This document shows, piece after piece, positions 1 through 64,000 of a stretch of 64,000 nucleotides of DNA (its first letter is position 1; each line of letters starts with the position of its first letter). Below the pieces are notes generated by a model. The model had not been told where the DNA came from and did no database searches. It saw only the letters and a list, made by a program, of their open reading frames with translations. This stretch comes from Amycolatopsis jiangsuensis (GTDB lineage: Bacteria; Actinomycetota; Actinomycetes; Mycobacteriales; Pseudonocardiaceae), in assembly GCF_014204865.1 (NCBI RefSeq), contig NZ_JACHMG010000001.1, forward strand, positions 310,001 to 374,000, in the 5' to 3' direction. A program made the position numbers and the translations under genes.

Positions 1-279
1 GACGACAACCCGCGGTCGGAGGATCCGGCCGCGATCCGCGCCGCGATGCTGGCCGGGGCGCGGGGGGTCGGCCCGGCGCAGGGCGGCGAGGTGTTCGAGG
101 TCGGCGACCGGCGCGAGGCCATCGCGCACGCGGTCGCGCTCGCCGCACCGGGCGACATCGTCTTCATCGCCGGCAAGGGCCACGAGACCGGCCAGGAGGC
201 GCACGGGATCGTGCACCCGTTCTCCGACCGCGACGAACTCGAGGCCGCCATCCGCAAGCGTCTCGAGGTGACCGCGTGA
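1..279 (+). CDS. murE: MurE ligase, C-terminal fragment
   Basis: This is the 3' end of UDP-N-acetylmuramoyl-L-alanyl-D-glutamate:2,6-diaminopimelate ligase, which adds the third stem-peptide residue in cytoplasmic peptidoglycan precursor synthesis. The window opens in frame with DNPR, the motif that in MurE contacts the diamino acid and marks the C-terminal ligase domain. GKGHE follows near residue 59, and the fragment ends in a short helix-rich tail. About 92 residues remain of a protein usually near 500, so the start lies outside the window. The stop codon overlaps the murF start by four bases (ATGA), typical of translational coupling in the dcw cluster. Confidence 0.93.
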
Positions 280-1811
280 TCGAACTCAGCCTTGCCGAGA
301 TCGCCGACGTCGTCGGCGGCCGGCTGCACCGCACCGACGGCTCTCCGGTGGTCACCGGCAGCGTCGAGTTCGACACCCGCGAACTCGGGGCGGGCGGGCT
401 GTTCCTCGCGCTGCCCGGGGAACGCGTCGACGGCCACGACTTCGCCGCGCGCGCGGTCGAATCCGGTGCGGTGGGCGTGCTCGCCGCACGCGAGGTGGAC
501 GCCCCGGCGATCGTCGTGCCGCCGCTGCCCGGGGGCCGGGCGCACGAGCGGTCGGTGGCGCTGGCCGGCGACACCGACGGGTCCGGCGCCGCGGTGCTGG
601 CCGCGCTGGCGAAGCTGGCCCGGTACGTGGTGGACATGCTGGCCGCAGGCGGGCTGACCGTCGTCGGGATCACCGGTTCGTCCGGCAAGACCTCGACCAA
701 GGACGTCATCGCGCAGCTGCTCGAGCCGATGGGAGCCACCGTCGCGCCGCCCGGTTCGTTCAACAGCGAGCTGGGCCACCCGTGGACCGCCCTGCGGGCG
801 GGCCGGGACACGAAGTACCTGGTGCTGGAGCTGTCGGCCCGCGGGCCCGGGCACATCGCCGAACTGGCCGCGATCGCGCCGCCGCGGATCGGCGCGGTGC
901 TCAACGTGGGCAGTGCGCACGTCGGCGAGTTCGGCTCGCGCGAGGGCATCGCGAAGACCAAGGGGGAACTGGTCGAGGCACTGCCGGAGGACGGCCTCGC
1001 GGTGCTCAACCTCGACGATCCGCTGGTCGCCGCGATGGCGAGCCGGACCCGCGCCCGGGTCGCCGGCGTGGGGGAGAGCCCCTCGGCGCAGGTGCGGGCC
1101 GCGGACATCACCCTGGACGCGGAGGTCCGCGCGTCGTTCCGGCTGGTCACCCCGGCCGGCGAAGCCCCGGTCACCCTGCCCCTGCACGGCGAGCACCACG
1201 TGGGCAACGCGCTGTCCGCGGCCGCGATCGCGCTGGAACTGGGCGCGACGCCGGAGGAGATCGCGCAGCGGCTGTCGGCACTGCAGCGCCGGTCCGCCCG
1301 CCGGATGGAGGTCACCACCCGCCCCGACGGCGTCACCGTGCTCAACGACTCGTTCAACGCCAATCCCGAATCGGTGCGTGCCGGGCTCAAGGCGCTGGCC
1401 TCGATGAGCCGCTCGTCCGGCCGGCGCGCCTGGGCCGTGCTCGGCGTGATGGGGGAGCTGGGCGAGGAGTCGGTGACCGCGCACGACGGGATCGGCAGGC
1501 TCGTGGTCCGGCTCAACATCGACCGGTTGGTGGTGGTCGGGAACGAGGCCGCCGCGATGCACCAGGGCGCGACCCAGGAGGGCTCCTGGGGCGAGGAGTC
1601 GGTGCTGGTACCCGATGCCGAGTCCGCCGTCGCGCTGCTGCATGATCAGCTCCGTCCCGGGGACGTGGTGCTGGTCAAGGCGTCCAAGGCGGCCCGTCTC
1701 TGGCGGGTGGCCGAGGCACTGCTGACCGGCCCCGGAAGCACCGGTCCGGCCGCTGCTCCCGGGACGCCACTCCCACCCTCCTCCGAACCCTCGAACGGTG
1801 GTCACGCGTGA
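276..1811 (+). CDS. murF: MurF ligase
   Basis: UDP-N-acetylmuramoyl-tripeptide:D-alanyl-D-alanine ligase, the last ATP-dependent cytoplasmic step of UDP-MurNAc-pentapeptide synthesis. The product is 511 residues, the usual family length. The N-terminal substrate domain begins [15 protein letters not shown], the Mur ligase P-loop [12 protein letters not shown] lies at residues 131-142, and the C-terminal domain carries [10 protein letters not shown]. The last 40 residues are a Pro/Ser/Ala-rich tail. The start overlaps murE by four bases and the stop overlaps mraY by four bases, so the gene is an internal cistron of the mur operon. Confidence 0.96.
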
Positions 1812-2890
1812 TCAACATCCTGATCGCGGCCGCGGCGGGCCTGCTGGTCTCGATCCTCCTCACGCCGTATCTCATCCGGGTCTTCTCCCGGCAGGGTTTC
1901 GGCCAGGAGATCCGCGAAGAAGGCCCGCAGGGGCACAAGTCGAAGCGCGGCACCCCGACCATGGGTGGCGTCGCGATCATCATCGCGATGGTCGTCGGCT
2001 ACTTCGCGGCGCACCTGATCACCTGGCTCGGCAACTCGCGTGGCGCCGGGCCCTCGGCGTCCGGCCTGCTGGTGCTGCTGCTCGCGGTGGGGCTCGGCGT
2101 GGTCGGTTTCCTCGACGACTTCATCAAGATCCGCAAGCAGCGCAACCTGGGCCTGAACAAGACCGCCAAACTGGTCGGCCAGCTCGTGATCACCGTGCTG
2201 TTCGCGGTGCTGTCGCTGCAGTTCGCCGACGAGCACGGGCTCACCCCGTCCTCGCAGAGCCTGTCCTACGTCCGCGACCTTTCGCTGATCACGTTCCCGT
2301 CGATCGTGTTCGTGATCTTCTGCTACGTGGTGATCTCCGGCTGGTCGAACGCGGTGAACTTCACCGACGGCCTGGACGGTCTCGCCGCGGGCGCCTCCTC
2401 GATGGTGCTGGCCACCTACGTGGTCATCTCGTTCTGGCAGGCCCGCATCTCCTGCTCGGAGCAGCCGGTGCCGGCCTGCTACGACGTACGCGACCCGCTG
2501 GACCTCGCGGTGGTCGCGGCCGCGGCCACCGGCGCCTGCGTCGGTTTCCTGTGGTGGAACGCCGCCCCGGCGAAGATCTTCATGGGGGACACCGGGTCGC
2601 TGGCGCTGGGCGGCCTGGTCGCCGGGCTGTCCATCACCACCCGCACCGAACTGCTGGCGATCGTGATCGGGGGCCTGTTCATGGTCGAGATGATCTCGGT
2701 GGTCACCCAGATCGCGGTGTTCCGCACGACGCGGCGAAGGCTGTTCCGGATGGCCCCGTTCCACCACCACTTCGAACTCGCCGGGTGGGCGGAAACCACG
2801 GTGATCATCCGGTTCTGGCTGCTGTCGGCGATCTGCTGCATGTTCGGGCTGGGGCTCTTCTACAGCGAGCAGCTGGGCGTCGGGAACTGA
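1808..2890 (+). CDS. mraY: MraY phospho-MurNAc-pentapeptide transferase
   Basis: Integral membrane enzyme that transfers phospho-MurNAc-pentapeptide to undecaprenyl phosphate, forming lipid I. The 360-residue length and about ten hydrophobic segments fit the family. Diagnostic motifs are [14 protein letters not shown] near residue 103 (Mg2+-binding aspartates), [10 protein letters not shown], and [15 protein letters not shown] near the C-terminus. The start GTG at 1808 overlaps the murF stop by four bases. An eight-base region after the stop leads to murD. Confidence 0.97.
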
Positions 2891-2897
2891 TCCGGCG

Positions 2898-4313
2898 ATG
2901 GACCGGACCGATCTCACCGACCGCCGCGTGCTCGTCGCGGGCGCGGGTGTCACCGGGGCCTCGGTGGTGCCGGTGCTGCGCGAACTCGGCGCGCACGTCA
3001 CGGTCACCGACGGGAACGCCGACCGGCTGGCCGAGCTGACCGGCCTGGGGGCCGAGCTGGTGCCCGGCCTGACCGCGCCGCCGCCCGGCACCGCCCTCGT
3101 GGTGACCAGCCCCGGCTGGCGGCCGACCGCGCCACTGCTCGTGGCCGCGGCGGAGGCGGGCATCGAGGTGATCGGGGACGTCGAGCTGGCCTGGCGGATC
3201 GGCCGGCTGCGTGAGCATCCGCCGTCCTGGCTGGTGATCACCGGGACGAACGGCAAGACGACCACGGTCGGCATGCTGGAATCGATCCTGCGCGCCGCCG
3301 GTGCGGACGCGGTGGCCTGCGGGAACGTCGGCTACCCGGTGCTGGACGCGGTGCGCGGCGGGCACCCGGTGCTGGCCGTCGAGCTGTCCAGCTTCCAGCT
3401 GCACTGGTCGTCCACCATCGCCGCGGACGCCTCGGTGGTGCTCAACCTCGCCGAGGACCACCTCGACTGGCACGGTTCGATGGAGGAGTACGCCGCGGCG
3501 AAGGGCCGGGTGCACCACCGCTCCCGCACGGTCGTGCACAACGCGGACGACGACTGGTCCACCCGGATCGCGCGGGAGCACGCGCCCGGGCACGCCCGCC
3601 GGATCGGCTTCCGGCTGGACACCCCGCCGGCCGGGGACCTCGGGCTGGTCGAGGACCTGCTGGTGGACCGCGCGTTCGTGGCCGATCCGGCGACGAGTGC
3701 GGAGGAGCTGGCCGCGGTCGCCGACGTGCGCCCGCCCGGGCCGCACAACGTGGCGAACGCGCTCGCCGCCGCCGCACTCGCGCGGGCGCACGGCGTGCCG
3801 CCGGCGGCGGTACGCGAGGGGTTGCGTGCCTACCGCCCGGCACCGCACCGCGCCGAGGAGATCGCCGAGATCGGCGGAGTCCGCTACGTGAACGACTCGA
3901 AGGCGACCAACCCGCACGCCGCGGTCGGTTCGCTGCTCGCCCACGAGAGCGTGGTCTGGATCGCCGGCGGCCAGCTCAAGGGTGCCTCGGTGGACGAGCT
4001 GGTGGCCGCGGCCGCGGATCGGCTGCGCGGTGCCGTGCTGCTGGGCGTCGATTCGCCCGTGATCGAGGCCGCTCTCGCGCGACACGCGCCGGATGTCCCG
4101 TGCAACCGCCTGCCGCCGGGTGACGATGAGCCCATGACTGCGGCGGTGAATGCGGCCAGTGCGCTGGCTCGTCCGGGTGACGTGGTGCTGCTCGCGCCCG
4201 CCGCCGCCTCGCTGGACATGTTCCCGAACTACGGCGCGCGCGGTGACGCGTTCGCCGCGGCGGTGCGGAACCTGGCCGGTGGCGCGGCGGAGGCGGCCGA
4301 TGACGGTCGTTGA
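2898..4313 (+). CDS. murD: MurD ligase
   Basis: UDP-N-acetylmuramoyl-L-alanine:D-glutamate ligase, adding the second stem-peptide residue. The product is 471 residues. A Rossmann-like N-terminal domain (VLVAGAGVTGASV) is followed by the P-loop GTNGKTTTVGM near residue 116 and by NDSKATNPHAA in the ligase domain. ATG 2898 is chosen because it follows the mraY stop directly and begins at the expected N-terminus. The 3' end overlaps ftsW by 14 bases. Confidence 0.95.
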   Translation: MDRTDLTDRRVLVAGAGVTGASVVPVLRELGAHVTVTDGNADRLAELTGLGAELVPGLTAPPPGTALVVTSPGWRPTAPLLVAAAEAGIEVIGDVELAWRIGRLREHPPSWLVITGTNGKTTTVGMLESILRAAGADAVACGNVGYPVLDAVRGGHPVLAVELSSFQLHWSSTIAADASVVLNLAEDHLDWHGSMEEYAAAKGRVHHRSRTVVHNADDDWSTRIAREHAPGHARRIGFRLDTPPAGDLGLVEDLLVDRAFVADPATSAEELAAVADVRPPGPHNVANALAAAALARAHGVPPAAVREGLRAYRPAPHRAEEIAEIGGVRYVNDSKATNPHAAVGSLLAHESVVWIAGGQLKGASVDELVAAAADRLRGAVLLGVDSPVIEAALARHAPDVPCNRLPPGDDEPMTAAVNAASALARPGDVVLLAPAAASLDMFPNYGARGDAFAAAVRNLAGGAAEAADDGR

Positions 4314-5775
4314 CGAGAAAAAGGGCCGGGACCGCGGTACCGCGCGTCCGCCACGGCGGAGGCGGCAGCGTACGGAGAGCCCGTTCGTCGCGCTGCGCAC
4401 CGCGCTGACCGCGTGGCTTTCGCGGCCGCTCGCGTCGTTCCACCTGGTGCTGGCGCTCACCGGGGTGCTCACCGCGATCGGCATCGTGATGGTGCTGTCG
4501 GCCTCCTCGGTGGCCTCCTACGACCCGAAGACCGGCAGCGGTGTGTACGCGCTGTTCTTCAAGCACCTGATGTTCGTCGCGCTGGGCGCGATCGTGTTCT
4601 GGTTCGGCCTGCGGATCAAGCTCGAGCGGGTCCGCCGGATGTCGGCCACCATGGTGGTGCTCAGCCTGGGCCTGCTGATGCTGGTGCTCACGCCGCTGGG
4701 CTCCACGGTGAACGGTTCGCAGGGCTGGTTCAAGCTCGGCGTGTTCACCTTCCAGCCGGTCGAGGCGGCGAAGGTCGCGCTGGCCTTCTGGGGCGCGCAC
4801 ATCCTGGTGATCAAGTACAACGTGATCCACCAGTGGCGGCATCTGCTGGTGCCGGTGGTGCCGGTCGCGCTCGTGATGTTCGCGCTGGTGATGCTGCAGC
4901 CGGACCTCGGCGGCACGATCACGCTCGCCGTGGTGCTGCTGGCCCTGCTGTGGTTCGCCGGTGCGCCGAAACGGCTGTTCGGCGTGATCCTGGCCGGGGG
5001 ACTGGCCGGGGTGCTGGTCCTCGCGATCATCGCGCCCTACCGGCTGGCCAGGGTGATGGCGTTCCTCTCGCCGGACGCCGACACCTCGGCCGAGGGGTTC
5101 CAGGCCAACCAGGCCAAGCTCGCGCTCGCCGACGGCGGGCTGTTCGGCAAGGGGCTGGGCCAGGGTGCGTCCAACTGGGGTTACCTGCCGAACGTGCAGA
5201 ACGACTTCATCTTCGCGCTGGTGGGCGAGGAGCTGGGGTTCGTCGGCTGTGCGGTGGTGCTGGCGCTGTTCGCCGGCGTGGCCGTGGTCGGGCTGCGCAT
5301 CGCCACCCGCAACATCGACCCGTGGATCCGGATCGTGGCCGGCACGCTGACCCTGTTCCTGGTGGCGCAGGCCGCCATCAACATCGGCTACGTGGTGGGG
5401 TTGCTGCCGGTCACCGGCGTGACCCTGCCGCTGATTTCCTACGGCGGCACGTCGCTGGTGATCACCATGCTCATCATGGGTGTGCTGGCCAACGCCGCGC
5501 GGCACGAACCGGAGGCGGTGGCCGCACTGCGTTCGCACGGCCCGGGTAAATTCGGACGCCTGCTGCGGCTGCCCGCACCCGATCCGTACCGTCCGCCCGC
5601 TCCCCGCAAGTCCGGGGCGCGCGGCGGCTCGGGGACGAAGGCGGCCCGGCCGGCGCCGCGGGCGGCCCGGCCCGCACCGGCACCCGAACGCCGCCGGTCG
5701 GTCCGGCAGCCGGCGACGCGGACGACAGCGAACCGCGGTGCCCGGGGCACCGCGAACCGGAGAGGTCATTGGTGA
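4300..5775 (+). CDS. ftsW: FtsW-type lipid II polymerase
   Basis: SEDS-family glycosyltransferase of the division septum, which polymerises lipid II together with a class B PBP. The 491-residue product has an Arg-rich cytoplasmic N-terminus of about 40 residues, roughly ten membrane segments and the signature PLISYGGTS near residue 378. The C-terminal 90 residues are an Arg/Pro/Ala-rich cytoplasmic tail. The reading frame is open upstream to 4150, but ATG 4300 is preferred because the extension would overlap murD by 160 bases and is not SEDS-like. The end overlaps murG. Confidence 0.92.
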
Positions 5776-6893
5776 GCAAGCCCGTCAAGGGAACAGGGCG
5801 GTCCGCCGCCGGCCGGGCGCCGGTGGTGGTGGTCGCCGGCGGTGGTACCGCGGGACACATCGAGCCCGCTCTCGCAGTGGCCGACGCCGTGAAACGGCTG
5901 CGCCCGGACGCGGAAGTGGTGGCACTGGGCACCGAACGCGGCCTGGAGAACACGCTGGTGCCCGCGCGCGGGTACCGGCTGGAGCTGATCCCGCCCGTGC
6001 CGCTGCCCCGCAAGCCGACGCCGGAGCTGGTCCGGCTGCCGCTGAAGGTGCGCGATGCGGTCCGCCGCACCCGTGCGGTGCTGGACCGGGTGAAGGCCGA
6101 CGTGGTGGTCGGCTTCGGCGGTTACGTCGCGCTTCCGGCCTACCTCGCCGCCCGCGGCCGCACGCCGATCGTGGTGCACGAGGCGAACAAGTCCGCCGGG
6201 CTGGCCAACAAGGTCGGCGCCCGGTTCGCCGCACGGGTGGCGGTGGCCGTGCCGGGTACGTCGCTGCCGAAGGCCGAGGTGGTCGGGATCCCGCTGCGCC
6301 GGTCCATCACCACGCTCGACCGTGCCGCGCTGCGTGCCGAGGCCCGCGAGCACTTCGGCCTCGACCCGGACGCGCCGACGCTGCTGGTGTTCGGCGGTTC
6401 GCAGGGTGCGCAGTCGATCAACACCGCGGTGTCCGGCGCGGCGAAGGAGCTGGCCGGTGCCGGGATCGGCGTACTGCACGCGCACGGTCCGAAGAACACG
6501 CTGGTGGTGCAGGAGTTCCCCGGCCCGGCGTACGTGCCGGTGCCGTATCTGGAGCGGATGGACCTGGCCTACGCGGCGGCGGACGCGGTGGTCTGCCGCT
6601 CCGGCGCGATGACCGCGGCCGAGGTGTCCGCGGTCGGGCTGCCCGCGGTGTTCGTCCCGCTGCCGCACGGCAACGGCGAACAGGCGGTCAACGCCGGTCC
6701 CGCGGTGGACGCCGGGGCCGCGCTGATGGTCCCGGACGGTGAGCTGACCCCGGCGAAGGTGGCCGAACTGGTGGTCCCGCTCGTCGCCAACGCCGACCGG
6801 ATCGCGAAAATGAGCTCGGCCGCGGTCGGGCTGGGCCACCGCGAGGCCGACGAAGCCCTCGCCCGGATCGTGCTGGAGGCCGCCCGTGCCTGA
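5772..6893 (+). CDS. murG: MurG GlcNAc transferase
   Basis: Peripheral membrane glycosyltransferase that adds GlcNAc to lipid I to make lipid II. The first UDP-sugar/lipid motif [18 protein letters not shown] lies near residue 23, and the C-terminal nucleotide-sugar motif runs from [16 protein letters not shown] to [15 protein letters not shown] 5772 gives a four-base GTGA overlap with ftsW and 373 residues; a TTG one codon earlier is also in frame. The 3' end overlaps murC by eight bases. Confidence 0.95.
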
Positions 6894-8382
6894 CTCGCCG
6901 CTGCCTGACTCGCCACCGCTTGGTTCGACACGGCCGGATTCGCCGCTGCCCGGGTCCCTGCCGCGCCCGGGTGAGCCGGAGCTGCCGGCACAGCTGCGTC
7001 GTGCGCATCTGATCGGGATCGGCGGCGCCGGGATGTCCGGCATCGCGCGGATCCTGCTGGCCCGCGGTGCGTTCGTGTCCGGATCGGACGCCAAGGAATC
7101 GCGGGCCCTGCTGTCGTTGCGGGCGCAGGGTGCCACGTTGTTCGTGGGGCAGCGCGGGGACAACCTCGGCGCACTGGCCGAGCCGCCGTCCGCGGTGGTG
7201 GTGTCCACCGCGATCAAGGAGACCAATCCCGAGCTGGCCGAGGCCCGCGCGCAGGGCATTCCGGTGCTGCACCGGGCGCAGGCGCTCGCCGGGCTGATGG
7301 CGGGGCACCGGGTCGCCTGCATCGCGGGCACGCACGGGAAGACCTCGACCACGTCAATGCTCACCGTGGCGCTGCAGCACTGCCGGCTGGACCCGTCGTT
7401 CGCGATCGGCGGCGACCTCAACGAATCCGGCGCCAACGCCCACCACGGCGGTGGCGGGATCTTCGTGGCCGAGGCCGACGAGAGCGACGGATCGTTCCTG
7501 ACCTACACGCCGTCGGTGGCGGTCGTGACCAATGTGGAGCCCGACCACCTCGACCACCACGGCACGGCCGAGGCCTACGTGAAGGTGTTCGGCGAGTTCG
7601 CCGGCCGGCTCGAACCGGGCGGGCTGCTGATCGTGTGCGCCGACGACCCGGGTGCGAGCCGGCTCGGTGACGAGGCCGCGGCGGCCGGCGCGCGGGTACG
7701 CCGGTACGGCCGGGCCGCCACCGGCGAGGGTGACGTGCGGGTGCTCGGTTACACGCCCGCTCCGGACGGCGGCGTGGTGCGGATCGCGCTCGACGGCGTG
7801 GAGCGCGAGCTGCGGGTCGCGGTGCCGGGTGAGCACATGGCGCTCAACGCGGTCGCCGCGCTGCTCGCCGGTCTCGAGCTGGGTGCGCCCGCCGAGCGGC
7901 TGGGCGAGGGGCTGGCCGCGTTCGGCGGGGTGCGCCGCCGGTTCGAGTTCAAGGGCCGCGCGGGCGACGTGCGGGTGTACGACGACTACGCCCACCATCC
8001 GACCGAAGTGGACGCGCAGCTGCGGGCCGTGCGCACCGCTGCCGGTGCCGGCCGGGTCGTGGTGCTGTTCCAGCCGCATTTGTACTCGCGCACGCAGACT
8101 TTCGCGGCCGAGTTCGCCGAGGCGCTGTCGCTGGCCGACGAGGTCGTGGTGCTCGACGTCTTCGGCGCCCGCGAGGAGCCGGTGCCGGGCGTCACCGGTG
8201 CGTTGATCGCCGAGAAGGTGCGGGTCCCGGTGCACTACCAGCCCGCGTTCGACGTGGCCGCCGGGCTGGCCGTGGACCTGGTGAAGCCGGGCGATCTCGT
8301 GGTGACCATGGGCGCCGGCGACGTGACGCAGCTGGGCCCGGAGATCCTGGCCGAGCTGGACCGGCGGACCGCGGGCGCATGA
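6886..8382 (+). CDS. murC: MurC ligase
   Basis: UDP-N-acetylmuramate:L-alanine ligase, the first amino-acid addition in precursor synthesis. [14 protein letters not shown] near residue 45 is the UDP-binding loop, the P-loop [11 protein letters not shown] is near residue 148, and [11 protein letters not shown] marks the C-terminal domain. At 498 residues it is normal length, but the first 25 residues are an imperfect repeat of PDSPLP-type units ahead of the conserved fold. Those residues may be a disordered extension, or translation may start further in. The stop overlaps ftsQ by four bases. Confidence 0.95.
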
Positions 8383-9239
8383 CCGGAACCAGGCAGCGCC
8401 GTCGCCCCTCCTCGGCTGAGCTGGACGCCGACGAGCGCGCCGCCCTGGTACGGGAACGGCGCGGGCGGCGTTCCGAGGAGGATCGTCGCCGGACGCGCTC
8501 CCGCCGGCCCACGCAGCAGCAGCCGTCGCGCCGCTCCAGCCGGCGGTCCCGGCCCACCCGCGGCAAGGAGCTCCGCCGCCGCTGGGTGGCGTTGCTGACC
8601 GTGGTGACCGTGCTCGCTCTGGGGTATCTGCTGTTCTTCAGTTCGGTGCTTGCGGTGAAGACGGTGGCGGTGCAGGGCGCGAAAACGGTGCCCGTGGAGC
8701 GGATCCGCACCACCGCCGGGGTGCCGGCGGAGCAGCCGATGCTGCGGGTGGACGTCGACGGGATTCGTGACCGGGTGGCGCAGCTGTCCGGGATCGCGAC
8801 GGTCGACGTGTCCCGGTCGTGGCCGAGCACGCTGGAGATCGCGGTGACCGAGCGGACCGCGATCGCGTTCTTCGACAGCGGCCCGGGCGGCGACGGCGTG
8901 CACCTCGTGGACGGCGGGGGCGTGGTGTTCAAGACGGTGAAGTCCCGTCCGGCCGGGTTGCCGGAGCTGAAGCTGCCGAAGGTGTCGGCGGACGACCCGG
9001 TGACCCGCGCGGTCACCGCGGTGCTCGGCGTGATCCCGGAGACGATGCGCAAGCAGGTCACCACGGCGACGGCGAAGACTCCGGCCAGCGTCGAGTTCAC
9101 CCTGTCCACCGGCAAGACCGTGCGCTGGGGCGACGCGGAGGACACCGACCGCAAGGCGAAGGTGCTCGCCGCCCTGCTCACCCGGCCGGGCAAGGTCTAC
9201 GACGTGTCCGCGCCGGAACTGCCCACCGTCACCTCCTGA
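8379..9239 (+). CDS. ftsQ: FtsQ divisome protein
   Basis: Bitopic divisome protein linking early and late division proteins. The 286-residue product has about 65 very Arg/Ser-rich cytoplasmic residues, one membrane segment near residues 69-91 ([19 protein letters not shown]), then a POTRA domain starting [18 protein letters not shown] and a beta domain. The start overlaps murC by four bases. In Mycobacterium and Corynebacterium ftsZ follows directly; here 7.9 kb intervene. Confidence 0.92.
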
Positions 9240-9267
9240 CCCGCTTTTCTCACTGGCACTGGTTTCC

Positions 9268-9304
9268 CGTATGCCGTACGCTCGACAGCTCCGTACGGCA
9301 TACG
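9268..9304. promoter_or_regulatory. 13-bp inverted repeat, likely operator
   Basis: Two perfect 13-base arms (CGTATGCCGTACG at 9268-9280 and its complement at 9292-9304) are separated by 11 bases, ending 14 bases before the ATG of the NmrA-like gene. Each arm contains the small palindrome GTAC. Size, symmetry and position suggest a repressor operator rather than a terminator, because no T-tract follows. No regulator gene sits beside it, so the binding protein is unknown. Confidence 0.55.
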
Positions 9305-9318
9305 AGATTGGTGGGGGC

Positions 9319-10152
9319 ATGACGATCCTGGTGACCGGGGCGACCGGAAACGTGGGCCGCCTCGTGGTGGACGAGCTGGTGGCGCGCGGCGCCGGTGTGC
9401 GGGCGCTGACGGTGGATCCGCAGCGGGCGGCACTGCCGTCCGGGGTGGAGGTGGTGGTCGGGTCGATCGCCCGCCCGGCGACGCTGGCGCCCGCGCTCGA
9501 GGGCGTCGAGGCGGTGTACCTCGCGCCGTACGAGCGGACCGCGCCGCGGGTTTGCGAGCTGATCCGCGAGGCGGGAGTGCCGCGGGTGGTCGCGTTGTCC
9601 GGCAGCAGTGTCGGCGACGTGCACGAAGGGTCGAGCGGACACGGGTTCGCCGCGGTCGAACGGGCGGTGGACGCGGCCGGGCTGGCGCGCACGTTCCTGC
9701 GGCCGGGGGCGTTCCTGATGAACCTGCTGGGCTGGGCGCCGGCCGTGCGGGAGCGCGGCGAGGTGCGTTCGGCCTACGGCGAGGCCGCCCAGACCCCGAT
9801 CGACCTGGGCGACATCGCGGCGGTGGCGGCGCACACGCTGACCACGGAAGGACACGAAGGCCGGACGTATGTCCTCAGTGGACCGGAGTCGGTTCCGCTG
9901 CGCGAACTGGCCGCGGCGATCGGCGACGCACTGGGCAGGGAGTTGCCGTTCGTGGAACTCGCCCCGGACGAGCAGGTCGCGGAATGGGTCGGCTACGGCA
10001 TGCCGGCCGACGTCGCGAGCTGGCTGGTCGAGACCTACGCCCAGGCCGTGGCGCAGCCGGAGGCCCCCACCGGCGTGGTCGAGGACCTGCTCGGGCGCCC
10101 GGGGGTCAGCCACCGTGAATGGGCGAAGGCGAACGTCGCGGCGTTCTCCTGA
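9319..10152 (+). CDS. NmrA/SDR-like NAD(P)-binding oxidoreductase
   Basis: Atypical short-chain dehydrogenase of the NmrA/NAD(P)H-binding group, 277 residues, substrate unknown. The Rossmann motif VTGATGNVGRLVVDEL is at the N-terminus, and VVALSGSSVGD with HGFAAVERAVDAAGL follows. The canonical YxxxK active site is not evident, as is usual in this group, some of which act as quinone reductases or redox sensors. ATG 9319 is preferred over 9271 because 9271 lies inside the inverted repeat and the Rossmann fold begins at once after 9319. The gene is monocistronic, followed by a hairpin. Confidence 0.8.
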   Translation: MTILVTGATGNVGRLVVDELVARGAGVRALTVDPQRAALPSGVEVVVGSIARPATLAPALEGVEAVYLAPYERTAPRVCELIREAGVPRVVALSGSSVGDVHEGSSGHGFAAVERAVDAAGLARTFLRPGAFLMNLLGWAPAVRERGEVRSAYGEAAQTPIDLGDIAAVAAHTLTTEGHEGRTYVLSGPESVPLRELAAAIGDALGRELPFVELAPDEQVAEWVGYGMPADVASWLVETYAQAVAQPEAPTGVVEDLLGRPGVSHREWAKANVAAFS

Positions 10153-10172
10153 CCCTCTCCGCGCGAAAGTCG

Positions 10173-10219
10173 GTGAAGGCCTCCTGCCGGGGATCCGGTG
10201 CCCTGCAGGAGGCCTTCAC
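10173..10219. terminator. Bidirectional hairpin terminator
   Basis: A perfect 15-base stem (GTGAAGGCCTCCTGC at 10173-10187, complement at 10205-10219) with a 17-base loop lies between the convergent NmrA-like gene and osmC. There is no clear U-tract, as is common in high-GC actinobacteria. Confidence 0.7.
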
Positions 10220-10243
10220 GGCATGACGGGCACTGCCGAGTCG

Positions 10244-10678
10244 TCAGGCGAGTGCGGCGTCGAGGGTGATCGTGGTGCCGGACAGGGCCTTCGACACCGG
10301 GCAGGTCTTCTCCGCGGTGCTCGCCAGCTCGGCGAACTGCTCGGGGCTCACGCCGTCGAGCTTCGCGCGCAGCGTGATCGCGATGCCGCTGATCTCGAAG
10401 CCGCCGCCGTCGGCCGGGCCGAGGGTGACCTCCGCCGAGACGTCGATGTACTCCGCCTCGAGCTGCTGGGCTTCCAGGGTGCCGGACAGGTTCATCGCCA
10501 GGCAGGACGAGTGCGCGGCGGCGATCAGCTCCTCCGGGCTGGTCTGCCCGTCCGGATTGCCCGAGCGGGTCGGGAACGAGACGGTGAACGTGCCGGAGTT
10601 CGACGAGTCGAGCGTGACCGCGCCGTTGCCCTTCTGCAGTCCGCCGGTCCAGTGGGTACTCGCGTCGCGGCTGGGCAT
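10244..10678 (-). CDS. OsmC/Ohr-family peroxiredoxin
   Basis: Thiol-dependent peroxidase that reduces organic and fatty-acid hydroperoxides. The 144-residue product has the two reactive cysteines of the family, Cys59 (SSCLAMNL) and Cys126 (KTCPVSKAL), and the OsmC-type SPEELIAAAHSSC segment. ATG at 10678 is chosen because AAGGAGG stands six bases upstream; a longer frame to 10726 would run through the promoter. The divergent neighbour encodes a DinB-like protein. It is more OsmC-like than Ohr-like by overall pattern, but I cannot separate the two firmly. Confidence 0.9.
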   Translation of the reverse strand: MPSRDASTHWTGGLQKGNGAVTLDSSNSGTFTVSFPTRSGNPDGQTSPEELIAAAHSSCLAMNLSGTLEAQQLEAEYIDVSAEVTLGPADGGGFEISGIAITLRAKLDGVSPEQFAELASTAEKTCPVSKALSGTTITLDAALA

Positions 10679-10706
10679 GAACGCCTCCTTGTGATCGAAT
10701 GCTGAC

Positions 10707-10746
10707 CCGACAAACATAGCGCACAACTACATTGTGCACAAGTTAA
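10707..10746 (-). promoter_or_regulatory. osmC promoter with overlapping palindromes
   Basis: Read on the minus strand, TTGTGC (10741-10736) and TATGTT (10718-10713) are separated by 17 bases and form a plausible sigma-A-like promoter for osmC. It overlaps the palindrome TTGTGCACAA (10732-10741) and a GCACAA-N5-TTGTGC repeat, where a MarR/OhrR-type peroxide sensor could bind. The regulator is not encoded nearby. Confidence 0.35.
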
Positions 10747-10807
10747 CTGGTCGCAGGTCCGGAAAAGTCGTCGTCACCGGCAGGTCCGATCCGGCACAAT
10801 TCGCGCC

Positions 10808-11380
10808 ATGACGACCGCACCGGACACGCCCCGCGCGACGCCGACCGGGCACGGAACACCCAGCACGCCGGCCACCCCGACCGCGCCGGAGCGGCCCGAG
10901 CCGCCGATGGCCGGGGACGAACGTGCCCAGCTCACCGGGTTTCTCGACTTCCTTCGCGCGAGTGTGCTGTGGAAGTGCTCCGGGCTGACCGACGAGCAGG
11001 CTCGCCGGTCCCACGTGCCCAGCGAGCTGACCACGATCGCCGGCCTGCTCGGTCACCTTGCGCTGGTCGAGGACTACTGGTTCAGCGTCGTCCTCGACGG
11101 GCAGCCGGATCGCTGGGCCGAGGCTCTGGAACGCGACCGCGACGCCGAATTCCGCGTCGCGCTGGAGACCCCGATCGACCGCCTCCTGGCCGACTACCGC
11201 GCCGAGACCGACCGCAGCCGGGCGGTCGTCACCGCGCGGGGGTTCGACGACACCGTGCAGTACCAAGGAGATCCGCTGACTGTGCGCTGGGTCGTCACGC
11301 ACATGATCGAGGAGACCGCGCGGCACCTCGGCCACTTCGACCTGTTGCGCGAACTCACCGACGGACTCACCGGGGAGTGA
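10808..11380 (+). CDS. DinB-family (DUF664) mycothiol-transferase-like protein
   Basis: Four-helix DinB/YfiT-superfamily protein, 190 residues. The superfamily includes mycothiol- and bacillithiol-dependent transferases using a three-His metal site; candidate ligands are the His in LLGHLALVEDYW and those in MIEETARHLGHFDLLRE. About 40 Pro/Thr-rich residues precede the fold. A CACAAT -10-like hexamer at 10795-10800 lies seven bases before the ATG, so the mRNA is probably leaderless. The 3' end overlaps the convergent DUF1295 gene by 14 bases. Substrate unknown. Confidence 0.85.
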   Translation: MTTAPDTPRATPTGHGTPSTPATPTAPERPEPPMAGDERAQLTGFLDFLRASVLWKCSGLTDEQARRSHVPSELTTIAGLLGHLALVEDYWFSVVLDGQPDRWAEALERDRDAEFRVALETPIDRLLADYRAETDRSRAVVTARGFDDTVQYQGDPLTVRWVVTHMIEETARHLGHFDLLRELTDGLTGE

Positions 11381-12155
11381 GCCGCTTCGGTGGCAGCGGC
11401 AGGAAACCACTGGTGCGCGCCACGTAGTCGGCGTACTGCGGCCGGGACTGGCGCAGGCTCGCCTCCATCATCGGCTTGCCGGTGCCGCGCACGAGCAGGA
11501 ACGTCATCACGAGTGGCGACAGCACCGTCGCCGCCCCTGGCCACCAGGAGCAGGCCAGCAGGTAGAGGCCCCACCACACGCAGACGTCGCCGAAGTAGTT
11601 CGGATGCCGGGTGTAGCGCCAGAGCCCGGTGTCGAGCAGGCCGCCGCGGTTGGCGGGGTCGGCGCGGAACCGGCGCAGCTGCTCGTCACCCACTGCCTCG
11701 AAGACGAACCCGACCAGCCACACCACGACGCCGAGCCAGGCCGTGACGCCGAAACCCGTGCCGTACATGGCGAACTGCACCGGCAGCGACACGAACCACA
11801 GGATGACCGCCTGCAGGAGGTAGACCCGCACGAACAGCCGTCCCGCCGGGCGTGGACCGGCCCGTTCGACCATCCGCTGGTAGCGCGGATCCTCCGGTTT
11901 GCCGTGGTTGCGCAGATGCAGATGGATGCCCAGCCGCAGGCCCCACACCACGGTCAGCGCGGCGACCACCAGCCGCAGCGCCGGCGGTGCCGAACCGAAC
12001 GGCAACGCCACCACCGCGATCAGCGCGAATCCCGGACCCCAGAAGGAATCGATGGTGTCGTAGCGTCCGCGCAGCCGCGCGACGCCGAACGTCGCGGTGA
12101 CCGCCACCAGGGTCACCCCGGCGGTCAGCGCGGCCAGCGGGCCGAGTCCGATCAC
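11367..12155 (-). CDS. DUF1295 membrane protein (steroid-reductase-like)
   Basis: Integral membrane protein of the DUF1295/isoprenylcysteine methyltransferase-like group, about 262 residues with several hydrophobic segments. RYTRHPNYFGDVCVWWG is the typical C-terminal motif of this superfamily, which includes steroid 5-alpha-reductases. It is equivalent in place and family to Rv0446c beside M. tuberculosis sigK. GTG 12155 gives a four-base GTGA overlap with the upstream cfa-like gene; GTG 12161 is an alternative. It is co-transcribed with the cfa-like gene and probably acts on the same lipid, but its reaction is unknown. Confidence 0.82.
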   Translation of the reverse strand: MIGLGPLAALTAGVTLVAVTATFGVARLRGRYDTIDSFWGPGFALIAVVALPFGSAPPALRLVVAALTVVWGLRLGIHLHLRNHGKPEDPRYQRMVERAGPRPAGRLFVRVYLLQAVILWFVSLPVQFAMYGTGFGVTAWLGVVVWLVGFVFEAVGDEQLRRFRADPANRGGLLDTGLWRYTRHPNYFGDVCVWWGLYLLACSWWPGAATVLSPLVMTFLLVRGTGKPMMEASLRQSRPQYADYVARTSGFLPLPPKRLTPR

Positions 12156-13414
12156 ATCCACTCCCGCTTCAGGGGCATGCCGCTGTCGCCGTCCACGGAG
12201 GGGTGCACGGCGAGGATCTGGTCCACGCCCATCCGGTTCTCCTCGAACGCCAGTGCGCCACCGACCAGATACAGCCGCCACACCCGGGCGCCGGACTCGC
12301 CGATCAGCGCCACGGCTTCGTCCCAGTGCTGTTCCAGCGTGTCGGCCCAGGCGCGCACGGTGGGCGGGTAGTGCTCGCGCAGCGCGTGCACGTCGCGGAT
12401 CTCGAAACCGGCCGTTTCCAGGTGTCCCAAGGTGCGGCTCAGCGGGCGCATCGTCATGTCCGGGGCGATGTAGCGCTCGATGAACGCGCCGCCGCCGGGA
12501 GCCACCGCGCCACGGGACATCTGCTGCAGCAGAAGCCGTCCGGTGGGCTTGAGCATGCGCAGCAGCGTGCTCGCGTAGGTGGGGTAGTTGTCCTCGCCGA
12601 CGTGCTCGCCCATCTCGATGGAGGCGACCGCGTCGAACGGTTCCCCGGCCAGTTCGCGGTAGTCCTGCCGGCGCACCTCCACCCGGTCGTCCAGGTCGTG
12701 CTGTGCCAGGCGCGCCTTGACGTGCTGCACCTGCTCGGCGGAAATCGTCACGCCGACCGCCTGCACCCCGTGGTGCTTGGCCGCGTGCACCAGCAGCGAA
12801 CCCCAGCCGCAGCCGACGTCGAGCAACCGCATCCCCGGCCGGAGGCCGAGCTTCGCGCAGATCATCTCCAGCTTGTCGTGCTGCGCCTGTGCCAGGTCGG
12901 TGGTTCCGGAGGTCCAGTAGGCCGACGAGTACGCCATCGACTCGTCCATCAGCAGCTGGTAGAAGGCGTTCGACAGGTCGTAGTGGTGCGAGATGGCCGA
13001 CTTGTCGCGCAGCAGGGTGTGCAGGGTGCCGTTCAGCCGCGCCTCCTCGGCAGGCGGCTTCGGGGGCAGCCCGAGCACGCCCATCCGGACCGCGAGACCC
13101 GCCGCCTCGGCCCGGTCACGGGCCGACAGCCGTACGCCGCTCAGCTCGCCGGAGCGGGTCAGCGACCAGATCCGCCGGAAGCCCTCGGCCAGGTCGCCCT
13201 CCACGTCGAGGTCGCCGGACACGTACGCGCGCGCGAGGCCGAGCTCGCCCGGTGTGTAGAGCAGCCAGCGCAGCGCGCGGCGGTTCTTCAGGACCACGGT
13301 GGGGCCGTCGGGACCGGCGCGGTCGCCGTCCCAGGTGCGGACGGCCACCGGTAGCGAGGTACCGAGCAGACGCTCGACGAAAGCGGCCAGACGGGTGGCG
13401 TTGGTGTTCGGCAT
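12152..13414 (-). CDS. Cyclopropane/methyl fatty-acid synthase-like methyltransferase
   Basis: SAM-dependent methyltransferase of the CFA synthase/mycolic acid cyclopropane synthase family, 420 residues, modifying double bonds of membrane acyl chains. It has the N-terminal lipid-binding region, SHHYDLSNAFYQLLMDESM at about residues 142-160, the SAM loop LDVGCGWGSLLVHAAKHHG at 198-216, EMGEHVGEDNY, and a C-terminal YLVGGALAFEENRMG. The family's YSCAYW appears here as YSSAYW, so the usual Cys is Ser. It is the positional counterpart of ufaA1 (Rv0447c). ATG 13414 is seven bases from a SigK-type -10 element, implying a leaderless transcript. Confidence 0.88.
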   Translation of the reverse strand: MPNTNATRLAAFVERLLGTSLPVAVRTWDGDRAGPDGPTVVLKNRRALRWLLYTPGELGLARAYVSGDLDVEGDLAEGFRRIWSLTRSGELSGVRLSARDRAEAAGLAVRMGVLGLPPKPPAEEARLNGTLHTLLRDKSAISHHYDLSNAFYQLLMDESMAYSSAYWTSGTTDLAQAQHDKLEMICAKLGLRPGMRLLDVGCGWGSLLVHAAKHHGVQAVGVTISAEQVQHVKARLAQHDLDDRVEVRRQDYRELAGEPFDAVASIEMGEHVGEDNYPTYASTLLRMLKPTGRLLLQQMSRGAVAPGGGAFIERYIAPDMTMRPLSRTLGHLETAGFEIRDVHALREHYPPTVRAWADTLEQHWDEAVALIGESGARVWRLYLVGGALAFEENRMGVDQILAVHPSVDGDSGMPLKREWM

Positions 13415-13421
13415 ACCCTTG

Positions 13422-13448
13422 ATTCGGTGTGCACCGGCCCGTGGATGG
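13422..13448 (-). promoter_or_regulatory. SigK-type promoter for the cfa-like operon
   Basis: On the minus strand, -35 CCATCC (13448-13443) and -10 CCGAAT (13427-13422) are separated by exactly 15 bases. Both hexamers match the consensus I recall for mycobacterial SigK. The start ATG at 13414 lies seven bases beyond the -10, so transcription probably begins at or next to the start codon. Confidence 0.72.
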
Positions 13449-13478
13449 GTCGCCCGGGTCACACCGGCTGTCCGGGAC

Positions 13479-13505
13479 CAATCCACCCCGGCCGGGGCGC
13501 CGAAT
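13479..13505 (+). promoter_or_regulatory. SigK-type promoter for the oxidoreductase-sigK-rskA operon
   Basis: On the plus strand, CAATCC (13479-13484, five of six to CCATCC) and CCGAAT (13500-13505, perfect) are separated by 15 bases. GTG 13513 is seven bases downstream. Spacer and start distance are the same as in the divergent promoter on the other strand. Because sigK is in this transcript, the promoter would make the system autoregulatory. Confidence 0.7.
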
Positions 13506-13512
13506 CACCGGC

Positions 13513-14778
13513 GTGCACCAGACCACGGGACAACGCATCGCCGTCATCGGCAGCGGGGTGGCCGGCCTCACCGCCGCCTACCTGCTGCAGCGCCGCCACG
13601 AAGTGCTGCTGTTCGAGGCCGACGACCGGCTGGGCGGGCACGCGCACACCCACGACGTGCCGAGTACGCACGGCGGGACGATCGGCGTCGACTCCGGGTT
13701 CCTCGTCCACAACGAGCGCACCTATCCCACGCTGATCCGGCTCTTCGGGGAGCTCGGCGTGCAGACCCGCGACACCGAGATGTCGATGAGCATCCGCTGT
13801 GACGGCTGCGGGCTGCAGTACTCCGGCGCCCGCGGTCTGCGCGGCCTGTTCGCCCAGCCGCGCAACCTGACCTCCCGGCGTTACCTGCTGATGCTCGCCG
13901 AGGTCAAACGATTCCACCGGCAGGCTGCGCGGCTGCTGGCCCACCCCGAGTCCGGTGACGTCCCGCTCGGCGCCTTCCTCGCCATCGGCGGCTTCTCGCA
14001 GTACTTCACCGACCACTTCGTCCTGCCGCTCGTGTCCACGGTGTGGTCGGCCGACCGCACCGACACGATGCAGTATCCCGCGCGGTACCTGTTCGAGTTC
14101 CTCCGCAACCACGGCATGCTGACCGTCAAGAACTCACCGACCTGGCGCACGGTGGTCGGCGGCTCCCGCGAGTACGTGGAGCGGGCGGCCAAGCAGCTCA
14201 CCGCCGTGCACCTGTCCACTCCGGTCCGCTCCGTGCTGCGCACCGCCCGCGGTGTCGAGGTGCGCGACGACGCGGACACGCCGCACCGGGTGGACCGGGT
14301 CGTGGTCGCCACGCACGCCGACCAGGCGCTGGGCCTGCTCGCCGACCCCACCCCGGCGGAGAAGGAACTCCTCGGCGCGTTCCGCTACTCCCGCAACGAG
14401 GCGTTGCTGCACACCGACGCCACGGTGCTGCCCACCGTGGAGGCGGCCCGCTCGGGTTGGAACTACCGGACCCCCGAGTGCGGGTCCGACACCGGCGCGG
14501 TCCAGGTGAGCTACGACCTCAACCAGCTGATGGGGCTGGACGAGGCCACCCGCTACGTCGTCACGCTGAACCCCGGTTCGGCGCCGGGGGCCGTCCTCGC
14601 CCGGATGTCCTACGAACATCCCATCTACACGCCGGAATCCGTGGGTGCGCAACGGCGTCTGCCGGAGCTGAACGACGGCGTCCTGGCCTACGCCGGTGCC
14701 TACCATGGCTGGGGGTTCCACGAGGACGGCTGCACCTCCGGGGCACGCGCGGCAGCCAGTTTCGGGGTGGACTGGTGA
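13513..14778 (+). CDS. FAD-dependent amine-oxidase-like oxidoreductase
   Basis: Flavin oxidoreductase of the amine oxidase/phytoene desaturase-like group, 421 residues. The dinucleotide-binding motif IAVIGSGVAGLTAAYLL is at residues 9-25, followed by LFEADDRLGGHAHTH and the C-terminal closing motif LAYAGAYHGWGFHEDG. It is equivalent to Rv0449c, and homologues occur next to CFA-type methyltransferases in several phyla, so an acyl-chain substrate is likely but unproven. GTG 13513 is preferred over the longer frame from 13429 because it is placed seven bases from the SigK-type -10. It overlaps the DUF1365 gene by four bases. Confidence 0.86.
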   Translation: MHQTTGQRIAVIGSGVAGLTAAYLLQRRHEVLLFEADDRLGGHAHTHDVPSTHGGTIGVDSGFLVHNERTYPTLIRLFGELGVQTRDTEMSMSIRCDGCGLQYSGARGLRGLFAQPRNLTSRRYLLMLAEVKRFHRQAARLLAHPESGDVPLGAFLAIGGFSQYFTDHFVLPLVSTVWSADRTDTMQYPARYLFEFLRNHGMLTVKNSPTWRTVVGGSREYVERAAKQLTAVHLSTPVRSVLRTARGVEVRDDADTPHRVDRVVVATHADQALGLLADPTPAEKELLGAFRYSRNEALLHTDATVLPTVEAARSGWNYRTPECGSDTGAVQVSYDLNQLMGLDEATRYVVTLNPGSAPGAVLARMSYEHPIYTPESVGAQRRLPELNDGVLAYAGAYHGWGFHEDGCTSGARAAASFGVDW

Positions 14779-15506
14779 CCGCCGCGCTGTACGACTCCAC
14801 CGTGGCGCACGTGCGCCGGGCCGATCCGCCGTACTCCTTCGCGCACCGCATGTACGTGTGGCTGACCGACCTGGACGACCTGCCGCGGCTTCCGCGGTGG
14901 CTGCGGCCCTTCGCGCGGTTCGACGGGCGCGACCACTTCGAACCCGGTGAGCCGGGCAGCATCCGGGCCAAGCTCGACCGATGGCTGGCAGCCAGGGGGG
15001 TGAATCTGGACGGCGGCCGGGTCGTCATGCTCGCCTCGGCGCGGACACTGGGGTATGTGTTCAACCCGATCACGGTGTACTGGTGCCACACTCCCGACGG
15101 CGCGCTCGCCTGTGTCGTCGCCGAGGTGCACAACACCTACCGCGGACGGCACGCGTACCTCGTGCGGCTGGACGAACAGGCCGGCGCCGAGGTGGACAAG
15201 GAGTTCTACGTGTCGCCGTTCCAGGACCTGACCGGGCAGTACCGGATGCACCTGCCGGTCCCGGACTCGCTGCTGGCGCTCACCGTGGAGTTGCACCACG
15301 GCGGCGACACGCCGCTGGTGGCCACGCTGCGCGGTGTCCGCCGGCCGGCCGGCGGACGCGTGCTCGTCCGTTCGCTGCTGGGCAGGCCACTGCAGTCGCA
15401 GCGGGTCGCCGCGCTGATCCGCCGGCACGGCATCGCGCTCTGGCGGCGCAAGGCCGCGATGACCCCCCGGACCCGGCAGAACACCGCAGGAGCCCTGAAT
15501 GGATGA
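14775..15506 (+). CDS. DUF1365 family protein
   Basis: Conserved protein of unknown function, 243 residues. The frame begins with TAALYDSTVAHVRRADPPYSFAHRMYVWLTDLDDLPRL, the typical DUF1365 N-terminus, and contains LGYVFNPITVYWCH and SPFQDLTGQYRMHL. DUF1365 genes repeatedly accompany an FAD oxidoreductase and a CFA-type methyltransferase; Rv0448c is the M. tuberculosis counterpart. GTG 14775 gives a GTGA overlap with the upstream gene, and the stop overlaps sigK by eight bases. It may help deliver or modify the acyl substrate, which is inference only. Confidence 0.85.
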   Translation: MTAALYDSTVAHVRRADPPYSFAHRMYVWLTDLDDLPRLPRWLRPFARFDGRDHFEPGEPGSIRAKLDRWLAARGVNLDGGRVVMLASARTLGYVFNPITVYWCHTPDGALACVVAEVHNTYRGRHAYLVRLDEQAGAEVDKEFYVSPFQDLTGQYRMHLPVPDSLLALTVELHHGGDTPLVATLRGVRRPAGGRVLVRSLLGRPLQSQRVAALIRRHGIALWRRKAAMTPRTRQNTAGALNG

Positions 15507-16104
15507 GAGCGCCCGTCCCCGGCCGATCTCCGCGGTGCCGTCCGCCGGAGCGCCCGGGCCCACCGCCGAGGACCTGATGACGCTCGTCGCGAAAGGCGAC
15601 GAACGAGCCTTCGAGCAGCTCTACGACCAGCTCGCCGGACCGGTGTTCGGGCTGGTCCGCCGGATCGTGCGCGACACCGCGCAGTCCGAGGAGGTCGCCC
15701 AGGAAGTGCTGGTGGAGTTGTGGAAGACGGCCCCGCGCTACTCCGCGGACAAGGGCAGCGCGCTGAACTGGGCGATGACACTGGCGCACCGCCGCGCGGT
15801 CGACCGGGTCCGGTCGGCGAGAGCCACCACCGAACGCGAGCACAAAGCGACCTTCGAGGCCGCCCGTGGACGGCCGTTCGACGAGGTGGCGGAGTCCGTC
15901 GCGTCGCGGCTGGAGCGCTCGCAGGTGCGCCGCTGCCTGAAAACGCTCACCGAGCTGCAGCGGGAGTCCGTCCTGCTGGCCTACTACCAGGGATACACCT
16001 ACCGGCAGGTCGCCGACGTGCTGTCCACGCCGCAGGGGACGATCAAGACGAGGCTGCGTGACGGGCTCATCCGCCTGCGAGACTGCCTGGGGGTGACGGC
16101 ATGA
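15499..16104 (+). CDS. sigK: ECF sigma factor SigK
   Basis: Extracytoplasmic-function sigma factor of 201 residues with region 2 (DLMTLVAKGDERAFEQLYDQ through EVLVELWKTAPRY) and region 4 (TLTELQRESVLLAYYQGYTYRQVADVLSTPQGTIKTRL). It is assigned to SigK because the next gene encodes an RskA-like anti-sigma factor and the gene set matches the mycobacterial sigK locus. Cys146 and Cys196 are 50 residues apart, the same spacing I recall for the redox-active Cys133/Cys183 pair of M. tuberculosis SigK. ATG 15499 overlaps the DUF1365 gene by eight bases. Confidence 0.88.
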   Translation: MDESARPRPISAVPSAGAPGPTAEDLMTLVAKGDERAFEQLYDQLAGPVFGLVRRIVRDTAQSEEVAQEVLVELWKTAPRYSADKGSALNWAMTLAHRRAVDRVRSARATTEREHKATFEAARGRPFDEVAESVASRLERSQVRRCLKTLTELQRESVLLAYYQGYTYRQVADVLSTPQGTIKTRLRDGLIRLRDCLGVTA

Positions 16105-16871
16105 CCACGCCGGAAATGCACACGTTGACCGGGGCGTACGCGCTCGGCGCGCTGTCCGAGCTCGAACGCGCCCAGTTCGGCAGGCACCTGGAGCAGTGCG
16201 AGGCCTGTGCCCAGGAAGTGCGGGAGCTGACCGCGACCTCGGCCCGGCTCGGTGCCGCGATGGCCGAGGAACCGCCGCCCGAGCTGAAACAGCAGGTGAT
16301 CGCGGCGATGCGGACCACCCGTCAGCTGCCGCCGCGGTCGCGGCACGAGCAGGGGGAGCGGGTGCGCACCCCGCGCCGCCGTCCGATGATCATCACCGCC
16401 GCGGCCGCGGCCGCGGTCGTGGGGCTCGCCGCTGCCGGGGTGTTCGGCGGCGTCGCGCTGCACACCCAGAACCGGCTGGACACCGCGCAGTCGGAGCTGA
16501 GCCGGACCCGCGACCACTACCAGCCGGTGGCGGAGCTGCTGGCCGCGCCGGACGTACGCAGCGAGCACGTCACCTCGCCCAGCGGTGCCGGTGGCACGGT
16601 GCTCGCCTCGCGGCTGCTGGACCGGATGATGTTCCAGGAGGCCCAGCTGCCGACGGTGGCCTCCGGCCGGGTCTACCAGGCCTGGCTGATGGGCCCGCAG
16701 CTGGCGCCGCGCCCGGCCGGGCTGCTGCCCGGCGGGCCGTCCGGATCGCTCGTGGTCGCCGACGGGCTCTCCGGTGCCGAGCAGTTCGCGCTCAGCGTGG
16801 AACCCGCGGGCGGATCGCCCACCGGGGCACCCACCGGGGACGTCGTGCTGGTCGCCGACATGCCCGCCTAG
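16101..16871 (+). CDS. rskA: Anti-sigma-K factor RskA
   Basis: Membrane anti-sigma factor, 256 residues, expected to hold SigK inactive at the membrane and release it on regulated proteolysis. The N-terminal anti-sigma domain has HLEQCEAC (His29, Cys33, Cys36), an HxxxCxxC zinc-type motif. One membrane segment covers about residues 96-120, followed by an extracytoplasmic RskA-type domain with SGRVYQAWLMG. The start overlaps sigK by four bases. A strong hairpin follows the stop and separates this operon from ftsZ. Confidence 0.88.
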   Translation: MTTPEMHTLTGAYALGALSELERAQFGRHLEQCEACAQEVRELTATSARLGAAMAEEPPPELKQQVIAAMRTTRQLPPRSRHEQGERVRTPRRRPMIITAAAAAAVVGLAAAGVFGGVALHTQNRLDTAQSELSRTRDHYQPVAELLAAPDVRSEHVTSPSGAGGTVLASRLLDRMMFQEAQLPTVASGRVYQAWLMGPQLAPRPAGLLPGGPSGSLVVADGLSGAEQFALSVEPAGGSPTGAPTGDVVLVADMPA

Positions 16872-16872
16872 C

Positions 16873-16914
16873 AGATCCGGCATCCCCGGGTTTTCCGGGG
16901 GTGCCGCGGATCCG
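16873..16914 (+). terminator. Hairpin terminator after rskA
   Basis: A long GC-rich stem starts two bases after the rskA stop. GATCCGGCATCCCCGG pairs with a CCGGGGGTGCCG(C)GGATC arm around the loop GTTTT, with one bulged base. It would insulate ftsZ from the SigK operon. Confidence 0.7.
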
Positions 16915-17022
16915 CCGTCTTGCGCGCGGGTTCGCGTTGTGGCAAAACACCTTTGCCGCGCACGGCGTGCCTACTGGATTAGCGCCTGCCCGGTGCCTAC
17001 CGTCCTGCCTTGACGCCGGTGG

Positions 17023-17060
17023 TTGACATAACTCTCAGTCTCTGGTTGAGGTTGAGGGTT
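17023..17060 (+). promoter_or_regulatory. ftsZ: ftsZ upstream promoter/inverted repeat element
   Basis: TTGACA at 17023-17028 resembles a -35 box. Overlapping it downstream is an imperfect inverted repeat, AACTCTCA (17030-17037) and TGAGGGTT (17053-17060), seven of eight pairs. A good -10 hexamer at the usual spacing is not visible. The element lies 52-89 bases before the ftsZ ATG; its compactness suggests a regulated ftsZ promoter. Confidence 0.4.
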
Positions 17061-17111
17061 TTCCTCCCCGGCGGGCAGCACGTGCACATCACGATCAGGA
17101 AGGCGGACCCG

Positions 17112-18431
17112 ATGACGCCCCCGCACAACTACCTTGCGGTGATCAAGGTCGTCGGCATCGGCGGCGGCGGCGTGAACGCCGTGAACCGGATGATCGAGGT
17201 CGGCCTCAAGGGTGTCGAGTTCATCGCGGTGAACACCGACGCACAGGCACTGCTGATGTCCGACGCCGACGTCAAGCTCGACATCGGCCGCGAACTGACC
17301 CGCGGCCTCGGTGCGGGCGCCGCCCCCGAGGTGGGGCAGAAGGCGGCCGAGGACCACCGCGAAGAGATCGAAGAGGTCATCAAGGGCGCCGACATGGTGT
17401 TCGTGACCGCCGGTGAGGGCGGTGGCACCGGCACCGGTGGCGCCCCCGTGGTCGCGCAGATCGCCCGGAAGCTGGGCGCGCTGACCATCGGCGTGGTGAC
17501 CCGCCCGTTCACCTTCGAGGGCAAGCGCCGCGGCAAGCAGGCCGAGGACGGTATCCAGCAGCTGCGCAACGAGTGCGACACGCTGATCGTGATCCCGAAC
17601 GACCGGCTGCTGCAGCTCGGTGACATCGGCGTGTCGCTGATGGACGCGTTCCGTTCGGCGGACGAGGTGCTGCTCTCCGGTGTCCAGGGCATCACCGACC
17701 TGATCACCACGCCCGGGCTGATCAACCTGGACTTCGCGGACGTGAAGAGCGTGATGTCCGGCGCGGGCTCCGCGCTGATGGGCATCGGCTCCGCACGCGG
17801 GGAGGGCCGGGCCATCCAGGCCGCGGAGAAGGCGATCAACTCCCCGCTGCTGGAGGCCTCGATGGACGGGGCGCACGGCGCGCTGCTGTCCATCGCCGGC
17901 GGGTCGGACCTGGGACTGTTCGAGATCAACGAGGCCGCCTCGCTGGTGCAGGAGTCCGCGCACCCGGAGGCGAACATCATCTTCGGCACGATCATCGACG
18001 ATTCGCTCGGCGACGAGGTCCGGGTCACGGTGATCGCGGCCGGCTTCGACGCCGGCGCGCCCACGCACAAGAAGCTGGACCCGCCCGCGTTCGGCTCCCG
18101 GCAGAACGGCGGCGGCACCGCCTCGGCCGCGGCCGGACAGGTCGGCGGCTCGGCCCCGGCGCCACCGCCGGCCCCGCCGGCCGGGGGTGCCACGCCGGTA
18201 CCGCCGGCGGGCGGCAACGGCTACCCGCCGGTGCCGCCCCGGCCGCCGCTGCCGCAGCCCGGTGCGGGCGGCACTCCGCCGGGCGGGCTGCCGCAGCCCG
18301 GTGGCGGTTCGCGTGGCTACTCGCCGCTCGGTTCCGGGTCGGCGTCCGGCGGGCTGCCCAGCCGTCCGGCGACGGTGCACGACGATCCGAACGACGACGA
18401 GGTCGACGTCCCGCCGTTCATGCGGCGCTGA
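17112..18431 (+). CDS. ftsZ: Cell division protein FtsZ
   Basis: Tubulin-like GTPase that forms the Z-ring. The 439-residue product has the T1 loop [13 protein letters not shown], the tubulin signature GGGTGTGG at residues 104-111, and [11 protein letters not shown] (T7 loop region). A Gly/Pro/Ala linker of about 100 residues ends in [11 protein letters not shown], the C-terminal peptide that binds SepF and FtsW in actinobacteria. ATG 17112 is chosen because AGGAAGG lies nine bases upstream and the protein then starts [15 protein letters not shown]. The upstream in-frame 17010 start runs through the promoter. Confidence 0.98.
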
Positions 18432-18456
18432 GCACCTGCCCTGGCAGGATGGCGGG

Positions 18457-19170
18457 GTGCGAGTACGACGGATCGTCACGACCAGGGCCGGCGGGGCTTC
18501 CCGCCCGCCGTACGACAGCTTCAACCTCGGTGACCACGTCGGCGACGACGCGGGCGACGTGTACGCCAACCGCAAGCGGCTCGCCGCGGAGCTCGGACTG
18601 ACCGAGCAGCGGCTGGCGTGGATGGAACAGGTGCACGGCCGCACCGCGACGGTCGTCGACGGCAGCGAGACCGCTGCTGCCGAGGCGACCGACGCGCTGG
18701 TCACCGACCGTCCCGGGCTGGCATTGGTCGTCCTGGTCGCCGACTGCGTCCCGGTGTTGCTGGCCGACCCGGAAGCAGGCGTCGCGGCCGCGGTGCACGC
18801 CGGCCGCGTGGGTGCGCGCGTCGGCGTGGTCCCGGCGGCGATCGAGGCGATGCGTGACCTGGGCGCCGACCCGGCCCGTGTCGAAGCCCTGCTGGGCCCG
18901 GCCATCTGCGGCGAGTGCTACGAGGTCCCGGCCGCGATGGCCGCCGACGTCGAACGGCACCTGCCCGGCAGCACGTCACGCACCCGGACCGGCAGTACCG
19001 GCCTGGACCTGCGTGCCGGCCTGTGGCGCCAGCTGGCCGGCCTGGGCGTCGGCCGCATCGGCGCCGACCCGCGCTGCACCGCCGAGGACAAGACCCTCTT
19101 CAGCTATCGCCGCGACGGCACCACCGGCCGCATCGCCGGGATCACCTGGCTCGAAGAGGAGGCCGCGTGA
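18457..19170 (+). CDS. pgeF: PgeF/YfiH-type laccase-domain protein
   Basis: Multicopper-oxidase-fold domain protein (DUF152), 237 residues, reported in other bacteria as a peptidoglycan-editing factor and purine nucleoside phosphorylase. Metal-site motifs are EQVHGRTATVV, ADCVPVLLAD, AVHAGRVG (often HAGWRG elsewhere) and GPAICGECYEV. Its place directly after ftsZ is conserved in actinobacteria. A CAGGAT -10-like hexamer at 18445-18450 is six bases before GTG 18457, suggesting a leaderless internal promoter. Confidence 0.88.
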   Translation: MRVRRIVTTRAGGASRPPYDSFNLGDHVGDDAGDVYANRKRLAAELGLTEQRLAWMEQVHGRTATVVDGSETAAAEATDALVTDRPGLALVVLVADCVPVLLADPEAGVAAAVHAGRVGARVGVVPAAIEAMRDLGADPARVEALLGPAICGECYEVPAAMAADVERHLPGSTSRTRTGSTGLDLRAGLWRQLAGLGVGRIGADPRCTAEDKTLFSYRRDGTTGRIAGITWLEEEAA

Positions 19171-19340
19171 GCGCGTGGCGCGCAGTCCGGTCCGGTCCCG
19201 TGAGCGCGCGACGGGCGATCCGGCTCGGTCGCGTGGGCGCGTGGCGGGCAGTCCGGCGCCGCGTGGGCGCGCGGCCGGCGATCCGGTTCGGCCGAGCCCC
19301 GGCTCCCGCGGGAGCCCTCGACACCCGGGGTACCGCGTGA
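19167..19340 (+). repeat. 33-bp tandem repeats forming a bridging small ORF
   Basis: Four imperfect units (33, 33, 30 and 33 bases, 19167-19295) each encode an 11- or 10-residue Arg-rich unit such as VSAWRAVRSGP. Units 1 and 3 resemble each other, as do 2 and 4. The frame is open from GTG 19167, which overlaps the pgeF stop, to TGA 19340, which overlaps the yggS start, giving a possible 57-residue protein with coupling overlaps at both ends. It may instead be a non-coding spacer expansion. Confidence 0.5.
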
Positions 19341-20068
19341 CCGGCGACCGGCGGGAAGAACTCGCCGCTTCGCTGGCGGCCGTGCGGGAGCGGATCGCCG
19401 CGGCCTGCGAGGCGGCCGGGCGGGCTCGGGAGGAGGTGCGGCTGCTCGGGGTGACCAAGACATTCCCGGCCGCCGACGCCGCCGCGCTCACCGACCTCGG
19501 TCTGCTCGACCTCGCCGAGAACCGGGACCAGGAAGCCGGGCCGAAGGTCGCCGAGGTGACCACGCTGCGTCCGGACGCGGCGCCGCGCTGGCATCTGGTC
19601 GGGCGGTTGCAGCGGAACAAGGCCCGGTCCGTCGTGCGCTGGGCCGCCGAGGTCCAGTCGGTCGATTCGATCCGGCTGGCCGACGCGCTGGACCGCGCCG
19701 TGGCCGCCGCCCGGGAAGCGGGGGAGCGCACCGGCCCGCTCGACGTGCTGATCCAGGTGAGCCTCGACGCGGATCCCGCCCGCGGCGGCATCCCGGTGGC
19801 CGAGCTTCCCGCCCTTGCCGACCACCTCACCCACACGGGGGAGCTGCGACTGCGGGGCGTGATGGCCGTCGCGCCGCTCGGACAGGATCCCGGCGCCGCC
19901 TTCGAGCGGCTGGCCCGAGCTGCGGAGGAAGTGCGCGCGGATCATCCCGAAGCGGTGGAAGTCTCCGCCGGCATGAGCCATGATCTGGAATCGGCGATCA
20001 CCTACGGCTCCACCTGTGTGCGTGTCGGAACCGCGTTGCTCGGCGGGCGCGGTTTAGCCTCGCCCTAA
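19337..20068 (+). CDS. YggS/PLPBP PLP-homeostasis protein
   Basis: Pyridoxal-phosphate-binding protein of the YggS/PROSC family, 243 residues, with a single alanine-racemase-like barrel and no known catalytic turnover; it buffers PLP. The PLP lysine is in LLGVTKTFP near residue 37, and the phosphate site is in MSHDLESAITYGSTCVRVGTALLG. GTG 19337 is the first start giving a family-length protein and overlaps the preceding small frame's stop. The ftsZ-pgeF-yggS-sepF order is conserved in actinobacteria. Confidence 0.92.
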   Translation: MTGDRREELAASLAAVRERIAAACEAAGRAREEVRLLGVTKTFPAADAAALTDLGLLDLAENRDQEAGPKVAEVTTLRPDAAPRWHLVGRLQRNKARSVVRWAAEVQSVDSIRLADALDRAVAAAREAGERTGPLDVLIQVSLDADPARGGIPVAELPALADHLTHTGELRLRGVMAVAPLGQDPGAAFERLARAAEEVRADHPEAVEVSAGMSHDLESAITYGSTCVRVGTALLGGRGLASP

Positions 20069-20140
20069 GGGAGCGCCCGCTGGTCACGGATCGTGTCCGG
20101 CCGGGTTTGGAGCGGGAGTGGCGAGGGCAAAGGGGAAGGC

Positions 20141-20728
20141 ATGAGCGCGCTGCAGAAGCTGAAGGCCTACTTCGGGATGGTGCCCGCGGACGAGGACGGC
20201 TACGACCTCGACGAAGACGACTACCGCCGTGACTACGAGGACGAGTACGACAGCTACGAGGAGCCCCCGGCTCGCGCCCGCGGACGCTACCGCGAGCCCG
20301 CGGACACCTACGATGAGCCCGCGCCCCGGTTGCGGTCACGTTCGGTGACCGCGGCGGAGCCGGCCACGCACGGCGCGCTCGCCGTGGACCGGCAGCCGGA
20401 CCCGGTGGCCCGGCTGCGCCCGGTGGCCGAGCCGGCGGTGCGTGATCCGCTCAGCCGGATCACCACGCTGCACCCGACGAGCTACGTCGAGGCGCGGGCG
20501 ATCGGCGAGCACTACCGCGAGGGCATCCCGGTGATCATCAATCTCACCGAGATGGAGAACGCGGACGCCAAGCGGCTCGTCGACTTCGCCGCCGGGCTCG
20601 CGTTCGCGCTGCGCGGGTCGATGGACAAGGTCACCAACAAGGTGTTCCTTCTCTCACCGCCGGACGTCGACGTGACGGCGGAGGACCGCAGGCGGATCGC
20701 CGAGGGCGGATTGTTCCTGCGCGGCTGA
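20141..20728 (+). CDS. sepF: Cell division protein SepF
   Basis: Membrane-binding Z-ring anchor, 195 residues. The N-terminal amphipathic helix [13 protein letters not shown] is followed by an acidic Asp/Tyr/Arg-rich linker. The C-terminal SepF domain contains [31 protein letters not shown] and [11 protein letters not shown]. It binds the C-terminal peptide of FtsZ encoded upstream. ATG 20141 has a strong AGGGGAAGG ribosome binding site. Confidence 0.95.
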
Positions 20729-20834
20729 AGCACACCGGACCGTTGAGCGCACGCAGACGTGATTTTGTCGACTCATCGCCGCGGCACGCCGTGGGCTGCC
20801 CACTTCGCCGCCGTCCCCCGCTAGAGTGGTCGCC

Positions 20835-21119
20835 GTGAATGCTGTGTGGCTGGTCGTCTGGTACGTGCTGTTCGCGTTCTGGCTGTTGCTGACCGCCCGT
20901 ATCGTGATCGAGCTCGTGCGGACGTTCGCACGGGAGTGGCGCCCTGCCGGAGGGGTTGCGGTGACACTCGAGACCATCTACACAGTGACCGACCCACCGG
21001 TGCGGCTGTTCCGGCGAATCATTCCCGTGGTTCGCATCGGAGGGATGGGACTGGACTTGTCGATTATGGTGCTGCTGTTGGTTGTGTTCTTCGGGATGCA
21101 GCTGGCGACACCCAGGTGA
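20835..21119 (+). CDS. YggT family membrane protein
   Basis: Small integral membrane protein of 94 residues with two hydrophobic segments (VVWYVLFAFWLLLTARIVIELV and LDLSIMVLLLVVFFGMQLA) flanking VTDPPVRLFRRIIP, the YggT core. Function is unknown, but the sepF-yggT-wag31 order is conserved. GTG 20835 is preferred to 20826 because TAGAGT (20822-20827), a good -10 hexamer, ends seven bases before it and would itself overlap 20826. Confidence 0.88.
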   Translation: MNAVWLVVWYVLFAFWLLLTARIVIELVRTFAREWRPAGGVAVTLETIYTVTDPPVRLFRRIIPVVRIGGMGLDLSIMVLLLVVFFGMQLATPR

Positions 21120-21174
21120 TGATCGGGGACACCCGGGTGGAACCTGCAGGCCATGGAGTGCGTGAGGTGATCTG

Positions 21175-22026
21175 ATGTCGTTGACCCCCGCTGACGTGCA
21201 TAACGTCGCGTTCAGCAAGCCGCCCATCGGCAAGAGGGGCTACAACGAGGACGAGGTGGACGCGTTCCTCGACCTGGTGGAGACCGAGCTTGCCCGGTTG
21301 ATCGAGGACAACAACGAGCTGCGCCAGCAGATGGAGCAGCTCGACACGGAACTCGAGTCGACCCGTTCCGAGCTGGAGAGCGCCAAGGTGGCCGGCCCGC
21401 CGCCCGCCCGCGAGGAGCCCTCGCGCCGGCTGGCTCCGGTTCCGCCGCCCGCGTCGGCGATGGAACAGACCCAGGCGCACTCGATGGTCGGTGCGGACAG
21501 CAGCGAGCCGAACGTGCAGGCCGCCAAGGTCCTCGGCCTCGCGCAGGAGATGGCCGACCGGCTGACCGCCGAGGCCAAGACCGAGTCCGACGGCATGCTG
21601 GCCGAGGCCCGGACCAAGTCCGAGCAGCTGCTCTCCGACGCTCGTGCCAAGTCCGACTCGATGGTCAACGAGGCCCGCACGCGTGCCGAGACCATGCTGA
21701 ACGACGCGCGCACCCGGGCCGAGACGCTGGAGCGCCAGGCCCGCGACAAGGCGACCACCATGGAACGCGAGTCGCAGCGCAAGTACACCGAGACGATGAA
21801 CAGCCTGAACGCCGAGAAGGGCGCTCTCGGCAAGAAGATCGAGGAGCTGCGCACGATCGAGCGGGAGTACCGCACGCGGCTGCGTGGATTCCTGGAGTCC
21901 CAGCTGCGTGAGCTCGACGATCGAGGGTCGGCCGCCCCGGCCACAGCCTCGTCCGGATCGGGCCAGGCCTCCTCGTCGAGCAGCGGCCAGGGCTACTCCT
22001 TCGGTCCGCGCGCCGAAGCGGGCTGA
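21175..22026 (+). CDS. wag31: Polar growth scaffold Wag31/DivIVA
   Basis: Coiled-coil protein that marks cell poles and organises apical peptidoglycan synthesis in actinobacteria. The N-terminal lipid-binding domain is [33 protein letters not shown]. After a Pro-rich linker, residues about 120-220 are a long coiled coil with repeated units such as [18 protein letters not shown]. The C-terminus is Ser/Gly-rich. Length is 283 residues. GAGGTG lies upstream of ATG 21175. Confidence 0.95.
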
Positions 22027-22050
22027 GCCCCGGGCGCCGAAGTCCGTCCC

Positions 22051-22082
22051 GCCCCGCCGGATGCGTCAGCGACCGGCGGGGC
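22051..22082 (+). terminator. Hairpin terminator after wag31
   Basis: Perfect 10-base stem GCCCCGCCGG (22051-22060) and its complement (22073-22082) around a 12-base loop, 25 bases after the wag31 stop. It closes the division operon. Confidence 0.65.
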
Positions 22083-22184
22083 ATCGGCGTGCCCGGTGAT
22101 CTTTCGCCACGCTCGGGAGCCGTCACGGTACGCCGCGTGGGCGGGTCGTGCGCCCGAACCGGCGTCCCCGTGCTGTAATTCAGC

Positions 22185-22799
22185 GTGCTCTACATCGTCC
22201 TCGTACTGGTGGTGGCGGCGCTCGCGCTGCTCGTCACGGCCCTCATCACGGCCACCTCGCTGTGGGCCTGGATCTCGATCGGCCTGTCCGTACTGGCCGG
22301 CCTGCTGCTGCTCGTCGACTGGATTCGGCGCCGGCGCTCCAGCGGGCCGGAGCAGCCGCCCGCGGACGAGGCCGAAGCGGGCGAGCCGGACCGTGACGCC
22401 GAGTCGGAGAGCGACACCGAGCCGGAGGATGACGGCGAGGAAGCTGCCGAGCAGACCGAACTGCTGCCCGCGACGGGTGAGCTGAGCGACCCGGCGCCGG
22501 CCGGAGAGCCGGACGCCGAACCGGGTCCGGCCCCCGAGGACGCGAAGGCGGAGGCGAAAGCCGTCCGCGACACCCCGCCCGGCGAGGAGGACACCGCCGA
22601 GGAGGATCTCGAGCTGGTCAGGGACCTCGAGGACGAGGTCGTGGTCGTCGACGAGTACCCGCGCTACCATCTGGTCGACTGCGGCTGGCTCTCCGGCCGC
22701 GACTCGATCCCGATCGCCGTCGGCGAGGCACGGCAGCTGGGCTTCAGCCCGTGCGCCCGTTGCGGACCGGACGCCGTACTGGCTGCCGCGCACCGCTGA
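22185..22799 (+). CDS. Conserved membrane protein with C-terminal Cys-rich module
   Basis: Actinobacterial protein of unknown function, 204 residues. Two adjacent membrane segments (residues about 1-42) are followed by an acidic Glu/Asp/Pro-rich linker of about 100 residues. A conserved C-terminal module has YPRYHLVDCGWL and GFSPCARCGPD, whose His and Cys residues could bind metal. GTG 22185 follows a TGTAAT -10-like hexamer by five bases. Its position after wag31 suggests an envelope or growth role, which is inference. Confidence 0.75.
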   Translation: MLYIVLVLVVAALALLVTALITATSLWAWISIGLSVLAGLLLLVDWIRRRRSSGPEQPPADEAEAGEPDRDAESESDTEPEDDGEEAAEQTELLPATGELSDPAPAGEPDAEPGPAPEDAKAEAKAVRDTPPGEEDTAEEDLELVRDLEDEVVVVDEYPRYHLVDCGWLSGRDSIPIAVGEARQLGFSPCARCGPDAVLAAAHR

Positions 22800-22845
22800 C
22801 CCCGCTTCGGACCTTCACGGCCGTTCCGAGCGCGCGGCGGCGTCG

Positions 22846-23589
22846 TCAGGTGATGCCGAGAACATCGCGAAGTCCGGAGCGGCCGGCTTCGGTCACCTGG
22901 ACGGCGCGATGCGCGGTCGTGCGGCGGCGCAGCCAGCCCTCGGCGAGCAGACGGTCCGAGAGGGCCGCGCCGAGTGCGCCGGCGAGGTGGTGGCGCTGCT
23001 CGCTCCAGTCGAGGCAGAAACGCAGCAGCGGACGCCGGTTCGCGCGCGCGGCGGCCAGATCCACGCCGAGCGCACCGAACACTTCGGACGCTCGTGGCCC
23101 CAGCTCGTACGGATGGTCCCGCAGCGGTGCGGAAATCCGGTCCCGCTCGCGACGGCGGGTGGTCGGCTCACCATCCACAGTGACCAGTGCGCGGCGCTCC
23201 AGCAGCGCCGTGGTGATCATCACACCGAGCTTTCCGGCGAGGTGGTCGTAGCAGGTGCGGGCGGTGCGCAGGGCCTCCGCGCGGGTGCCTTCCTTCAACG
23301 AGCGCACCGGCCGGGCCGGTGAATGTCGCGCCAGGGTCTCCAGCAGCTCCGGCGCCCCGCCGGCCAGCCGGTAGAACCGGTGCCGGCCGGAACGTTCGGC
23401 GGTCACCAGCCCGGCCTCCCGCAGCTTCGCCAGATGCGCGCTCACGCCTTGCGCGGACAGCCCGGCCTCGCCCGCCAGCACCGAGGCGGCGAGTGACCGG
23501 CCGTCGCCCAGCGCGAGCAGCACCCGCACCCGGGCCGGGTCGGCGAACAGCGCCGCGGTCCGCGCGATGTCGGCGTCTCCTTCCAGCAC
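22846..23589 (-). CDS. ArsR-type winged-helix repressor
   Basis: Transcription regulator of 247 residues. An N-terminal ArsR-like winged helix covers about residues 5-90 (LFADPARVRVLLALGDG, EAGLSAQGVSAHLAKLREAGLVTAERSGRHRFY). The longer C-terminal part is of unknown function and contains no obvious metal-binding ELCVCDL-like motif, so the signal is probably organic. GTG 23589 is preferred because the longer frame runs through the divergent MFS promoter. It likely controls the adjacent exporter. Confidence 0.85.
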   Translation of the reverse strand: MLEGDADIARTAALFADPARVRVLLALGDGRSLAASVLAGEAGLSAQGVSAHLAKLREAGLVTAERSGRHRFYRLAGGAPELLETLARHSPARPVRSLKEGTRAEALRTARTCYDHLAGKLGVMITTALLERRALVTVDGEPTTRRRERDRISAPLRDHPYELGPRASEVFGALGVDLAAARANRRPLLRFCLDWSEQRHHLAGALGAALSDRLLAEGWLRRRTTAHRAVQVTEAGRSGLRDVLGIT

Positions 23590-23607
23590 GTGCCCAGCAT
23601 GCCCCGT

Positions 23608-23635
23608 GGACACTTCCACCGCGACGGAAATGTCC
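23608..23635. promoter_or_regulatory. Operator between ArsR-like regulator and MFS exporter
   Basis: Inverted repeat GGACACTTCC (23608-23617) and GGAAATGTCC (23626-23635), nine of ten pairs with an eight-base spacer, in the 64-bp divergent gap. Its symmetry and position fit the regulator's own binding site. Confidence 0.5.
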
Positions 23636-23653
23636 GCAGGGTCTGCTGGAGGC

Positions 23654-24997
23654 ATGCGCTCCGCGGTCCTGTTCACCCTGTGCGCCGGGATGTTCCTGGT
23701 GCAGCTCGACGTCACGGTCGTCAACGTCGTCCTTCCCACGCTCGGCACGCAGCTGCACGCCGATCTCGCCGGCCTGCAGTGGGTGGTCGACGGCTACTCC
23801 GTGGTGCTGGCTGCCCTGTTGCTGACCGGCGGAGCACTCGGTGACGTTCTCGGTCACCGCCGCGTGGTGCTCGCCGGGCTCACCGTGTTCGGCGCCGCCT
23901 CCGCGGCGTGCGGGCTGGCGCAGTCGGCGGGCTGGCTGGTCGGAGCCCGGGTCGCGCAGGGGATCGGTGCCGCGCTGGTGCTGCCGGGGACGCTCGCGGT
24001 GCTCACCGGAACGTTCCGTGGCCGCAGGGAACGGGCCCGTGCGCTCGGGATCTGGGCGGGCACGTCGGCTCTCGCGCTGCCGGCCGGCCCGCTGCTCGGC
24101 GGCGCGCTGGTCACCGCGGTGGGCTGGCGTCCGGTGTTCTGGCTCAACGTCCCGATCGTCGCCGCGGCCGCCGTGGCGACGCTCCGGCTGGTGCCGCCGG
24201 ACGTCCGGAAACCGGGCCGCATCGACGTTCCCGGAGCGGTGAGCGCGGCGGTCGCCCTCGGGGCCGGGGTGTACGCGGTGATCGGCGGAACGATCCCGGT
24301 CGCGCTGCTCGCGGTGGCTGCGGCGGTGGCGTTCGTGGTCGTGGAACGGCGGTCCGCCCAGCCGATGCTCCCGCCGGCGTTGCTGCGATCCCCGCAGACC
24401 ACGGGCGCGAACGTGGTGTCCGCCGCGATGAACTTCGTCGGTCTCGGCTCGATCCTGGTGCTCACGCTGTATCTCCAGGGTGTCCTGCGGGCCACGCCGA
24501 TGAACGCCGCGGCCGGTCTGCTCCCGTTGTTCGTCCCGCTGGCGGTACTGGGTCCGGTGAGCGGCAGGCTCACCGCGCGGTTCGGCCCGCTTCCGCCGAT
24601 GCTCGCCGGACTCGTCCTCGGTGCACTCGGCATGCTGAACCTGCTGCGCCTGGCCCCGTCCGGCGGGTACGCCGAGGTGCTGCCGACGTTGCTCGGGCTG
24701 GGCCTCGGAATGGGCCTGCTGACCGCCGCGGTGGTGACGGCCGCGGTCGACGGCGCGCCGGCCGGGCGGGCGGGCATCGCCGGGGGGATGAACAACGCCG
24801 CCCGGCAGGCCGGAGGTGCGCTCGGCGTGGCGGTGTTCGGTGCGGTGACCGGGGAACCGGACGCGCCCGTACGATTCGTGCACGGCCTGCACCTGCTCGG
24901 CTCACTCGCCGCGGGACTGTGGCTGGCGGGCGTGGTTCTGGCGGTGGTGTGCACGCGCCGCCGGGGCTCGCGGAACCCGTCCGTGGCAGCGGGTTAA
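23654..24997 (+). CDS. MFS drug exporter (DHA2-like)
   Basis: Major facilitator of the EmrB/QacA type, 447 residues with roughly 12-14 membrane segments, expected to export hydrophobic compounds using the proton gradient. LDVTVVNVVLPTLG near residue 17 is the family's first-helix motif, GGALGDVLGHRRVVLAG is motif A, and GIGAALVLPG is close to motif C. ATG 23654 has GGAGG immediately upstream. The divergent ArsR-like regulator probably represses it. Substrate unknown. Confidence 0.87.
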   Translation: MRSAVLFTLCAGMFLVQLDVTVVNVVLPTLGTQLHADLAGLQWVVDGYSVVLAALLLTGGALGDVLGHRRVVLAGLTVFGAASAACGLAQSAGWLVGARVAQGIGAALVLPGTLAVLTGTFRGRRERARALGIWAGTSALALPAGPLLGGALVTAVGWRPVFWLNVPIVAAAAVATLRLVPPDVRKPGRIDVPGAVSAAVALGAGVYAVIGGTIPVALLAVAAAVAFVVVERRSAQPMLPPALLRSPQTTGANVVSAAMNFVGLGSILVLTLYLQGVLRATPMNAAAGLLPLFVPLAVLGPVSGRLTARFGPLPPMLAGLVLGALGMLNLLRLAPSGGYAEVLPTLLGLGLGMGLLTAAVVTAAVDGAPAGRAGIAGGMNNAARQAGGALGVAVFGAVTGEPDAPVRFVHGLHLLGSLAAGLWLAGVVLAVVCTRRRGSRNPSVAAG

Positions 24998-25002
24998 CCT
25001 GG

Positions 25003-25155
25003 TGAGACCACAGCGTCGATCCGGCCATCACCGGGGAGCTTCCGGAAGAACAGGGCCGCAGGCCCCCAGTAGAACCGGACGGGTGCGGCCCGTCATCGCC
25101 GCCGAACGAGAGGCCCGGGCGCGCTGTCCGGGCAAGCGGGGTGGTACCGCGTGAC
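25003..25155 (+). promoter_or_regulatory. Isoleucine T-box leader
   Basis: Leader RNA that senses uncharged tRNA-Ile. The conserved T-box bulge sequence GGGTGGTACCGCG is at 25138-25150, in which TGGT can pair with the tRNA acceptor end. An ATC isoleucine codon suitable as specifier occurs at 25027-25029 in the compact first stem (another at 25019-25021). The compact stem I is typical of actinobacterial ileS T-boxes, which are thought to act on translation by hiding the ribosome binding site. I could not resolve the exact expression platform in 25150-25225. Confidence 0.88.
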
Positions 25156-25230
25156 GCGCGAGCGTCTCGTCCCCGTGCGGGTGACCGGCCGGTCGCCCGT
25201 ACGCGCGCGACGAATGCGAGGAGCACCCGG

Positions 25231-28200
25231 ATGTACCCCCAGGTTTCGCTGGACGGGCAGGCTTCGGTCCCGGCCCAGCCGTCGTTTCCCGTGCTGGAGA
25301 AGCACGTCCTCGAGTACTGGGAGACCGACCGCACCTTCCAGTCCTCGATCGACGCGCGCGCCGCGGGCGAGCGCGGGGACAACGAGTACGTCTTCTACGA
25401 CGGCCCGCCCTTCGCCAACGGCCTGCCGCACTACGGGCACCTGCTCACCGGATACGTCAAGGACATCGTCCCGCGTTACCAGACGATGAAGGGCCGCCGT
25501 GTCGAGCGCCGGTTCGGCTGGGACACCCATGGGCTGCCCGCCGAACTGGAGGCGATGCGCCAGCTCGGCATCACGGAGAAGGCCGAGATCGAGGCGATGG
25601 GAATCGCCGAGTTCAACGCGGCCTCCCGCGAAGCCGTGCTGCGCTACACCGACGAATGGCAGGACTACGTCACCCGCCAGGCCCGCTGGGTGGACTTCGA
25701 AAACGACTACAAGACGCTCGACGTGTCCTATATGGAGTCGGTGATCTGGGCGTTCAAACAGCTGTGGGACAAGGGTCTGGTGTACGAGGGCTACCGCGTG
25801 CTGCCCTACTGCTGGCGCGACGAGACCCCGCTGTCCAACCACGAGCTGCGGATGGACGACGACGTCTACCGGACCCGCCAGGATCCCGCGGTCACGGTGG
25901 GATACCGCCTGCAGGGCAACGGGAACGAGCTCGACGGCACTTACCTGCTGATCTGGACGACGACGCCGTGGACGCTGCCGTCGAACCTGGCCACCGCGGT
26001 GCACCCCGAGGTGCGCTACGTCGTGGTGGAGAGCGAGAACTTCCCCGGCGAGCGGTTCCTGCTCGCCGAGGCCCGCGTGGCCGCCTATGCGCGCGAGCTG
26101 GGCGAGGAGCCCGCCGTCGTCGCCCGGTACACCGGCGGCGAACTGCTCGGAACCCGTTACGCCCCACCGTTTCCGTACTTCACCGGCACGGAGAACGCGC
26201 ACCGCGTGCTGTCCGCGGACTACGTCACCACCGAGGACGGCACCGGCGTCGTCCACATCGCGCCCGCCTACGGTGAAGAGGACAAGGTCGTCACCGACGC
26301 GGCCGGGATCACCCCCGTAACGCCGGTGAACGCGCAGGGGCGCTTCGACGCCACCGTGCCGGACTACGAGGGCCAGCTGGTCTTCGACGCGAACCCGAAC
26401 ATCATTCGCGACCTCAAGAACGGCACCGGTTCCGCGGCCCGCCAGGGTGCGCTGCTGCTGCGGCACGAGACCTACGAACACCCGTACCCGCACTGCTGGC
26501 GCTGCCGCAATCCGCTGATCTACCGCGCGGTGTCGTCCTGGTTCGTCGCGGTCACCCAGTTCAAGGACCGGATGATCGAGCTGAACCAGCAGATCACCTG
26601 GTACCCGGAGAACGTCAAGGACGGCCAGTTCGGCAAGTGGCTGGAGAACGCGCGGGACTGGTCGATCTCGCGCAACCGGTACTGGGGCTCGCCGATCCCG
26701 GTGTGGCGCTCGGACGACCCGGCCCACCCGCGCATCGACGTGTACGGCTCGCTCGCCGAGCTGGAGCGTGATTTCGGCGTGCGGCTGGACAATCTGCACC
26801 GTCCCCACATCGACGAGCTGACCCGGCCCAATCCGGACGACCCGACCGGGCGCTCCACCATGCGCCGGGTCGAGGACGTGCTGGACGTGTGGTTCGACTC
26901 CGGCTCGATGCCCTACGCCCAGGTGCACTACCCGTTCGAGAACGCCGACTGGTTCGAGCACCACTACCCGAGCGACTTCATCGTGGAGTACATCGGCCAG
27001 ACCCGCGGCTGGTTCTACCTGCTGCACGTGCTGGCCACCGCGTTGTTCGACCGGCCCGCGTTCCGCAACTGCGTGTCGCACGGCATCGTGCTCGGGTCGG
27101 ACGGGCAGAAGATGTCCAAATCGCTGCGCAACTACCCGGACGTCAACGAGGTTTTCGAACGCGACGGCTCGGACGCCATGCGCTGGTACCTGATGGCGAG
27201 CCCGATCCTGCGTGGCGGCAACCTGGTGGTGACCGACCGGGGCATCCGGGACGCGGTGCGCCAGGCCGTGCTGCCGCTGTGGAACTCGTACTACTTCCTG
27301 GCGCTGTACGCGAACGCCGAAGGCAAGCAGGGCGTCTGGCGCACGGATTCGAAGCATCTGCTCGACCGCTACGTCCTGGCGAAGACGCACGAGCTGGTCA
27401 CCGACGTCGAGTCCGCGCTGGACGGCTACGACATCGCGGGCGCCTGCCAGACCGTCCGGGACTTCCTCGAGGTGCTCACCAACTGGTACGTCCGCCGCTC
27501 CCGGGACCGGTTCTGGGTCGGCGAGCAGGACGCGATCGACACGCTGCACACCGTGCTGGAGGTGACCTGCCGGGTCGTCGCGCCGCTGCTGCCGCTCACC
27601 ACCGAGACGGTGTGGCGCGGCCTGACCGGTGCGCGCTCGGTGCACCTGACCGACTGGCCGAACGCGCTCGACCTGCCCGCGGACGCGGCGCTGGTCACCG
27701 CGATGGACCGAGTGCGGCAGGTGGCGTCGTCGGCGCTGGCGCTGCGCAAGGCGAACAAGCTGCGGGTGCGGCTGCCGCTGGCGAAGCTGCTGGTGGCCGT
27801 GGGGGACGCCGAGGATGTGGCGCCGCTGAGCGAGTTCACCGACATCCTGCGCGACGAGGTGAACGTGAAGGCGGTCGAGCTGACCACCGACGTCGCCGCG
27901 CACGGCACGTTCGAGGTGGCGGTGAACGCGCGGGCCTCCGGGCCGCGGCTGGGCAAGGCCGTGCAGCAGGTGATCAAGGCGGTCAAGGCCGGGGAGTGGA
28001 CCACGAACGAGTCGGGCGCCGTGGTCGCGGCCGGGGTCGAGCTGGCCGAGGGCGAGTACGAACGGCGCCTGGTCGCCGCGGGCGGCGGCGCGGCGGCGGA
28101 GCTGCCCGGCGGCACCGGACTGGTCGTGCTCGACACCGAGGTCACCGCGGACCTGGCCGACGAGGGCGTGGCCCGCGACCTCGTCCGGGTCGTTCAGCAG

Positions 28201-28410
28201 GCCCGCCGGGACGCCGGTCTCGACGTCGCGGACCGGATCACCCTGGTGGCCGACGCGCCCGCCGGGGTGGCAGCGGCGGCGCGCAAGCACGAGCAGTTCA
28301 TCGCCGCGGAAACGCTCGCCACCGCCGTGTCCTACGGCGAGGTGACCGACGGCTTCGAGGGCACCGTGGGCGAGGGTGTGAAGGTCCGCGTGGCGGTCGC
28401 GAAGGCCTGA
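25231..28410 (+). CDS. ileS: Isoleucyl-tRNA synthetase, type 2
   Basis: Class I aminoacyl-tRNA synthetase charging tRNA-Ile, 1059 residues. The signature is GLPHYGH near residues 64-70 (the eukaryote-like IleRS2 form, not the DIHIGH of common bacterial IleRS1) and KMSKS at 627-631; the editing domain lies between. [12 protein letters not shown] precedes the catalytic return. IleRS2 enzymes are generally mupirocin-tolerant. ATG 25231 follows GAGGAG by six bases; the longer frame from 25141 is inside the T-box leader. Confidence 0.97.
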
Positions 28411-28428
28411 GGCCTGCTTCCCGGTAAC

Positions 28429-28466
28429 GCCCGGCGCCGGCTTGCGATGAGCAAGCTGGGCCGGGC
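28429..28466 (+). terminator. Hairpin after ileS
   Basis: GCCCGG (28429-28434) and GCTTGC (28440-28445) pair with GCAAGC (28451-28456) and CCGGGC (28461-28466) around the loop GATGA, with a small internal loop. It starts 18 bases after the ileS stop. Confidence 0.55.
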
Positions 28467-28499
28467 GCGGGTGTGCCGCGGGGCCCGGAGGGGACGCCG

Positions 28500-30107
28500 G
28501 TGAGTCCTGCCGCGAAGAAGGGCGTCCTGATCGGGGGCGCGCTGGCTGTGGTCGCCATCGTGGCGGCCGCCGTCGTGGTGCTGGCCGGTGGTTCGCCGGC
28601 GCCGGCTCCGGGCCGGAGTGCGCAGGCCGGGCCGGTCGATCCCGGGTCGGCGGCGCGCCGGTACCTCGCCGCCTTTGCCGCCGGCGACGCGGACAGCGCG
28701 AGCGCGCTGACCGACGCACCGCAAGCCGCGCTGTCCGCGGTGCGCGACGTCTGGTCCACGCTTAAGCCTCGCGAGGTCAGCGCGAAGCTGGACAAGATCG
28801 GCACACCGGCGGGGGAGCGCGCGGCCGCCTCGTACACACTCACCTGGACCTTCGGGCCCGGCCGGGTGTGGTCGTACCCGGGAAGCTTCGACATCGTTCG
28901 TGGGCCGGACGGCTGGCGTGTGCATTGGGCGCCCTCCGTGGTGCATCCGAAGCTGCAGGCCGGGCAGCGGCTGGTGGCCGCCACCGCGGCCTCGGACGTT
29001 CCGGCCGTGCTCGACCGCGACGGCAAGCCGGTCGTGCTGTCCGGGGCCGGCGGTCTGCACCCGGCCGACGACCAGGCTTTCCCGCTCCTGCGTTCGGCGC
29101 TCACCTCGCACGCGCAGTCGTCGTCCGGGGACGCGTTCGCGGTGGAGCGAGTGGACAGTTCCGGCAAGAACCTCGAGACCCTGTTCGGGCACACCGGCGC
29201 CACCCTCAAGCCGGTGACCAGCAGCGTCAGTACGGCTGTCCAGACCGCCGCGCAGTCCGCGGTCGACGGCTACCGCGGCAAGGCCGTACTGGTCGCGCTC
29301 CAGCCCTCCAGCGGCGACGTGCTGGCGGTGGCGCAGAACAGCAGGGTGGACAACGCGGCGTCGGCCTTCAGCGGCCAGTACGCCCCCGGTTCCACGTTCA
29401 AGATCGTCACTGCGACCGCCGCGCTCGAAGCCGGCCTGGTCACGGTGGATTCGCCGGTGGCCTGTCCGCTCACCGATCGGATCGGCACGCGGACGCTGTC
29501 CAACGAGGGCTTCGGCCTCGGCACCACCACGCTGCACCGCGCTTTCGCGCGCTCGTGCAACACCACCTTCGGCAGGCTTGCCTCGCAGCTGCCTTCCGAC
29601 GGGCTGGTGAAGGCCGCCGGGCAGTACGGGCTCAACGCGGACTTCGACCTTCCCGGCCTGAGCACGGAACTGGGCCGCGTCGACCCGCCGCGCAGCGCGG
29701 ACGAGCAGGTCGAGGACGGCATCGGCCAGGGCACCGTGCAGGTCAGCCCGTTCGGTGCGGCGGTCATGGCGGCGACCGTGGCGAGTGGCCACGCGATCAC
29801 ACCGCGGCTGTGGGCGGACGGCGGCACCACCGTCACCACGCCCTACTCCGCGCCGTCCGGCTCGGTGCTGGCGCCGCTGCGCACGATGATGCGCGAGGTG
29901 GTCACCGGCGGCACCGCCACCGGGCTCGCGCACTCCGGCACGGTCTTCGGCAAGACCGGCACCGCGCAGTTCGGCGACGGGGCCGAGGCGCACGGATGGT
30001 TCGTCGGCTATCGCGGCGACGTGGCGTTCTCGGTCTTCCTGGAGGGCGCGAACGATTCCGGCCCGGCGGTCGCCGTCGGCGCGAAATTCGTCGCCGAGCT
30101 GCGGTGA
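28500..30107 (+). CDS. Class B penicillin-binding protein (MecA_N-type)
   Basis: Membrane-anchored peptidoglycan transpeptidase, 535 residues. After an N-terminal membrane anchor (residues about 8-30) comes an NTF2-like MecA_N domain. The transpeptidase domain has SxxK as PGSTFKIV near residue 298, SCN (SxN) in RAFARSCNTTFG, and KTGTAQ near residue 483. It resembles M. tuberculosis Rv2864c, but the anchor lacks a lipobox cysteine, so it is probably an uncleaved signal anchor. GTG 28500 follows GGGGACG. It sits next to ileS, apart from the dcw PBP. Confidence 0.88.
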   Translation: MSPAAKKGVLIGGALAVVAIVAAAVVVLAGGSPAPAPGRSAQAGPVDPGSAARRYLAAFAAGDADSASALTDAPQAALSAVRDVWSTLKPREVSAKLDKIGTPAGERAAASYTLTWTFGPGRVWSYPGSFDIVRGPDGWRVHWAPSVVHPKLQAGQRLVAATAASDVPAVLDRDGKPVVLSGAGGLHPADDQAFPLLRSALTSHAQSSSGDAFAVERVDSSGKNLETLFGHTGATLKPVTSSVSTAVQTAAQSAVDGYRGKAVLVALQPSSGDVLAVAQNSRVDNAASAFSGQYAPGSTFKIVTATAALEAGLVTVDSPVACPLTDRIGTRTLSNEGFGLGTTTLHRAFARSCNTTFGRLASQLPSDGLVKAAGQYGLNADFDLPGLSTELGRVDPPRSADEQVEDGIGQGTVQVSPFGAAVMAATVASGHAITPRLWADGGTTVTTPYSAPSGSVLAPLRTMMREVVTGGTATGLAHSGTVFGKTGTAQFGDGAEAHGWFVGYRGDVAFSVFLEGANDSGPAVAVGAKFVAELR

Positions 30108-30208
30108 GCACCGCACTGTCCGGTTAGGACGGTCCGGCCCGGTGCGCGTGGCCGCACCGCCCTCCCACTATCCTGGGTGCACTGGGGATCGCGGGAGGGG
30201 AGGCGGAC

Positions 30209-31687
<1,479 letters not shown>

Positions 31688-31786
31688 CCCTTCGGCCGTC
31701 CACTGTGGACGAAGTCGGTGACGGACGTCTCAGATCACGGGACGGCACTGGCGCCACGGCCGGGTGATCGGTTACCTTCGTCGTCA

Positions 31787-31905
31787 GGTCATGAGTGCCA
31801 GCGCGAAGCCCCGGCTTGCTGGCCGGCAACCCTCCTACCGCGGTGGGGTGCCCCGGGTGAGGACCGGGCCGGTCGCGCAGTGCGGCAGGCAAGCGCGGGC
31901 CCCTC
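31787..31905 (+). promoter_or_regulatory. SAM-IV riboswitch
   Basis: S-adenosylmethionine-sensing leader of the SAM-IV class, found in Actinomycetales. Near-consensus blocks are GGTCATGAGTGCCAGCG at the 5' end, AAGCCCCGGCTTGCTGGC, CCGGCAACCCTCC, ACCGCGGTGGGGTGCCCC and the 3' GGCAAGCGCGGGCC at 31888-31901. The outer stem pairs GGTC (31787-31790) with GACC (31862-31865). It ends about 35 bases before the ATG, so SAM binding probably controls translation or early termination of the downstream PLP enzyme. Confidence 0.9.
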
Positions 31906-31940
31906 GCCGGGGTCCCCCGGAATGCCGAGGAGGCAGCGTC

Positions 31941-33263
31941 ATGACTCTCGCACTCGAACCGACCACGGAAACCCCGGTTCCCCCGGTGGCCGGTGCCGCA
32001 CTGCGGGTGCCGCTGGTCACCGGCGGAGACATCGGGTACGCCAACCTCGATCACGCGGCCAGCGCGCCGTGTCTCGACGCCGTTCGCTCCGCGGTCGACG
32101 AATTCCTGCCCTGGTATGCCAGCGTCCACCGCGGCGCGGGCTTCGCTTCCCAGGTCTCCACGAAGCTGTACGAGCGCACCCGCGACGTGCTGCGCCGGTT
32201 CGTCGACGCCCGCGGCACCGACACCGTGGTGTTCACCCGCAACACCACCGACTCGTTCAACCTGCTGGCGAAAGCGTTGCCGCGCACGACTTCCGTGGTC
32301 GTGTTCGACACCGAGCACCACGCCGCGCTGCTGCCGTGGCGCGGCCCGAACGTGCGCCGGGTGCGGCTGCCACGCACCCGGCTGGCCGCGGTGTCCGTTG
32401 TGGACGAAGCACTCGCGGCGTGCCCGCAGGGGCCGCGGCTGGTGGTCGTCGCCGGAGCGTCCAATGTGACCGGTGAGCTGCTGCCGGTGGCCGAGATCGC
32501 CGCGGTGGCGCGGGAACACGGCGCCCGGGTGGCGCTGGACGCCGCCCAGCTCGCGCCGCACCGGCGGATCTCGCTGCGTGAGCTCGACGTGGACTACGTG
32601 GCGCTGTCCGGGCACAAGCTCTACGCGCCGTTCGGCGCCGGCGCGCTGATCGGCCGGAGCGACTGGCTGCGCGCGGCCGATCCGTACCTCGCCGGTGGCG
32701 GTGCGTCGAAGCTGGTCACCGAAGACGCCGTGGTCTGGAATTCCGGGCCGGAGCGGCACGAGGCCGGTTCGCCGAACACCGTCGGTGTGTACGCGCTGGG
32801 TGTCGCCTGCGCGCAGCTGGCCGCGAACTGGGACGCGGTCGGTGCGCACGAGGCCGAGCTGCTCGAACGGTTGCGCAAGGGGCTTGCCGGTCTGCCCGGC
32901 TGTGCGGAACTGCGGCTGTTCGACGCCCCGGTGGACCGCGTCGGCACGGTGAGCTTCGTGGTCGACGGGTTCGACCCTGGCTGGCTCGCCGCGGTGCTGT
33001 CGGCCGAGTACGGCATCGGGGTCCGTGACGGCGCGTTCTGCGCGCACGTGGCCACGCGCCGGCTCATCCGCGAGGTGGGCGCCGAGGGACAGCAGGCGGT
33101 ACGCGTGAGCCTGGGGCTGGGCAGCACCGCCGAGCACATCGACCGGCTCCTGCTCGCGCTGCGCCAGATCATCGCCCGCGGCGCCCGCTGGGAGTACGCG
33201 AAGGCCGACGGCCGCTGGGCCCCGATCGGCGACCCCCGCGAACTGCCCCCGTTCTGCGTCTGA
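31941..33263 (+). CDS. Aminotransferase class V/cysteine-desulfurase-like PLP enzyme
   Basis: PLP enzyme of the NifS/EgtE-like class V fold, 440 residues. NLDHAASAPCLDAV opens the fold, TEHHAALLPWRG is near residue 130, and SGHKLYAPFGAGALIG near residue 225 holds the PLP lysine. FCAHVATRRLI contains a cysteine at the position of the mobile catalytic loop of desulfurases. The SAM-IV riboswitch upstream links it to sulfur amino-acid metabolism, for example a C-S lyase or desulfurase; no egtABCD genes are nearby. ATG 31941 has GAGGAGG nine bases upstream. Confidence 0.85.
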   Translation: MTLALEPTTETPVPPVAGAALRVPLVTGGDIGYANLDHAASAPCLDAVRSAVDEFLPWYASVHRGAGFASQVSTKLYERTRDVLRRFVDARGTDTVVFTRNTTDSFNLLAKALPRTTSVVVFDTEHHAALLPWRGPNVRRVRLPRTRLAAVSVVDEALAACPQGPRLVVVAGASNVTGELLPVAEIAAVAREHGARVALDAAQLAPHRRISLRELDVDYVALSGHKLYAPFGAGALIGRSDWLRAADPYLAGGGASKLVTEDAVVWNSGPERHEAGSPNTVGVYALGVACAQLAANWDAVGAHEAELLERLRKGLAGLPGCAELRLFDAPVDRVGTVSFVVDGFDPGWLAAVLSAEYGIGVRDGAFCAHVATRRLIREVGAEGQQAVRVSLGLGSTAEHIDRLLLALRQIIARGARWEYAKADGRWAPIGDPRELPPFCV

Positions 33264-33309
33264 CGGCGGTGCCGGGACCCGCCCGGAGCAGGACGTGGAC
33301 AATGGGGGA

Positions 33310-34032
33310 GTGAGCACCGAGCCCTCGTCCGAATCCGACGTGTCCGAGCCTGCTGTGTCCGTGCCGGACGGGTCCGAGCCCGCTGTGCCCGAGCCCGCTG
33401 TGCCCGAGTCCGGTGTGTCGGAGTCCGCTGCGAGCGAACCCGCGGGGTCCGAACCTGCTGTGTCCGAGCCTGGCGGGGTGGAGCCGGAAGCGTCCGCGGC
33501 TCCCGCGCCCGCCCTGCCCAAGCGGCGGATCGGCCTGGTGTTCGCCGTCGCCGTGGTGCTCTGGGTGATCGACCTGGTGTCGAAGAACCTGGTCACGGCC
33601 AACATCGAGGGCAAGGAGCCGGTGCGTGTCCTCGGCGGCCTGATCTACCTGCAGGTGATCCGCAATTCCGGTGCCGCGTTCTCCATGGCCACCGGCATGA
33701 CGTGGTTGCTCGCGCTGGTCGCCACGGCCGTGGTGGTGGCGATCATCTGGCTGTCGCGCCGGCTGCGCTCGGTCGGCTGGGCGATCGGGCTGGGCCTGGT
33801 GCTCGCGGGAGCGCTCGGCAACCTGACCGACCGCATCTTCCGTGCGCCGGGCCCGCTGCGCGGTCATGTCGTCGACTTCATCTCCGCCTTCGCGCCCAAC
33901 GGCGAGGGCTTCGCGATCTTCAACATCGCCGACTCCGCGATCTGCGTCGGCGGTGCGCTGATCGTGCTGCTGTCCCTGCTCGGCAAGGACTACGACGGCA
34001 CCTCCACGCGCACGAAGAAGGACGCCGCGTGA
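33310..34032 (+). CDS. lspA: Lipoprotein signal peptidase LspA
   Basis: Aspartyl membrane protease that removes signal peptides from diacylated prolipoproteins. Four membrane segments follow [21 protein letters not shown]. Catalytic aspartates are in GNLTDR (near residue 173) and FNIADSAI (near 207). At 240 residues it is longer than usual because of about 65 residues of [10 protein letters not shown]-type repeats at the N-terminus. GTG 33310 lies six bases after GACAAT, a -10-like hexamer, suggesting leaderless translation. The stop overlaps rluD. Confidence 0.94.
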
Positions 34033-34958
34033 GCGCGCGCATGCTGCCCGTGCCGGACGGGCTCGACGGGATGCGCGTGGACGCGGGGCTGGCCAAGCTG
34101 CTCGGCCTGTCGCGCACGGCGGTGGCGGATCTCGCCGCGGCCGGCGAAGTGCTGCTGGACGGCCGCCCCGCCGGGAAATCCGACCGGCTGGCGGCCGGCG
34201 GGCTGCTCGAGGTGACCCTGCCCGAGCCGGCCCGCCCGGCCGGGATCGTCGCGGAACCGGTCGAGGGCATGGCGATCCTGCACGACGACGACGACATCGT
34301 CGTGCTGGCCAAGCCGGTCGGCGTCGCGGTGCACCCGAGCCCCGGCTGGACGGGCCCGACCGTCGTCGGCGGACTCGCCGCGGCCGGCCTGCGCATCGCC
34401 ACGTCCGGTGCCGCCGAACGCCAGGGCGTCGTCCACCGGCTCGACGCGGGCACCACGGGCGTGATGGTGGTGGCGAAGAGCGAGCACGCGTACACGGTGC
34501 TGAAGCGGGCGTTCAAGGAACGCACCGTGGACAAGGGCTACCACGCCATCGTGCAGGGGCACCCGGATCCGACCCGCGGCACCATCGACGCGCCGATCGA
34601 CCGGCATCCGCGGCACGACTACAAGTTCGCCGTCGTGGCCGGGGGCCGGCCGAGCGTCACGCACTATGAAGTGGTCGAAGCGTTCCGCGCGGCGTCACTG
34701 GCGCACGTGAAGCTGGAAACCGGGCGTACGCACCAGATCCGCGTGCACTTCTCCGCGCTGCGGCATCCGTGTGCCGGGGATCTGACTTACGGTGCGGACC
34801 CGGTGCTGGCGCGCAAACTGGGCCTTTCGCGGCAGTGGCTGCACGCGCGGACGCTCGGCTTCGCCCATCCCGCGGACGGCCGCTGGGTCGAGTTCGAAGC
34901 GGAGTACCCGGACGACCTCGCGAACGCCCTGCGGATCCTTCGCGACGAGAACGCTTAG
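34029..34958 (+). CDS. RluD-type 23S rRNA pseudouridine synthase
   Basis: RluA/RluD-family pseudouridine synthase, 309 residues, modifying large-subunit rRNA. An S4-like RNA-binding domain spans about residues 15-70, and the catalytic motif [18 protein letters not shown] holds the active Asp. [14 protein letters not shown] and [10 protein letters not shown] follow. GTG 34029 gives a GTGA overlap with lspA, the usual lspA-rluD pairing. It is convergent with the next gene and overlaps it by four bases. Confidence 0.94.
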
Positions 34959-36415
34959 CCGAGCACCGACCAGGTGAGCGTGCGGTCGTCGGGTTCCGGC
35001 CGGGGACTCCAGCGCACCGCCACCACGTGGGTGGCCTCCGGGAGCACGTACACGGTGTGCCCGCCCAGTGTCTCGCCGGGCCGGACGCCGATCCGGTGCG
35101 GTGGCCGGGAGGTGAGGGAGACCGGTGCCTTGCCGACCGTCCCGCCGTCGTCGGTGACCAGCTCGAGGTAGTTGTCCGGCAGCGACGCGAACGGAACCGT
35201 GCCCCGGTTGGTGATCTCGGTGTGCACCACGACGGAGCGCTCGCCCTCCTCGAGCCGGTATCCCGCCGCACCGAAGAGAAAATCGGCCGGGTCCTGCACT
35301 TCCAGGAGCTGCACGGTGAGCTGTTCGCCCTCCAGCCCCTGGGTTTCCAGCGCCTCCCCGATCCGCCCGCGCCGCCCACCGGCAGCCACCGCGGGCCGCG
35401 GCTCGTCCCCACGCGCCCACGACGCGGTCTGCGGCACACCCCAGATCCCGGCCACCGAATCCGGTGCGGCAGGCGCACCGTAGGGCCCGGAGCCACCCTG
35501 AACGCCGTACGCCGCTGACGACGCTGACGACGCTGCGTACGGGCCGGAGGATGTGTCGTGTGGTGTCGCGTAGGGCCCTGACTGTGTGCCGTGAGGGCCG
35601 GGTGGTGTCGCGTAGGAACTCGATGGAGCGCCGTGCGGTCCCGGCGTCGTCCCGTACGGGCCTGGCGGTGCTGCGTACGGGCCGGATGGTGTCCCGTACG
35701 GGCCTGGCGGTGCTGCGTACGGGCCCGATGGTGTCCCGTACAGGCCTGACGGTGTGCCGCGCGGTTCTGGTCCCGTCGGTGTCCCGTACGGACCCGACGA
35801 AACTTCCTGCGTAGGCCCGACCGGTCCACCGGTCACGGAGTTCCCGCCCGATGCCTGCCCCGCCCGGCTCGACGGCGCCGATCCCGGCAGTGGTCCCGCC
35901 GCCCCGGTTTGTCCTATCGCCGAAGCTGCGCCGGCCCGCCCTGGCATGGCACCGTGTGGCCCGCTTGGCCCGGCCATCGCACCCGAGTCCGGCGCCTGCC
36001 CCGGCATCGCTTGGCCTGGTGCTGCCTGCCCCGGCACCGCTTGCCCCGGTGCTGCCTGTCCGGACACTGCCTGTCCCGGCGCAACTTGCCCCGGCGCACC
36101 GGCCTGCCCCCACGGCGCGCCCGGACCGTGAGCACGCGCCGTCCCGGGCCCGGCTCTGCCCGCGGGCCCCGGCATCGCCCCGGACGGCGGCTGGTGCCAC
36201 GACGCCGACGCTCCCGCTATCGCCGCGCGCAGCCCGTTCGGGTCGCTCTCCACTCCGACGAGCAGCGGCAGCCCGCTCCCGGACAGCGAGACCAGCCGGT
36301 AGGCCACCTCGCGCGGGTCCATCCCGACCTTCGCGGCCAGCTCGTGCACGGCCGTCTTGCCCAGCTCGGCCAGCGCGGCGAGCAGGCGGACATCGGCAGG
36401 ATCGGACACGGCCAC
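34955..36415 (-). CDS. AsnC-like HTH protein with Gly-Pro-Tyr repeats
   Basis: Unusual 486-residue protein. Residues about 5-60 look like an Lrp/AsnC-type helix-turn-helix ([37 protein letters not shown]). Residues about 75-335 are low-complexity: [10 protein letters not shown] pentapeptides, then 14-residue units of the type [14 protein letters not shown]. The C-terminal 137 residues look like a DUF4352-type Ig-like domain. No signal peptide or membrane segment is evident. GTG 36415 is chosen because TAGCGT, a -10 hexamer on the minus strand at 36428-36423, lies seven bases upstream. Confidence 0.72.
35500..36090 (-). repeat. In-frame minisatellite inside the HTH protein gene
   Basis: Two repeat blocks in the same reading frame. 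At about 35630-35760, 42-base units encode [14 protein letters not shown]. At about 36000-36090, 15-base units encode PGQA(A/V/M). Unit lengths are multiples of three, so copy-number change would keep the frame. Confidence 0.75.
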
Positions 36416-36915
36416 CCGGGCAACGCTACCGTCCGCCACCCCGGGCACCCGGACGGACCGCACCCCCGGCGAGCCGCTCCCCAGTGGGCGTCCACGCTGC
36501 CGGGCCACCCACGTTGCCGGAGCTGCCCACGCTGCTGAAGTCACTCCACGCGTTCCGCCGCATGCCCAGATATCTCAAGACTCCCCGAGGCCCTCGGAAC
36601 TGCCGGAGATTCCCCGGGAGTCAGCCAAGCCCCCGAGCCCCCGGGAGCCCCCCAGTCTCTGGAGCCCCCAGTCTCTGGAGCCCTCAAGACTTACCAGACT
36701 CCCCGGAACCCCGCCGGGATCTCCCCGAAGTCATCCCCGGAAGACGCTGTTCGCTTGATGTGAACGGCCACCTCGCACCGGATACGGGCGTCCCGTGGCG
36801 CTCCTGCATTAGGGTCGGCAGGGCACCGCAGCCGGGCCACCGTCCGGTGGTCCGCGGTGCCGATCGGGCCACCGCGCCGGTCGAGTCATCGCAACCACGC
36901 AGGAGCCCGCAGCCC
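36416..36915. other. Intergenic stretch without a gene
   Basis: This 500-bp divergent gap holds the HTH-gene promoter at its left end, a low-complexity CCCCGAG-rich middle (36560-36730) including the 15-base direct repeat CAGTCTCTGGAGCCC at 36653 and 36669, and a TAGGGT -10-like hexamer at 36810-36815 that may serve the DUF885 gene. The plus-strand frame stays open across it but shows no protein-like composition. Confidence 0.5.
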
Positions 36916-39900
36916 ATGACCGACGTCTCCGCCCTCGCCGACGAGTTCGTCGGCGGAATGTTCGACTTCGAGCCGCTCTTCGCCGCGGTTTCCGGTGTGC
37001 GTCCGGATGCGCCGGGGCTCGGCGATCCGAGTGCCGCGGGCGAGGCCGCGCAGCGCGAGTGGCTGACCGGGATGCACGAGCGGGTGTGCGCGGTCGATCC
37101 GGCGGGGCTCGGCGCGGCCGACCGGGTCACCCGGGAGGTGCTGCTCAGCTCGGTCGGCGAATGGCTGGACAGGATCGACAGCCGGGTCGCCGAGTTCACC
37201 GTGAGCGACCTCTTCATCGCGCCGGCCGGTGGACTGCTCACCATGCTGCCGATGATCTCGGTGACCGCGGGCGCGTCCGCCGAGGCGCACCTGGGCAGGC
37301 TGGCGGCGATTCCCGAGTACCTGCGGGCGTTCGCGCAGCGCCACCGCGAGGGGATCGAAGCCGGTCTGCTGCCGATCGAGCGGCTGGTCAGGGGCGCGAT
37401 CGCGCACCTCGACCGCTATCTCGCCGATCCGGACAGCGATCCGCTGCGGCGCCAGCCCGCGCCGGACGAGGAGTTCGCCCGCCGGCGGGAGGAGCTGCTG
37501 CGCGAGGTGGTCCGCCCGGGTTTCGGAGAGTACCGCGATGCCCTGGAAGCCGAGGTTCTGCCGCACGGCCGGCCGGACGAGCGCGCGGGGGTGTCCTGGC
37601 TGCCCGGCGGCGACGAGATCTACGCCCGGCTGGTGCGCGTGCACACCACCAGCGCCCGCACCCCGCAGGAACTGCACGACACCGGTCTGGCGGTGATCGA
37701 GGGCCAGGCCGAGCAGTACCGTGCGCTCGGCGAGCGGGTGTTCGGCACGCGTGAGCTGCCGGAGATCTTCGAGCGGCTGCGTACTGATCCGAAGCTGCGC
37801 TGGACGAGTGCCGAGGAGCTGCTGGAGACCGCGCGTGCCGCGATCACCCGGGCAGAGGAGGAGGCGCCGAACTGGTTCGGGCAGATCCCGCGGCACCCGT
37901 GGACCGTCGAAGCCGTGCCCGAAGACGCCGCACCGGGGGCGCCGCCCGCCTACTACCTCCGGCCCGCCACGGACGGATCGCGGCCGGGCACCTACTTCGC
38001 CAACACCCACCAGGCCACCGAGCGGTTCCGGCACACCGCCGAGGCGACCGCGTTCCACGAGGCGATCCCCGGCCACCACTTCCAGCTGAGCGCCGCACTG
38101 GACCTCACCGAGCTCCCGTTGCTGCGCCGGATCAACGATTTCACCGCCTACGCCGAGGGTTGGGGTCTCTACGCCGAGCGGCTGGCCGACGAGATGGGCC
38201 TGTACTCCGGCGACGTGTCCCGGCTGGGCATGCTCACCCTGGAGTCGATGCGGGCCGGGCGGCTGGTGGTGGACACGGGAATGCACTCACTGGGCTGGAG
38301 CCGGCAGCAGGCGGTGGACTACCTCGTCGAGCACACGCCGATGGCCCGCGTGGAGATCGAAGCCGAGGTGGACCGCTACCTCGGCTACCCGGGGCAGGCG
38401 CTCGCCTATCTGGTGGGGCGGCTGGAGATCCAGCGCATCCGGGCGGCCGCGGAGGGCCGGCTCGGCAGCCGGTTCGACATCCGTGGTTTCCACGACACCG
38501 TGCTGTCCGCCGGTTCGCTGCCGTTGTCGGTGCTGGACACGGTCGTCGCGGAGTGGGTCGCCGGCCACGGTGACACGGTCAACGGACTGGCCGACGAGCT
38601 GCTGGAGCTCGACTTCGAGCGCAACCCGCTCGAGCGCACGGTCTGGGGACTGCCCGGTGAGCACAGTGAGCTGCCGGATCCGAGTCTCGCCGCGGCCGAG
38701 CGGTACCGCGCCGCCTACGGCGCACTGGCGCGCCGTGCCGAGGCGATCGATCCTGCCGGGCTGGACGGCGAGGAGGTCCTCACGCGGGAGGTCATCCTCG
38801 CCTACTCCCGCGGCGTGCTCGACACGCTCGATTCGAGGCTCGCCGGATTCGCGGTGAGCGACGGATTCAGCTCGCCCGCGCTGCTCCTGCTGTTCACCCT
38901 TCCCCAGCTGGTGCCCGACGACGAGCAGAAGGCCCGCGGTTACCTGAGCCGGCTGGCCGCGGCCGGCGGCTACCTGGACGCGGTGATCGAGAGCCAGCGG
39001 GCCGCGGCGGCCGACGGCTTCGTGCCGCCGGAGTTCCTGGTCCGGATCGGGATTCGCTACGTCGAGCGGTATCTCGGCGCTGAGCGGGAGGATCCGCTGC
39101 GGATCACGCCGGAGGTCGACGTGGCGGGCTTCGCCGCGGAACGCGACCGGCTGCTCGCCGAGGTCGTGCGGCCGGCCTACCGGCGTTACCGCGACTTCCT
39201 CGCCGAGGAGGTGCTGCCGGTCGCGAAACCGGACACCGAGCCCGGCATCGGCCTGCTGCCCGGCGGGGCGGAGAAGTACCAGGGCCTGATCCGCGCCGAG
39301 ACCACCACCGACCGCACCGCCCAGGACCTGCACGACACCGGGCTCGCGATGATCGAAGCCCAGTCCGGGGAATACCGCTCGCTCGGTGAGCGGGTCTTCG
39401 GCACCCGTGAGTTGCCGGAGATCTTCGACCGTCTGCGCACCGATCCGGCGCTGCGCTGGCGCGACGGCGAGGAGCTGATCCAAGCCGCCCGTGCGGCGGT
39501 GGACCGGGCGGAAGCTATGGCGCCGCAGTGGTTTCTGCGGACTCCGGCGGCCCGGTGCGTGGTGGCGCCGGTGCCCGAATCGGATGCCGCGAGCGGCACC
39601 ATCGCGTACTATCTGCCGTCCACGCTGGACGGGTCACGCCCGGGCACGTACTACGCCAACACCCATGAAGCGAGTTCGCGGCCGCGGCAGGCGAGTGAGG
39701 CGATCGCGTTCCACGAAGCCGTTCCTGGGCACCATTTCCAAATCTCGTTCGCCCAGCAGCTGACCGATCTGCCGTTGCTGCGCCGGATCGTGCTGTTCAA
39801 CGCCTACGCCGAAGGCTGGGGTCTCTACGCCGAGCGGCTGGCCGACGAGATGGGTCTGTACTCCGGTGACGTCGCCCGGCTGGGCATGCTGATGCAGGAG

Positions 39901-40245
39901 TCGATGCGTGCCGGGCGGCTGGTGGTGGACACCGGAATGCACGCGCTGGGCTGGAGCCGGCAGCAGGCGGTGGACTACCTCGTCGAGCACACGCCGATGG
40001 TGCGGCTGGAGATCGAAGCGGAAATCGACCGTTACGCGGCGAATCCCGGGCAGGCACTCGGATACATGGTGGGGCGCCTGGAGATCGAGCGGGTCCGCGG
40101 CGAGGCGGAGCGTGCGCTCGGGGACCGGTTCGACCTGCGCGAGTTCCACGACGTGGTGCTCAGCCACGGCGCGCTTCCGCTGTCTGCTGTGGACACTCTC
40201 GTCGGGAAATGGGTTGCCGCGCGCCAGGAAGCGAGTGCCGGATGA
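36916..40245 (+). CDS. Tandem-fused double DUF885 metallopeptidase-like protein
   Basis: Protein of 1109 residues made of two full DUF885 copies; one copy of about 550 is the family norm. Each half keeps the metal site, HEAIPGHH at residue 381 and HEAVPGHH at 933, plus the downstream AEGWGLYAERL glutamate motif. Offset is exactly 552 residues. Nucleotides 38290-38344 and 39946-40000 are identical over 55 bases, implying recent duplication or gene conversion. DUF885 proteins are thought to be zinc peptidase-like; substrate unknown. ATG 36916 begins the first copy. The stop overlaps the next gene by four bases. Confidence 0.85.
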   Translation: MTDVSALADEFVGGMFDFEPLFAAVSGVRPDAPGLGDPSAAGEAAQREWLTGMHERVCAVDPAGLGAADRVTREVLLSSVGEWLDRIDSRVAEFTVSDLFIAPAGGLLTMLPMISVTAGASAEAHLGRLAAIPEYLRAFAQRHREGIEAGLLPIERLVRGAIAHLDRYLADPDSDPLRRQPAPDEEFARRREELLREVVRPGFGEYRDALEAEVLPHGRPDERAGVSWLPGGDEIYARLVRVHTTSARTPQELHDTGLAVIEGQAEQYRALGERVFGTRELPEIFERLRTDPKLRWTSAEELLETARAAITRAEEEAPNWFGQIPRHPWTVEAVPEDAAPGAPPAYYLRPATDGSRPGTYFANTHQATERFRHTAEATAFHEAIPGHHFQLSAALDLTELPLLRRINDFTAYAEGWGLYAERLADEMGLYSGDVSRLGMLTLESMRAGRLVVDTGMHSLGWSRQQAVDYLVEHTPMARVEIEAEVDRYLGYPGQALAYLVGRLEIQRIRAAAEGRLGSRFDIRGFHDTVLSAGSLPLSVLDTVVAEWVAGHGDTVNGLADELLELDFERNPLERTVWGLPGEHSELPDPSLAAAERYRAAYGALARRAEAIDPAGLDGEEVLTREVILAYSRGVLDTLDSRLAGFAVSDGFSSPALLLLFTLPQLVPDDEQKARGYLSRLAAAGGYLDAVIESQRAAAADGFVPPEFLVRIGIRYVERYLGAEREDPLRITPEVDVAGFAAERDRLLAEVVRPAYRRYRDFLAEEVLPVAKPDTEPGIGLLPGGAEKYQGLIRAETTTDRTAQDLHDTGLAMIEAQSGEYRSLGERVFGTRELPEIFDRLRTDPALRWRDGEELIQAARAAVDRAEAMAPQWFLRTPAARCVVAPVPESDAASGTIAYYLPSTLDGSRPGTYYANTHEASSRPRQASEAIAFHEAVPGHHFQISFAQQLTDLPLLRRIVLFNAYAEGWGLYAERLADEMGLYSGDVARLGMLMQESMRAGRLVVDTGMHALGWSRQQAVDYLVEHTPMVRLEIEAEIDRYAANPGQALGYMVGRLEIERVRGEAERALGDRFDLREFHDVVLSHGALPLSAVDTLVGKWVAARQEASAG

Positions 40246-41459
40246 GCTGGCTCGAACTGGCCGGGGACACTCCTTTCGGCCTCGGCAACCTCCCGTACGG
40301 GGTGTTCTCCACCGGGGACGACCCGCGGCGCCGGGTCGGGGTCGCCGTGGGGGAGCAGGTCCTCGACCTGTCCGCCGCGGCCGGGGCGACCGGTGCGCCC
40401 TTCGCCGGGCTGCTCACCGCCGGGGTCCTCAACCCGCTGCTGGCCGCGGGGCCGTCGGTCTGGGCGCAGGTGCGCGAGCAGGTGCGGGAATGGCTCACCG
40501 AGCCGCGGCACGCGGACCGCGTGCGGCCACACCTCGTGCCAAGGGTCGGGATCACGAGTCATCTGCCGTTCGAGGTCGCCGACTACGTCGACTTCTACTC
40601 CAGCGAGCAGCACGCGATCAACGCCGGCCGGATCTTCGGCGCCGGCGAGCTGCCGCCGAACTGGAAACACCTGCCGATCGGCTACCACGGCCGGGCGGGC
40701 ACCGTCGTCGTGTCCGGTACGCCGGTGGTGCGCCCGTCCGGGCAGCGCAAACCCCGTGCGGCCGAGGTTCCTTCGTTCGGGCCGTCGAAGCTGCTCGACA
40801 TCGAGGCGGAGGTCGGGTTCGTGGTCGGCGTGCCGTCCGAGCACGGCCGTCCGGTGCCGGCCGGCGAGTTCGGCCGGCACGTGTTCGGCGTGTGCCTGGT
40901 CAACGACTGGTCGGCGCGGGACCTGCAGGGCTGGGAGGCGCAGCCGCTCGGTCCGTTCCTGAGCAAGTCGTTCGCGACGTCCGTTTCTCCGTGGGTCGTG
41001 CCGCTCGCCGCGCTGGAGCACGCGCGGGTGGCGCCGCCGCCGCAGGTGCCGGAGCCGTTCGAGTACTTGCGGGTGGCCGAACCGTGGGGGCTCGATCTGT
41101 CGCTGGAGATCCGGCTCAACGGGCACCTGGTGGCGAGCCCGCCGTTCGCCACGCACTACTGGACCGCCGCCCAGCAGATGGCACACCTCACGGTCAACGG
41201 CGCGAGTCTGCGCACCGGTGACCTGTACGCGTCCGGCACCGTCACCGGGCCGGAGAAGGACCAGCGGGGTTCGCTGCTGGAGCTGAGCTGGGGCGGGCGG
41301 GAACCGTTCGCGATCGGCGGCGGTGCGAGCCGGACGTTCCTCGAGGACGGCGACGAGGTCGTGCTCGGCGCGACCGCACCCGGACCGGACGGTGCGCGGA
41401 TCGGCTTCGGGGAGGTCCGCGGAGAGGTCCTGCCCGCGGTGGGTGGTGGGGCCCTGTGA
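40242..41459 (+). CDS. Fumarylacetoacetase
   Basis: FAH-family hydrolase, 405 residues, cleaving fumarylacetoacetate to fumarate and acetoacetate, the last step of tyrosine/homogentisate breakdown. The N-terminal SH3-like domain (PFGLGNLPYGVFS) and catalytic domain motifs VDFYSSEQHAINAGRIF, PIGYHGRAGTVV, LDIEAEVGFVVG and NDWSARDLQGWE match the two-domain FahA type. The ATGA overlap with the DUF885 gene indicates translational coupling; other homogentisate genes are not in the window. Confidence 0.92.
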   Translation: MSWLELAGDTPFGLGNLPYGVFSTGDDPRRRVGVAVGEQVLDLSAAAGATGAPFAGLLTAGVLNPLLAAGPSVWAQVREQVREWLTEPRHADRVRPHLVPRVGITSHLPFEVADYVDFYSSEQHAINAGRIFGAGELPPNWKHLPIGYHGRAGTVVVSGTPVVRPSGQRKPRAAEVPSFGPSKLLDIEAEVGFVVGVPSEHGRPVPAGEFGRHVFGVCLVNDWSARDLQGWEAQPLGPFLSKSFATSVSPWVVPLAALEHARVAPPPQVPEPFEYLRVAEPWGLDLSLEIRLNGHLVASPPFATHYWTAAQQMAHLTVNGASLRTGDLYASGTVTGPEKDQRGSLLELSWGGREPFAIGGGASRTFLEDGDEVVLGATAPGPDGARIGFGEVRGEVLPAVGGGAL

Positions 41460-41491
41460 CGTGCACCGCAGCGCGCGGGCCCGGATCGGGC

Positions 41492-41510
41492 CATAATAAG
41501 CGCGCGCTTA
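41492..41510 (+). promoter_or_regulatory. Palindromic operator before the LLM oxidoreductase gene
   Basis: Perfect 14-base palindrome TAAGCGCGCGCTTA at 41497-41510, directly overlapping a CATAAT -10-like hexamer at 41492-41497 and 43 bases before the ATG. The pattern TAAGC-N4-GCTTA is typical of TetR-family operators. A matching site occurs at 52634. Confidence 0.6.
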
Positions 41511-41553
41511 GTCACTGTGGACGACCGGCGGACCGGCACGGAATGAGGGATCG

Positions 41554-42594
41554 ATGAGGATCGGCACGGGCATCAACTACTCAGGCGGGTTCGAGGAGAG
41601 CGTCGCGGACGTGGTCGAGCTCGAAAAGGCCGGGCTCGACATCGTGTTCGTGCCCGAGGCCTACAGCTTCGACGCGGTCAGCCAGCTCGGGTACCTGGCG
41701 GCGAAGACCGAGCGGGTCCAGCTCGCCTCGGGCATCTTCCAGATCTACACCCGCACGCCGAGCCTGACCGCGATGACCGCGGCCGGGCTGGACTTCGTGT
41801 CCGGCGGCCGGTTCACGCTCGGCCTCGGCGCGTCCGGGCCGCAGGTGATCGAAGGGTTCCACGGCGTGAAGTACGACGCGCCGCTGGCCCGCACCCGGGA
41901 GATCGTGGACATCTGCCGCCAGGTGTGGCGCCGCGAGCGGGTGGAGCACCAGGGCCGCCACTACACCATCCCGCTGCCCGCCGAGCAGGGTACCGGGCTG
42001 GGCAAACCGCTCAAGCTGATCAACCACCCGGTGCGCGAGCGGATCCCGATCCTGCTGGCCGCGCTCGGGCCGAAGAACGTCGCGCTCACCGCCGAGCTGG
42101 CCGAAGGCTGGGAGCCGATCTTCTTCCATCCCGAACGGGCCGCGGACGTCTGGGGTGCCGCGCTCGCCGAGGGCAAGGCCAAACGGGATCCGGCGCTGGG
42201 CGAGCTGGAGGTGTTCGCCGGTCCCGCGCTGGCCATCGGCGAGGACGTGGATCACCTGCTCGACCACCTGCGGCCGATGGTCGCGCTGTACGTCGGCGGG
42301 ATGGGTGCACGGGGCAAGAACTTCTACAACACGCTCGCGACCCGTTACGGCTACGAGGATGAAGCGAAGCGGATCCAGGACCTCTACCTCGACGGCAAGA
42401 AGGAGGAGGCGGCCGCGGCCGTACCGGAGGAGCTGCTGCGGGCGATCTCGCTGGTCGGTCCCGCGAGCTACGTGAAGGAGCGGGTGGCGGCGTTCGCCGA
42501 GGCGGGGGTGAGCACCCTGGTGGTGAACCCGCTGCTGCCCGGGCGGGAGGCCCGTGTCGCGGCGGTTTCGCAGCTGCGGGAGCTGATCGGATAG
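41554..42594 (+). CDS. LLM-class F420-dependent oxidoreductase
   Basis: Luciferase-like monooxygenase-fold oxidoreductase, 346 residues, likely using coenzyme F420 as in many actinobacterial members. Typical motifs are GLDIVFVPEAYSFDAVSQLGYLAAKTERVQLASGI and FTLGLGASGPQVIEGFHG; the C-terminal part has GPASYVKERVAAFAEAGVSTLVV. It resembles the mycobacterial TIGR03559-like group that occurs with lipid and acyl-CoA metabolism. It stands alone with its own palindromic operator. Substrate unknown. Confidence 0.87.
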   Translation: MRIGTGINYSGGFEESVADVVELEKAGLDIVFVPEAYSFDAVSQLGYLAAKTERVQLASGIFQIYTRTPSLTAMTAAGLDFVSGGRFTLGLGASGPQVIEGFHGVKYDAPLARTREIVDICRQVWRRERVEHQGRHYTIPLPAEQGTGLGKPLKLINHPVRERIPILLAALGPKNVALTAELAEGWEPIFFHPERAADVWGAALAEGKAKRDPALGELEVFAGPALAIGEDVDHLLDHLRPMVALYVGGMGARGKNFYNTLATRYGYEDEAKRIQDLYLDGKKEEAAAAVPEELLRAISLVGPASYVKERVAAFAEAGVSTLVVNPLLPGREARVAAVSQLRELIG

Positions 42595-42693
42595 CCTTAC
42601 CGGCTGGACCTGTGCCGCCGTTCGAAAGCCGTGAACCCGCCGCACCGGGTGTGCCGGTGGGTGTAGGAACGGTTCACCGGGGAATCCGGGGGC

Positions 42694-43686
42694 GTGGGCG
42701 GAAGTGAGGTTGGCCGGACCGTGGGCAGAGTCGTGGGACCCGCTGTGGGCGTGCTGGACGTCGGTTCGTTCAGCGCGAGGCTTGTCGTGCTCGAACCCGG
42801 CGGGTCGCCCCTGGATCCCGCGTTGACGCATCAGACGCGGTTGCGGCTCGACCGTTCGCTGAACGACGAGGGGCAGCTGTGCGCTCGGGGCATCGGCGCG
42901 ATCTCGGCCGCGGTCGCCGAAGGTATGGCGGTCGCCCGGGAGCACGGCGTCCGGGAAGTGTTCCCGCTGGCCACGTCCTCGATCCGGGATGCGGCCAACG
43001 CCGCGGAGGTCGTCCGCCGCGTCGCGCGCGACACCGGTGTGGAGCTGCGGTTCCTGTCCGGCCGGAGGGAAGCGGAGCTGACCTACGTCGGCGCGCGCCG
43101 CTGGTACGGCGCCGCGGCCGGTCCGCTGCTGGCGTTGGACATCGGCGGTGGCACGGTCGAACTCTCCTCGGGCGCCGGCGAACAGGCGACGTTCGCCCGC
43201 TCCCTGCCGCTCGGCGCTCGTTCGGTGACCCGGGACTGGTTCCCGGCCGAGCCGCCGGTGCGCGGCAAGCAGGTCCGTGCGCTGCGTGAGCACGTCCTGG
43301 CCGAGGTGACCGACGCGCTGAGCGACGCTACCGCCGAACTGGTCGAACACCGTGTCGTGGGCTGCTCGAAGGTGCTGCGGCAGCTGGCCCGCCTGGCCGG
43401 CGACCGCCCGGGCAAGGAGCGTGAGCTGCACCTGGACGATCTGCGGGCGTGGATTCCGCGGCTGGCCGCCATGCCGTCGTCGCGCCGGGCGAAGCTGCCC
43501 GGCATTTCCCGCCAGCGGGCGCAGCAGGCCCTCGGCGGTGCGGTGGTGGCCGAGGCCCTGCTGACCGTTTCGGGCGGTACCGTGGCGATCTGCCCGTGGT
43601 CCACGCGCGATGGCCTGCTGCTGACCCTGCTGGACCGCCTGACCGATGGCACCACGGGAAAACGGCAGTCCCGTCCGGCCGCGTGA
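42694..43686 (+). CDS. Ppx/GppA-family phosphatase
   Basis: Exopolyphosphatase/pppGpp phosphohydrolase-like protein, 330 residues, of the ASKHA fold. Phosphate loops are VGVLDVGSFSARLVVLEP at the N-terminus and LALDIGGGTVELSSG near residue 147; LATSSIRDAANAAEVVRRV lies between. In actinobacteria such proteins hydrolyse polyphosphate or pppGpp. GTG 42694 is used; GTG 42721 would remove nine residues before the core and is equally possible. Confidence 0.88.
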   Translation: MGGSEVGRTVGRVVGPAVGVLDVGSFSARLVVLEPGGSPLDPALTHQTRLRLDRSLNDEGQLCARGIGAISAAVAEGMAVAREHGVREVFPLATSSIRDAANAAEVVRRVARDTGVELRFLSGRREAELTYVGARRWYGAAAGPLLALDIGGGTVELSSGAGEQATFARSLPLGARSVTRDWFPAEPPVRGKQVRALREHVLAEVTDALSDATAELVEHRVVGCSKVLRQLARLAGDRPGKERELHLDDLRAWIPRLAAMPSSRRAKLPGISRQRAQQALGGAVVAEALLTVSGGTVAICPWSTRDGLLLTLLDRLTDGTTGKRQSRPAA

Positions 43687-43726
43687 TCCCTGGGCACGGA
43701 CGGGAAGGACGAGGGGAGCCGAGACC

Positions 43727-43978
43727 ATGACTTCACGCAGCGACCTGTTCCCCCGTGACCCGCACGACGAGGACGAGGACCGGCTCGACCCCCTTACGCG
43801 GCCCCGCCGGCGCCCCGAGACCCCCGGCCTGCCCGCCACGGACGACCTGACCGGCGAGGTCCCCACCGCCCCCGGCCCCGACCTGACCCCGGCCCGCACC
43901 GAGGAGGTCGAGCCCCCACCGGGCACCGTGGAGCACCACGGCCACCCGAAGCCGGACGAAACGCCGCCGGCGAGCTGA
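43727..43978 (+). CDS. Small acidic/proline-rich hypothetical protein
   Basis: Predicted 83-residue soluble protein, rich in Pro, Asp, Glu and Thr and likely disordered; no domain recognised. ATG 43727 has GAGGGGAG ten bases upstream and lies 40 bases after the Ppx/GppA gene, so it may be the last cistron of that operon. Composition and a good ribosome binding site argue for a real gene, but function cannot be guessed. Confidence 0.55.
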   Translation: MTSRSDLFPRDPHDEDEDRLDPLTRPRRRPETPGLPATDDLTGEVPTAPGPDLTPARTEEVEPPPGTVEHHGHPKPDETPPAS

Positions 43979-44078
43979 CCGCCGACGATCGGCTGCCGGC
44001 GGAAGCGGACCAGTCATGCCAAGACGCCTCGCCGGGCCGGAGGCGGTCCGGTCCGGCTCGACCGGAGTCCGCGGCTCA

Positions 44079-44183
44079 GCTGAAGCGCGCAACCCCTCCG
44101 GAGCCCGTGATGCGGCTGAAGCGGGGCCCAGCCGGCGCCTGTGGTGTGGCTCAAGCGCGCAATCCGGCCGGAGCCTGTGGTCC
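44079..44183. repeat. Three 35-bp intergenic tandem repeats
   Basis: Imperfect units beginning GCTGAAGC, GCTGAAGC and GCTCAAGC at 44079, 44114 and 44149, a strict 35-base period that breaks reading frame. They lie in the 417-bp gap 43979-44395 between the small protein and the 3' end of the GH65 gene, which holds no other gene or clear terminator. Confidence 0.6.
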
Positions 44184-44395
44184 GAGTGGAGCCCGTTGTG
44201 CGGGTGAAATCTCGGTGTAGTGGGAAACCACGGTCAGCCGGACCTGATAGTGCAGCTGAGTCCTCGGCCCAGCTGACGCCGTCGGTCCAGCGAAGCCCTG
44301 GCCCAGCGGCACCTCGACTACCCACTGGACCGAGGCCCCACCGGATGCCGGGCAGCGGAGTAGCCACCCGCCGGGATCCGTGGCGCCCCGGTGCC

Positions 44396-46774
44396 TCAGG
44401 TGCCCTTCATGAACTGGCGGACCTTCGAGGCATCTCGCCGTGCGGGGCCGCGGCCCGGGGGTTGGCTGGGGGGTGGGCCCGCGGCCGGGGTGGGGACGGG
44501 CAGCGTGCTGGGTTCGGTCGTCACCGTGAAGCGTTCGCCGTGGTGGATCAGGTCCAGGGCGGGGCCTTCGAGGACCTGGTAGGTCGCCTCGGCCGGGGCG
44601 ATCGAGACCTGGAAGCGGGTGCCGCGGAAGGTCAGGCGGAAAGTCAGGCGGCCGAGTTCTTCCGGCAGGCGCGGCGCGAACGACAGCTGACCGCCGTAGT
44701 CGCGCAGGCCGCCGAAACCGGCCACCGCGCCCTGCCACGCGCCCGCCAGTGACGCCATGTGCAGGCCGTTGCGCACGTTGTTGTGCACGTCGTGCAGGTC
44801 CGTGAGCGCCGCCTCGGCCAGGTAGTCGTAGGCCAGCTGCACGTGCCCGACCTCGGCCGCGATCACCGCCTGGGTGCCCGCCGACAGCGACGAATCCCGC
44901 ACCGTCCGCGCCTCGTAGTAGGCGAAATCGCGGGCCTTCTCCTCCGGGCTGAAGGAATCCCCGCACAGGTGCAGAGCCAGCACGAGATCCGCCTGCTTCA
45001 CCACCTGCTTGCGGTACAGGTCGAAGTACGGGTAGTTCAGCAGCAGCGGGTAGAACTCCTCGGCGGTGCCGGCGAAATCCCACTCGTCGTGCTGCAGGAA
45101 ACCCTCCGACTGCGGATGCACGCCGAGTTCCTGGTCGTAGGGCAACGCCATCGCATCCGCGGCCGCGCGCCACGAGTCGAGTTCCGCTGTGTCCACCTCG
45201 AACTGCGCGGCGATGTCCGCGTGCCGTTCGCACGCTTCGGCCGCGGCGGACAGGTTCCGCCGGGCCATCAGGTTGGTGTAGACGTTGTTGTCTGCCACCG
45301 CGGAGTACTCGTCCGGGCCGGTCACGCCGTCGATCCGGAAGTGCCCGTGGTGGTCGAAATGCCCGAGGGAGGCCCACAACCGGGCCGTCTCGACCAGCAG
45401 TTCGGTCCCACAGGCGCGTTCGAAGTCGGTGTCGCCGGTGGCGTTGACGTACCGCAGCACCGCGTCGGCGATGTCCGCGCTGACGTGGAACGCCGCGGTC
45501 CCCGCGGGCCAGTACGCCGAGCATTCCGCCCCGTTGATGGACCGCCACGGGAACGCCGCGCCGCGCAGCCCCAGCTGCTCCGCCCGCGCCCTCGCCTTGT
45601 CCAAAGTGGAATGCCGCCAGCGGAGGGCGTCACGGGCCGCGTCCGGCATGGTGTAGGTCAGCACCGGCAGTACGAACGTTTCGGTGTCCCAGAACGCGTG
45701 CCCGTCGTAGCCCGGTCCGGTGAGGCCCTTGCCGGCGATCGCCCGCGTCTCGCCGCGGGCACCGGCCTGCAGCAGGTGGAACAGCGCGAACCGCACGGCC
45801 TGCTGCAGTTCCGGATCGCCGTCGATCTCGATGTCCGACGTGGCCCAGAAATGGTCGAGGAACTCCCGCTGCTCGGCGATCAGACCTTCCCACGTGGTCT
45901 GCCGTCCGCCGGCCAGCGCGGCCTCCACCTGCGCGCGCAGCGCCGGCACGGACCGCTGCGCGGACCAGCCGTAGGCGAGGAACTTGGTGATCCGCAGCCG
46001 TCCGCCCTTGCGCACGTCCACCGCGGCGGTGAGCCGGGCGAGGTCGCCCTCGGCCTGGATGTGGGTGCGCAGCCCGTTGTCCACCTCGATCGTGTGGTCC
46101 ATCGCCGCGGCCACACGCAGTCCGGACGCCCGGGTCTCGTGCACCAGCACGGCGTGGTGCTCCATGGCCTGGCAGAACTGCGCCACCAGCGGCGCGTCCA
46201 GCGCGGCGGCCACCCGCGGGTCCCGGGTGTCGGACGTGATCGGCTCGTTCGCCAGCAGGTCCGACTGCACCACCAGCTGCAGGTCCTCGTCCAGTGGCTC
46301 GACGTCGTACCGGATGGCCGCCACCGCACGCTGGGTGAACGACACCAGCCGTTCGGTGGTGACCCGTACCCGCCGTCCGGTGGGGGAGGACCATTCGGTG
46401 ACCCGGCGCAGTGTGCCGGAGCGGAAGTCGAGCACCCGGTCGTGCGCGGTCGCCACCCCGTAGCGCATGTCCAGCGGCTCGTCCTCGACGAGCAGCCGGA
46501 GGATCTTGCCGTCGGTCACGTTGACGACGGTCTGGCCCTCTTCGGGATAGCCGTAGCCGCCTTCGGCGTAGGGCAGCTCGTGCTGTTCGTAGAACCCGTT
46601 GAGGTAGGTGCCCGGCAGCCCGCACGGCTCACCCTCCTCCAGCGTGCCGCGCATGCCGATGTGCCCGTTGGACAGCGCGAACGCCGATTCGGTGCGCTGC
46701 AGCGCGTCCACGTCCAGACCGCGCCACCGCAGCTCCCACGGTGCGCACTCGTAGCCGAATTCCGTTTCCGTCAC
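44396..46774 (-). CDS. GH65 glycoside hydrolase/phosphorylase
   Basis: Glycoside hydrolase family 65 enzyme, 792 residues, acting on alpha-glucosides such as trehalose, maltose or kojibiose by phosphorolysis or hydrolysis. Domains are the N-terminal beta-sandwich (YLNGFYEQHELPYAEGGYGYPEEG), the alpha/alpha barrel with FWDTETFVLPVLTY and the catalytic acid in VTGPDEYSAVADNN (Glu near 489), and a C-terminal sheet. The last 45 residues are a Pro/Arg-rich tail. It overlaps the beta-phosphoglucomutase gene by four bases, as in the Rv3400-Rv3401 pair, which favours a phosphorylase releasing beta-glucose 1-phosphate. Confidence 0.9.
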   Translation of the reverse strand: MTETEFGYECAPWELRWRGLDVDALQRTESAFALSNGHIGMRGTLEEGEPCGLPGTYLNGFYEQHELPYAEGGYGYPEEGQTVVNVTDGKILRLLVEDEPLDMRYGVATAHDRVLDFRSGTLRRVTEWSSPTGRRVRVTTERLVSFTQRAVAAIRYDVEPLDEDLQLVVQSDLLANEPITSDTRDPRVAAALDAPLVAQFCQAMEHHAVLVHETRASGLRVAAAMDHTIEVDNGLRTHIQAEGDLARLTAAVDVRKGGRLRITKFLAYGWSAQRSVPALRAQVEAALAGGRQTTWEGLIAEQREFLDHFWATSDIEIDGDPELQQAVRFALFHLLQAGARGETRAIAGKGLTGPGYDGHAFWDTETFVLPVLTYTMPDAARDALRWRHSTLDKARARAEQLGLRGAAFPWRSINGAECSAYWPAGTAAFHVSADIADAVLRYVNATGDTDFERACGTELLVETARLWASLGHFDHHGHFRIDGVTGPDEYSAVADNNVYTNLMARRNLSAAAEACERHADIAAQFEVDTAELDSWRAAADAMALPYDQELGVHPQSEGFLQHDEWDFAGTAEEFYPLLLNYPYFDLYRKQVVKQADLVLALHLCGDSFSPEEKARDFAYYEARTVRDSSLSAGTQAVIAAEVGHVQLAYDYLAEAALTDLHDVHNNVRNGLHMASLAGAWQGAVAGFGGLRDYGGQLSFAPRLPEELGRLTFRLTFRGTRFQVSIAPAEATYQVLEGPALDLIHHGERFTVTTEPSTLPVPTPAAGPPPSQPPGRGPARRDASKVRQFMKGT

Positions 46775-47505
46775 TCTGTTCCCTCCAGCAGTTCGGCGAG
46801 GTCGTCGACCACGACGTCCGCGCCGTGCGCACGCAGTTCGCCGGCCTGGTCCGCGCGGTTGACGCCCACGACGTAGCCGAAACCGCCGGCCTTGCCCGCC
46901 TGCACGCCGGATTGCGCGTCCTCGAACACCGCGGCCTGCTCGGGTCGTACGCCGAGCTCCTTCGCGCCCTCGAGGAACGAATCGGGGGCCGGCTTGCCGC
47001 GCAGGCCGTCGCGGCGGATCACCAGGCCGTCGACGCGGGCCTGTACGAACCGGGAAAGGTCGGCGGCGTCGAGCACCTTCGCGCCGTTGGCCGAGGAGGT
47101 GACCACCGCGATCTTCAGCCCGGCCCGCTGCGCCTGCTCGAGGTAGCGCACCGAGCCCGGGTACGGGTTCACGCCCTTCTCGTCGATGATCTTGAGGACC
47201 AGTTCGTTCTTGCGGTTGCCGATGCCGTTGACGGTCGGTTCGTCCACGCCGTCGTCCGGGGTGCCCTCGGGCAGCTCGATGCTCCGCGAGCGCAGGAACT
47301 CGCGGACGCCGTCCGCGCGCGGCCGGCCGTCCACATGGGCCGCGTAGTCGTGGTCGGTGAACTCCTGGAAGGCCTCACCGTCCCGCTTGCGCAGGAACTC
47401 GTCGAACGTCCGCTTCCACGCCTCGCGGTGGAGCACGGCCGTCCCGGTCAGCACGCCGTCCAGGTCGAACAGACAGGCGGTGATGGTGTCGGGCAGTCCG
47501 ATCAT
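46771..47505 (-). CDS. Beta-phosphoglucomutase-type HAD phosphatase
   Basis: HAD-superfamily enzyme, 244 residues, converting beta-glucose 1-phosphate to glucose 6-phosphate. Motif I is FDLDGVLTGT, motif II is in VVTSSANG, GKPAPDSFL follows, and motif IV is VFEDAQSGVQAG. Together with the coupled GH65 gene it would feed disaccharide carbon into glycolysis. A TAGGTT -10 hexamer on the minus strand at 47517-47512 lies six bases before the ATG, so the message is probably leaderless and independent of the upstream ROK gene. Confidence 0.91.
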   Translation of the reverse strand: MIGLPDTITACLFDLDGVLTGTAVLHREAWKRTFDEFLRKRDGEAFQEFTDHDYAAHVDGRPRADGVREFLRSRSIELPEGTPDDGVDEPTVNGIGNRKNELVLKIIDEKGVNPYPGSVRYLEQAQRAGLKIAVVTSSANGAKVLDAADLSRFVQARVDGLVIRRDGLRGKPAPDSFLEGAKELGVRPEQAAVFEDAQSGVQAGKAGGFGYVVGVNRADQAGELRAHGADVVVDDLAELLEGTE

Positions 47506-47616
47506 GCGTGCAACCTACCGGTCCACCGGCCCCTTCCGCGGCTGCGACGCGGTCACCCGGGCGGTGGCACGTCTCCTTGCGGAAACTCGAGTCCGGCCAG
47601 GCCCTCTTGACGGCTT

Positions 47617-48873
47617 TCAGGCCGCGCCGACCCGCCGCTCGAACACCAGCCGCTCGGCCGCGCGCAGGCCGACGCTGATCGCGCCGGTCAGCACGCCGTC
47701 GTCGCCCAGTTCACCCGGGACCACGGTGGGTACCAGCGGGGTGAAGGAGCGCAGTGCCCGGTCGATCTGGTCCAGCAGCAGGTCGGCCGCGGTGCCGACG
47801 CCGCCGCCGAGCACGATCAGGTCCGGGTCGACGACGGCGGCCACCGAGGCCACCGTGTAGGCGAGCCGGTCGGCCTCCGCGGCCACCACGCGCTGGGCCA
47901 CCTCGTCGCCCTCGCGGGCGAGCCGGAAGACCTCGCGGGCCGATTTCGCCGTGCCCAGGCCCAGTTCCCGGGCGCCGCGGACCACCGACTGGGCCGCGGT
48001 GGCCTCCTCGAGGTGACCGCGGGCCGGGGGCTCCGCGGGCTCGTCGGTGGCCCGGGTACGCCCGTAGGGCAGGTACCCGATCTCGCCGGCCGCGCCGGTC
48101 GCGCCGCGGAACACCCGGCCGTCGACCATCAGGCCCATGCCGACGCCGGTGCCGATGGTCACGCAGCCGACCACGGAGGCGCCGCGGGCCGCGCCGCTCT
48201 CCCATTCACCGACCGCGGTGAGGTTCGCGTCGTTCTCCACCAGCAGATCCGGCCCGAGCGCCTGCTCCAGGTCGTCGAGCAGCCCGGCACGGCCCCAGCC
48301 GGGCAGGTTCGGCGCGTGCCGGAAGCAGCGTTTCGCCGGATCGGCCACCCCGGGGGAGCCGAGCACGCGGACGACGATGTCACTCTGGGCCAGCCCGGCC
48401 TCGGCGACCAGTTCGGTGGCCAGCCGGCCGACCGAGGCGACCAGCGCGGTGGCGGAACGGGCGGTGTTGCGCACGTCGCGGCGCGCCACCGTGGTCCGGC
48501 CGAGGTCGGCCACGGCCGCCCGCAGGCGCTCGCGTCCGATGTCGAGGCCCAGTACGTACCCCGCGGTGGGGTCCGCCTCGTAGAGCACCGCCGACCGGCC
48601 GGTGCCGGTCGAGGTGTGCCCGGTCGGCCGGGCGAGGCCCGCCGACTCCAGCGCGAGCAGCGCCTGGCTCACCGTCGGCTTCGACAGCCCGGTCTCCTTG
48701 GCCACCTGCGGGCGGGTCGCCGGCCCGGCACGGCGCAGCAGCTCGAGCACGGCCCGCTGGTTGATCCTGCGCATCCCGGCCGGCGTGCCGACCGGCGGAG
48801 TCCCCGCGCCTGCCACCTGCTGCGCTTCCTTCCCGCTAACCGACTTCCCGCTGCCGATGTCCGTCCTCGCCAC
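47617..48873 (-). CDS. ROK-family transcriptional regulator
   Basis: Sugar-responsive regulator, 418 residues. After about 30 disordered residues comes an N-terminal winged helix (RAVLELLRRAGPATRPQVAKETGLSKPTVSQALLALESAGL). The ROK kinase-like domain follows, with VLGLDIGRERLRAAVADLG, VENDANLTAVGEWESG, GTGVGMGLMVDG and GVLTGAISVGL. The CxCGxxGC zinc motif of ROK sugar kinases is missing, supporting regulator rather than kinase. Its location upstream of the disaccharide genes on the same strand suggests it controls them. The start could be internal. Confidence 0.86.
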   Translation of the reverse strand: MARTDIGSGKSVSGKEAQQVAGAGTPPVGTPAGMRRINQRAVLELLRRAGPATRPQVAKETGLSKPTVSQALLALESAGLARPTGHTSTGTGRSAVLYEADPTAGYVLGLDIGRERLRAAVADLGRTTVARRDVRNTARSATALVASVGRLATELVAEAGLAQSDIVVRVLGSPGVADPAKRCFRHAPNLPGWGRAGLLDDLEQALGPDLLVENDANLTAVGEWESGAARGASVVGCVTIGTGVGMGLMVDGRVFRGATGAAGEIGYLPYGRTRATDEPAEPPARGHLEEATAAQSVVRGARELGLGTAKSAREVFRLAREGDEVAQRVVAAEADRLAYTVASVAAVVDPDLIVLGGGVGTAADLLLDQIDRALRSFTPLVPTVVPGELGDDGVLTGAISVGLRAAERLVFERRVGAA

Positions 48874-49006
48874 GGTATCCGGCTGCGCCGCCCCTTCGGC
48901 AGGAAACCTCCGTTTCCCCCGCCCGGTAGTGGCGGCGACGGTGCCCGGATGGTCCCGCCGACGATACGGGCTTCGCGGCGGGACGGGCCGACGGCGCGCG
49001 GGAGGC

Positions 49007-50311
49007 TCAGTCCTCGGGAAGCCAGTTGCCGTGGAACCCGGCAGGAACCCGGGCTGGCAGGTGCACGGTGGCGACCGGGTCCGCGGCGACGTCCTGGGCG
49101 TCGAGCACCACCAGGTCGCTGCGGTCCTCGGCGGCGTCGTAGACGTAGCTCAGCAGCCAGCCGGCACCACCCGGGGTGCTGTCGGCCGGCACGAACACCG
49201 CTTCACCCGGCACCTGACCGGGCGCGAACAGGTGCTCGCTCGCCGTGCCGGTGTGCAGGTCGTACCGGCGCAGCGAGCGCCGGCCGTCCGTGCCGGCCGC
49301 GGTGAGGTGGCCGAACCGGGCGTCGAGGCCGGCGAGCCGGTCGTCGATCCGCGGGAACTCGCCGTCGCGCTCGTCGAGCCGGTCCTCGGTCACGGTGCCC
49401 GCGGCCGGGTCGATCGTCCAGCGCCAGAGCTGCCCGTCCGGTTCGCGGTGCCCGGGCCGGAAGACGTAGTCGTAGCGGACCACGTGCGCCACGATCCGGC
49501 CGTCGCTGGTGTCGTACGCGTTGAGCGTGTGGAAGACGTAGCACGGGTTCACGTTCACCCAGCGAACGCCGCCTGCCGGGTCGTCACGGCGCAGGACGCC
49601 GAGCCGGGCACCGTAGGTGTCGCTCCAGCGGTAGGGCATCCCGCCGTCGGCCATTCCGCGGTCGAACACCACGGGCAGGTCGAAGAAGACCACATGCGAC
49701 CGGGTGAGCGCGAAGTCGTGCATCATCGTCAGCCCTGGCACGTCGATCGGCTGGCGCACCACGAGTTTCCCGTTCGCGTCGGCGCGGTAGTAGCTCACGT
49801 GCGGGGCGGTGATGCTGCCGTAGCCGAAGAAGTGCAGCTCGCCGGTTTCCGGGCAGATCTTCGGATGCGCGGTCATCGAATCGGCGAGCGCGCCGCCGAA
49901 GTCGTAGCCGCCCACGGTGTCGAGCTCCCGGGTGATTTCGTACGGCAGCGACGATTCCACGAGCGCGAGGGTGCGCCCGGCGTGGTTGACGACGTGGGTG
50001 TTGGCGTTGCTGGCCCGCAGGTTCCGCGTTCCGTCCGGTTGGTACACCTTCATCTCGGGATCGGCGAAGCTGTCCGTGCGCACCCAGCGGTTGCGGTACC
50101 AGGCGGCGCGGCCGTGCTCGAGCCGCACGCCGTGCACCATGCCGTCGCCGGTGAACCAGTGCGCGCTGTCCTGGCGGGGGTTCGGCCCGTTGCGCAGGTA
50201 CCAGCCGGTGAGTTCCGGCGGCAGCGTGCCGGTGACCGGCAGGTCGTAGGCGGTGAGCTCGTCGTGCACCGGGGCGTAGTTGCCGGAGAGGTGGAAGTCG
50301 GTGGTGGTCAC
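49007..50311 (-). CDS. Carotenoid cleavage oxygenase (RPE65/CCD family)
   Basis: Non-heme iron oxygenase cleaving carotenoid or related polyene/stilbene double bonds, 434 residues. Four His ligands are visible in order in MTAHPKI, MMHDFALT, YVFHTLNAY and GFHGNWLPED. WYLRNGPNPRQDSAHWFTGDGMVHG is the usual N-terminal motif. The gene starts three bases after an integral membrane protein gene and is divergent from a PadR regulator, so the three form a regulated unit. Substrate not determinable. Confidence 0.92.
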   Translation of the reverse strand: MTTTDFHLSGNYAPVHDELTAYDLPVTGTLPPELTGWYLRNGPNPRQDSAHWFTGDGMVHGVRLEHGRAAWYRNRWVRTDSFADPEMKVYQPDGTRNLRASNANTHVVNHAGRTLALVESSLPYEITRELDTVGGYDFGGALADSMTAHPKICPETGELHFFGYGSITAPHVSYYRADANGKLVVRQPIDVPGLTMMHDFALTRSHVVFFDLPVVFDRGMADGGMPYRWSDTYGARLGVLRRDDPAGGVRWVNVNPCYVFHTLNAYDTSDGRIVAHVVRYDYVFRPGHREPDGQLWRWTIDPAAGTVTEDRLDERDGEFPRIDDRLAGLDARFGHLTAAGTDGRRSLRRYDLHTGTASEHLFAPGQVPGEAVFVPADSTPGGAGWLLSYVYDAAEDRSDLVVLDAQDVAADPVATVHLPARVPAGFHGNWLPED

Positions 50312-50314
50312 GGT

Positions 50315-50875
50315 TCACGCGGCTTTCTGGGCACGGGCCCGGACATGGGTGACATAGCGGATGGTGAAGACGACGGGGACCACGAAGGCGAGGATTTTCA
50401 GTGCGATCAGCGCGATGGTGGCGTGCGGGGCGTAACCCAGCAGCAGCGAACCCGCGACGCCGGCCACGGTCAGGCTCGATGCCCAGACCGCGGTGATGAC
50501 GAGGTTGGTGCGCCGGAACGCGGGCCGCTGCCAGAGGTGCTGGGGCGTCGTGGTTTTCGCGATCCCGAGGGTGAACGGGCGGCGCAGCGCGATCGAGCCC
50601 CATGCGGTGATCGCCAGCCAGACGTCGGAGCTCGCACCCACGTACTCCCGCAGCGGCGAATCCGGGTTGCTGAGCGAAAAAACGGTGAGCACCGTGAAGA
50701 AGCCCAGCGCGGAGAGCTCGATCACGAGGCAGTCCCAGCCCCGCCCTTCCCTGCGGGCCACCGCGAGCAGCCCGCCGGCCAGCACCAGGCCGACGAGCCC
50801 GGACCAGCGCCAGTCCGCCTGCGTGGACACGATCGCGAACACGATCCACGGGAGAAAGCTCTTCAGGTAGTTCAT
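50315..50875 (-). CDS. IspZ/YciB-like membrane protein
   Basis: Integral membrane protein, 186 residues with about five or six hydrophobic segments. LRRPFTLGIAKTTTPQHLW and FRRTNLVITAVWASSL resemble the intracellular septation protein A (IspZ/YciB) family. ATG 50875 begins MNYLKSFLPWIVFAIV. It is co-transcribed with the carotenoid oxygenase and divergent from padR. It could hold or move the hydrophobic substrate, but this is inference. Confidence 0.72.
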   Translation of the reverse strand: MNYLKSFLPWIVFAIVSTQADWRWSGLVGLVLAGGLLAVARREGRGWDCLVIELSALGFFTVLTVFSLSNPDSPLREYVGASSDVWLAITAWGSIALRRPFTLGIAKTTTPQHLWQRPAFRRTNLVITAVWASSLTVAGVAGSLLLGYAPHATIALIALKILAFVVPVVFTIRYVTHVRARAQKAA

Positions 50876-50903
50876 CGCCGACCCCTCGCTGACACTCCTA
50901 TAG

Positions 50904-50942
50904 TGACATGTCGAAACTAGAACGTCCGGAGTGCACATGTCA
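50904..50942. promoter_or_regulatory. Inverted repeat between padR and carotenoid oxygenase operon
   Basis: TGACATGT (50904-50911) and ACATGTCA (50935-50942) form a perfect 8-base inverted repeat with a 23-base spacer in the 90-bp divergent gap; each arm holds the palindrome ACATGT. ATAGTG also occurs next to both arms. Likely the PadR operator. Confidence 0.55.
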
Positions 50943-50965
50943 ATAGTGGAAGGTAGGCTGCCGGC

Positions 50966-51490
50966 ATGACCTTGCGACATGCCGTGCTCGGGTTGCTGGC
51001 CGAAGCCCCCGGCAGCGGCTACGACCTGCTGAAACGCTTCGAGACGGCGATGGCGAACGTCTGGTCGGCCACGCAGAGCCAGCTTTACGGCGAGCTGGGC
51101 AAGTTGGAGAAATCCGGGCTGATCGAGGTGGTCTCGGAGGGCCCGCGCGGGCGCAAGGAGTACGCGATCACCGGTGAAGGGCGCGCCGAGCTGCGGGCGT
51201 GGCTGCTCGAACCCTGGGCGCCGCCGTCGCCGCGCAGCGAAACCCTGCTGCGGATCTACTTCCTGGGCGAGGTCGCCCCGGTGCAGGCCCGGGAGTACGT
51301 GCGCAGATACGCGGAGAGTGCCGACGAACTGGCCGGGCACCTGGCCTCGATCGACGAGTCCGTCGACTGGGACGACAGCGATTCGGCCGTGTTCGGCAGG
51401 CTGGTCCTGGAATGGGGCAAGCGCCACGCCGCCATGGAGCGTGAATGGGCGGACTGGGCGGTCGAGCGGATCCGCACTGCCCGGGGCTGA
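50966..51490 (+). CDS. PadR-family transcriptional regulator
   Basis: Repressor of 174 residues with an N-terminal winged helix (TLRHAVLGLLAEAPGSGYDLLKRFE, QSQLYGELGKLEKSGLIEV) and a Vir_C-like helical C-terminal domain for dimerisation, typical of PadR subfamily 2. ATG 50966 follows GGAAGG. It is divergent from the membrane protein/carotenoid oxygenase operon, which it probably represses in response to a small hydrophobic ligand. A hairpin follows its stop. Confidence 0.91.
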   Translation: MTLRHAVLGLLAEAPGSGYDLLKRFETAMANVWSATQSQLYGELGKLEKSGLIEVVSEGPRGRKEYAITGEGRAELRAWLLEPWAPPSPRSETLLRIYFLGEVAPVQAREYVRRYAESADELAGHLASIDESVDWDDSDSAVFGRLVLEWGKRHAAMEREWADWAVERIRTARG

Positions 51491-51497
51491 CAGCCGG

Positions 51498-51540
51498 GCA
51501 GGCCCCCTTCACGGACTCGGGTGACCGGAAGGGAGCCTGC
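51498..51540. terminator. Bidirectional hairpin terminator
   Basis: GCAGGCCCCCTTC (51498-51510) pairs with GAAGGGAGCCTGC (51528-51540), 12 of 13, between convergent padR and the aldo/keto reductase gene. The arm resembles the hairpin at 10173-10219. Confidence 0.65.
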
Positions 51541-51559
51541 ACAGTGGGTCAAGCGTGGG

Positions 51560-52588
51560 TCAGGCGTCGGTGGAGCGCTTCCAGATGTTGATGCCGGATT
51601 CCGTGGCGTACTGGTCGATCTCGGCGAGCTCGTCCGCGGTGAACTCGAGGTTGTCCAGTGCCGCCACGTTGTCGTCCAGCTGCCGGACGCTGCTGGCGCC
51701 GATCACCAGCGAAGTCATCCGCGGATCCCGCAGCGCCCAGGCGAGTGCGAGCTGGGCCAGGCTCTGCCCACGGCGGCGGGCGATCTCGTGCAGGGCCCGG
51801 ATCTTGCCGAGCTTCTCCTCAGTGATCGTCTCCGGCTTGAGCGATTTTCCTTGCGCGGCGCGGGAATCCGCCGGGACGCCGCCGAGGTACCGGTCGGTCA
51901 GCAGGCCCTGCGCGAGCGGGGAGAAGGCGATGCAGCCCGCACCCACGCCGGCCAGGGTGTCCAGGAGTCCGTCGGATTCGGTCCACCGGTTGAACATCGA
52001 GTACGACGGCTGGTGGATCAGCAGCGGGGTGCCCAGTTCGCGCAGCAGCCGGGCGGCCTCCGCGGTGCGCTCGGAGTTGTAGGAGGAGATGCCCACGTAC
52101 AGCGCCTTGCCGGAGCGGACCGCGCGGTCGAGCGCGCCGACGGTTTCCTCCAGCGGCGTCTCCGGGTCGACCCGGTGCGAGTAGAAGATGTCGACGTAGT
52201 CCAGCCCCATCCGGCCCAGCGACTGGTCGAGGCTGGCCAGCAGGTACTTGCGCGAACCCCAGTTGCCGTACGGGCCGGGCCACATGTCGTAGCCGGCCTT
52301 GGTGGAGATCACCAGCTCGTCGCGGTGCGGCCGGAAATCCGTGGCGAGCAGCCGGCCGAAGTTCTCCTCGGCCGAACCGTAGGGCGGGCCGTAGTTGTTC
52401 GCCAGGTCGAAGTGTGTGATGCCGAGGTCGAAGGCGCGCCGCGCGATCTCGCGCTGCACGGTCAGCGGGCGGTCGTGCCCGAAGTTGTGCCACAGGCCGA
52501 GCGAGATCGCGGGCAGCAGCAGCCCGCTGCGTCCGCACCGGCGGTAGGGCATGGAGTCGTATCGGGTGTTCGCCGCAACGTAGGTCAC
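51560..52588 (-). CDS. Aldo/keto reductase (YghZ/Gpr-like)
   Basis: NADPH-dependent aldo/keto reductase, 342 residues, close to the YghZ group that reduces L-glyceraldehyde 3-phosphate and methylglyoxal. FDLANNYGPPYGSAEENFGRLL holds the catalytic Asp and Tyr, VISTKAGYDMWPGPYG the Lys, YSHRVD the His, and VIGASSVRQLDDNV the cofactor site. TAGCAT on the minus strand (52600-52595) lies six bases before GTG 52588, suggesting a leaderless mRNA. Divergent from the MoxR operon. Confidence 0.92.
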   Translation of the reverse strand: MTYVAANTRYDSMPYRRCGRSGLLLPAISLGLWHNFGHDRPLTVQREIARRAFDLGITHFDLANNYGPPYGSAEENFGRLLATDFRPHRDELVISTKAGYDMWPGPYGNWGSRKYLLASLDQSLGRMGLDYVDIFYSHRVDPETPLEETVGALDRAVRSGKALYVGISSYNSERTAEAARLLRELGTPLLIHQPSYSMFNRWTESDGLLDTLAGVGAGCIAFSPLAQGLLTDRYLGGVPADSRAAQGKSLKPETITEEKLGKIRALHEIARRRGQSLAQLALAWALRDPRMTSLVIGASSVRQLDDNVAALDNLEFTADELAEIDQYATESGINIWKRSTDA

Positions 52589-52622
52589 GCGAGGATGCTA
52601 TCCGCGGCCGCGGCCGGACCAG

Positions 52623-52647
52623 TACAGTGCTGGTAAGCGTGTGCTTA
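52623..52647 (+). promoter_or_regulatory. Promoter and TAAGC-N4-GCTTA operator before moxR
   Basis: TACAGT (52623-52628) is a good -10 hexamer; five bases later is TAAGCGTGTGCTTA (52634-52647), arms TAAGC/GCTTA around GTGT, followed directly by the GGGAGG ribosome binding site of the MoxR gene. Same half-sites as at 41497, suggesting one regulator. Confidence 0.58.
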
Positions 52648-52657
52648 GGGAGGTCGG

Positions 52658-53539
52658 ATGGGCACCGGGTTCTTCACGTCCGTGCGGGACGTGTCGGCGA
52701 AGCTGGCCGAGGCCGGCTACCTCGCGTCGAAGGCGGTGGCGACCACCGTGTTCCTGGCCGATCGGCTGGGCAAACCGCTGCTGGTCGAGGGACCGGCCGG
52801 AGTGGGCAAGACCGAGCTGGCCAAGGCGGTCGCCCAGGTCAGCGGGTCGCGGCTGGTGCGGCTGCAGTGCTACGAGGGCATCGACGAGGCACGCGCACTC
52901 TACGAGTGGAACCACGCCAAGCAGCTGCTGCGGATCACCGCCGGGCGGGACGAGACGTGGGACGAGGCGCGTACCGACATCTTCGGCGAGGAGTTCCTGC
53001 TGCGCCGCCCGCTGCTGACCGCCATCTCCGGCACCGAGCCGACCGTGCTGCTGGTGGACGAGACCGACAAGGCCGACGTGGAGGTCGAGGGCCTGCTGCT
53101 GGAGGTGCTCGGCGACTTCCAGGTCACGGTGCCCGAGCTGGGCACGATCACCGCGGAGCGGACTCCGTTCGTGGTGCTCACCTCGAACGCCACCCGTGAG
53201 CTGTCCGAGGCGCTGAGGCGGCGGTGCCTGTTCCTGCACATCGATTTCCCGGACGAGGAGCTGGAGCGTGCCATCGTCGCGCTCAAGGTGCCCGGGATCG
53301 AGGACGCGCTGGCCGATTCGGTGGTCCGGATCGTGGCCGCGCTGCGCGCGATGGACCTGCGCAAGCTGCCGTCCGTCGCGGAGACCGTCGACTGGGCGCG
53401 CACGCTGCTCGAACTCGGTGCGGGCTCGCTCGGCGAGCAGGTGGTGCGCGACAGTCTCGGCGTCGTGCTGAAACACCAGGACGACATCGCGAAGGCCAGT
53501 GCCGGCCTGGATCTCGACCGGGTGCTGGACGCTTCGTGA
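52658..53539 (+). CDS. MoxR-family AAA+ ATPase
   Basis: AAA+ ATPase chaperone of the MoxR type, 293 residues. Walker A is GPAGVGKTELAKAV near residue 45, Walker B is VLLVDETDKAD, and sensor 1 is VVLTSNATRELSEALRRRC. It most resembles the CoxD/APE2220-like subgroup that pairs with a VWA protein for metal-cofactor insertion or complex assembly. The next gene is that VWA partner, overlapping by four bases. The client protein is not obvious from the neighbourhood. Confidence 0.9.
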   Translation: MGTGFFTSVRDVSAKLAEAGYLASKAVATTVFLADRLGKPLLVEGPAGVGKTELAKAVAQVSGSRLVRLQCYEGIDEARALYEWNHAKQLLRITAGRDETWDEARTDIFGEEFLLRRPLLTAISGTEPTVLLVDETDKADVEVEGLLLEVLGDFQVTVPELGTITAERTPFVVLTSNATRELSEALRRRCLFLHIDFPDEELERAIVALKVPGIEDALADSVVRIVAALRAMDLRKLPSVAETVDWARTLLELGAGSLGEQVVRDSLGVVLKHQDDIAKASAGLDLDRVLDAS

Positions 53540-54900
53540 CCTTCACCGGCCGGCTCACGGAGTTCGTGCGCGCCCTGCGCGGCCACGGGATCCCGGCCGG
53601 GCCGAGTGAGACCGCGGACGCCGCGGCCGCCTTGGCGGTGCTCGGCTTCGAGGACCGCGAGCTGGTGCGCGAAGGGCTCGCGGCCGCGCTCGTGCGCAGG
53701 GGCGGGCAGCGGTCGGTGTTCGACGCCGTGTTCGACCTCTACTTCCCAGCCGGGGTCGGCGCACCGGAGCTGGCCCGCGACGATCCGCCGCGAGACCGCG
53801 ACGAGCTGCGGGAAGCGCTCGCGGCCGCGCTGGCCGAAGGCGACGAGCGTGCCCTCGCGCAGCTGGCCGGGCTCGCCGTGGACCTGCTCGGCCAGTACGG
53901 GTCGCCGAACGGGGCGGGCGGGGGATTCTCCGCACACCAGACGCTGGACCGGTTGCAGCCGCAGACGTTGATCGTGCGCGTGCTCGAGGCGATGCGCGCG
54001 GGCGGTTTCGGCGACGGCGACTTCACCGACCGGCTCGCCCGCGACGAAGTACGCCGCCGGGTCGAGGACTTCCGCGGCCGGGTGCGGACGGAGGCGCGCC
54101 GGCGGGCCTCGGAGGTGCGGGGACGCGAGCGGATCACCCAGCACGCGGTCGCCCCCGCCGCCGACCGCGTGGACTTCCTGATGGCCAGCCGGGCCCAGCT
54201 CGCCGAACTGCGCCGCACCATCCAGCCGTTGTCCCGCAAGCTGGCCACGCGGCTCGCCGCTCGCCGCAAACGCACGACACGCGGGCAGATCGATCTCCGG
54301 CGCACGCTGCGGCGTTCGCTGTCCACCGGTGGGGTGCCGCTGCGCCCGGCGTACCGACACCGACGGCCCGGCAGGCCGGAAATCGTGCTGCTGTGCGATC
54401 TTTCCGGCTCGGTGGCCGGATTCGCGAACTTCACGATGCTGCTGGTGCAGGCGTTGCGCGACCAGTTCGCCAAGGTCCGGGTGTTCGCCTTCGTGGACAG
54501 CACCGACGAGGTCACGCACCTCATCGACGCCGGTGCGGCCGACCCGGCGCAGCTCGGCGCGCGGATGCTCAGCGAGGCGGCGGTGATCCGCTGGGACGGG
54601 CACAGCGATTACGGCGGTGCACTGCGCCAGTTCACCGAAGGCTGGCTCGACGCGGTCGGGCCGCGCACCTCGGTGCTCATCCTCGGTGACGCGCGGACCA
54701 ACGGGGGAGATCCGAATCTCGACGCCGTCCGCGCGATCCGCGACCGAGCCCGGCACGTCCACTGGCTCAACCCGGAACGGCGCTCGCTGTGGTCCACCGG
54801 CGATTCCGCGGCTGCCGCCTACGCCGAGCTGGTGCCGATGCACGAATGCCGCACTGCGCAGCAGCTGGGCACCCTCGTCACCCGCCTGCTGCCGGTGTGA
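53536..54900 (+). CDS. VWA-domain CoxE-like protein
   Basis: Von Willebrand factor A protein of 454 residues acting with the upstream MoxR ATPase. The C-terminal VWA domain has the MIDAS motif DLSGS (LLCDLSGSVAGFANF) and ends with LILGDARTNGGDPNLDAVRAI. The N-terminal half is a helical region with RRHRRP-like basic stretches before the domain. GTG 53536 gives a GTGA overlap and the expected start after moxR. The 3' end overlaps the convergent deaminase gene by 23 bases. Confidence 0.88.
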   Translation: MTFTGRLTEFVRALRGHGIPAGPSETADAAAALAVLGFEDRELVREGLAAALVRRGGQRSVFDAVFDLYFPAGVGAPELARDDPPRDRDELREALAAALAEGDERALAQLAGLAVDLLGQYGSPNGAGGGFSAHQTLDRLQPQTLIVRVLEAMRAGGFGDGDFTDRLARDEVRRRVEDFRGRVRTEARRRASEVRGRERITQHAVAPAADRVDFLMASRAQLAELRRTIQPLSRKLATRLAARRKRTTRGQIDLRRTLRRSLSTGGVPLRPAYRHRRPGRPEIVLLCDLSGSVAGFANFTMLLVQALRDQFAKVRVFAFVDSTDEVTHLIDAGAADPAQLGARMLSEAAVIRWDGHSDYGGALRQFTEGWLDAVGPRTSVLILGDARTNGGDPNLDAVRAIRDRARHVHWLNPERRSLWSTGDSAAAAYAELVPMHECRTAQQLGTLVTRLLPV

Positions 54901-55861
54901 GCCATTCGTCGATTCCCTTGTGCAGTGCGGTTTTCACTGCCTCCGGTGCGAAGGAGGCGCTGACCGCGGCGGAGGCCATCCGGGCCAGGGTGACGTCGTC
55001 GAAGCCGAAAACCTCCCTGGCGCGGCGGAATTCGCCGGTGAGTGTGGTGCCGGTGACGTCCGGGACATCGGTGTTGAGCGTGACGGTCAGCCCGGCGCCG
55101 ACGAGCCGGGGGAGCGGGTGCTGCGGCAGTGAGGGCACGAGCCCGAGCGAGACGTTCGACGACGGGCACACCTCCAGCGCGATCCCGCGCCGGGCGACCT
55201 CGACGGTCAGCGCGGGGTCGTCCAGCACGCGGATGCCGTGCCCGAGCCGTTCGGCGTGCCCGAGCCCGAGGGCCTCGCGGATGCTGTCCGGCCCGGCGTC
55301 CTCGCCCGCGTGATGCACCAGGTGGAGGCCGGTTTCCCGGGCGTGGGCGAGGACTTCGGCGAACGGCGCGAGGGAGTGCCGTTCCTCGCCGGCCATCCCG
55401 ATCGCCACGACCTGCGGGTGCGCGGCAGCGAGTTCGGCCGTCCGCCACGCCCGCTCGACCGACCGGCGCCGCGAATGGTCCAGGATGAGCCGCCACGCGA
55501 GTCCGTGCCGCTGACCGCCCTCGTCTAGTCCTTTGAGGACGGAGGCAAGCGGCATTTCCGGGTCTCCCAGCCGTTCTCCGTGCGAGGCGGCGGTGAAGGT
55601 GACCTCCGCGTAGCGGGTGCCTTGCGCGGCCTCGTCGGCACAGAATTCGCGCGCGAGCCGGACAAAGTCCTCGGGCCGCCCCAGGCACGCGCGGGTGAGC
55701 CGGTTGTGCTCGGCGAACGCCCGGAACCCGTCGAACCCCGGCTGGGTGACGGGCAGCCGTATCCCGTGCGCGTCGGCCAGCTCACGGCGGGTGGTGGGAC
55801 GCATCGTACTCTCGAGGTGGACGTGCAGATGGGCCTTGGGCAGGGCGGTCAGGTCGCGCAC
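54878..55861 (-). CDS. Adenosine deaminase-like amidohydrolase
   Basis: Metal-dependent deaminase of the adenosine/adenine deaminase family, about 327 residues. Zinc-site motifs are KAHLHVHLEST near the N-terminus, HHAGEDAGPDSI, EVCPSSNVSLG and LNTDVPDV. Expected to deaminate adenosine or a related purine. GTG 55861 yields a family-length protein beginning VRDLTALPKAHLH; the frame is open to 56137 but that part overlaps the promoter and start of the divergent small gene. Confidence 0.87.
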   Translation of the reverse strand: MRDLTALPKAHLHVHLESTMRPTTRRELADAHGIRLPVTQPGFDGFRAFAEHNRLTRACLGRPEDFVRLAREFCADEAAQGTRYAEVTFTAASHGERLGDPEMPLASVLKGLDEGGQRHGLAWRLILDHSRRRSVERAWRTAELAAAHPQVVAIGMAGEERHSLAPFAEVLAHARETGLHLVHHAGEDAGPDSIREALGLGHAERLGHGIRVLDDPALTVEVARRGIALEVCPSSNVSLGLVPSLPQHPLPRLVGAGLTVTLNTDVPDVTGTTLTGEFRRAREVFGFDDVTLARMASAAVSASFAPEAVKTALHKGIDEWLTPAAGG

Positions 55862-55993
55862 GGGTGCATCATGCCGCCCGGCGGCGGCCCGCGTCGCGGT
55901 ATTTCGCACCGGTCCGCCGCCGGGGGTTTCGGGAACTGTGTGCCGGGGACCCACGTTGAACCGGGAGAGGCCCGCGATTCCAGGAGGACCGCC

Positions 55994-56200
55994 ATGGCGA
56001 TGATGAAACGACTGACCGTGCTGGCCGGCGCCGCGAGCGCGGTGAGTTCCTACGTGCGCCGCAACCCGGAGAAGGTCAACCAGGCAGTGGGCAAGGCCGC
56101 CAGCTTCGTGGACGGCAAAACGAAGGGCCGCTACCACACCCAGCTGTCCGGAGCAGTACGCAAGGTCTCGGACGCGACCCGCCCCCGCCCTGGGCAGTGA
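55994..56200 (+). CDS. Rv0909-like small 'antitoxin' family protein
   Basis: Protein of 68 residues with NPEKVNQAVGKAASFVDGKTKGRYHTQLSGAVRKVSD, matching the pattern of the actinobacterial Rv0909/MT0933 family (NPDKV...AGDFVDxKTGGKYxxQV). That family is annotated as antitoxin because of the Rv0909-Rv0910 pair, but no toxin-like gene adjoins here, so the name should not be taken as function. ATG 55994 has AGGAGG six bases upstream. Confidence 0.75.
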   Translation: MAMMKRLTVLAGAASAVSSYVRRNPEKVNQAVGKAASFVDGKTKGRYHTQLSGAVRKVSDATRPRPGQ

Positions 56201-56432
56201 CCCCGCTTCTCACCAGCAGATGCGCCGTGTGGCGCGGGGGCTGCCGGCGTTCGTGAAGGCTCTTTCGGGGGTTCGGTTTCGCGCGGAGTTTTCAGGGACT
56301 GTGGTGGTGGCCGTTGCGAGGCTGAGGTCGAGTCCGATGCGGCGGCTGGTGAACGCGGCTATCCCGGCGGGTGACTGAGGTGGGCAGCTGTGGCGGAAGA
56401 GCGGCCGTCCGTTCGAGTCGGCCAGCCGGAGC

Positions 56433-56945
56433 CGGGCCGCGACGATCGTGCGTGGCCGCGGCGGCTGTGCGTGGCCGCGGCGACTGTGTGTGGTTGTAAC
56501 GAGCGTGAGCGGCCGCAACGATCGTGCGTGGCCGCGACGGCTGTGCCGGGCCGCAATGATCGTACGAAGCTGCAAAGACCGTGCCGGGTCGTAACGATCG
56601 TGCGTGGCCCCGACGACTGTGCGGGGTCGTAACGATCGTGCGTTGCTCCGACGACTGTGCGGGGCCGGAACGATCGTGCCGGCCCGCAACGATCGTGTGA
56701 GTCTGGACCGAGTGTGCGAGGCCGTAACGGTCGTGCGGGGCTGCCATCCGCTCGCCGCCGCCAAGCGCGCGGTCGCTCCTTCGAGCCGTGGTGGCGGTGA
56801 CCGTGGTGGTTCTGTCGGGCAGCGGCAGTAACCGTGGTGGTTCTGTCCGGTGGCGGCGGTGACCGTAGTGGTCGAGCCGGGTAGCCGCGGTGACCGTGGT
56901 GTTTGAGCCGAAGGGCAGCGGTGACCGTGGCGGCTGAGTCGCGGG
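56433..56945. repeat. CGATCG-containing minisatellite
   Basis: Degenerate tandem repeats fill much of the 839-bp gap 56201-57039 between the small gene and recQ. Block one (about 56433-56745) repeats an 18-base-like unit around ACGATCGTGCGTGGCCGC with six CGATCG sites (56443, 56519, 56595, 56633, 56671, 56690). Block two (about 56790-56945) repeats units of about 30 bases around GGTGACCGTGGTGG. The long minus-strand frame across it has shuffled Arg/Thr/Pro composition. I see no gene in the rest of the gap. Confidence 0.65.
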
Positions 56946-57039
56946 CGTAGGCAACTCTGGCAGCCGGGTCGAGCCGGGCTGGCGGCAGACAGCGCGCTGG
57001 TCAGGTGGTGCTCGCACCGTTCGGCGGGGAGGGGTGCCG

Positions 57040-58881
57040 TCACTCCGTGGTCAGTGTGGCGAGTACTCCTTCTCCGTACTTGGCCAGCTTGTTTTCGCCG
57101 ACGCCGTTCACTGTGCCCAGTTCGGACAGGGATGCCGGACGTTCGGTGGCTATTTGGCGCAGCGTGGCGTCGTGGAAGATGACGTAGGCGGGGACGCCTT
57201 GTTCCTTCGCCGTGGCTGCTCGCCAGGTGCGCAGGCGTTCGAACAGGGGGGCCGCCTCGGGTGGGAGTTCGGCGGTGGGGGAGCCGCGGCGCGAGGTTTT
57301 CGGGGCGCGTGCGGCGCGTTCGGGTTCGCGGCGAAGCATCACCTGCTGGGAACCGTTCAGCACACTCGTGGAGCCGTCCGTCAGCACCAGCGAGCCGTAG
57401 TCGCCTTCCACCGCCAGCAGGTTCTGGGCCAGCAGCTGGCGCACCACCGCGCGCCACTCGGGCTCGCGCAGCTCGGTGCCGACTCCGAACACCTTGAGTG
57501 AATCGTGCCGGAACTGGGTGACCTTGGGGGTGGTCTTGCCGAGCAGGATGTCGATGATCTGACCGGCGCCGAACTGCTGCCGCCGCTCGTTGCGGAGACG
57601 GACCACAGTGGACAGCAGCTTTTGCGCGGGCACGGTGCCGTCCCAGCTTTCCGGCGGGGTCAGGCAGGTGTCGCAGTTGCCGCACGGTTGCGCGGACTGA
57701 CCGAAGTAGGCGAGGATCCGCGCCCGGCGGCAGGAGACCGTCTCGCACAGCGCCAGCATCGCGTTGAGGTGCGCGGCCTGCTGACGCCGGTGCGCCTCGC
57801 CGCCCTCGGAATTGTCGATCATCTTGCGCTGCTGCACCACGTCCTGCAGCCCGTAGGCGAGCCACGCGGTGGACGGCAACCCGTCGCGGCCCGCGCGGCC
57901 GGTCTCCTGGTAGTAGCCCTCCACGGACTTGGGCAGGTCGAGGTGCGCGACGAACCGGACGTCGGGTTTGTCGATGCCCATGCCGAACGCGATCGTGGCG
58001 ACCACGACGAGCCCGTCCTCGCGCAGGAACCGCGACTGGTTGGCCGCGCGCGTCGCCTTGTCCAGCCCGGCGTGGTAGGGCACTGCGGTGATTCCGTTCT
58101 GCACCAGGAAATCCGCGGTCTTCTCGACCGAAGCTCGGGACAGGCAGTACACGATCCCCGCGTCGCCCTGGTGCTCGGTGCGCAGCAGGTCCAGCAGCTG
58201 CTTCTGCGGCGAGTTCTTCGGCACGATCCGGTACTGGATGTTCGGCCGGTCGAAGCTCGCGACGAAATGCCGCGCGCCGCCGAGGTCCAGCCGGGTCGAG
58301 ATCTCCTGGTGCGTGGCCTCGGTGGCGGTGGCGGTGAGCGCGATCCGCGGTACGTCGGGCCAGCGCTCGTGCAGTGCTGAGAGCATGAGGTAGTCGGGCC
58401 GGAAATCGTGGCCCCACTGGGAAACGCAGTGCGCCTCGTCGATCGCGAACAGCGCGACCTTCCCGCGGTCGAGCAGCCGCACGGTGGCCTCGACCGACAG
58501 CCGCTCCGGCGCGAGGTAGAGCAGGTCCAGCTCGCCGGCGACGAACGCCTCCTCCACCTCCTGCCGCTGTGCGAAATCCTGGGTGGAGTTGAGGAATCCG
58601 GCGCGCACCCCGAGGTTGCGCAGCGCGTCGACCTGGTCCTGCATGAGCGCGATCAGCGGGGACACGACCACGCCGGTCCCGGGGCGCACGAGCGAGGGAA
58701 TTTGGTAGCACAGCGACTTTCCGCCGCCGGTGGGCATGAGCACGAGCGCGTCGCCGCCGGAGACGACGTGCTCGACGATCTCCTCCTGCTCGCCGCGGAA
58801 CGTCTCGTACCCGAAGACGCGCTGCAGGGTCTCGAGGGCGGGGGAACGGGTGGCCGGTGCGGCCTGGTCGGGGTGCGCCAC
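57040..58881 (-). CDS. recQ: ATP-dependent DNA helicase RecQ
   Basis: 3'-5' DNA helicase of recombination and fork repair, 613 residues. Walker A is MPTGGGKSLCYQIP, DEAH box FAIDEAHCVSQWGHDFRP, arginine finger region YYQETGRAGRDG. The RQC zinc site is built from CETVSCRR and CGNCDTC, followed by a winged helix. An HRDC domain closes the protein (LFERLRTWRAATAKEQGVPAYVIFHDATL). Domain order and length match full E. coli-type RecQ. Monocistronic, with repeat-rich DNA at both ends. Confidence 0.95.
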   Translation of the reverse strand: MAHPDQAAPATRSPALETLQRVFGYETFRGEQEEIVEHVVSGGDALVLMPTGGGKSLCYQIPSLVRPGTGVVVSPLIALMQDQVDALRNLGVRAGFLNSTQDFAQRQEVEEAFVAGELDLLYLAPERLSVEATVRLLDRGKVALFAIDEAHCVSQWGHDFRPDYLMLSALHERWPDVPRIALTATATEATHQEISTRLDLGGARHFVASFDRPNIQYRIVPKNSPQKQLLDLLRTEHQGDAGIVYCLSRASVEKTADFLVQNGITAVPYHAGLDKATRAANQSRFLREDGLVVVATIAFGMGIDKPDVRFVAHLDLPKSVEGYYQETGRAGRDGLPSTAWLAYGLQDVVQQRKMIDNSEGGEAHRRQQAAHLNAMLALCETVSCRRARILAYFGQSAQPCGNCDTCLTPPESWDGTVPAQKLLSTVVRLRNERRQQFGAGQIIDILLGKTTPKVTQFRHDSLKVFGVGTELREPEWRAVVRQLLAQNLLAVEGDYGSLVLTDGSTSVLNGSQQVMLRREPERAARAPKTSRRGSPTAELPPEAAPLFERLRTWRAATAKEQGVPAYVIFHDATLRQIATERPASLSELGTVNGVGENKLAKYGEGVLATLTTE

Positions 58882-59860
58882 CCGGCCGATTCTAGGCCGG
58901 AGGACCGACAGGTGCGGCCCGCCCCGCCCAGGTCGCCGCGAACGTCCCGGTCACACCGCACCCGAACCGCGACGAACCCCGCCGTGGTCGCCGAGCGTGA
59001 CCACGCTGCGGCCTGCCGGCGCCCTGGCGGCGGTGGCGAAGGGGTGACCGGTGGAGTGAAGGTCCCGTTCACTCCGGGTCGCGGTGCAAGGGGGCCGGCG
59101 CGTGATCGGGTGGATCGGGTGGGGTGCGGCGAGGACGGGTGAAGTCAGGTTCGCGGCGGGGGTGAAGCCCGTGACGGGCAGCCGTCTTCGCGGATCGCCG
59201 TGAGTTTGTCGGCGGGTGGTGTCCGGGGCGGGGGGACGGGTTGTGCCGGTGGGTGGTGGTTTGCAGTGGGTTGAGGTTGTGCCGGGGGGGGCGTTGACGG
59301 GGCGTGTCGGTGGGTGGTTGTTCGCGGATGGCCGTGGGATTGTTGATGGGCTGCATTGGTGGGTTGTGGTGCGCAATGGGGTTGTGCGCCGGTGAGTGGT
59401 TTGCGGTCGGGTGGGGGTCGTTGACGGGGCGTGTCGGTGGGTGGTTGTTCGCGGATGGCCGTGGGATTGTTGATGGGCTGCATTGGTGGGTTGTGGTGCG
59501 CAATGGGGTTGTGCGCCGGTGAGTGGTTTGCGGTCGGGTGGGGGTCGTTGACGGGGCGTGTCGGTGGGTGGTTGTTCGCGGATCGCCGTGGGGTTGTTGA
59601 CGGGCTGCATCGGTGGGTGGTGGTTCGCGGTGGGATCGGGGGTTGCTGACTGGCTGCGCCGGTGGGTAGGGGCGCCCGGGGGAGTTCGGGTTCTCGACGG
59701 GCTGTGCCGGGGGTGGAAATGCGCGGTGAGGACCAAGTCTCGGTGGACTGCCTGTCCCAGCGGCAGCCGTCCGCGGTCGGTGTCCGTACTTCCGCGGGAT
59801 GCTGTGAGCCTGTCCGCACCGACTTGCCTGCCTTGCCCGGTGATGGCGCACAATGGGGGT
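58882..59860. other. Gene-poor, repeat-filled stretch between recQ and the DUF6314-like gene
   Basis: About 980 bp without a convincing gene. The first 300 bp are ordinary GC-rich spacer containing the recQ promoter region. From about 59205 to 59720 the plus strand is a G/T-rich minisatellite, described separately. Open frames here, especially on the minus strand, come from the repeat and are Pro/Thr/His/Arg strings. Confidence 0.6.
59205..59720. repeat. G-rich minisatellite with 127-bp higher-order repeat
   Basis: A degenerate unit of about 42 bases (GGTGGGTGGTTGTTCGCGG-like followed by GTTGTTGACGGGCTG-like) is arranged into a 127-bp higher-order unit. Copies at 59304-59430 and 59431-59557 are identical, and identity extends 12 bases upstream; a third, diverged and truncated copy begins at 59558. 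Since 127 is not a multiple of three, the repeat is not conserved as protein. The G-runs could form quadruplexes. Confidence 0.8.
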
Positions 59861-60319
59861 GTGGCCTTCCCCCTCAGTGATCTCGCCGGGTACTTCGCCG
59901 GGACGTGGAGGTTGGCGCGGGACATCGCGGGGGTCGACGGGACCGGCCTGGGGCGCGCGAGCGGACAGGCGACGTTCACGCTCGAGGACGAGGTGCTCGT
60001 CTACCACGAGGCCGGGCAGCTGGACCTCGGGACGCACACCGGGCCGTTCAGCCGCACGCTGCACTACCGGATCACCGGGGCCGGGCTGGCCGCGGTGCAC
60101 TTCGACCACGGCGGGTTCTTCCACGACCTCGACCTGACGACCGGGGAGTGGGTGGCCGGGCATCCCTGCCGCGCGGACTTCTACCGCGGCGGCTACCTCG
60201 TGCTCGACCGGCGGAGCTGGCGGCAGGAGTGGACGGTGCGCGGACCGGCCAAGGACCACGTGATCACCAGCCACTTCACCCGGGAGGACGCCGCGCCCGG
60301 CGACGCCAGTAGCGGGTGA
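59861..60319 (+). CDS. DUF6314-like conserved protein
   Basis: Predicted 152-residue soluble protein resembling the actinobacterial DUF6314 family; function unknown. Recognisable pattern: LAGYFAGTWRLARDI, GRASGQATFTLEDEVLVYHEAGQL, FSRTLHYRI, HFDHGGFFHDLDL, HPCRADFYRG and WRQEWTVRGPAKDHVITSHF. GTG 59861 is chosen because CACAAT (59849-59854) is a -10-like hexamer six bases upstream, giving a leaderless mRNA; ATG 59843 is the alternative. Confidence 0.8.
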   Translation: MAFPLSDLAGYFAGTWRLARDIAGVDGTGLGRASGQATFTLEDEVLVYHEAGQLDLGTHTGPFSRTLHYRITGAGLAAVHFDHGGFFHDLDLTTGEWVAGHPCRADFYRGGYLVLDRRSWRQEWTVRGPAKDHVITSHFTREDAAPGDASSG

Positions 60320-60324
60320 AGCGC

Positions 60325-60474
60325 TCAGCGACGCCGGTTGCGGATGATCAGCAGTAGCACCACGATCGCCGACACCGCGCACACCACCGCGAGCAGCGTG
60401 CCCGCCCAGCCCGGGATCGGGATGCCCGCGAGGGTGCCGAATCCGGGCAGCAGGCGGGGTGTGCCGGTCGCCAC
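60325..60474 (-). CDS. Small single-pass membrane protein
   Basis: Putative 49-residue protein ending in one strong membrane segment, GWAGTLLAVVCAVSAIVVLLLIIRNRRR, with a positive C-terminus that would stay in the cytoplasm. GTG 60474 has GGGAG nine bases upstream. It is convergent with the DUF6314-like gene. Short hydrophobic ORFs can arise by chance, but the segment boundaries and basic stop-transfer end support a real gene. Function unknown. Confidence 0.45.
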   Translation of the reverse strand: MATGTPRLLPGFGTLAGIPIPGWAGTLLAVVCAVSAIVVLLLIIRNRRR

Positions 60475-60658
60475 GAGGGTCGCTCCCTTCGCCGGGCGTG
60501 CGCTGCCGACGGTACCCGATCCCGCGGCCGGACCGCAGGATCCGCGGCACGGCACGGCACGGCCCGGAACGGAAGGCGGGCAGTGCGGGAACCGGTTTGC
60601 CGCGCGCGGCAGCGGGTAGGCCATGATCGACGGAGGACGATCCTCAGGAGGAACACGG

Positions 60659-61165
60659 ATGAACGTGGCCGAACTGCTCGTGGACGGCTTCGGCCGGATC
60701 CGGGAGGTCGTGCACGACGCGGTCGGCGGGCTCTCCGCCGACCTGCTCGTCGCCCGGCCCGGGCCAAAGGCCAACTCGATCTCCTGGCTGGTCTGGCACC
60801 TCACCCGGGTGCAGGACGACCACGTCGCGGGGGTGGCGGGCCTCGAGCAGGTCTGGACCGGCCAGGACTGGCACGGCCGCTTCGGCCTGCCCTTCCCGGC
60901 CGGGGACATCGGATACGGGCACCGCAGCGAGGACGTCGCCGCGGTGCGGATCACCGACCCCGACCTCCTGATCGGCTACCACGACGCGGTGCACGAGCAG
61001 ACCGTCGACTGGGTTTCCGGGCTTTCCGGATCCGACCTCGGGCGGGTGATCGACGAGAACTGGGATCCACCCGTGACGCTCGGGGTGCGGCTGGTCAGCG
61101 TGCTCTCCGACGATCTTCAGCACGCCGGGCAGGCCGCCTACCTGCGCGGGCTGCTGGGCGGCTGA
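60659..61165 (+). CDS. DinB-family (DUF664) protein
   Basis: Second DinB/mycothiol-transferase-like protein of the window, 168 residues. Metal-binding candidates are His in SWLVWHLTRVQDDHV and in DDLQHAGQAAYLRG, with YHDAVHEQT between. It differs from the first copy (10808) in lacking a Pro-rich N-terminus. ATG 60659 has a perfect AGGAGG seven bases upstream. Substrate unknown; the superfamily carries out thiol-dependent detoxification. Confidence 0.85.
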   Translation: MNVAELLVDGFGRIREVVHDAVGGLSADLLVARPGPKANSISWLVWHLTRVQDDHVAGVAGLEQVWTGQDWHGRFGLPFPAGDIGYGHRSEDVAAVRITDPDLLIGYHDAVHEQTVDWVSGLSGSDLGRVIDENWDPPVTLGVRLVSVLSDDLQHAGQAAYLRGLLGG

Positions 61166-61263
61166 CCGCGTCCAGCGGCGGCCGCACAGTCCGCCGACCC
61201 GCCACCGGCAGTGGCGCAACAGTACTGTCCACTGTGGACTGAACGGGCCCCGGGCCCGAACGC

Positions 61264-61758
61264 TCAGAACGTGCCGCAGGTGAGGTTGTCGAGCTGCACG
61301 TCCGTGGCGTGCACGGAAATGCCGTACGCGCCGGATGCCAGCCCGGACACGGAGAGCGCGGCCATCGTGGTGCAGACGATCTGGTTCATCCCGTTGGGAT
61401 AGAGGGTTTCCGCCGAATACGGCACGGTCACCGTGACCGGGCTGGTGGCGGTGTCCACCGAGACCGCCGGGCTGCCGGACGGCAGCAGGGAAAAGAAGCC
61501 CTTCGCGGATTCCGCCGCGCTCGGGCCGCGGAACAGCGCTTTCAGCGCGGCGTCGGGCGAGACCTCGTCGGCCTGGTTCCGGGCGACCGGCGTGAGCCGG
61601 CCGTCGTAGAGGAAGTACAGCGTCAGCTGGGTGCTGTCGCGTCCGCTGCCGAAGCCGGCCGGCGCCGGGCCCGCCGGGACGACGCCGGTCGGCTGCACCC
61701 CGCAGCCCGCGACGAGCACGCCGGACAGGGCGAGCGCACTGAGCAGGAGTCGCTTCAT
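61264..61758 (-). CDS. GerMN-type lipoprotein of the two-component operon
   Basis: Secreted lipoprotein, 164 residues. Signal peptide MKRLLLSALALSGVLVAGC has a lipobox with Cys19. The mature part resembles a GerMN domain (TLYFLYDGRLTPVARNQ, ALKALFRGPSAAESAKGFFSLLPSG, VPYSAETLYPNGMNQIVCTTMAAL). The gene overlaps the histidine kinase by four bases and may modulate its sensing domain, comparable in role to the CseA lipoprotein in Streptomyces; that comparison is inference. Confidence 0.85.
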   Translation of the reverse strand: MKRLLLSALALSGVLVAGCGVQPTGVVPAGPAPAGFGSGRDSTQLTLYFLYDGRLTPVARNQADEVSPDAALKALFRGPSAAESAKGFFSLLPSGSPAVSVDTATSPVTVTVPYSAETLYPNGMNQIVCTTMAALSVSGLASGAYGISVHATDVQLDNLTCGTF

Positions 61759-63182
61759 GGGGCCTCCCGTGGGGTGCGGGGCATCCGGAGCGTGAACCTC
61801 GCGCCGGTGCCGGTGTTCGCCGCTTCGAGCTCCCCGCCGTGCAGCCGGGCGTTCTCGCGTGCGATGGCCAGGCCGAGGCCGCTGCCCTCCGACCGCGCCC
61901 GAGCCGTGTCCGCCTTGGTGAACCGGTCGAACACGTGCGGCAGTACGTCTTCCGGGACACCCGGGCCGTGGTCGGTGACCGTCAGCAGCACCGTCGCCTC
62001 GTCGGCGGTCAGCCGGAGGTCGACCGGTGGGGCGCCGTGCCGGAGCGCGTTGCCCACGAGATTGGCCACGACGAGGTCCAGCCGGCGTGGATCGAAGGCG
62101 GTCAGGACGCCTTCGGGCAGGTCGGTCTCGATGCCGTCGGCGTCCGACCAGCCCCGTGCGGCCAGGCTGTCGCGCATCGCCTGTGCCACGTCCGCCTCCT
62201 CCGTCCGCAGCTCGGCGCGGCCGGCGTCGAACCGGGAGATCTCGACGAGGTCCTGCACGAGCCGGGTGAGCCGGCGCGTCTCCGCGGACACCAGCCGTGC
62301 GGCGACCGCGGTGTCCGCGGGCAGCTGGTCGGCGTCCTCGTCGAGCACGTCGGTGACCGCGTTCATCGCGGCCAGCGGTGTGCGCAGCTCGTGCGAGACG
62401 TCGGCCACGAACCGGCGCGCGTCCGCTTCCATCGCCCGCAGCGTGCCGACGGTGCGTTCCAGCTCCGCGGCGGTGCTGTTGAACGTGGTCACCAGCTGGG
62501 CCAGTTCGTCCGAGCCCTTCGCCGGCAGCCGCACGTCGAGCTGGCCGTGACCGAGCTTGCGGGCGGCGGTGTTCAGCGCCCGCACCGGGCGCAGCACCTG
62601 GCTGGCGGCCACCAGCGCGAGCGCGACCGCGATCGGCAACGCCAGCGCGGCCGTCTGCCAGGCCCGCACCGCCAGCTGTTCGATCGACGCCTGCGGCCCG
62701 GCCAGCGACACCCGTTCGTAGACCTCGACCCCGGTGTGCTGCCTGCCGGTGCCGGTGATCCGCAGCACCGGCATCCCGATCAGCAGCTGCGGCGTACCGG
62801 CCGTGACCACCCGCTGGAACTGGATGTTCTCGCTCGCGGCGACCTGGGTGCGCAGGTCCGGGGGCAGCTCCGCCGGGTCGAGGCCGGACCGCGAGCGCAG
62901 CCCGCGGTACACCGCCACCGTGCTGCCCTTGAGGTTGTCCACCAGGTTGTCCAACTGCTGCTGGTCCGGTGGCAGGGTCATCTGCGGCAGGTAGGCGCTG
63001 ACCTGGTCGCGCAGCCGCAGCATGGCCGGGTCCTGCACACCGGCCAGAATCGTGGTCCGGGCCGAGGCGTAACTCGCCCCCGCCGCGGCCGCCGCGCCGA
63101 CCAGTGTCATCGCCGCGAACCACAGGACCAGCCGCGGACGCAGCCCGGCCCGCCACAGCCCGGCGCCACGCCGCTCGCTCAC
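61755..63182 (-). CDS. Sensor histidine kinase
   Basis: Membrane histidine kinase, 475 residues. Two membrane segments (LVLWFAAMTLVGAAAAAGASY and WQTAALALPIAVALALVAA) enclose an extracytoplasmic sensor of about 150 residues. They are followed by HAMP, the phosphoacceptor His264 in DVSHELRTPLAAM, and an ATPase domain with NLVGNALRHG and GSGLGLAIAREN. GTG 63182 gives a GTGA overlap with the response regulator. Likely an envelope-stress sensor, judged from its lipoprotein partner. Confidence 0.92.
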   Translation of the reverse strand: MSERRGAGLWRAGLRPRLVLWFAAMTLVGAAAAAGASYASARTTILAGVQDPAMLRLRDQVSAYLPQMTLPPDQQQLDNLVDNLKGSTVAVYRGLRSRSGLDPAELPPDLRTQVAASENIQFQRVVTAGTPQLLIGMPVLRITGTGRQHTGVEVYERVSLAGPQASIEQLAVRAWQTAALALPIAVALALVAASQVLRPVRALNTAARKLGHGQLDVRLPAKGSDELAQLVTTFNSTAAELERTVGTLRAMEADARRFVADVSHELRTPLAAMNAVTDVLDEDADQLPADTAVAARLVSAETRRLTRLVQDLVEISRFDAGRAELRTEEADVAQAMRDSLAARGWSDADGIETDLPEGVLTAFDPRRLDLVVANLVGNALRHGAPPVDLRLTADEATVLLTVTDHGPGVPEDVLPHVFDRFTKADTARARSEGSGLGLAIARENARLHGGELEAANTGTGARFTLRMPRTPREAP

Positions 63183-63865
63183 GAGCGGCCGAACCGGTAG
63201 CCGAACCCGCGCACCGTCTGCACGTGGCCGGGCCGCGCGGGCACGTCCTCGATCTTCGCCCGCAGCCGCTGCACGCACGCGTCGACCAGCCGGGAGTCGC
63301 CGAGGTAGTCGTGTCCCCAGACCGCGGTGAGCAGCTGGCGGCGGCTGTGCACCTGACCCGGCGATCCCGAAAGCACCAGCAGCAGCTTCAGCTCGGTCGG
63401 GGTCAGCGCGACCGGCTCGCCGTGCTTGCACACCCGCATGCCCGCCCGGTCGATCTCCAGGTCGCCGTGCCGTTCGGTGCTGCCGGGGCGGGCGTCGCGG
63501 TCACCGGCCGCCCGGCGCAGCACCGCGCGGATCCGGGCATCCAGCACCCGCGGCTCGACCGGCTTCACCACGTAGTCGTCCGCGCCCGCCTCGAGGCCGG
63601 CGACCACGTCGAAATCGTCGCTGCGTGCGGTGAGCATGATGATCGGCACCTGGCCCAGCGCCCGCATCCGGCGGCACGTCTCGAACCCGTCCATGCCGGG
63701 CAGCATCAGATCCAGCACCACGATCTCCGGCGCCTGCTCACGCAGCAGCGCCATCCCGTCCTCCCCGGACGCCGCGGTGCGCACGGTGTGCTGCTGCCTG
63801 CGCAGGGCCAGCTCCAGGCCCTCGCGCACGGCCGCGTCGTCCTCCACCACCAGCACCACTGCCAC
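63179..63865 (-). CDS. OmpR-family response regulator
   Basis: DNA-binding response regulator, 228 residues. The receiver domain has the acidic pair EDD near residue 8, phosphoacceptor Asp near residue 52 in IVVLDLMLPGMDG, TAR and KPVEPRVL. The C-terminal winged helix has TPTELKLLLVLSGSPGQVHSRRQLLTAVWG and ends LRAKIEDVPARPGHVQTVRGFGYRFG. It is the first gene of the regulator-kinase-lipoprotein operon. Confidence 0.95.
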   Translation of the reverse strand: MAVVLVVEDDAAVREGLELALRRQQHTVRTAASGEDGMALLREQAPEIVVLDLMLPGMDGFETCRRMRALGQVPIIMLTARSDDFDVVAGLEAGADDYVVKPVEPRVLDARIRAVLRRAAGDRDARPGSTERHGDLEIDRAGMRVCKHGEPVALTPTELKLLLVLSGSPGQVHSRRQLLTAVWGHDYLGDSRLVDACVQRLRAKIEDVPARPGHVQTVRGFGYRFGRS

Positions 63866-63963
63866 CCGGCCATTATTCGGAAAACCGGGCGCCGCGGCGA
63901 ACCGGGGCGATCTTGTTGCACAACCATGACACAGCCCGGACCGGATGCCGAAATCCGGCGGCC

Positions 63964-64000
63964 ATGCTCGAAGGCATGGCAGTGATCAGTCCCGGGATGA
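63964..64000 (+). CDS. Possible start of a plus-strand gene
   Basis: An ATG at 63964 or, in the same frame, 63976 opens a frame (MLEGMAVISPGM) that runs off the window, divergent from the response regulator. GAAGG precedes the second ATG. With only 12 codons visible no product can be named, and it may not be a gene. Confidence 0.25.
   Translation, partial: MLEGMAVISPGM

Follow-up and report, generated by a model that had tools for sequence, protein, structure and literature searches.

The 98-bp gap at positions 13415 to 13512 of the stretch of Amycolatopsis jiangsuensis DNA analyzed here (64,000 nucleotides, hereafter the window) separates two divergent sets of genes, one of which encodes an ECF sigma factor, SigK, together with its anti-sigma factor RskA, and it raises the question of whether this sigma factor directs transcription out of the gap in both directions. 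The mycobacterial SigK consensus is CCATCC at −35 and CCGAAT at −10. On the minus strand of the gap, CCATCC (13448 to 13443) is followed by 15 nt, CCGAAT (13427 to 13422), 7 nt, and an ATG (13414 to 13412); on the plus strand, the order is CAATCC (13479 to 13484), 15 nt, CCGAAT (13500 to 13505), 7 nt, and a GTG (13513 to 13515). The hexamers, the 7 nt between each −10 box and its start codon, and the size of the gap are exactly as a first-pass annotation had given them, while the spacers it called identical are so in length (15 nt) but not in sequence. We consider it very probable, judging from sequence, that SigK acts from this gap in both directions, through one promoter for each arm of a SigK-RskA locus. 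Both arms are probably leaderless, in which case transcription would begin at each start codon or no more than 1 nt from it, and both messages would be translated without a leader.

Genes of the two arms

The minus arm consists of a gene for a cfa-like SAM-dependent methyltransferase (12152 to 13414; CMAS, PF02353) and one for a DUF1295 protein (11367 to 12158; assigned by Pfam), which overlaps the end of cfa and whose product also resembles, less strongly, the steroid-dehydrogenase and phospholipid-methyltransferase families. The plus arm encodes an FAD-dependent amine-oxidase-type oxidoreductase (13513 to 14778; PF01593 and PF13450), a DUF1365 protein (14775 to 15506; PF07103, 205.7 bits) that is the sole DUF1365 match in this genome, SigK (15499 to 16104; sigma-70 regions 2 and 4), and RskA (16101 to 16871; RskA_C, with a zinc-finger-like N-terminus). 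Neighboring genes overlap within each arm, by 4 nt in the case of sigK and rskA, and the enzymes probably modify membrane fatty acids. Upstream of the locus, the reading frame at 8379 to 9239 is presumably ftsQ, and the one downstream at 17010 to 18431, with a likely start at 17112, we take to be ftsZ. A search of the stretch from rskA to ftsZ (16872 to 17100) for intrinsic terminator-like sites gave none, so SigK induction might read into ftsZ. At the other end, a Mycothiol-S-transferase-type (DinB-like) gene (10808 to 11380) converges on the DUF1295 gene with a 14-bp overlap of their ends, and it adjoins the locus in relatives too.

That the plus arm encodes SigK and RskA, as had been proposed, is borne out by family models. 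SigK scores 269.5 bits against the NCBI curated model NF007228 (cut-off 226), its best PDB match is M. tuberculosis SigK (4nqw, 1.8e-42), and an RskA-type gene follows it directly. Its only cysteines, Cys146 and Cys196, align with cysteines in 4nqw, the Cys133/Cys183 pair that is reported to tune RskA binding by the M. tuberculosis protein (PMC7509140). RskA matches the C-terminal domain model PF10099 well (90.1 bits, cut-off 29.4) and the N-terminal model PF22618 below its cut-off (23.8 bits against 27); its N-terminus scores 33.6 bits as zf-HC2 (cut-off 22.2) and has an HxxxCxxC motif starting at residue 29; a hydrophobic segment follows from about residue 97.

Specificity of the hexamer pairs

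C-rich hexamers in a GC-rich genome could be paired by chance, or be shared by descent without serving any function. At the base frequencies of the window, about 0.8 matches to CMATCC-N15-CCGAAT are expected in the 8.05-Mb genome, both strands included, and the same genome holds 5 more exact matches at N14, N16, and N17, so that a bare hexamer match alone is insufficient here. Three of these 5 fall within reading frames of at least 341 aa, and one at N16 (CAATCC-N16-CCGAAT) faces away from the ferritin-like gene considered below. The search of the whole genome that the first-pass annotation had proposed, however, returned 5 matches at N15 against the roughly 0.8 expected: the present pair, single sites preceding a fasciclin lipoprotein gene and the ferritin-like gene, and one at C1:141307, in a stretch that we take, by reading rather than by family search, to be polyketide-synthase coding sequence. 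Across 80 Amycolatopsis genomes, the N15 pattern occurs 302 times, versus 117 for the same hexamers at N18, and the reversed pattern, used as a control, occurs 26 times at N15 and 3 times at N18. Since conservation is moreover confined to the hexamers, and the excess near sigK in other genera is specific to N15, we reject a chance match on these counts and spacing controls and regard chance or functionless ancestry as having practically no prospect of accounting for the sites.

One of the matches at other spacings, CCATCC-N14-CCGAAT at C1:868180 (within L011:1292-2006, C1:867491-868205), stands 8 nt ahead of a GTG that opens a reading frame; we take this frame to be a luciferase-like monooxygenase, and the site could be a further target or a product of chance.

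Conservation within Amycolatopsis

A cfa match (E ≤ 1e-150) is present in 68 of the 80 genomes, and the start region of the gene was read in all 68. Both hexamer pairs, whose conservation in relatives the first-pass annotation had made one touchstone of its reading, are conserved within the genus. Of the 68 loci, 10 have a perfect minus site and 57 have one that deviates at a single position (mostly GCGAAT as the −10), 67 in all; the plus site is found in 66 of 68, perfect in 35 loci, with one mismatch in 16, and with two in 15. The −35 hexamer reads CMATCC in 67 of 68 loci on the minus arm (13443 to 13448 in the window) and in 66 of 68 on the plus arm. The minus −10 retains a CGAA core in 67 of 68 (CCGAAT in 10, GCGAAT in 41, other forms in 16), and the 15 plus sites with two mismatches have GCGAAG (13) or GCGAAC (2). 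An ATG follows the minus −10 at exactly 7 nt in 67 of 67 loci, and an in-frame GTG follows the plus −10 at exactly 7 nt in 66 of 66. Mismatches and information content were scored with a spacer of 15 alone; in a separate scan that allowed 14 to 16, a spacer of 15 scores best. These genomes are related, so the 66 to 67 loci are not independent events; 61 of 67 minus and 62 of 66 plus 44-mers are distinct.

Information is concentrated in the hexamers, with 1.84 bits (−35) and 1.66 bits (−10) for the minus site and 1.91 and 1.63 for the plus site, whereas the two spacers average 0.58 and 0.77 bits and the 7 nt before the start codons 1.02 and 0.78. The length of this 7-nt segment is thus kept better than its letters, which matches the leaderless prediction that the promoter fixes the position of the start codon. 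The same pattern bears on the possibility that the start codons are misplaced and that the boxes are coding sequence of proteins that begin further upstream. The longest frames do enter the gap (the cfa frame from 13486, the FAD frame from 13429), but the spacers and outer flanks drift where the hexamers do not, and although gap length ranges between 69 and 374 bp across the genus, each site holds its place before its gene, with the ATG or GTG invariably at 7 nt. We therefore think misplaced starts very improbable.

The two −35 boxes lie 4 to 44 bp apart in 63 of 66 loci, which would bring two polymerases close together, to their mutual help or hindrance. Across the genus, these distances group around 4, 14, and 28 bp, and the window has 30 bp; given the relatedness of the genomes, we make no claim of helical phasing.

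The two loci without a scored plus site are those in which no FAD match adjoins cfa. In one (L095, G208:C33), cfa is on a different contig from sigK, and the plus site is missing with this separation; cfa nonetheless keeps CAATCC-N15-GCGAAT 7 nt before its ATG. The other (L133, G150), whose cfa identity is 63%, misses both sites at N15 scoring, and CCATCT-N15-CCGAAT is present there in the scan allowing spacers of 14 to 16.

Which sigma factor reads the two sites

If only the plus site were a SigK promoter, the minus site would be a mere resemblance and the cfa-DUF1295 arm would be read by a housekeeping or other ECF sigma factor. The minus −10 deviates from CCGAAT in 57 of 67 loci, and cfa has been lost while a SigK match stays in 10 of 80 genomes, as one might expect of an arm that is not tied to SigK. 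Strict co-loss of cfa and sigK can be dismissed in any case, with 12 of 80 genomes lacking a cfa match versus only 2 of 80 lacking a SigK match. Against this explanation, the minus site has at most one mismatch in 67 of 68 loci with its ATG always at 7 nt, and it persists where cfa lies on a separate contig (L095). A scan of 11200 to 17100 for sigma-70-type promoter-like sites, limited to the consensus, found none, and hence no housekeeping promoter of that kind in the gap.

The region upstream of sigK was read in all ten genomes with SigK but without cfa at the cut-off. One (L202) retains both sites in the absence of a cfa match, with the minus one now before DUF1295, which again argues for a functional minus promoter; another (L198) has cfa in two pieces and both sites kept. 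In a third (L194), none of the lipid genes is matched, and sigK is preceded by a perfect site that lies about 32 nt from an ATG. Five (L195, L197, L199, L201, L203) have the plus site only, with at most one mismatch, and a cfa that is absent, fragmented, or split: in L195, L201, and L203, the minus side holds mere remnants of lipid genes, and in L197 and L199, no minus site was found at one mismatch or fewer, though parts of cfa remain. The last two have a cfa of lower identity with one plus-strand site (L196) and a second-type SigK gene without lipid genes (L200). Overall, we find it improbable that the plus site is the only SigK promoter of the pair. The two genomes without a SigK match point in different directions, since G198 is the sole genome of the 80 without an exact N15 site, and no site was found at its ferritin-like gene (L233), whereas G216 has one exact site, which counts against a link to SigK.

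A different concern is that several ECF sigma factors, such as a second SigK-like protein, may read these sites, in which case the locus would be an output common to them rather than a switch belonging to SigK. Further SigK-like genes of about 50–63% identity occur in many members of the genus, the one in G214 is preceded by the related sequence CAATAC-N15-CCGAAT, and in genomes such as G214 and G158, a second SigK-like gene is found no more than a few kb from the fasciclin and ferritin-like genes. The genome studied here, however, has a single SigK match at E ≤ 1e-40, and its second SigK copy looks like a remnant, yet both sites in the gap are perfect. We judge shared use by several sigma factors to be unlikely, although it deserves more weight than a coincidental minus site, and favor SigK itself as the factor on which both arms would depend. 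The apparent remnant (L009:2095-2351, about C1:7163394-7163650) corresponds to residues 89 to 153 of the 199 in the G214 protein at 43% and lies behind a CAATAC-N15-CCGAAT sequence, with an rskA-like stretch after it; its counterpart in G214 is intact.

A probably wider regulon

The fasciclin (MPT70/83-like) gene, with the domain PF02469 and located in this genome at L009, is the best candidate for a SigK target outside the locus. A site with at most one mismatch precedes it in 26 of 27 genus loci, compared with 0 of 27 for the reversed control; 3 of 30 loci (L152, L153, L156) were left out of this count, as their match stops short of the N-terminus. Its −10 stands 39 to 71 nt before the start, and SigK messages therefore need not be leaderless. 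In the genome studied here, the gene also stands opposite the CAATAC-N15-CCGAAT site. The ferritin-like gene (PF13668; L010:986-2125, C1:7256985-7258124), which has an exact SigK-type site upstream, may be a target too, less surely: its N15 site is present with at most one mismatch in 10 of 30 loci and with at most two in 20 of 30, and the reversed control gives 0 of 30 at both thresholds. A relaxed scan of this genome (CMATCC-N15-NCGAAN) gave 32 matches, of which 30 were read. A filtered frame starts within 300 nt downstream in only four of the 30 (L182, L190, L192, L193), and the frame filter was so rough that it missed the pair itself, so we do not extend the regulon by it. The sites at the locus and at these genes outline a SigK regulon that is conserved in Amycolatopsis.

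SigK loci beyond the genus

The comparison with related genera that the first-pass annotation had called for reveals an excess of N15 sites near sigK. It covered 47 of 80 named sigK loci of 5–15 kb each, ranging from Prauserella and Saccharopolyspora to Streptomyces, Kitasatospora, and Leifsonia; 33 Amycolatopsis loci were left out, and three (L268, L279, L294) are still included. An N15 site with at most one mismatch is present in 37 of the 47 loci (54 sites in total), against 3–5 loci at N13, N14, N16, N17, and N18 and 1 of 47 for the reversed pattern. Among sigK loci sampled at the level of the order, 35 of 40 have an N15 site, with 2–8 at other spacers and 1 reversed. No site was found in 10 of 47 and 5 of 40 loci in the two sets. 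The 7-nt distance extends in part beyond the genus, with an ATG or GTG (reading frame unverified) 7 nt past the −10 in 7 of 12 loci of family f8.

The lipid genes travel with sigK far less faithfully. Lipid-gene matches occur in 12 of 40 order-level sigK loci (a short fragment, L351, excluded) and are absent from 28 of 40. The FAD gene is found in 83 of 150 family genomes, and 20 of these loci were read at length: 5 from Amycolatopsis itself have the full locus, 2 from g20 have the plus arm only, with CAATCC-N15-CCGAAA, and of 13 others with FAD and DUF1365 genes, only 2 (L062, L063) have sigK beside them. Outside the genus, then, the sigma factor and the lipid genes come apart, and the six genes do not form a fixed unit. 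The proposal that they form one switchable unit is supported for the two arms, each with its site, but not as a description of the whole regulon, which appears to be wider (the fasciclin gene and, less surely, the ferritin-like gene), nor for other genera, where sigK is often not linked to the lipid genes.

In one f8 genome (L319), the order FAD-DUF1365-cfa-DUF1295-sigK-rskA is found on a single strand, which is not the case here, where cfa and DUF1295 are on the opposite strand. The cfa of L319 is about 31% identical to that of the window, and identity between the divergent cfa and the cfa-like gene inside one-strand operons is in general about 30%, so the divergent locus is not simply a one-strand operon cut in two. 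Actinopolyspora and Saccharopolyspora loci contain both kinds of cfa, a divergent one at about 60% and another, ahead of sigK, at about 30%.

The proposed switch and known SigK systems

On our preferred reading, SigK freed from RskA would direct RNA polymerase to both sites of the gap. The plus arm would yield the FAD oxidoreductase, the DUF1365 protein, SigK, and RskA, and as it carries both sigK and rskA, the result would be an autoregulatory loop limited by RskA; the minus arm, presumably induced at the same time, would yield the cfa-like methyltransferase and the DUF1295 protein. The same SigK would probably read the fasciclin gene, there with a leader, and perhaps the ferritin-like gene.

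We take the six gene kinds here to be those of M. tuberculosis Rv0449c-Rv0444c, where the genes of the sigK locus run in one direction, in a layout like that of L319. The locus in the window differs in two respects: cfa and DUF1295 make up a divergent arm that has a site to itself, and RskA has an HxxxCxxC motif. What it has in common with the mycobacterial SigK-RskA regulon (Rv0449c-Rv0444c and mpt70/dipZ/mpt83) is the SigK cysteine pair, the adjoining RskA gene, the site before the sigK operon, and fasciclin (MPT70/83) targets (PMC7509140, PMC9861118). PMC7509140 also reports autoregulation of sigK via Rv0449cp in M. tuberculosis and conservation of SigK sites among Actinobacteria, and it calls the signal for SigK unknown. 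SigK sites and autoregulation are thus known from mycobacteria, and the locus here adds a divergent, probably leaderless layout. We found no description of this split layout in the SigK literature, as represented by partial texts, and no paper, among the openly licensed ones searched, that treats Amycolatopsis, SigK, and an anti-sigma factor together. A similar arrangement occurs in Saccharopolyspora (L278, L282), with a divergent cfa-DUF1295 pair and SigK-like sites facing both ways; those loci differ in having a second cfa-like gene in the sigK operon and a plus site about 0.6–0.7 kb from the FAD match. The roughly 60 natural sequence variants of the two promoters in Amycolatopsis form a test set for the rules of SigK promoters and for leaderless translation.

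Lipid chemistry

What the two arms would make can be approached through the ECF11 sigmaE-ChrR system of Rhodobacter sphaeroides, in which an ECF sigma factor and an anti-sigma factor are likewise tied to a SAM methylase, an NAD/FAD desaturase, and a DUF1365 protein (PMC7380195, PMC6852236). There, furan fatty acids are the product of UfaM (a methylase), UfaD (an NAD/FAD-domain desaturase), and UfaO (DUF1365), and they accumulate to higher levels without the anti-sigma factor ChrR (PMC7380195). The DUF1365 protein of the window carries the UfaO-type domain (PF07103), and the CMAS and Amino_oxidase/NAD_binding_8 matches fit the UfaM and UfaD kinds, a likeness at the level of domains. By analogy, actinobacterial SigK could be a counterpart of sigmaE-ChrR, with a locus that makes furan or related methyl-branched, oxygen-scavenging fatty acids, a signal of photo-oxidative or lipid-peroxide stress, and a leaderless promoter pair through which one event switches both arms; we offer this as a tentative possibility that is somewhat doubtful as it stands. 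If the link to furan fatty acids were true, SigK would acquire both a chemical role and a likely trigger, which could be tested in a soil genus.

Several observations bear on this reading. The two systems belong to different ECF groups, and RskA matches the ChrR model weakly (22.9 bits, cut-off 124.5). In favor of it, RpoE and ChrR of R. capsulatus are reported to stand nearer to M. tuberculosis SigK and RskA (34% and 25%) than to RpoE and ChrR of R. sphaeroides (24% and 13%) (PMC7074977). Also in favor, light induces two genes of M. kansasii that have putative SigK sites, one 6-fold and the other 3-fold; dipZ, which has a putative SigK site too, is not induced by light (PMC9861118), and this counts against the reading. 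The absence of adjoining lipid genes at 28 of 40 order-level sigK loci weakens the furan reading further. We found no furan-SigK link in the literature as far as its texts were available, the Rhodobacter paper (PMC7074977) naming furan in its references only.

Elsewhere among the loci read, eight from Leifsonia (L300-L306, L308) have CAATCC-N15-CCGAAT or CAATCC-N15-CCGAAC at 7128-7175, inside the sigK frame, as an internal promoter or a coding coincidence, and two from proteobacteria, Caballeronia (L309) and Frateuria (L310), bring together SigK-like, RskA-like, FAD, DUF1365, and cfa-like genes.
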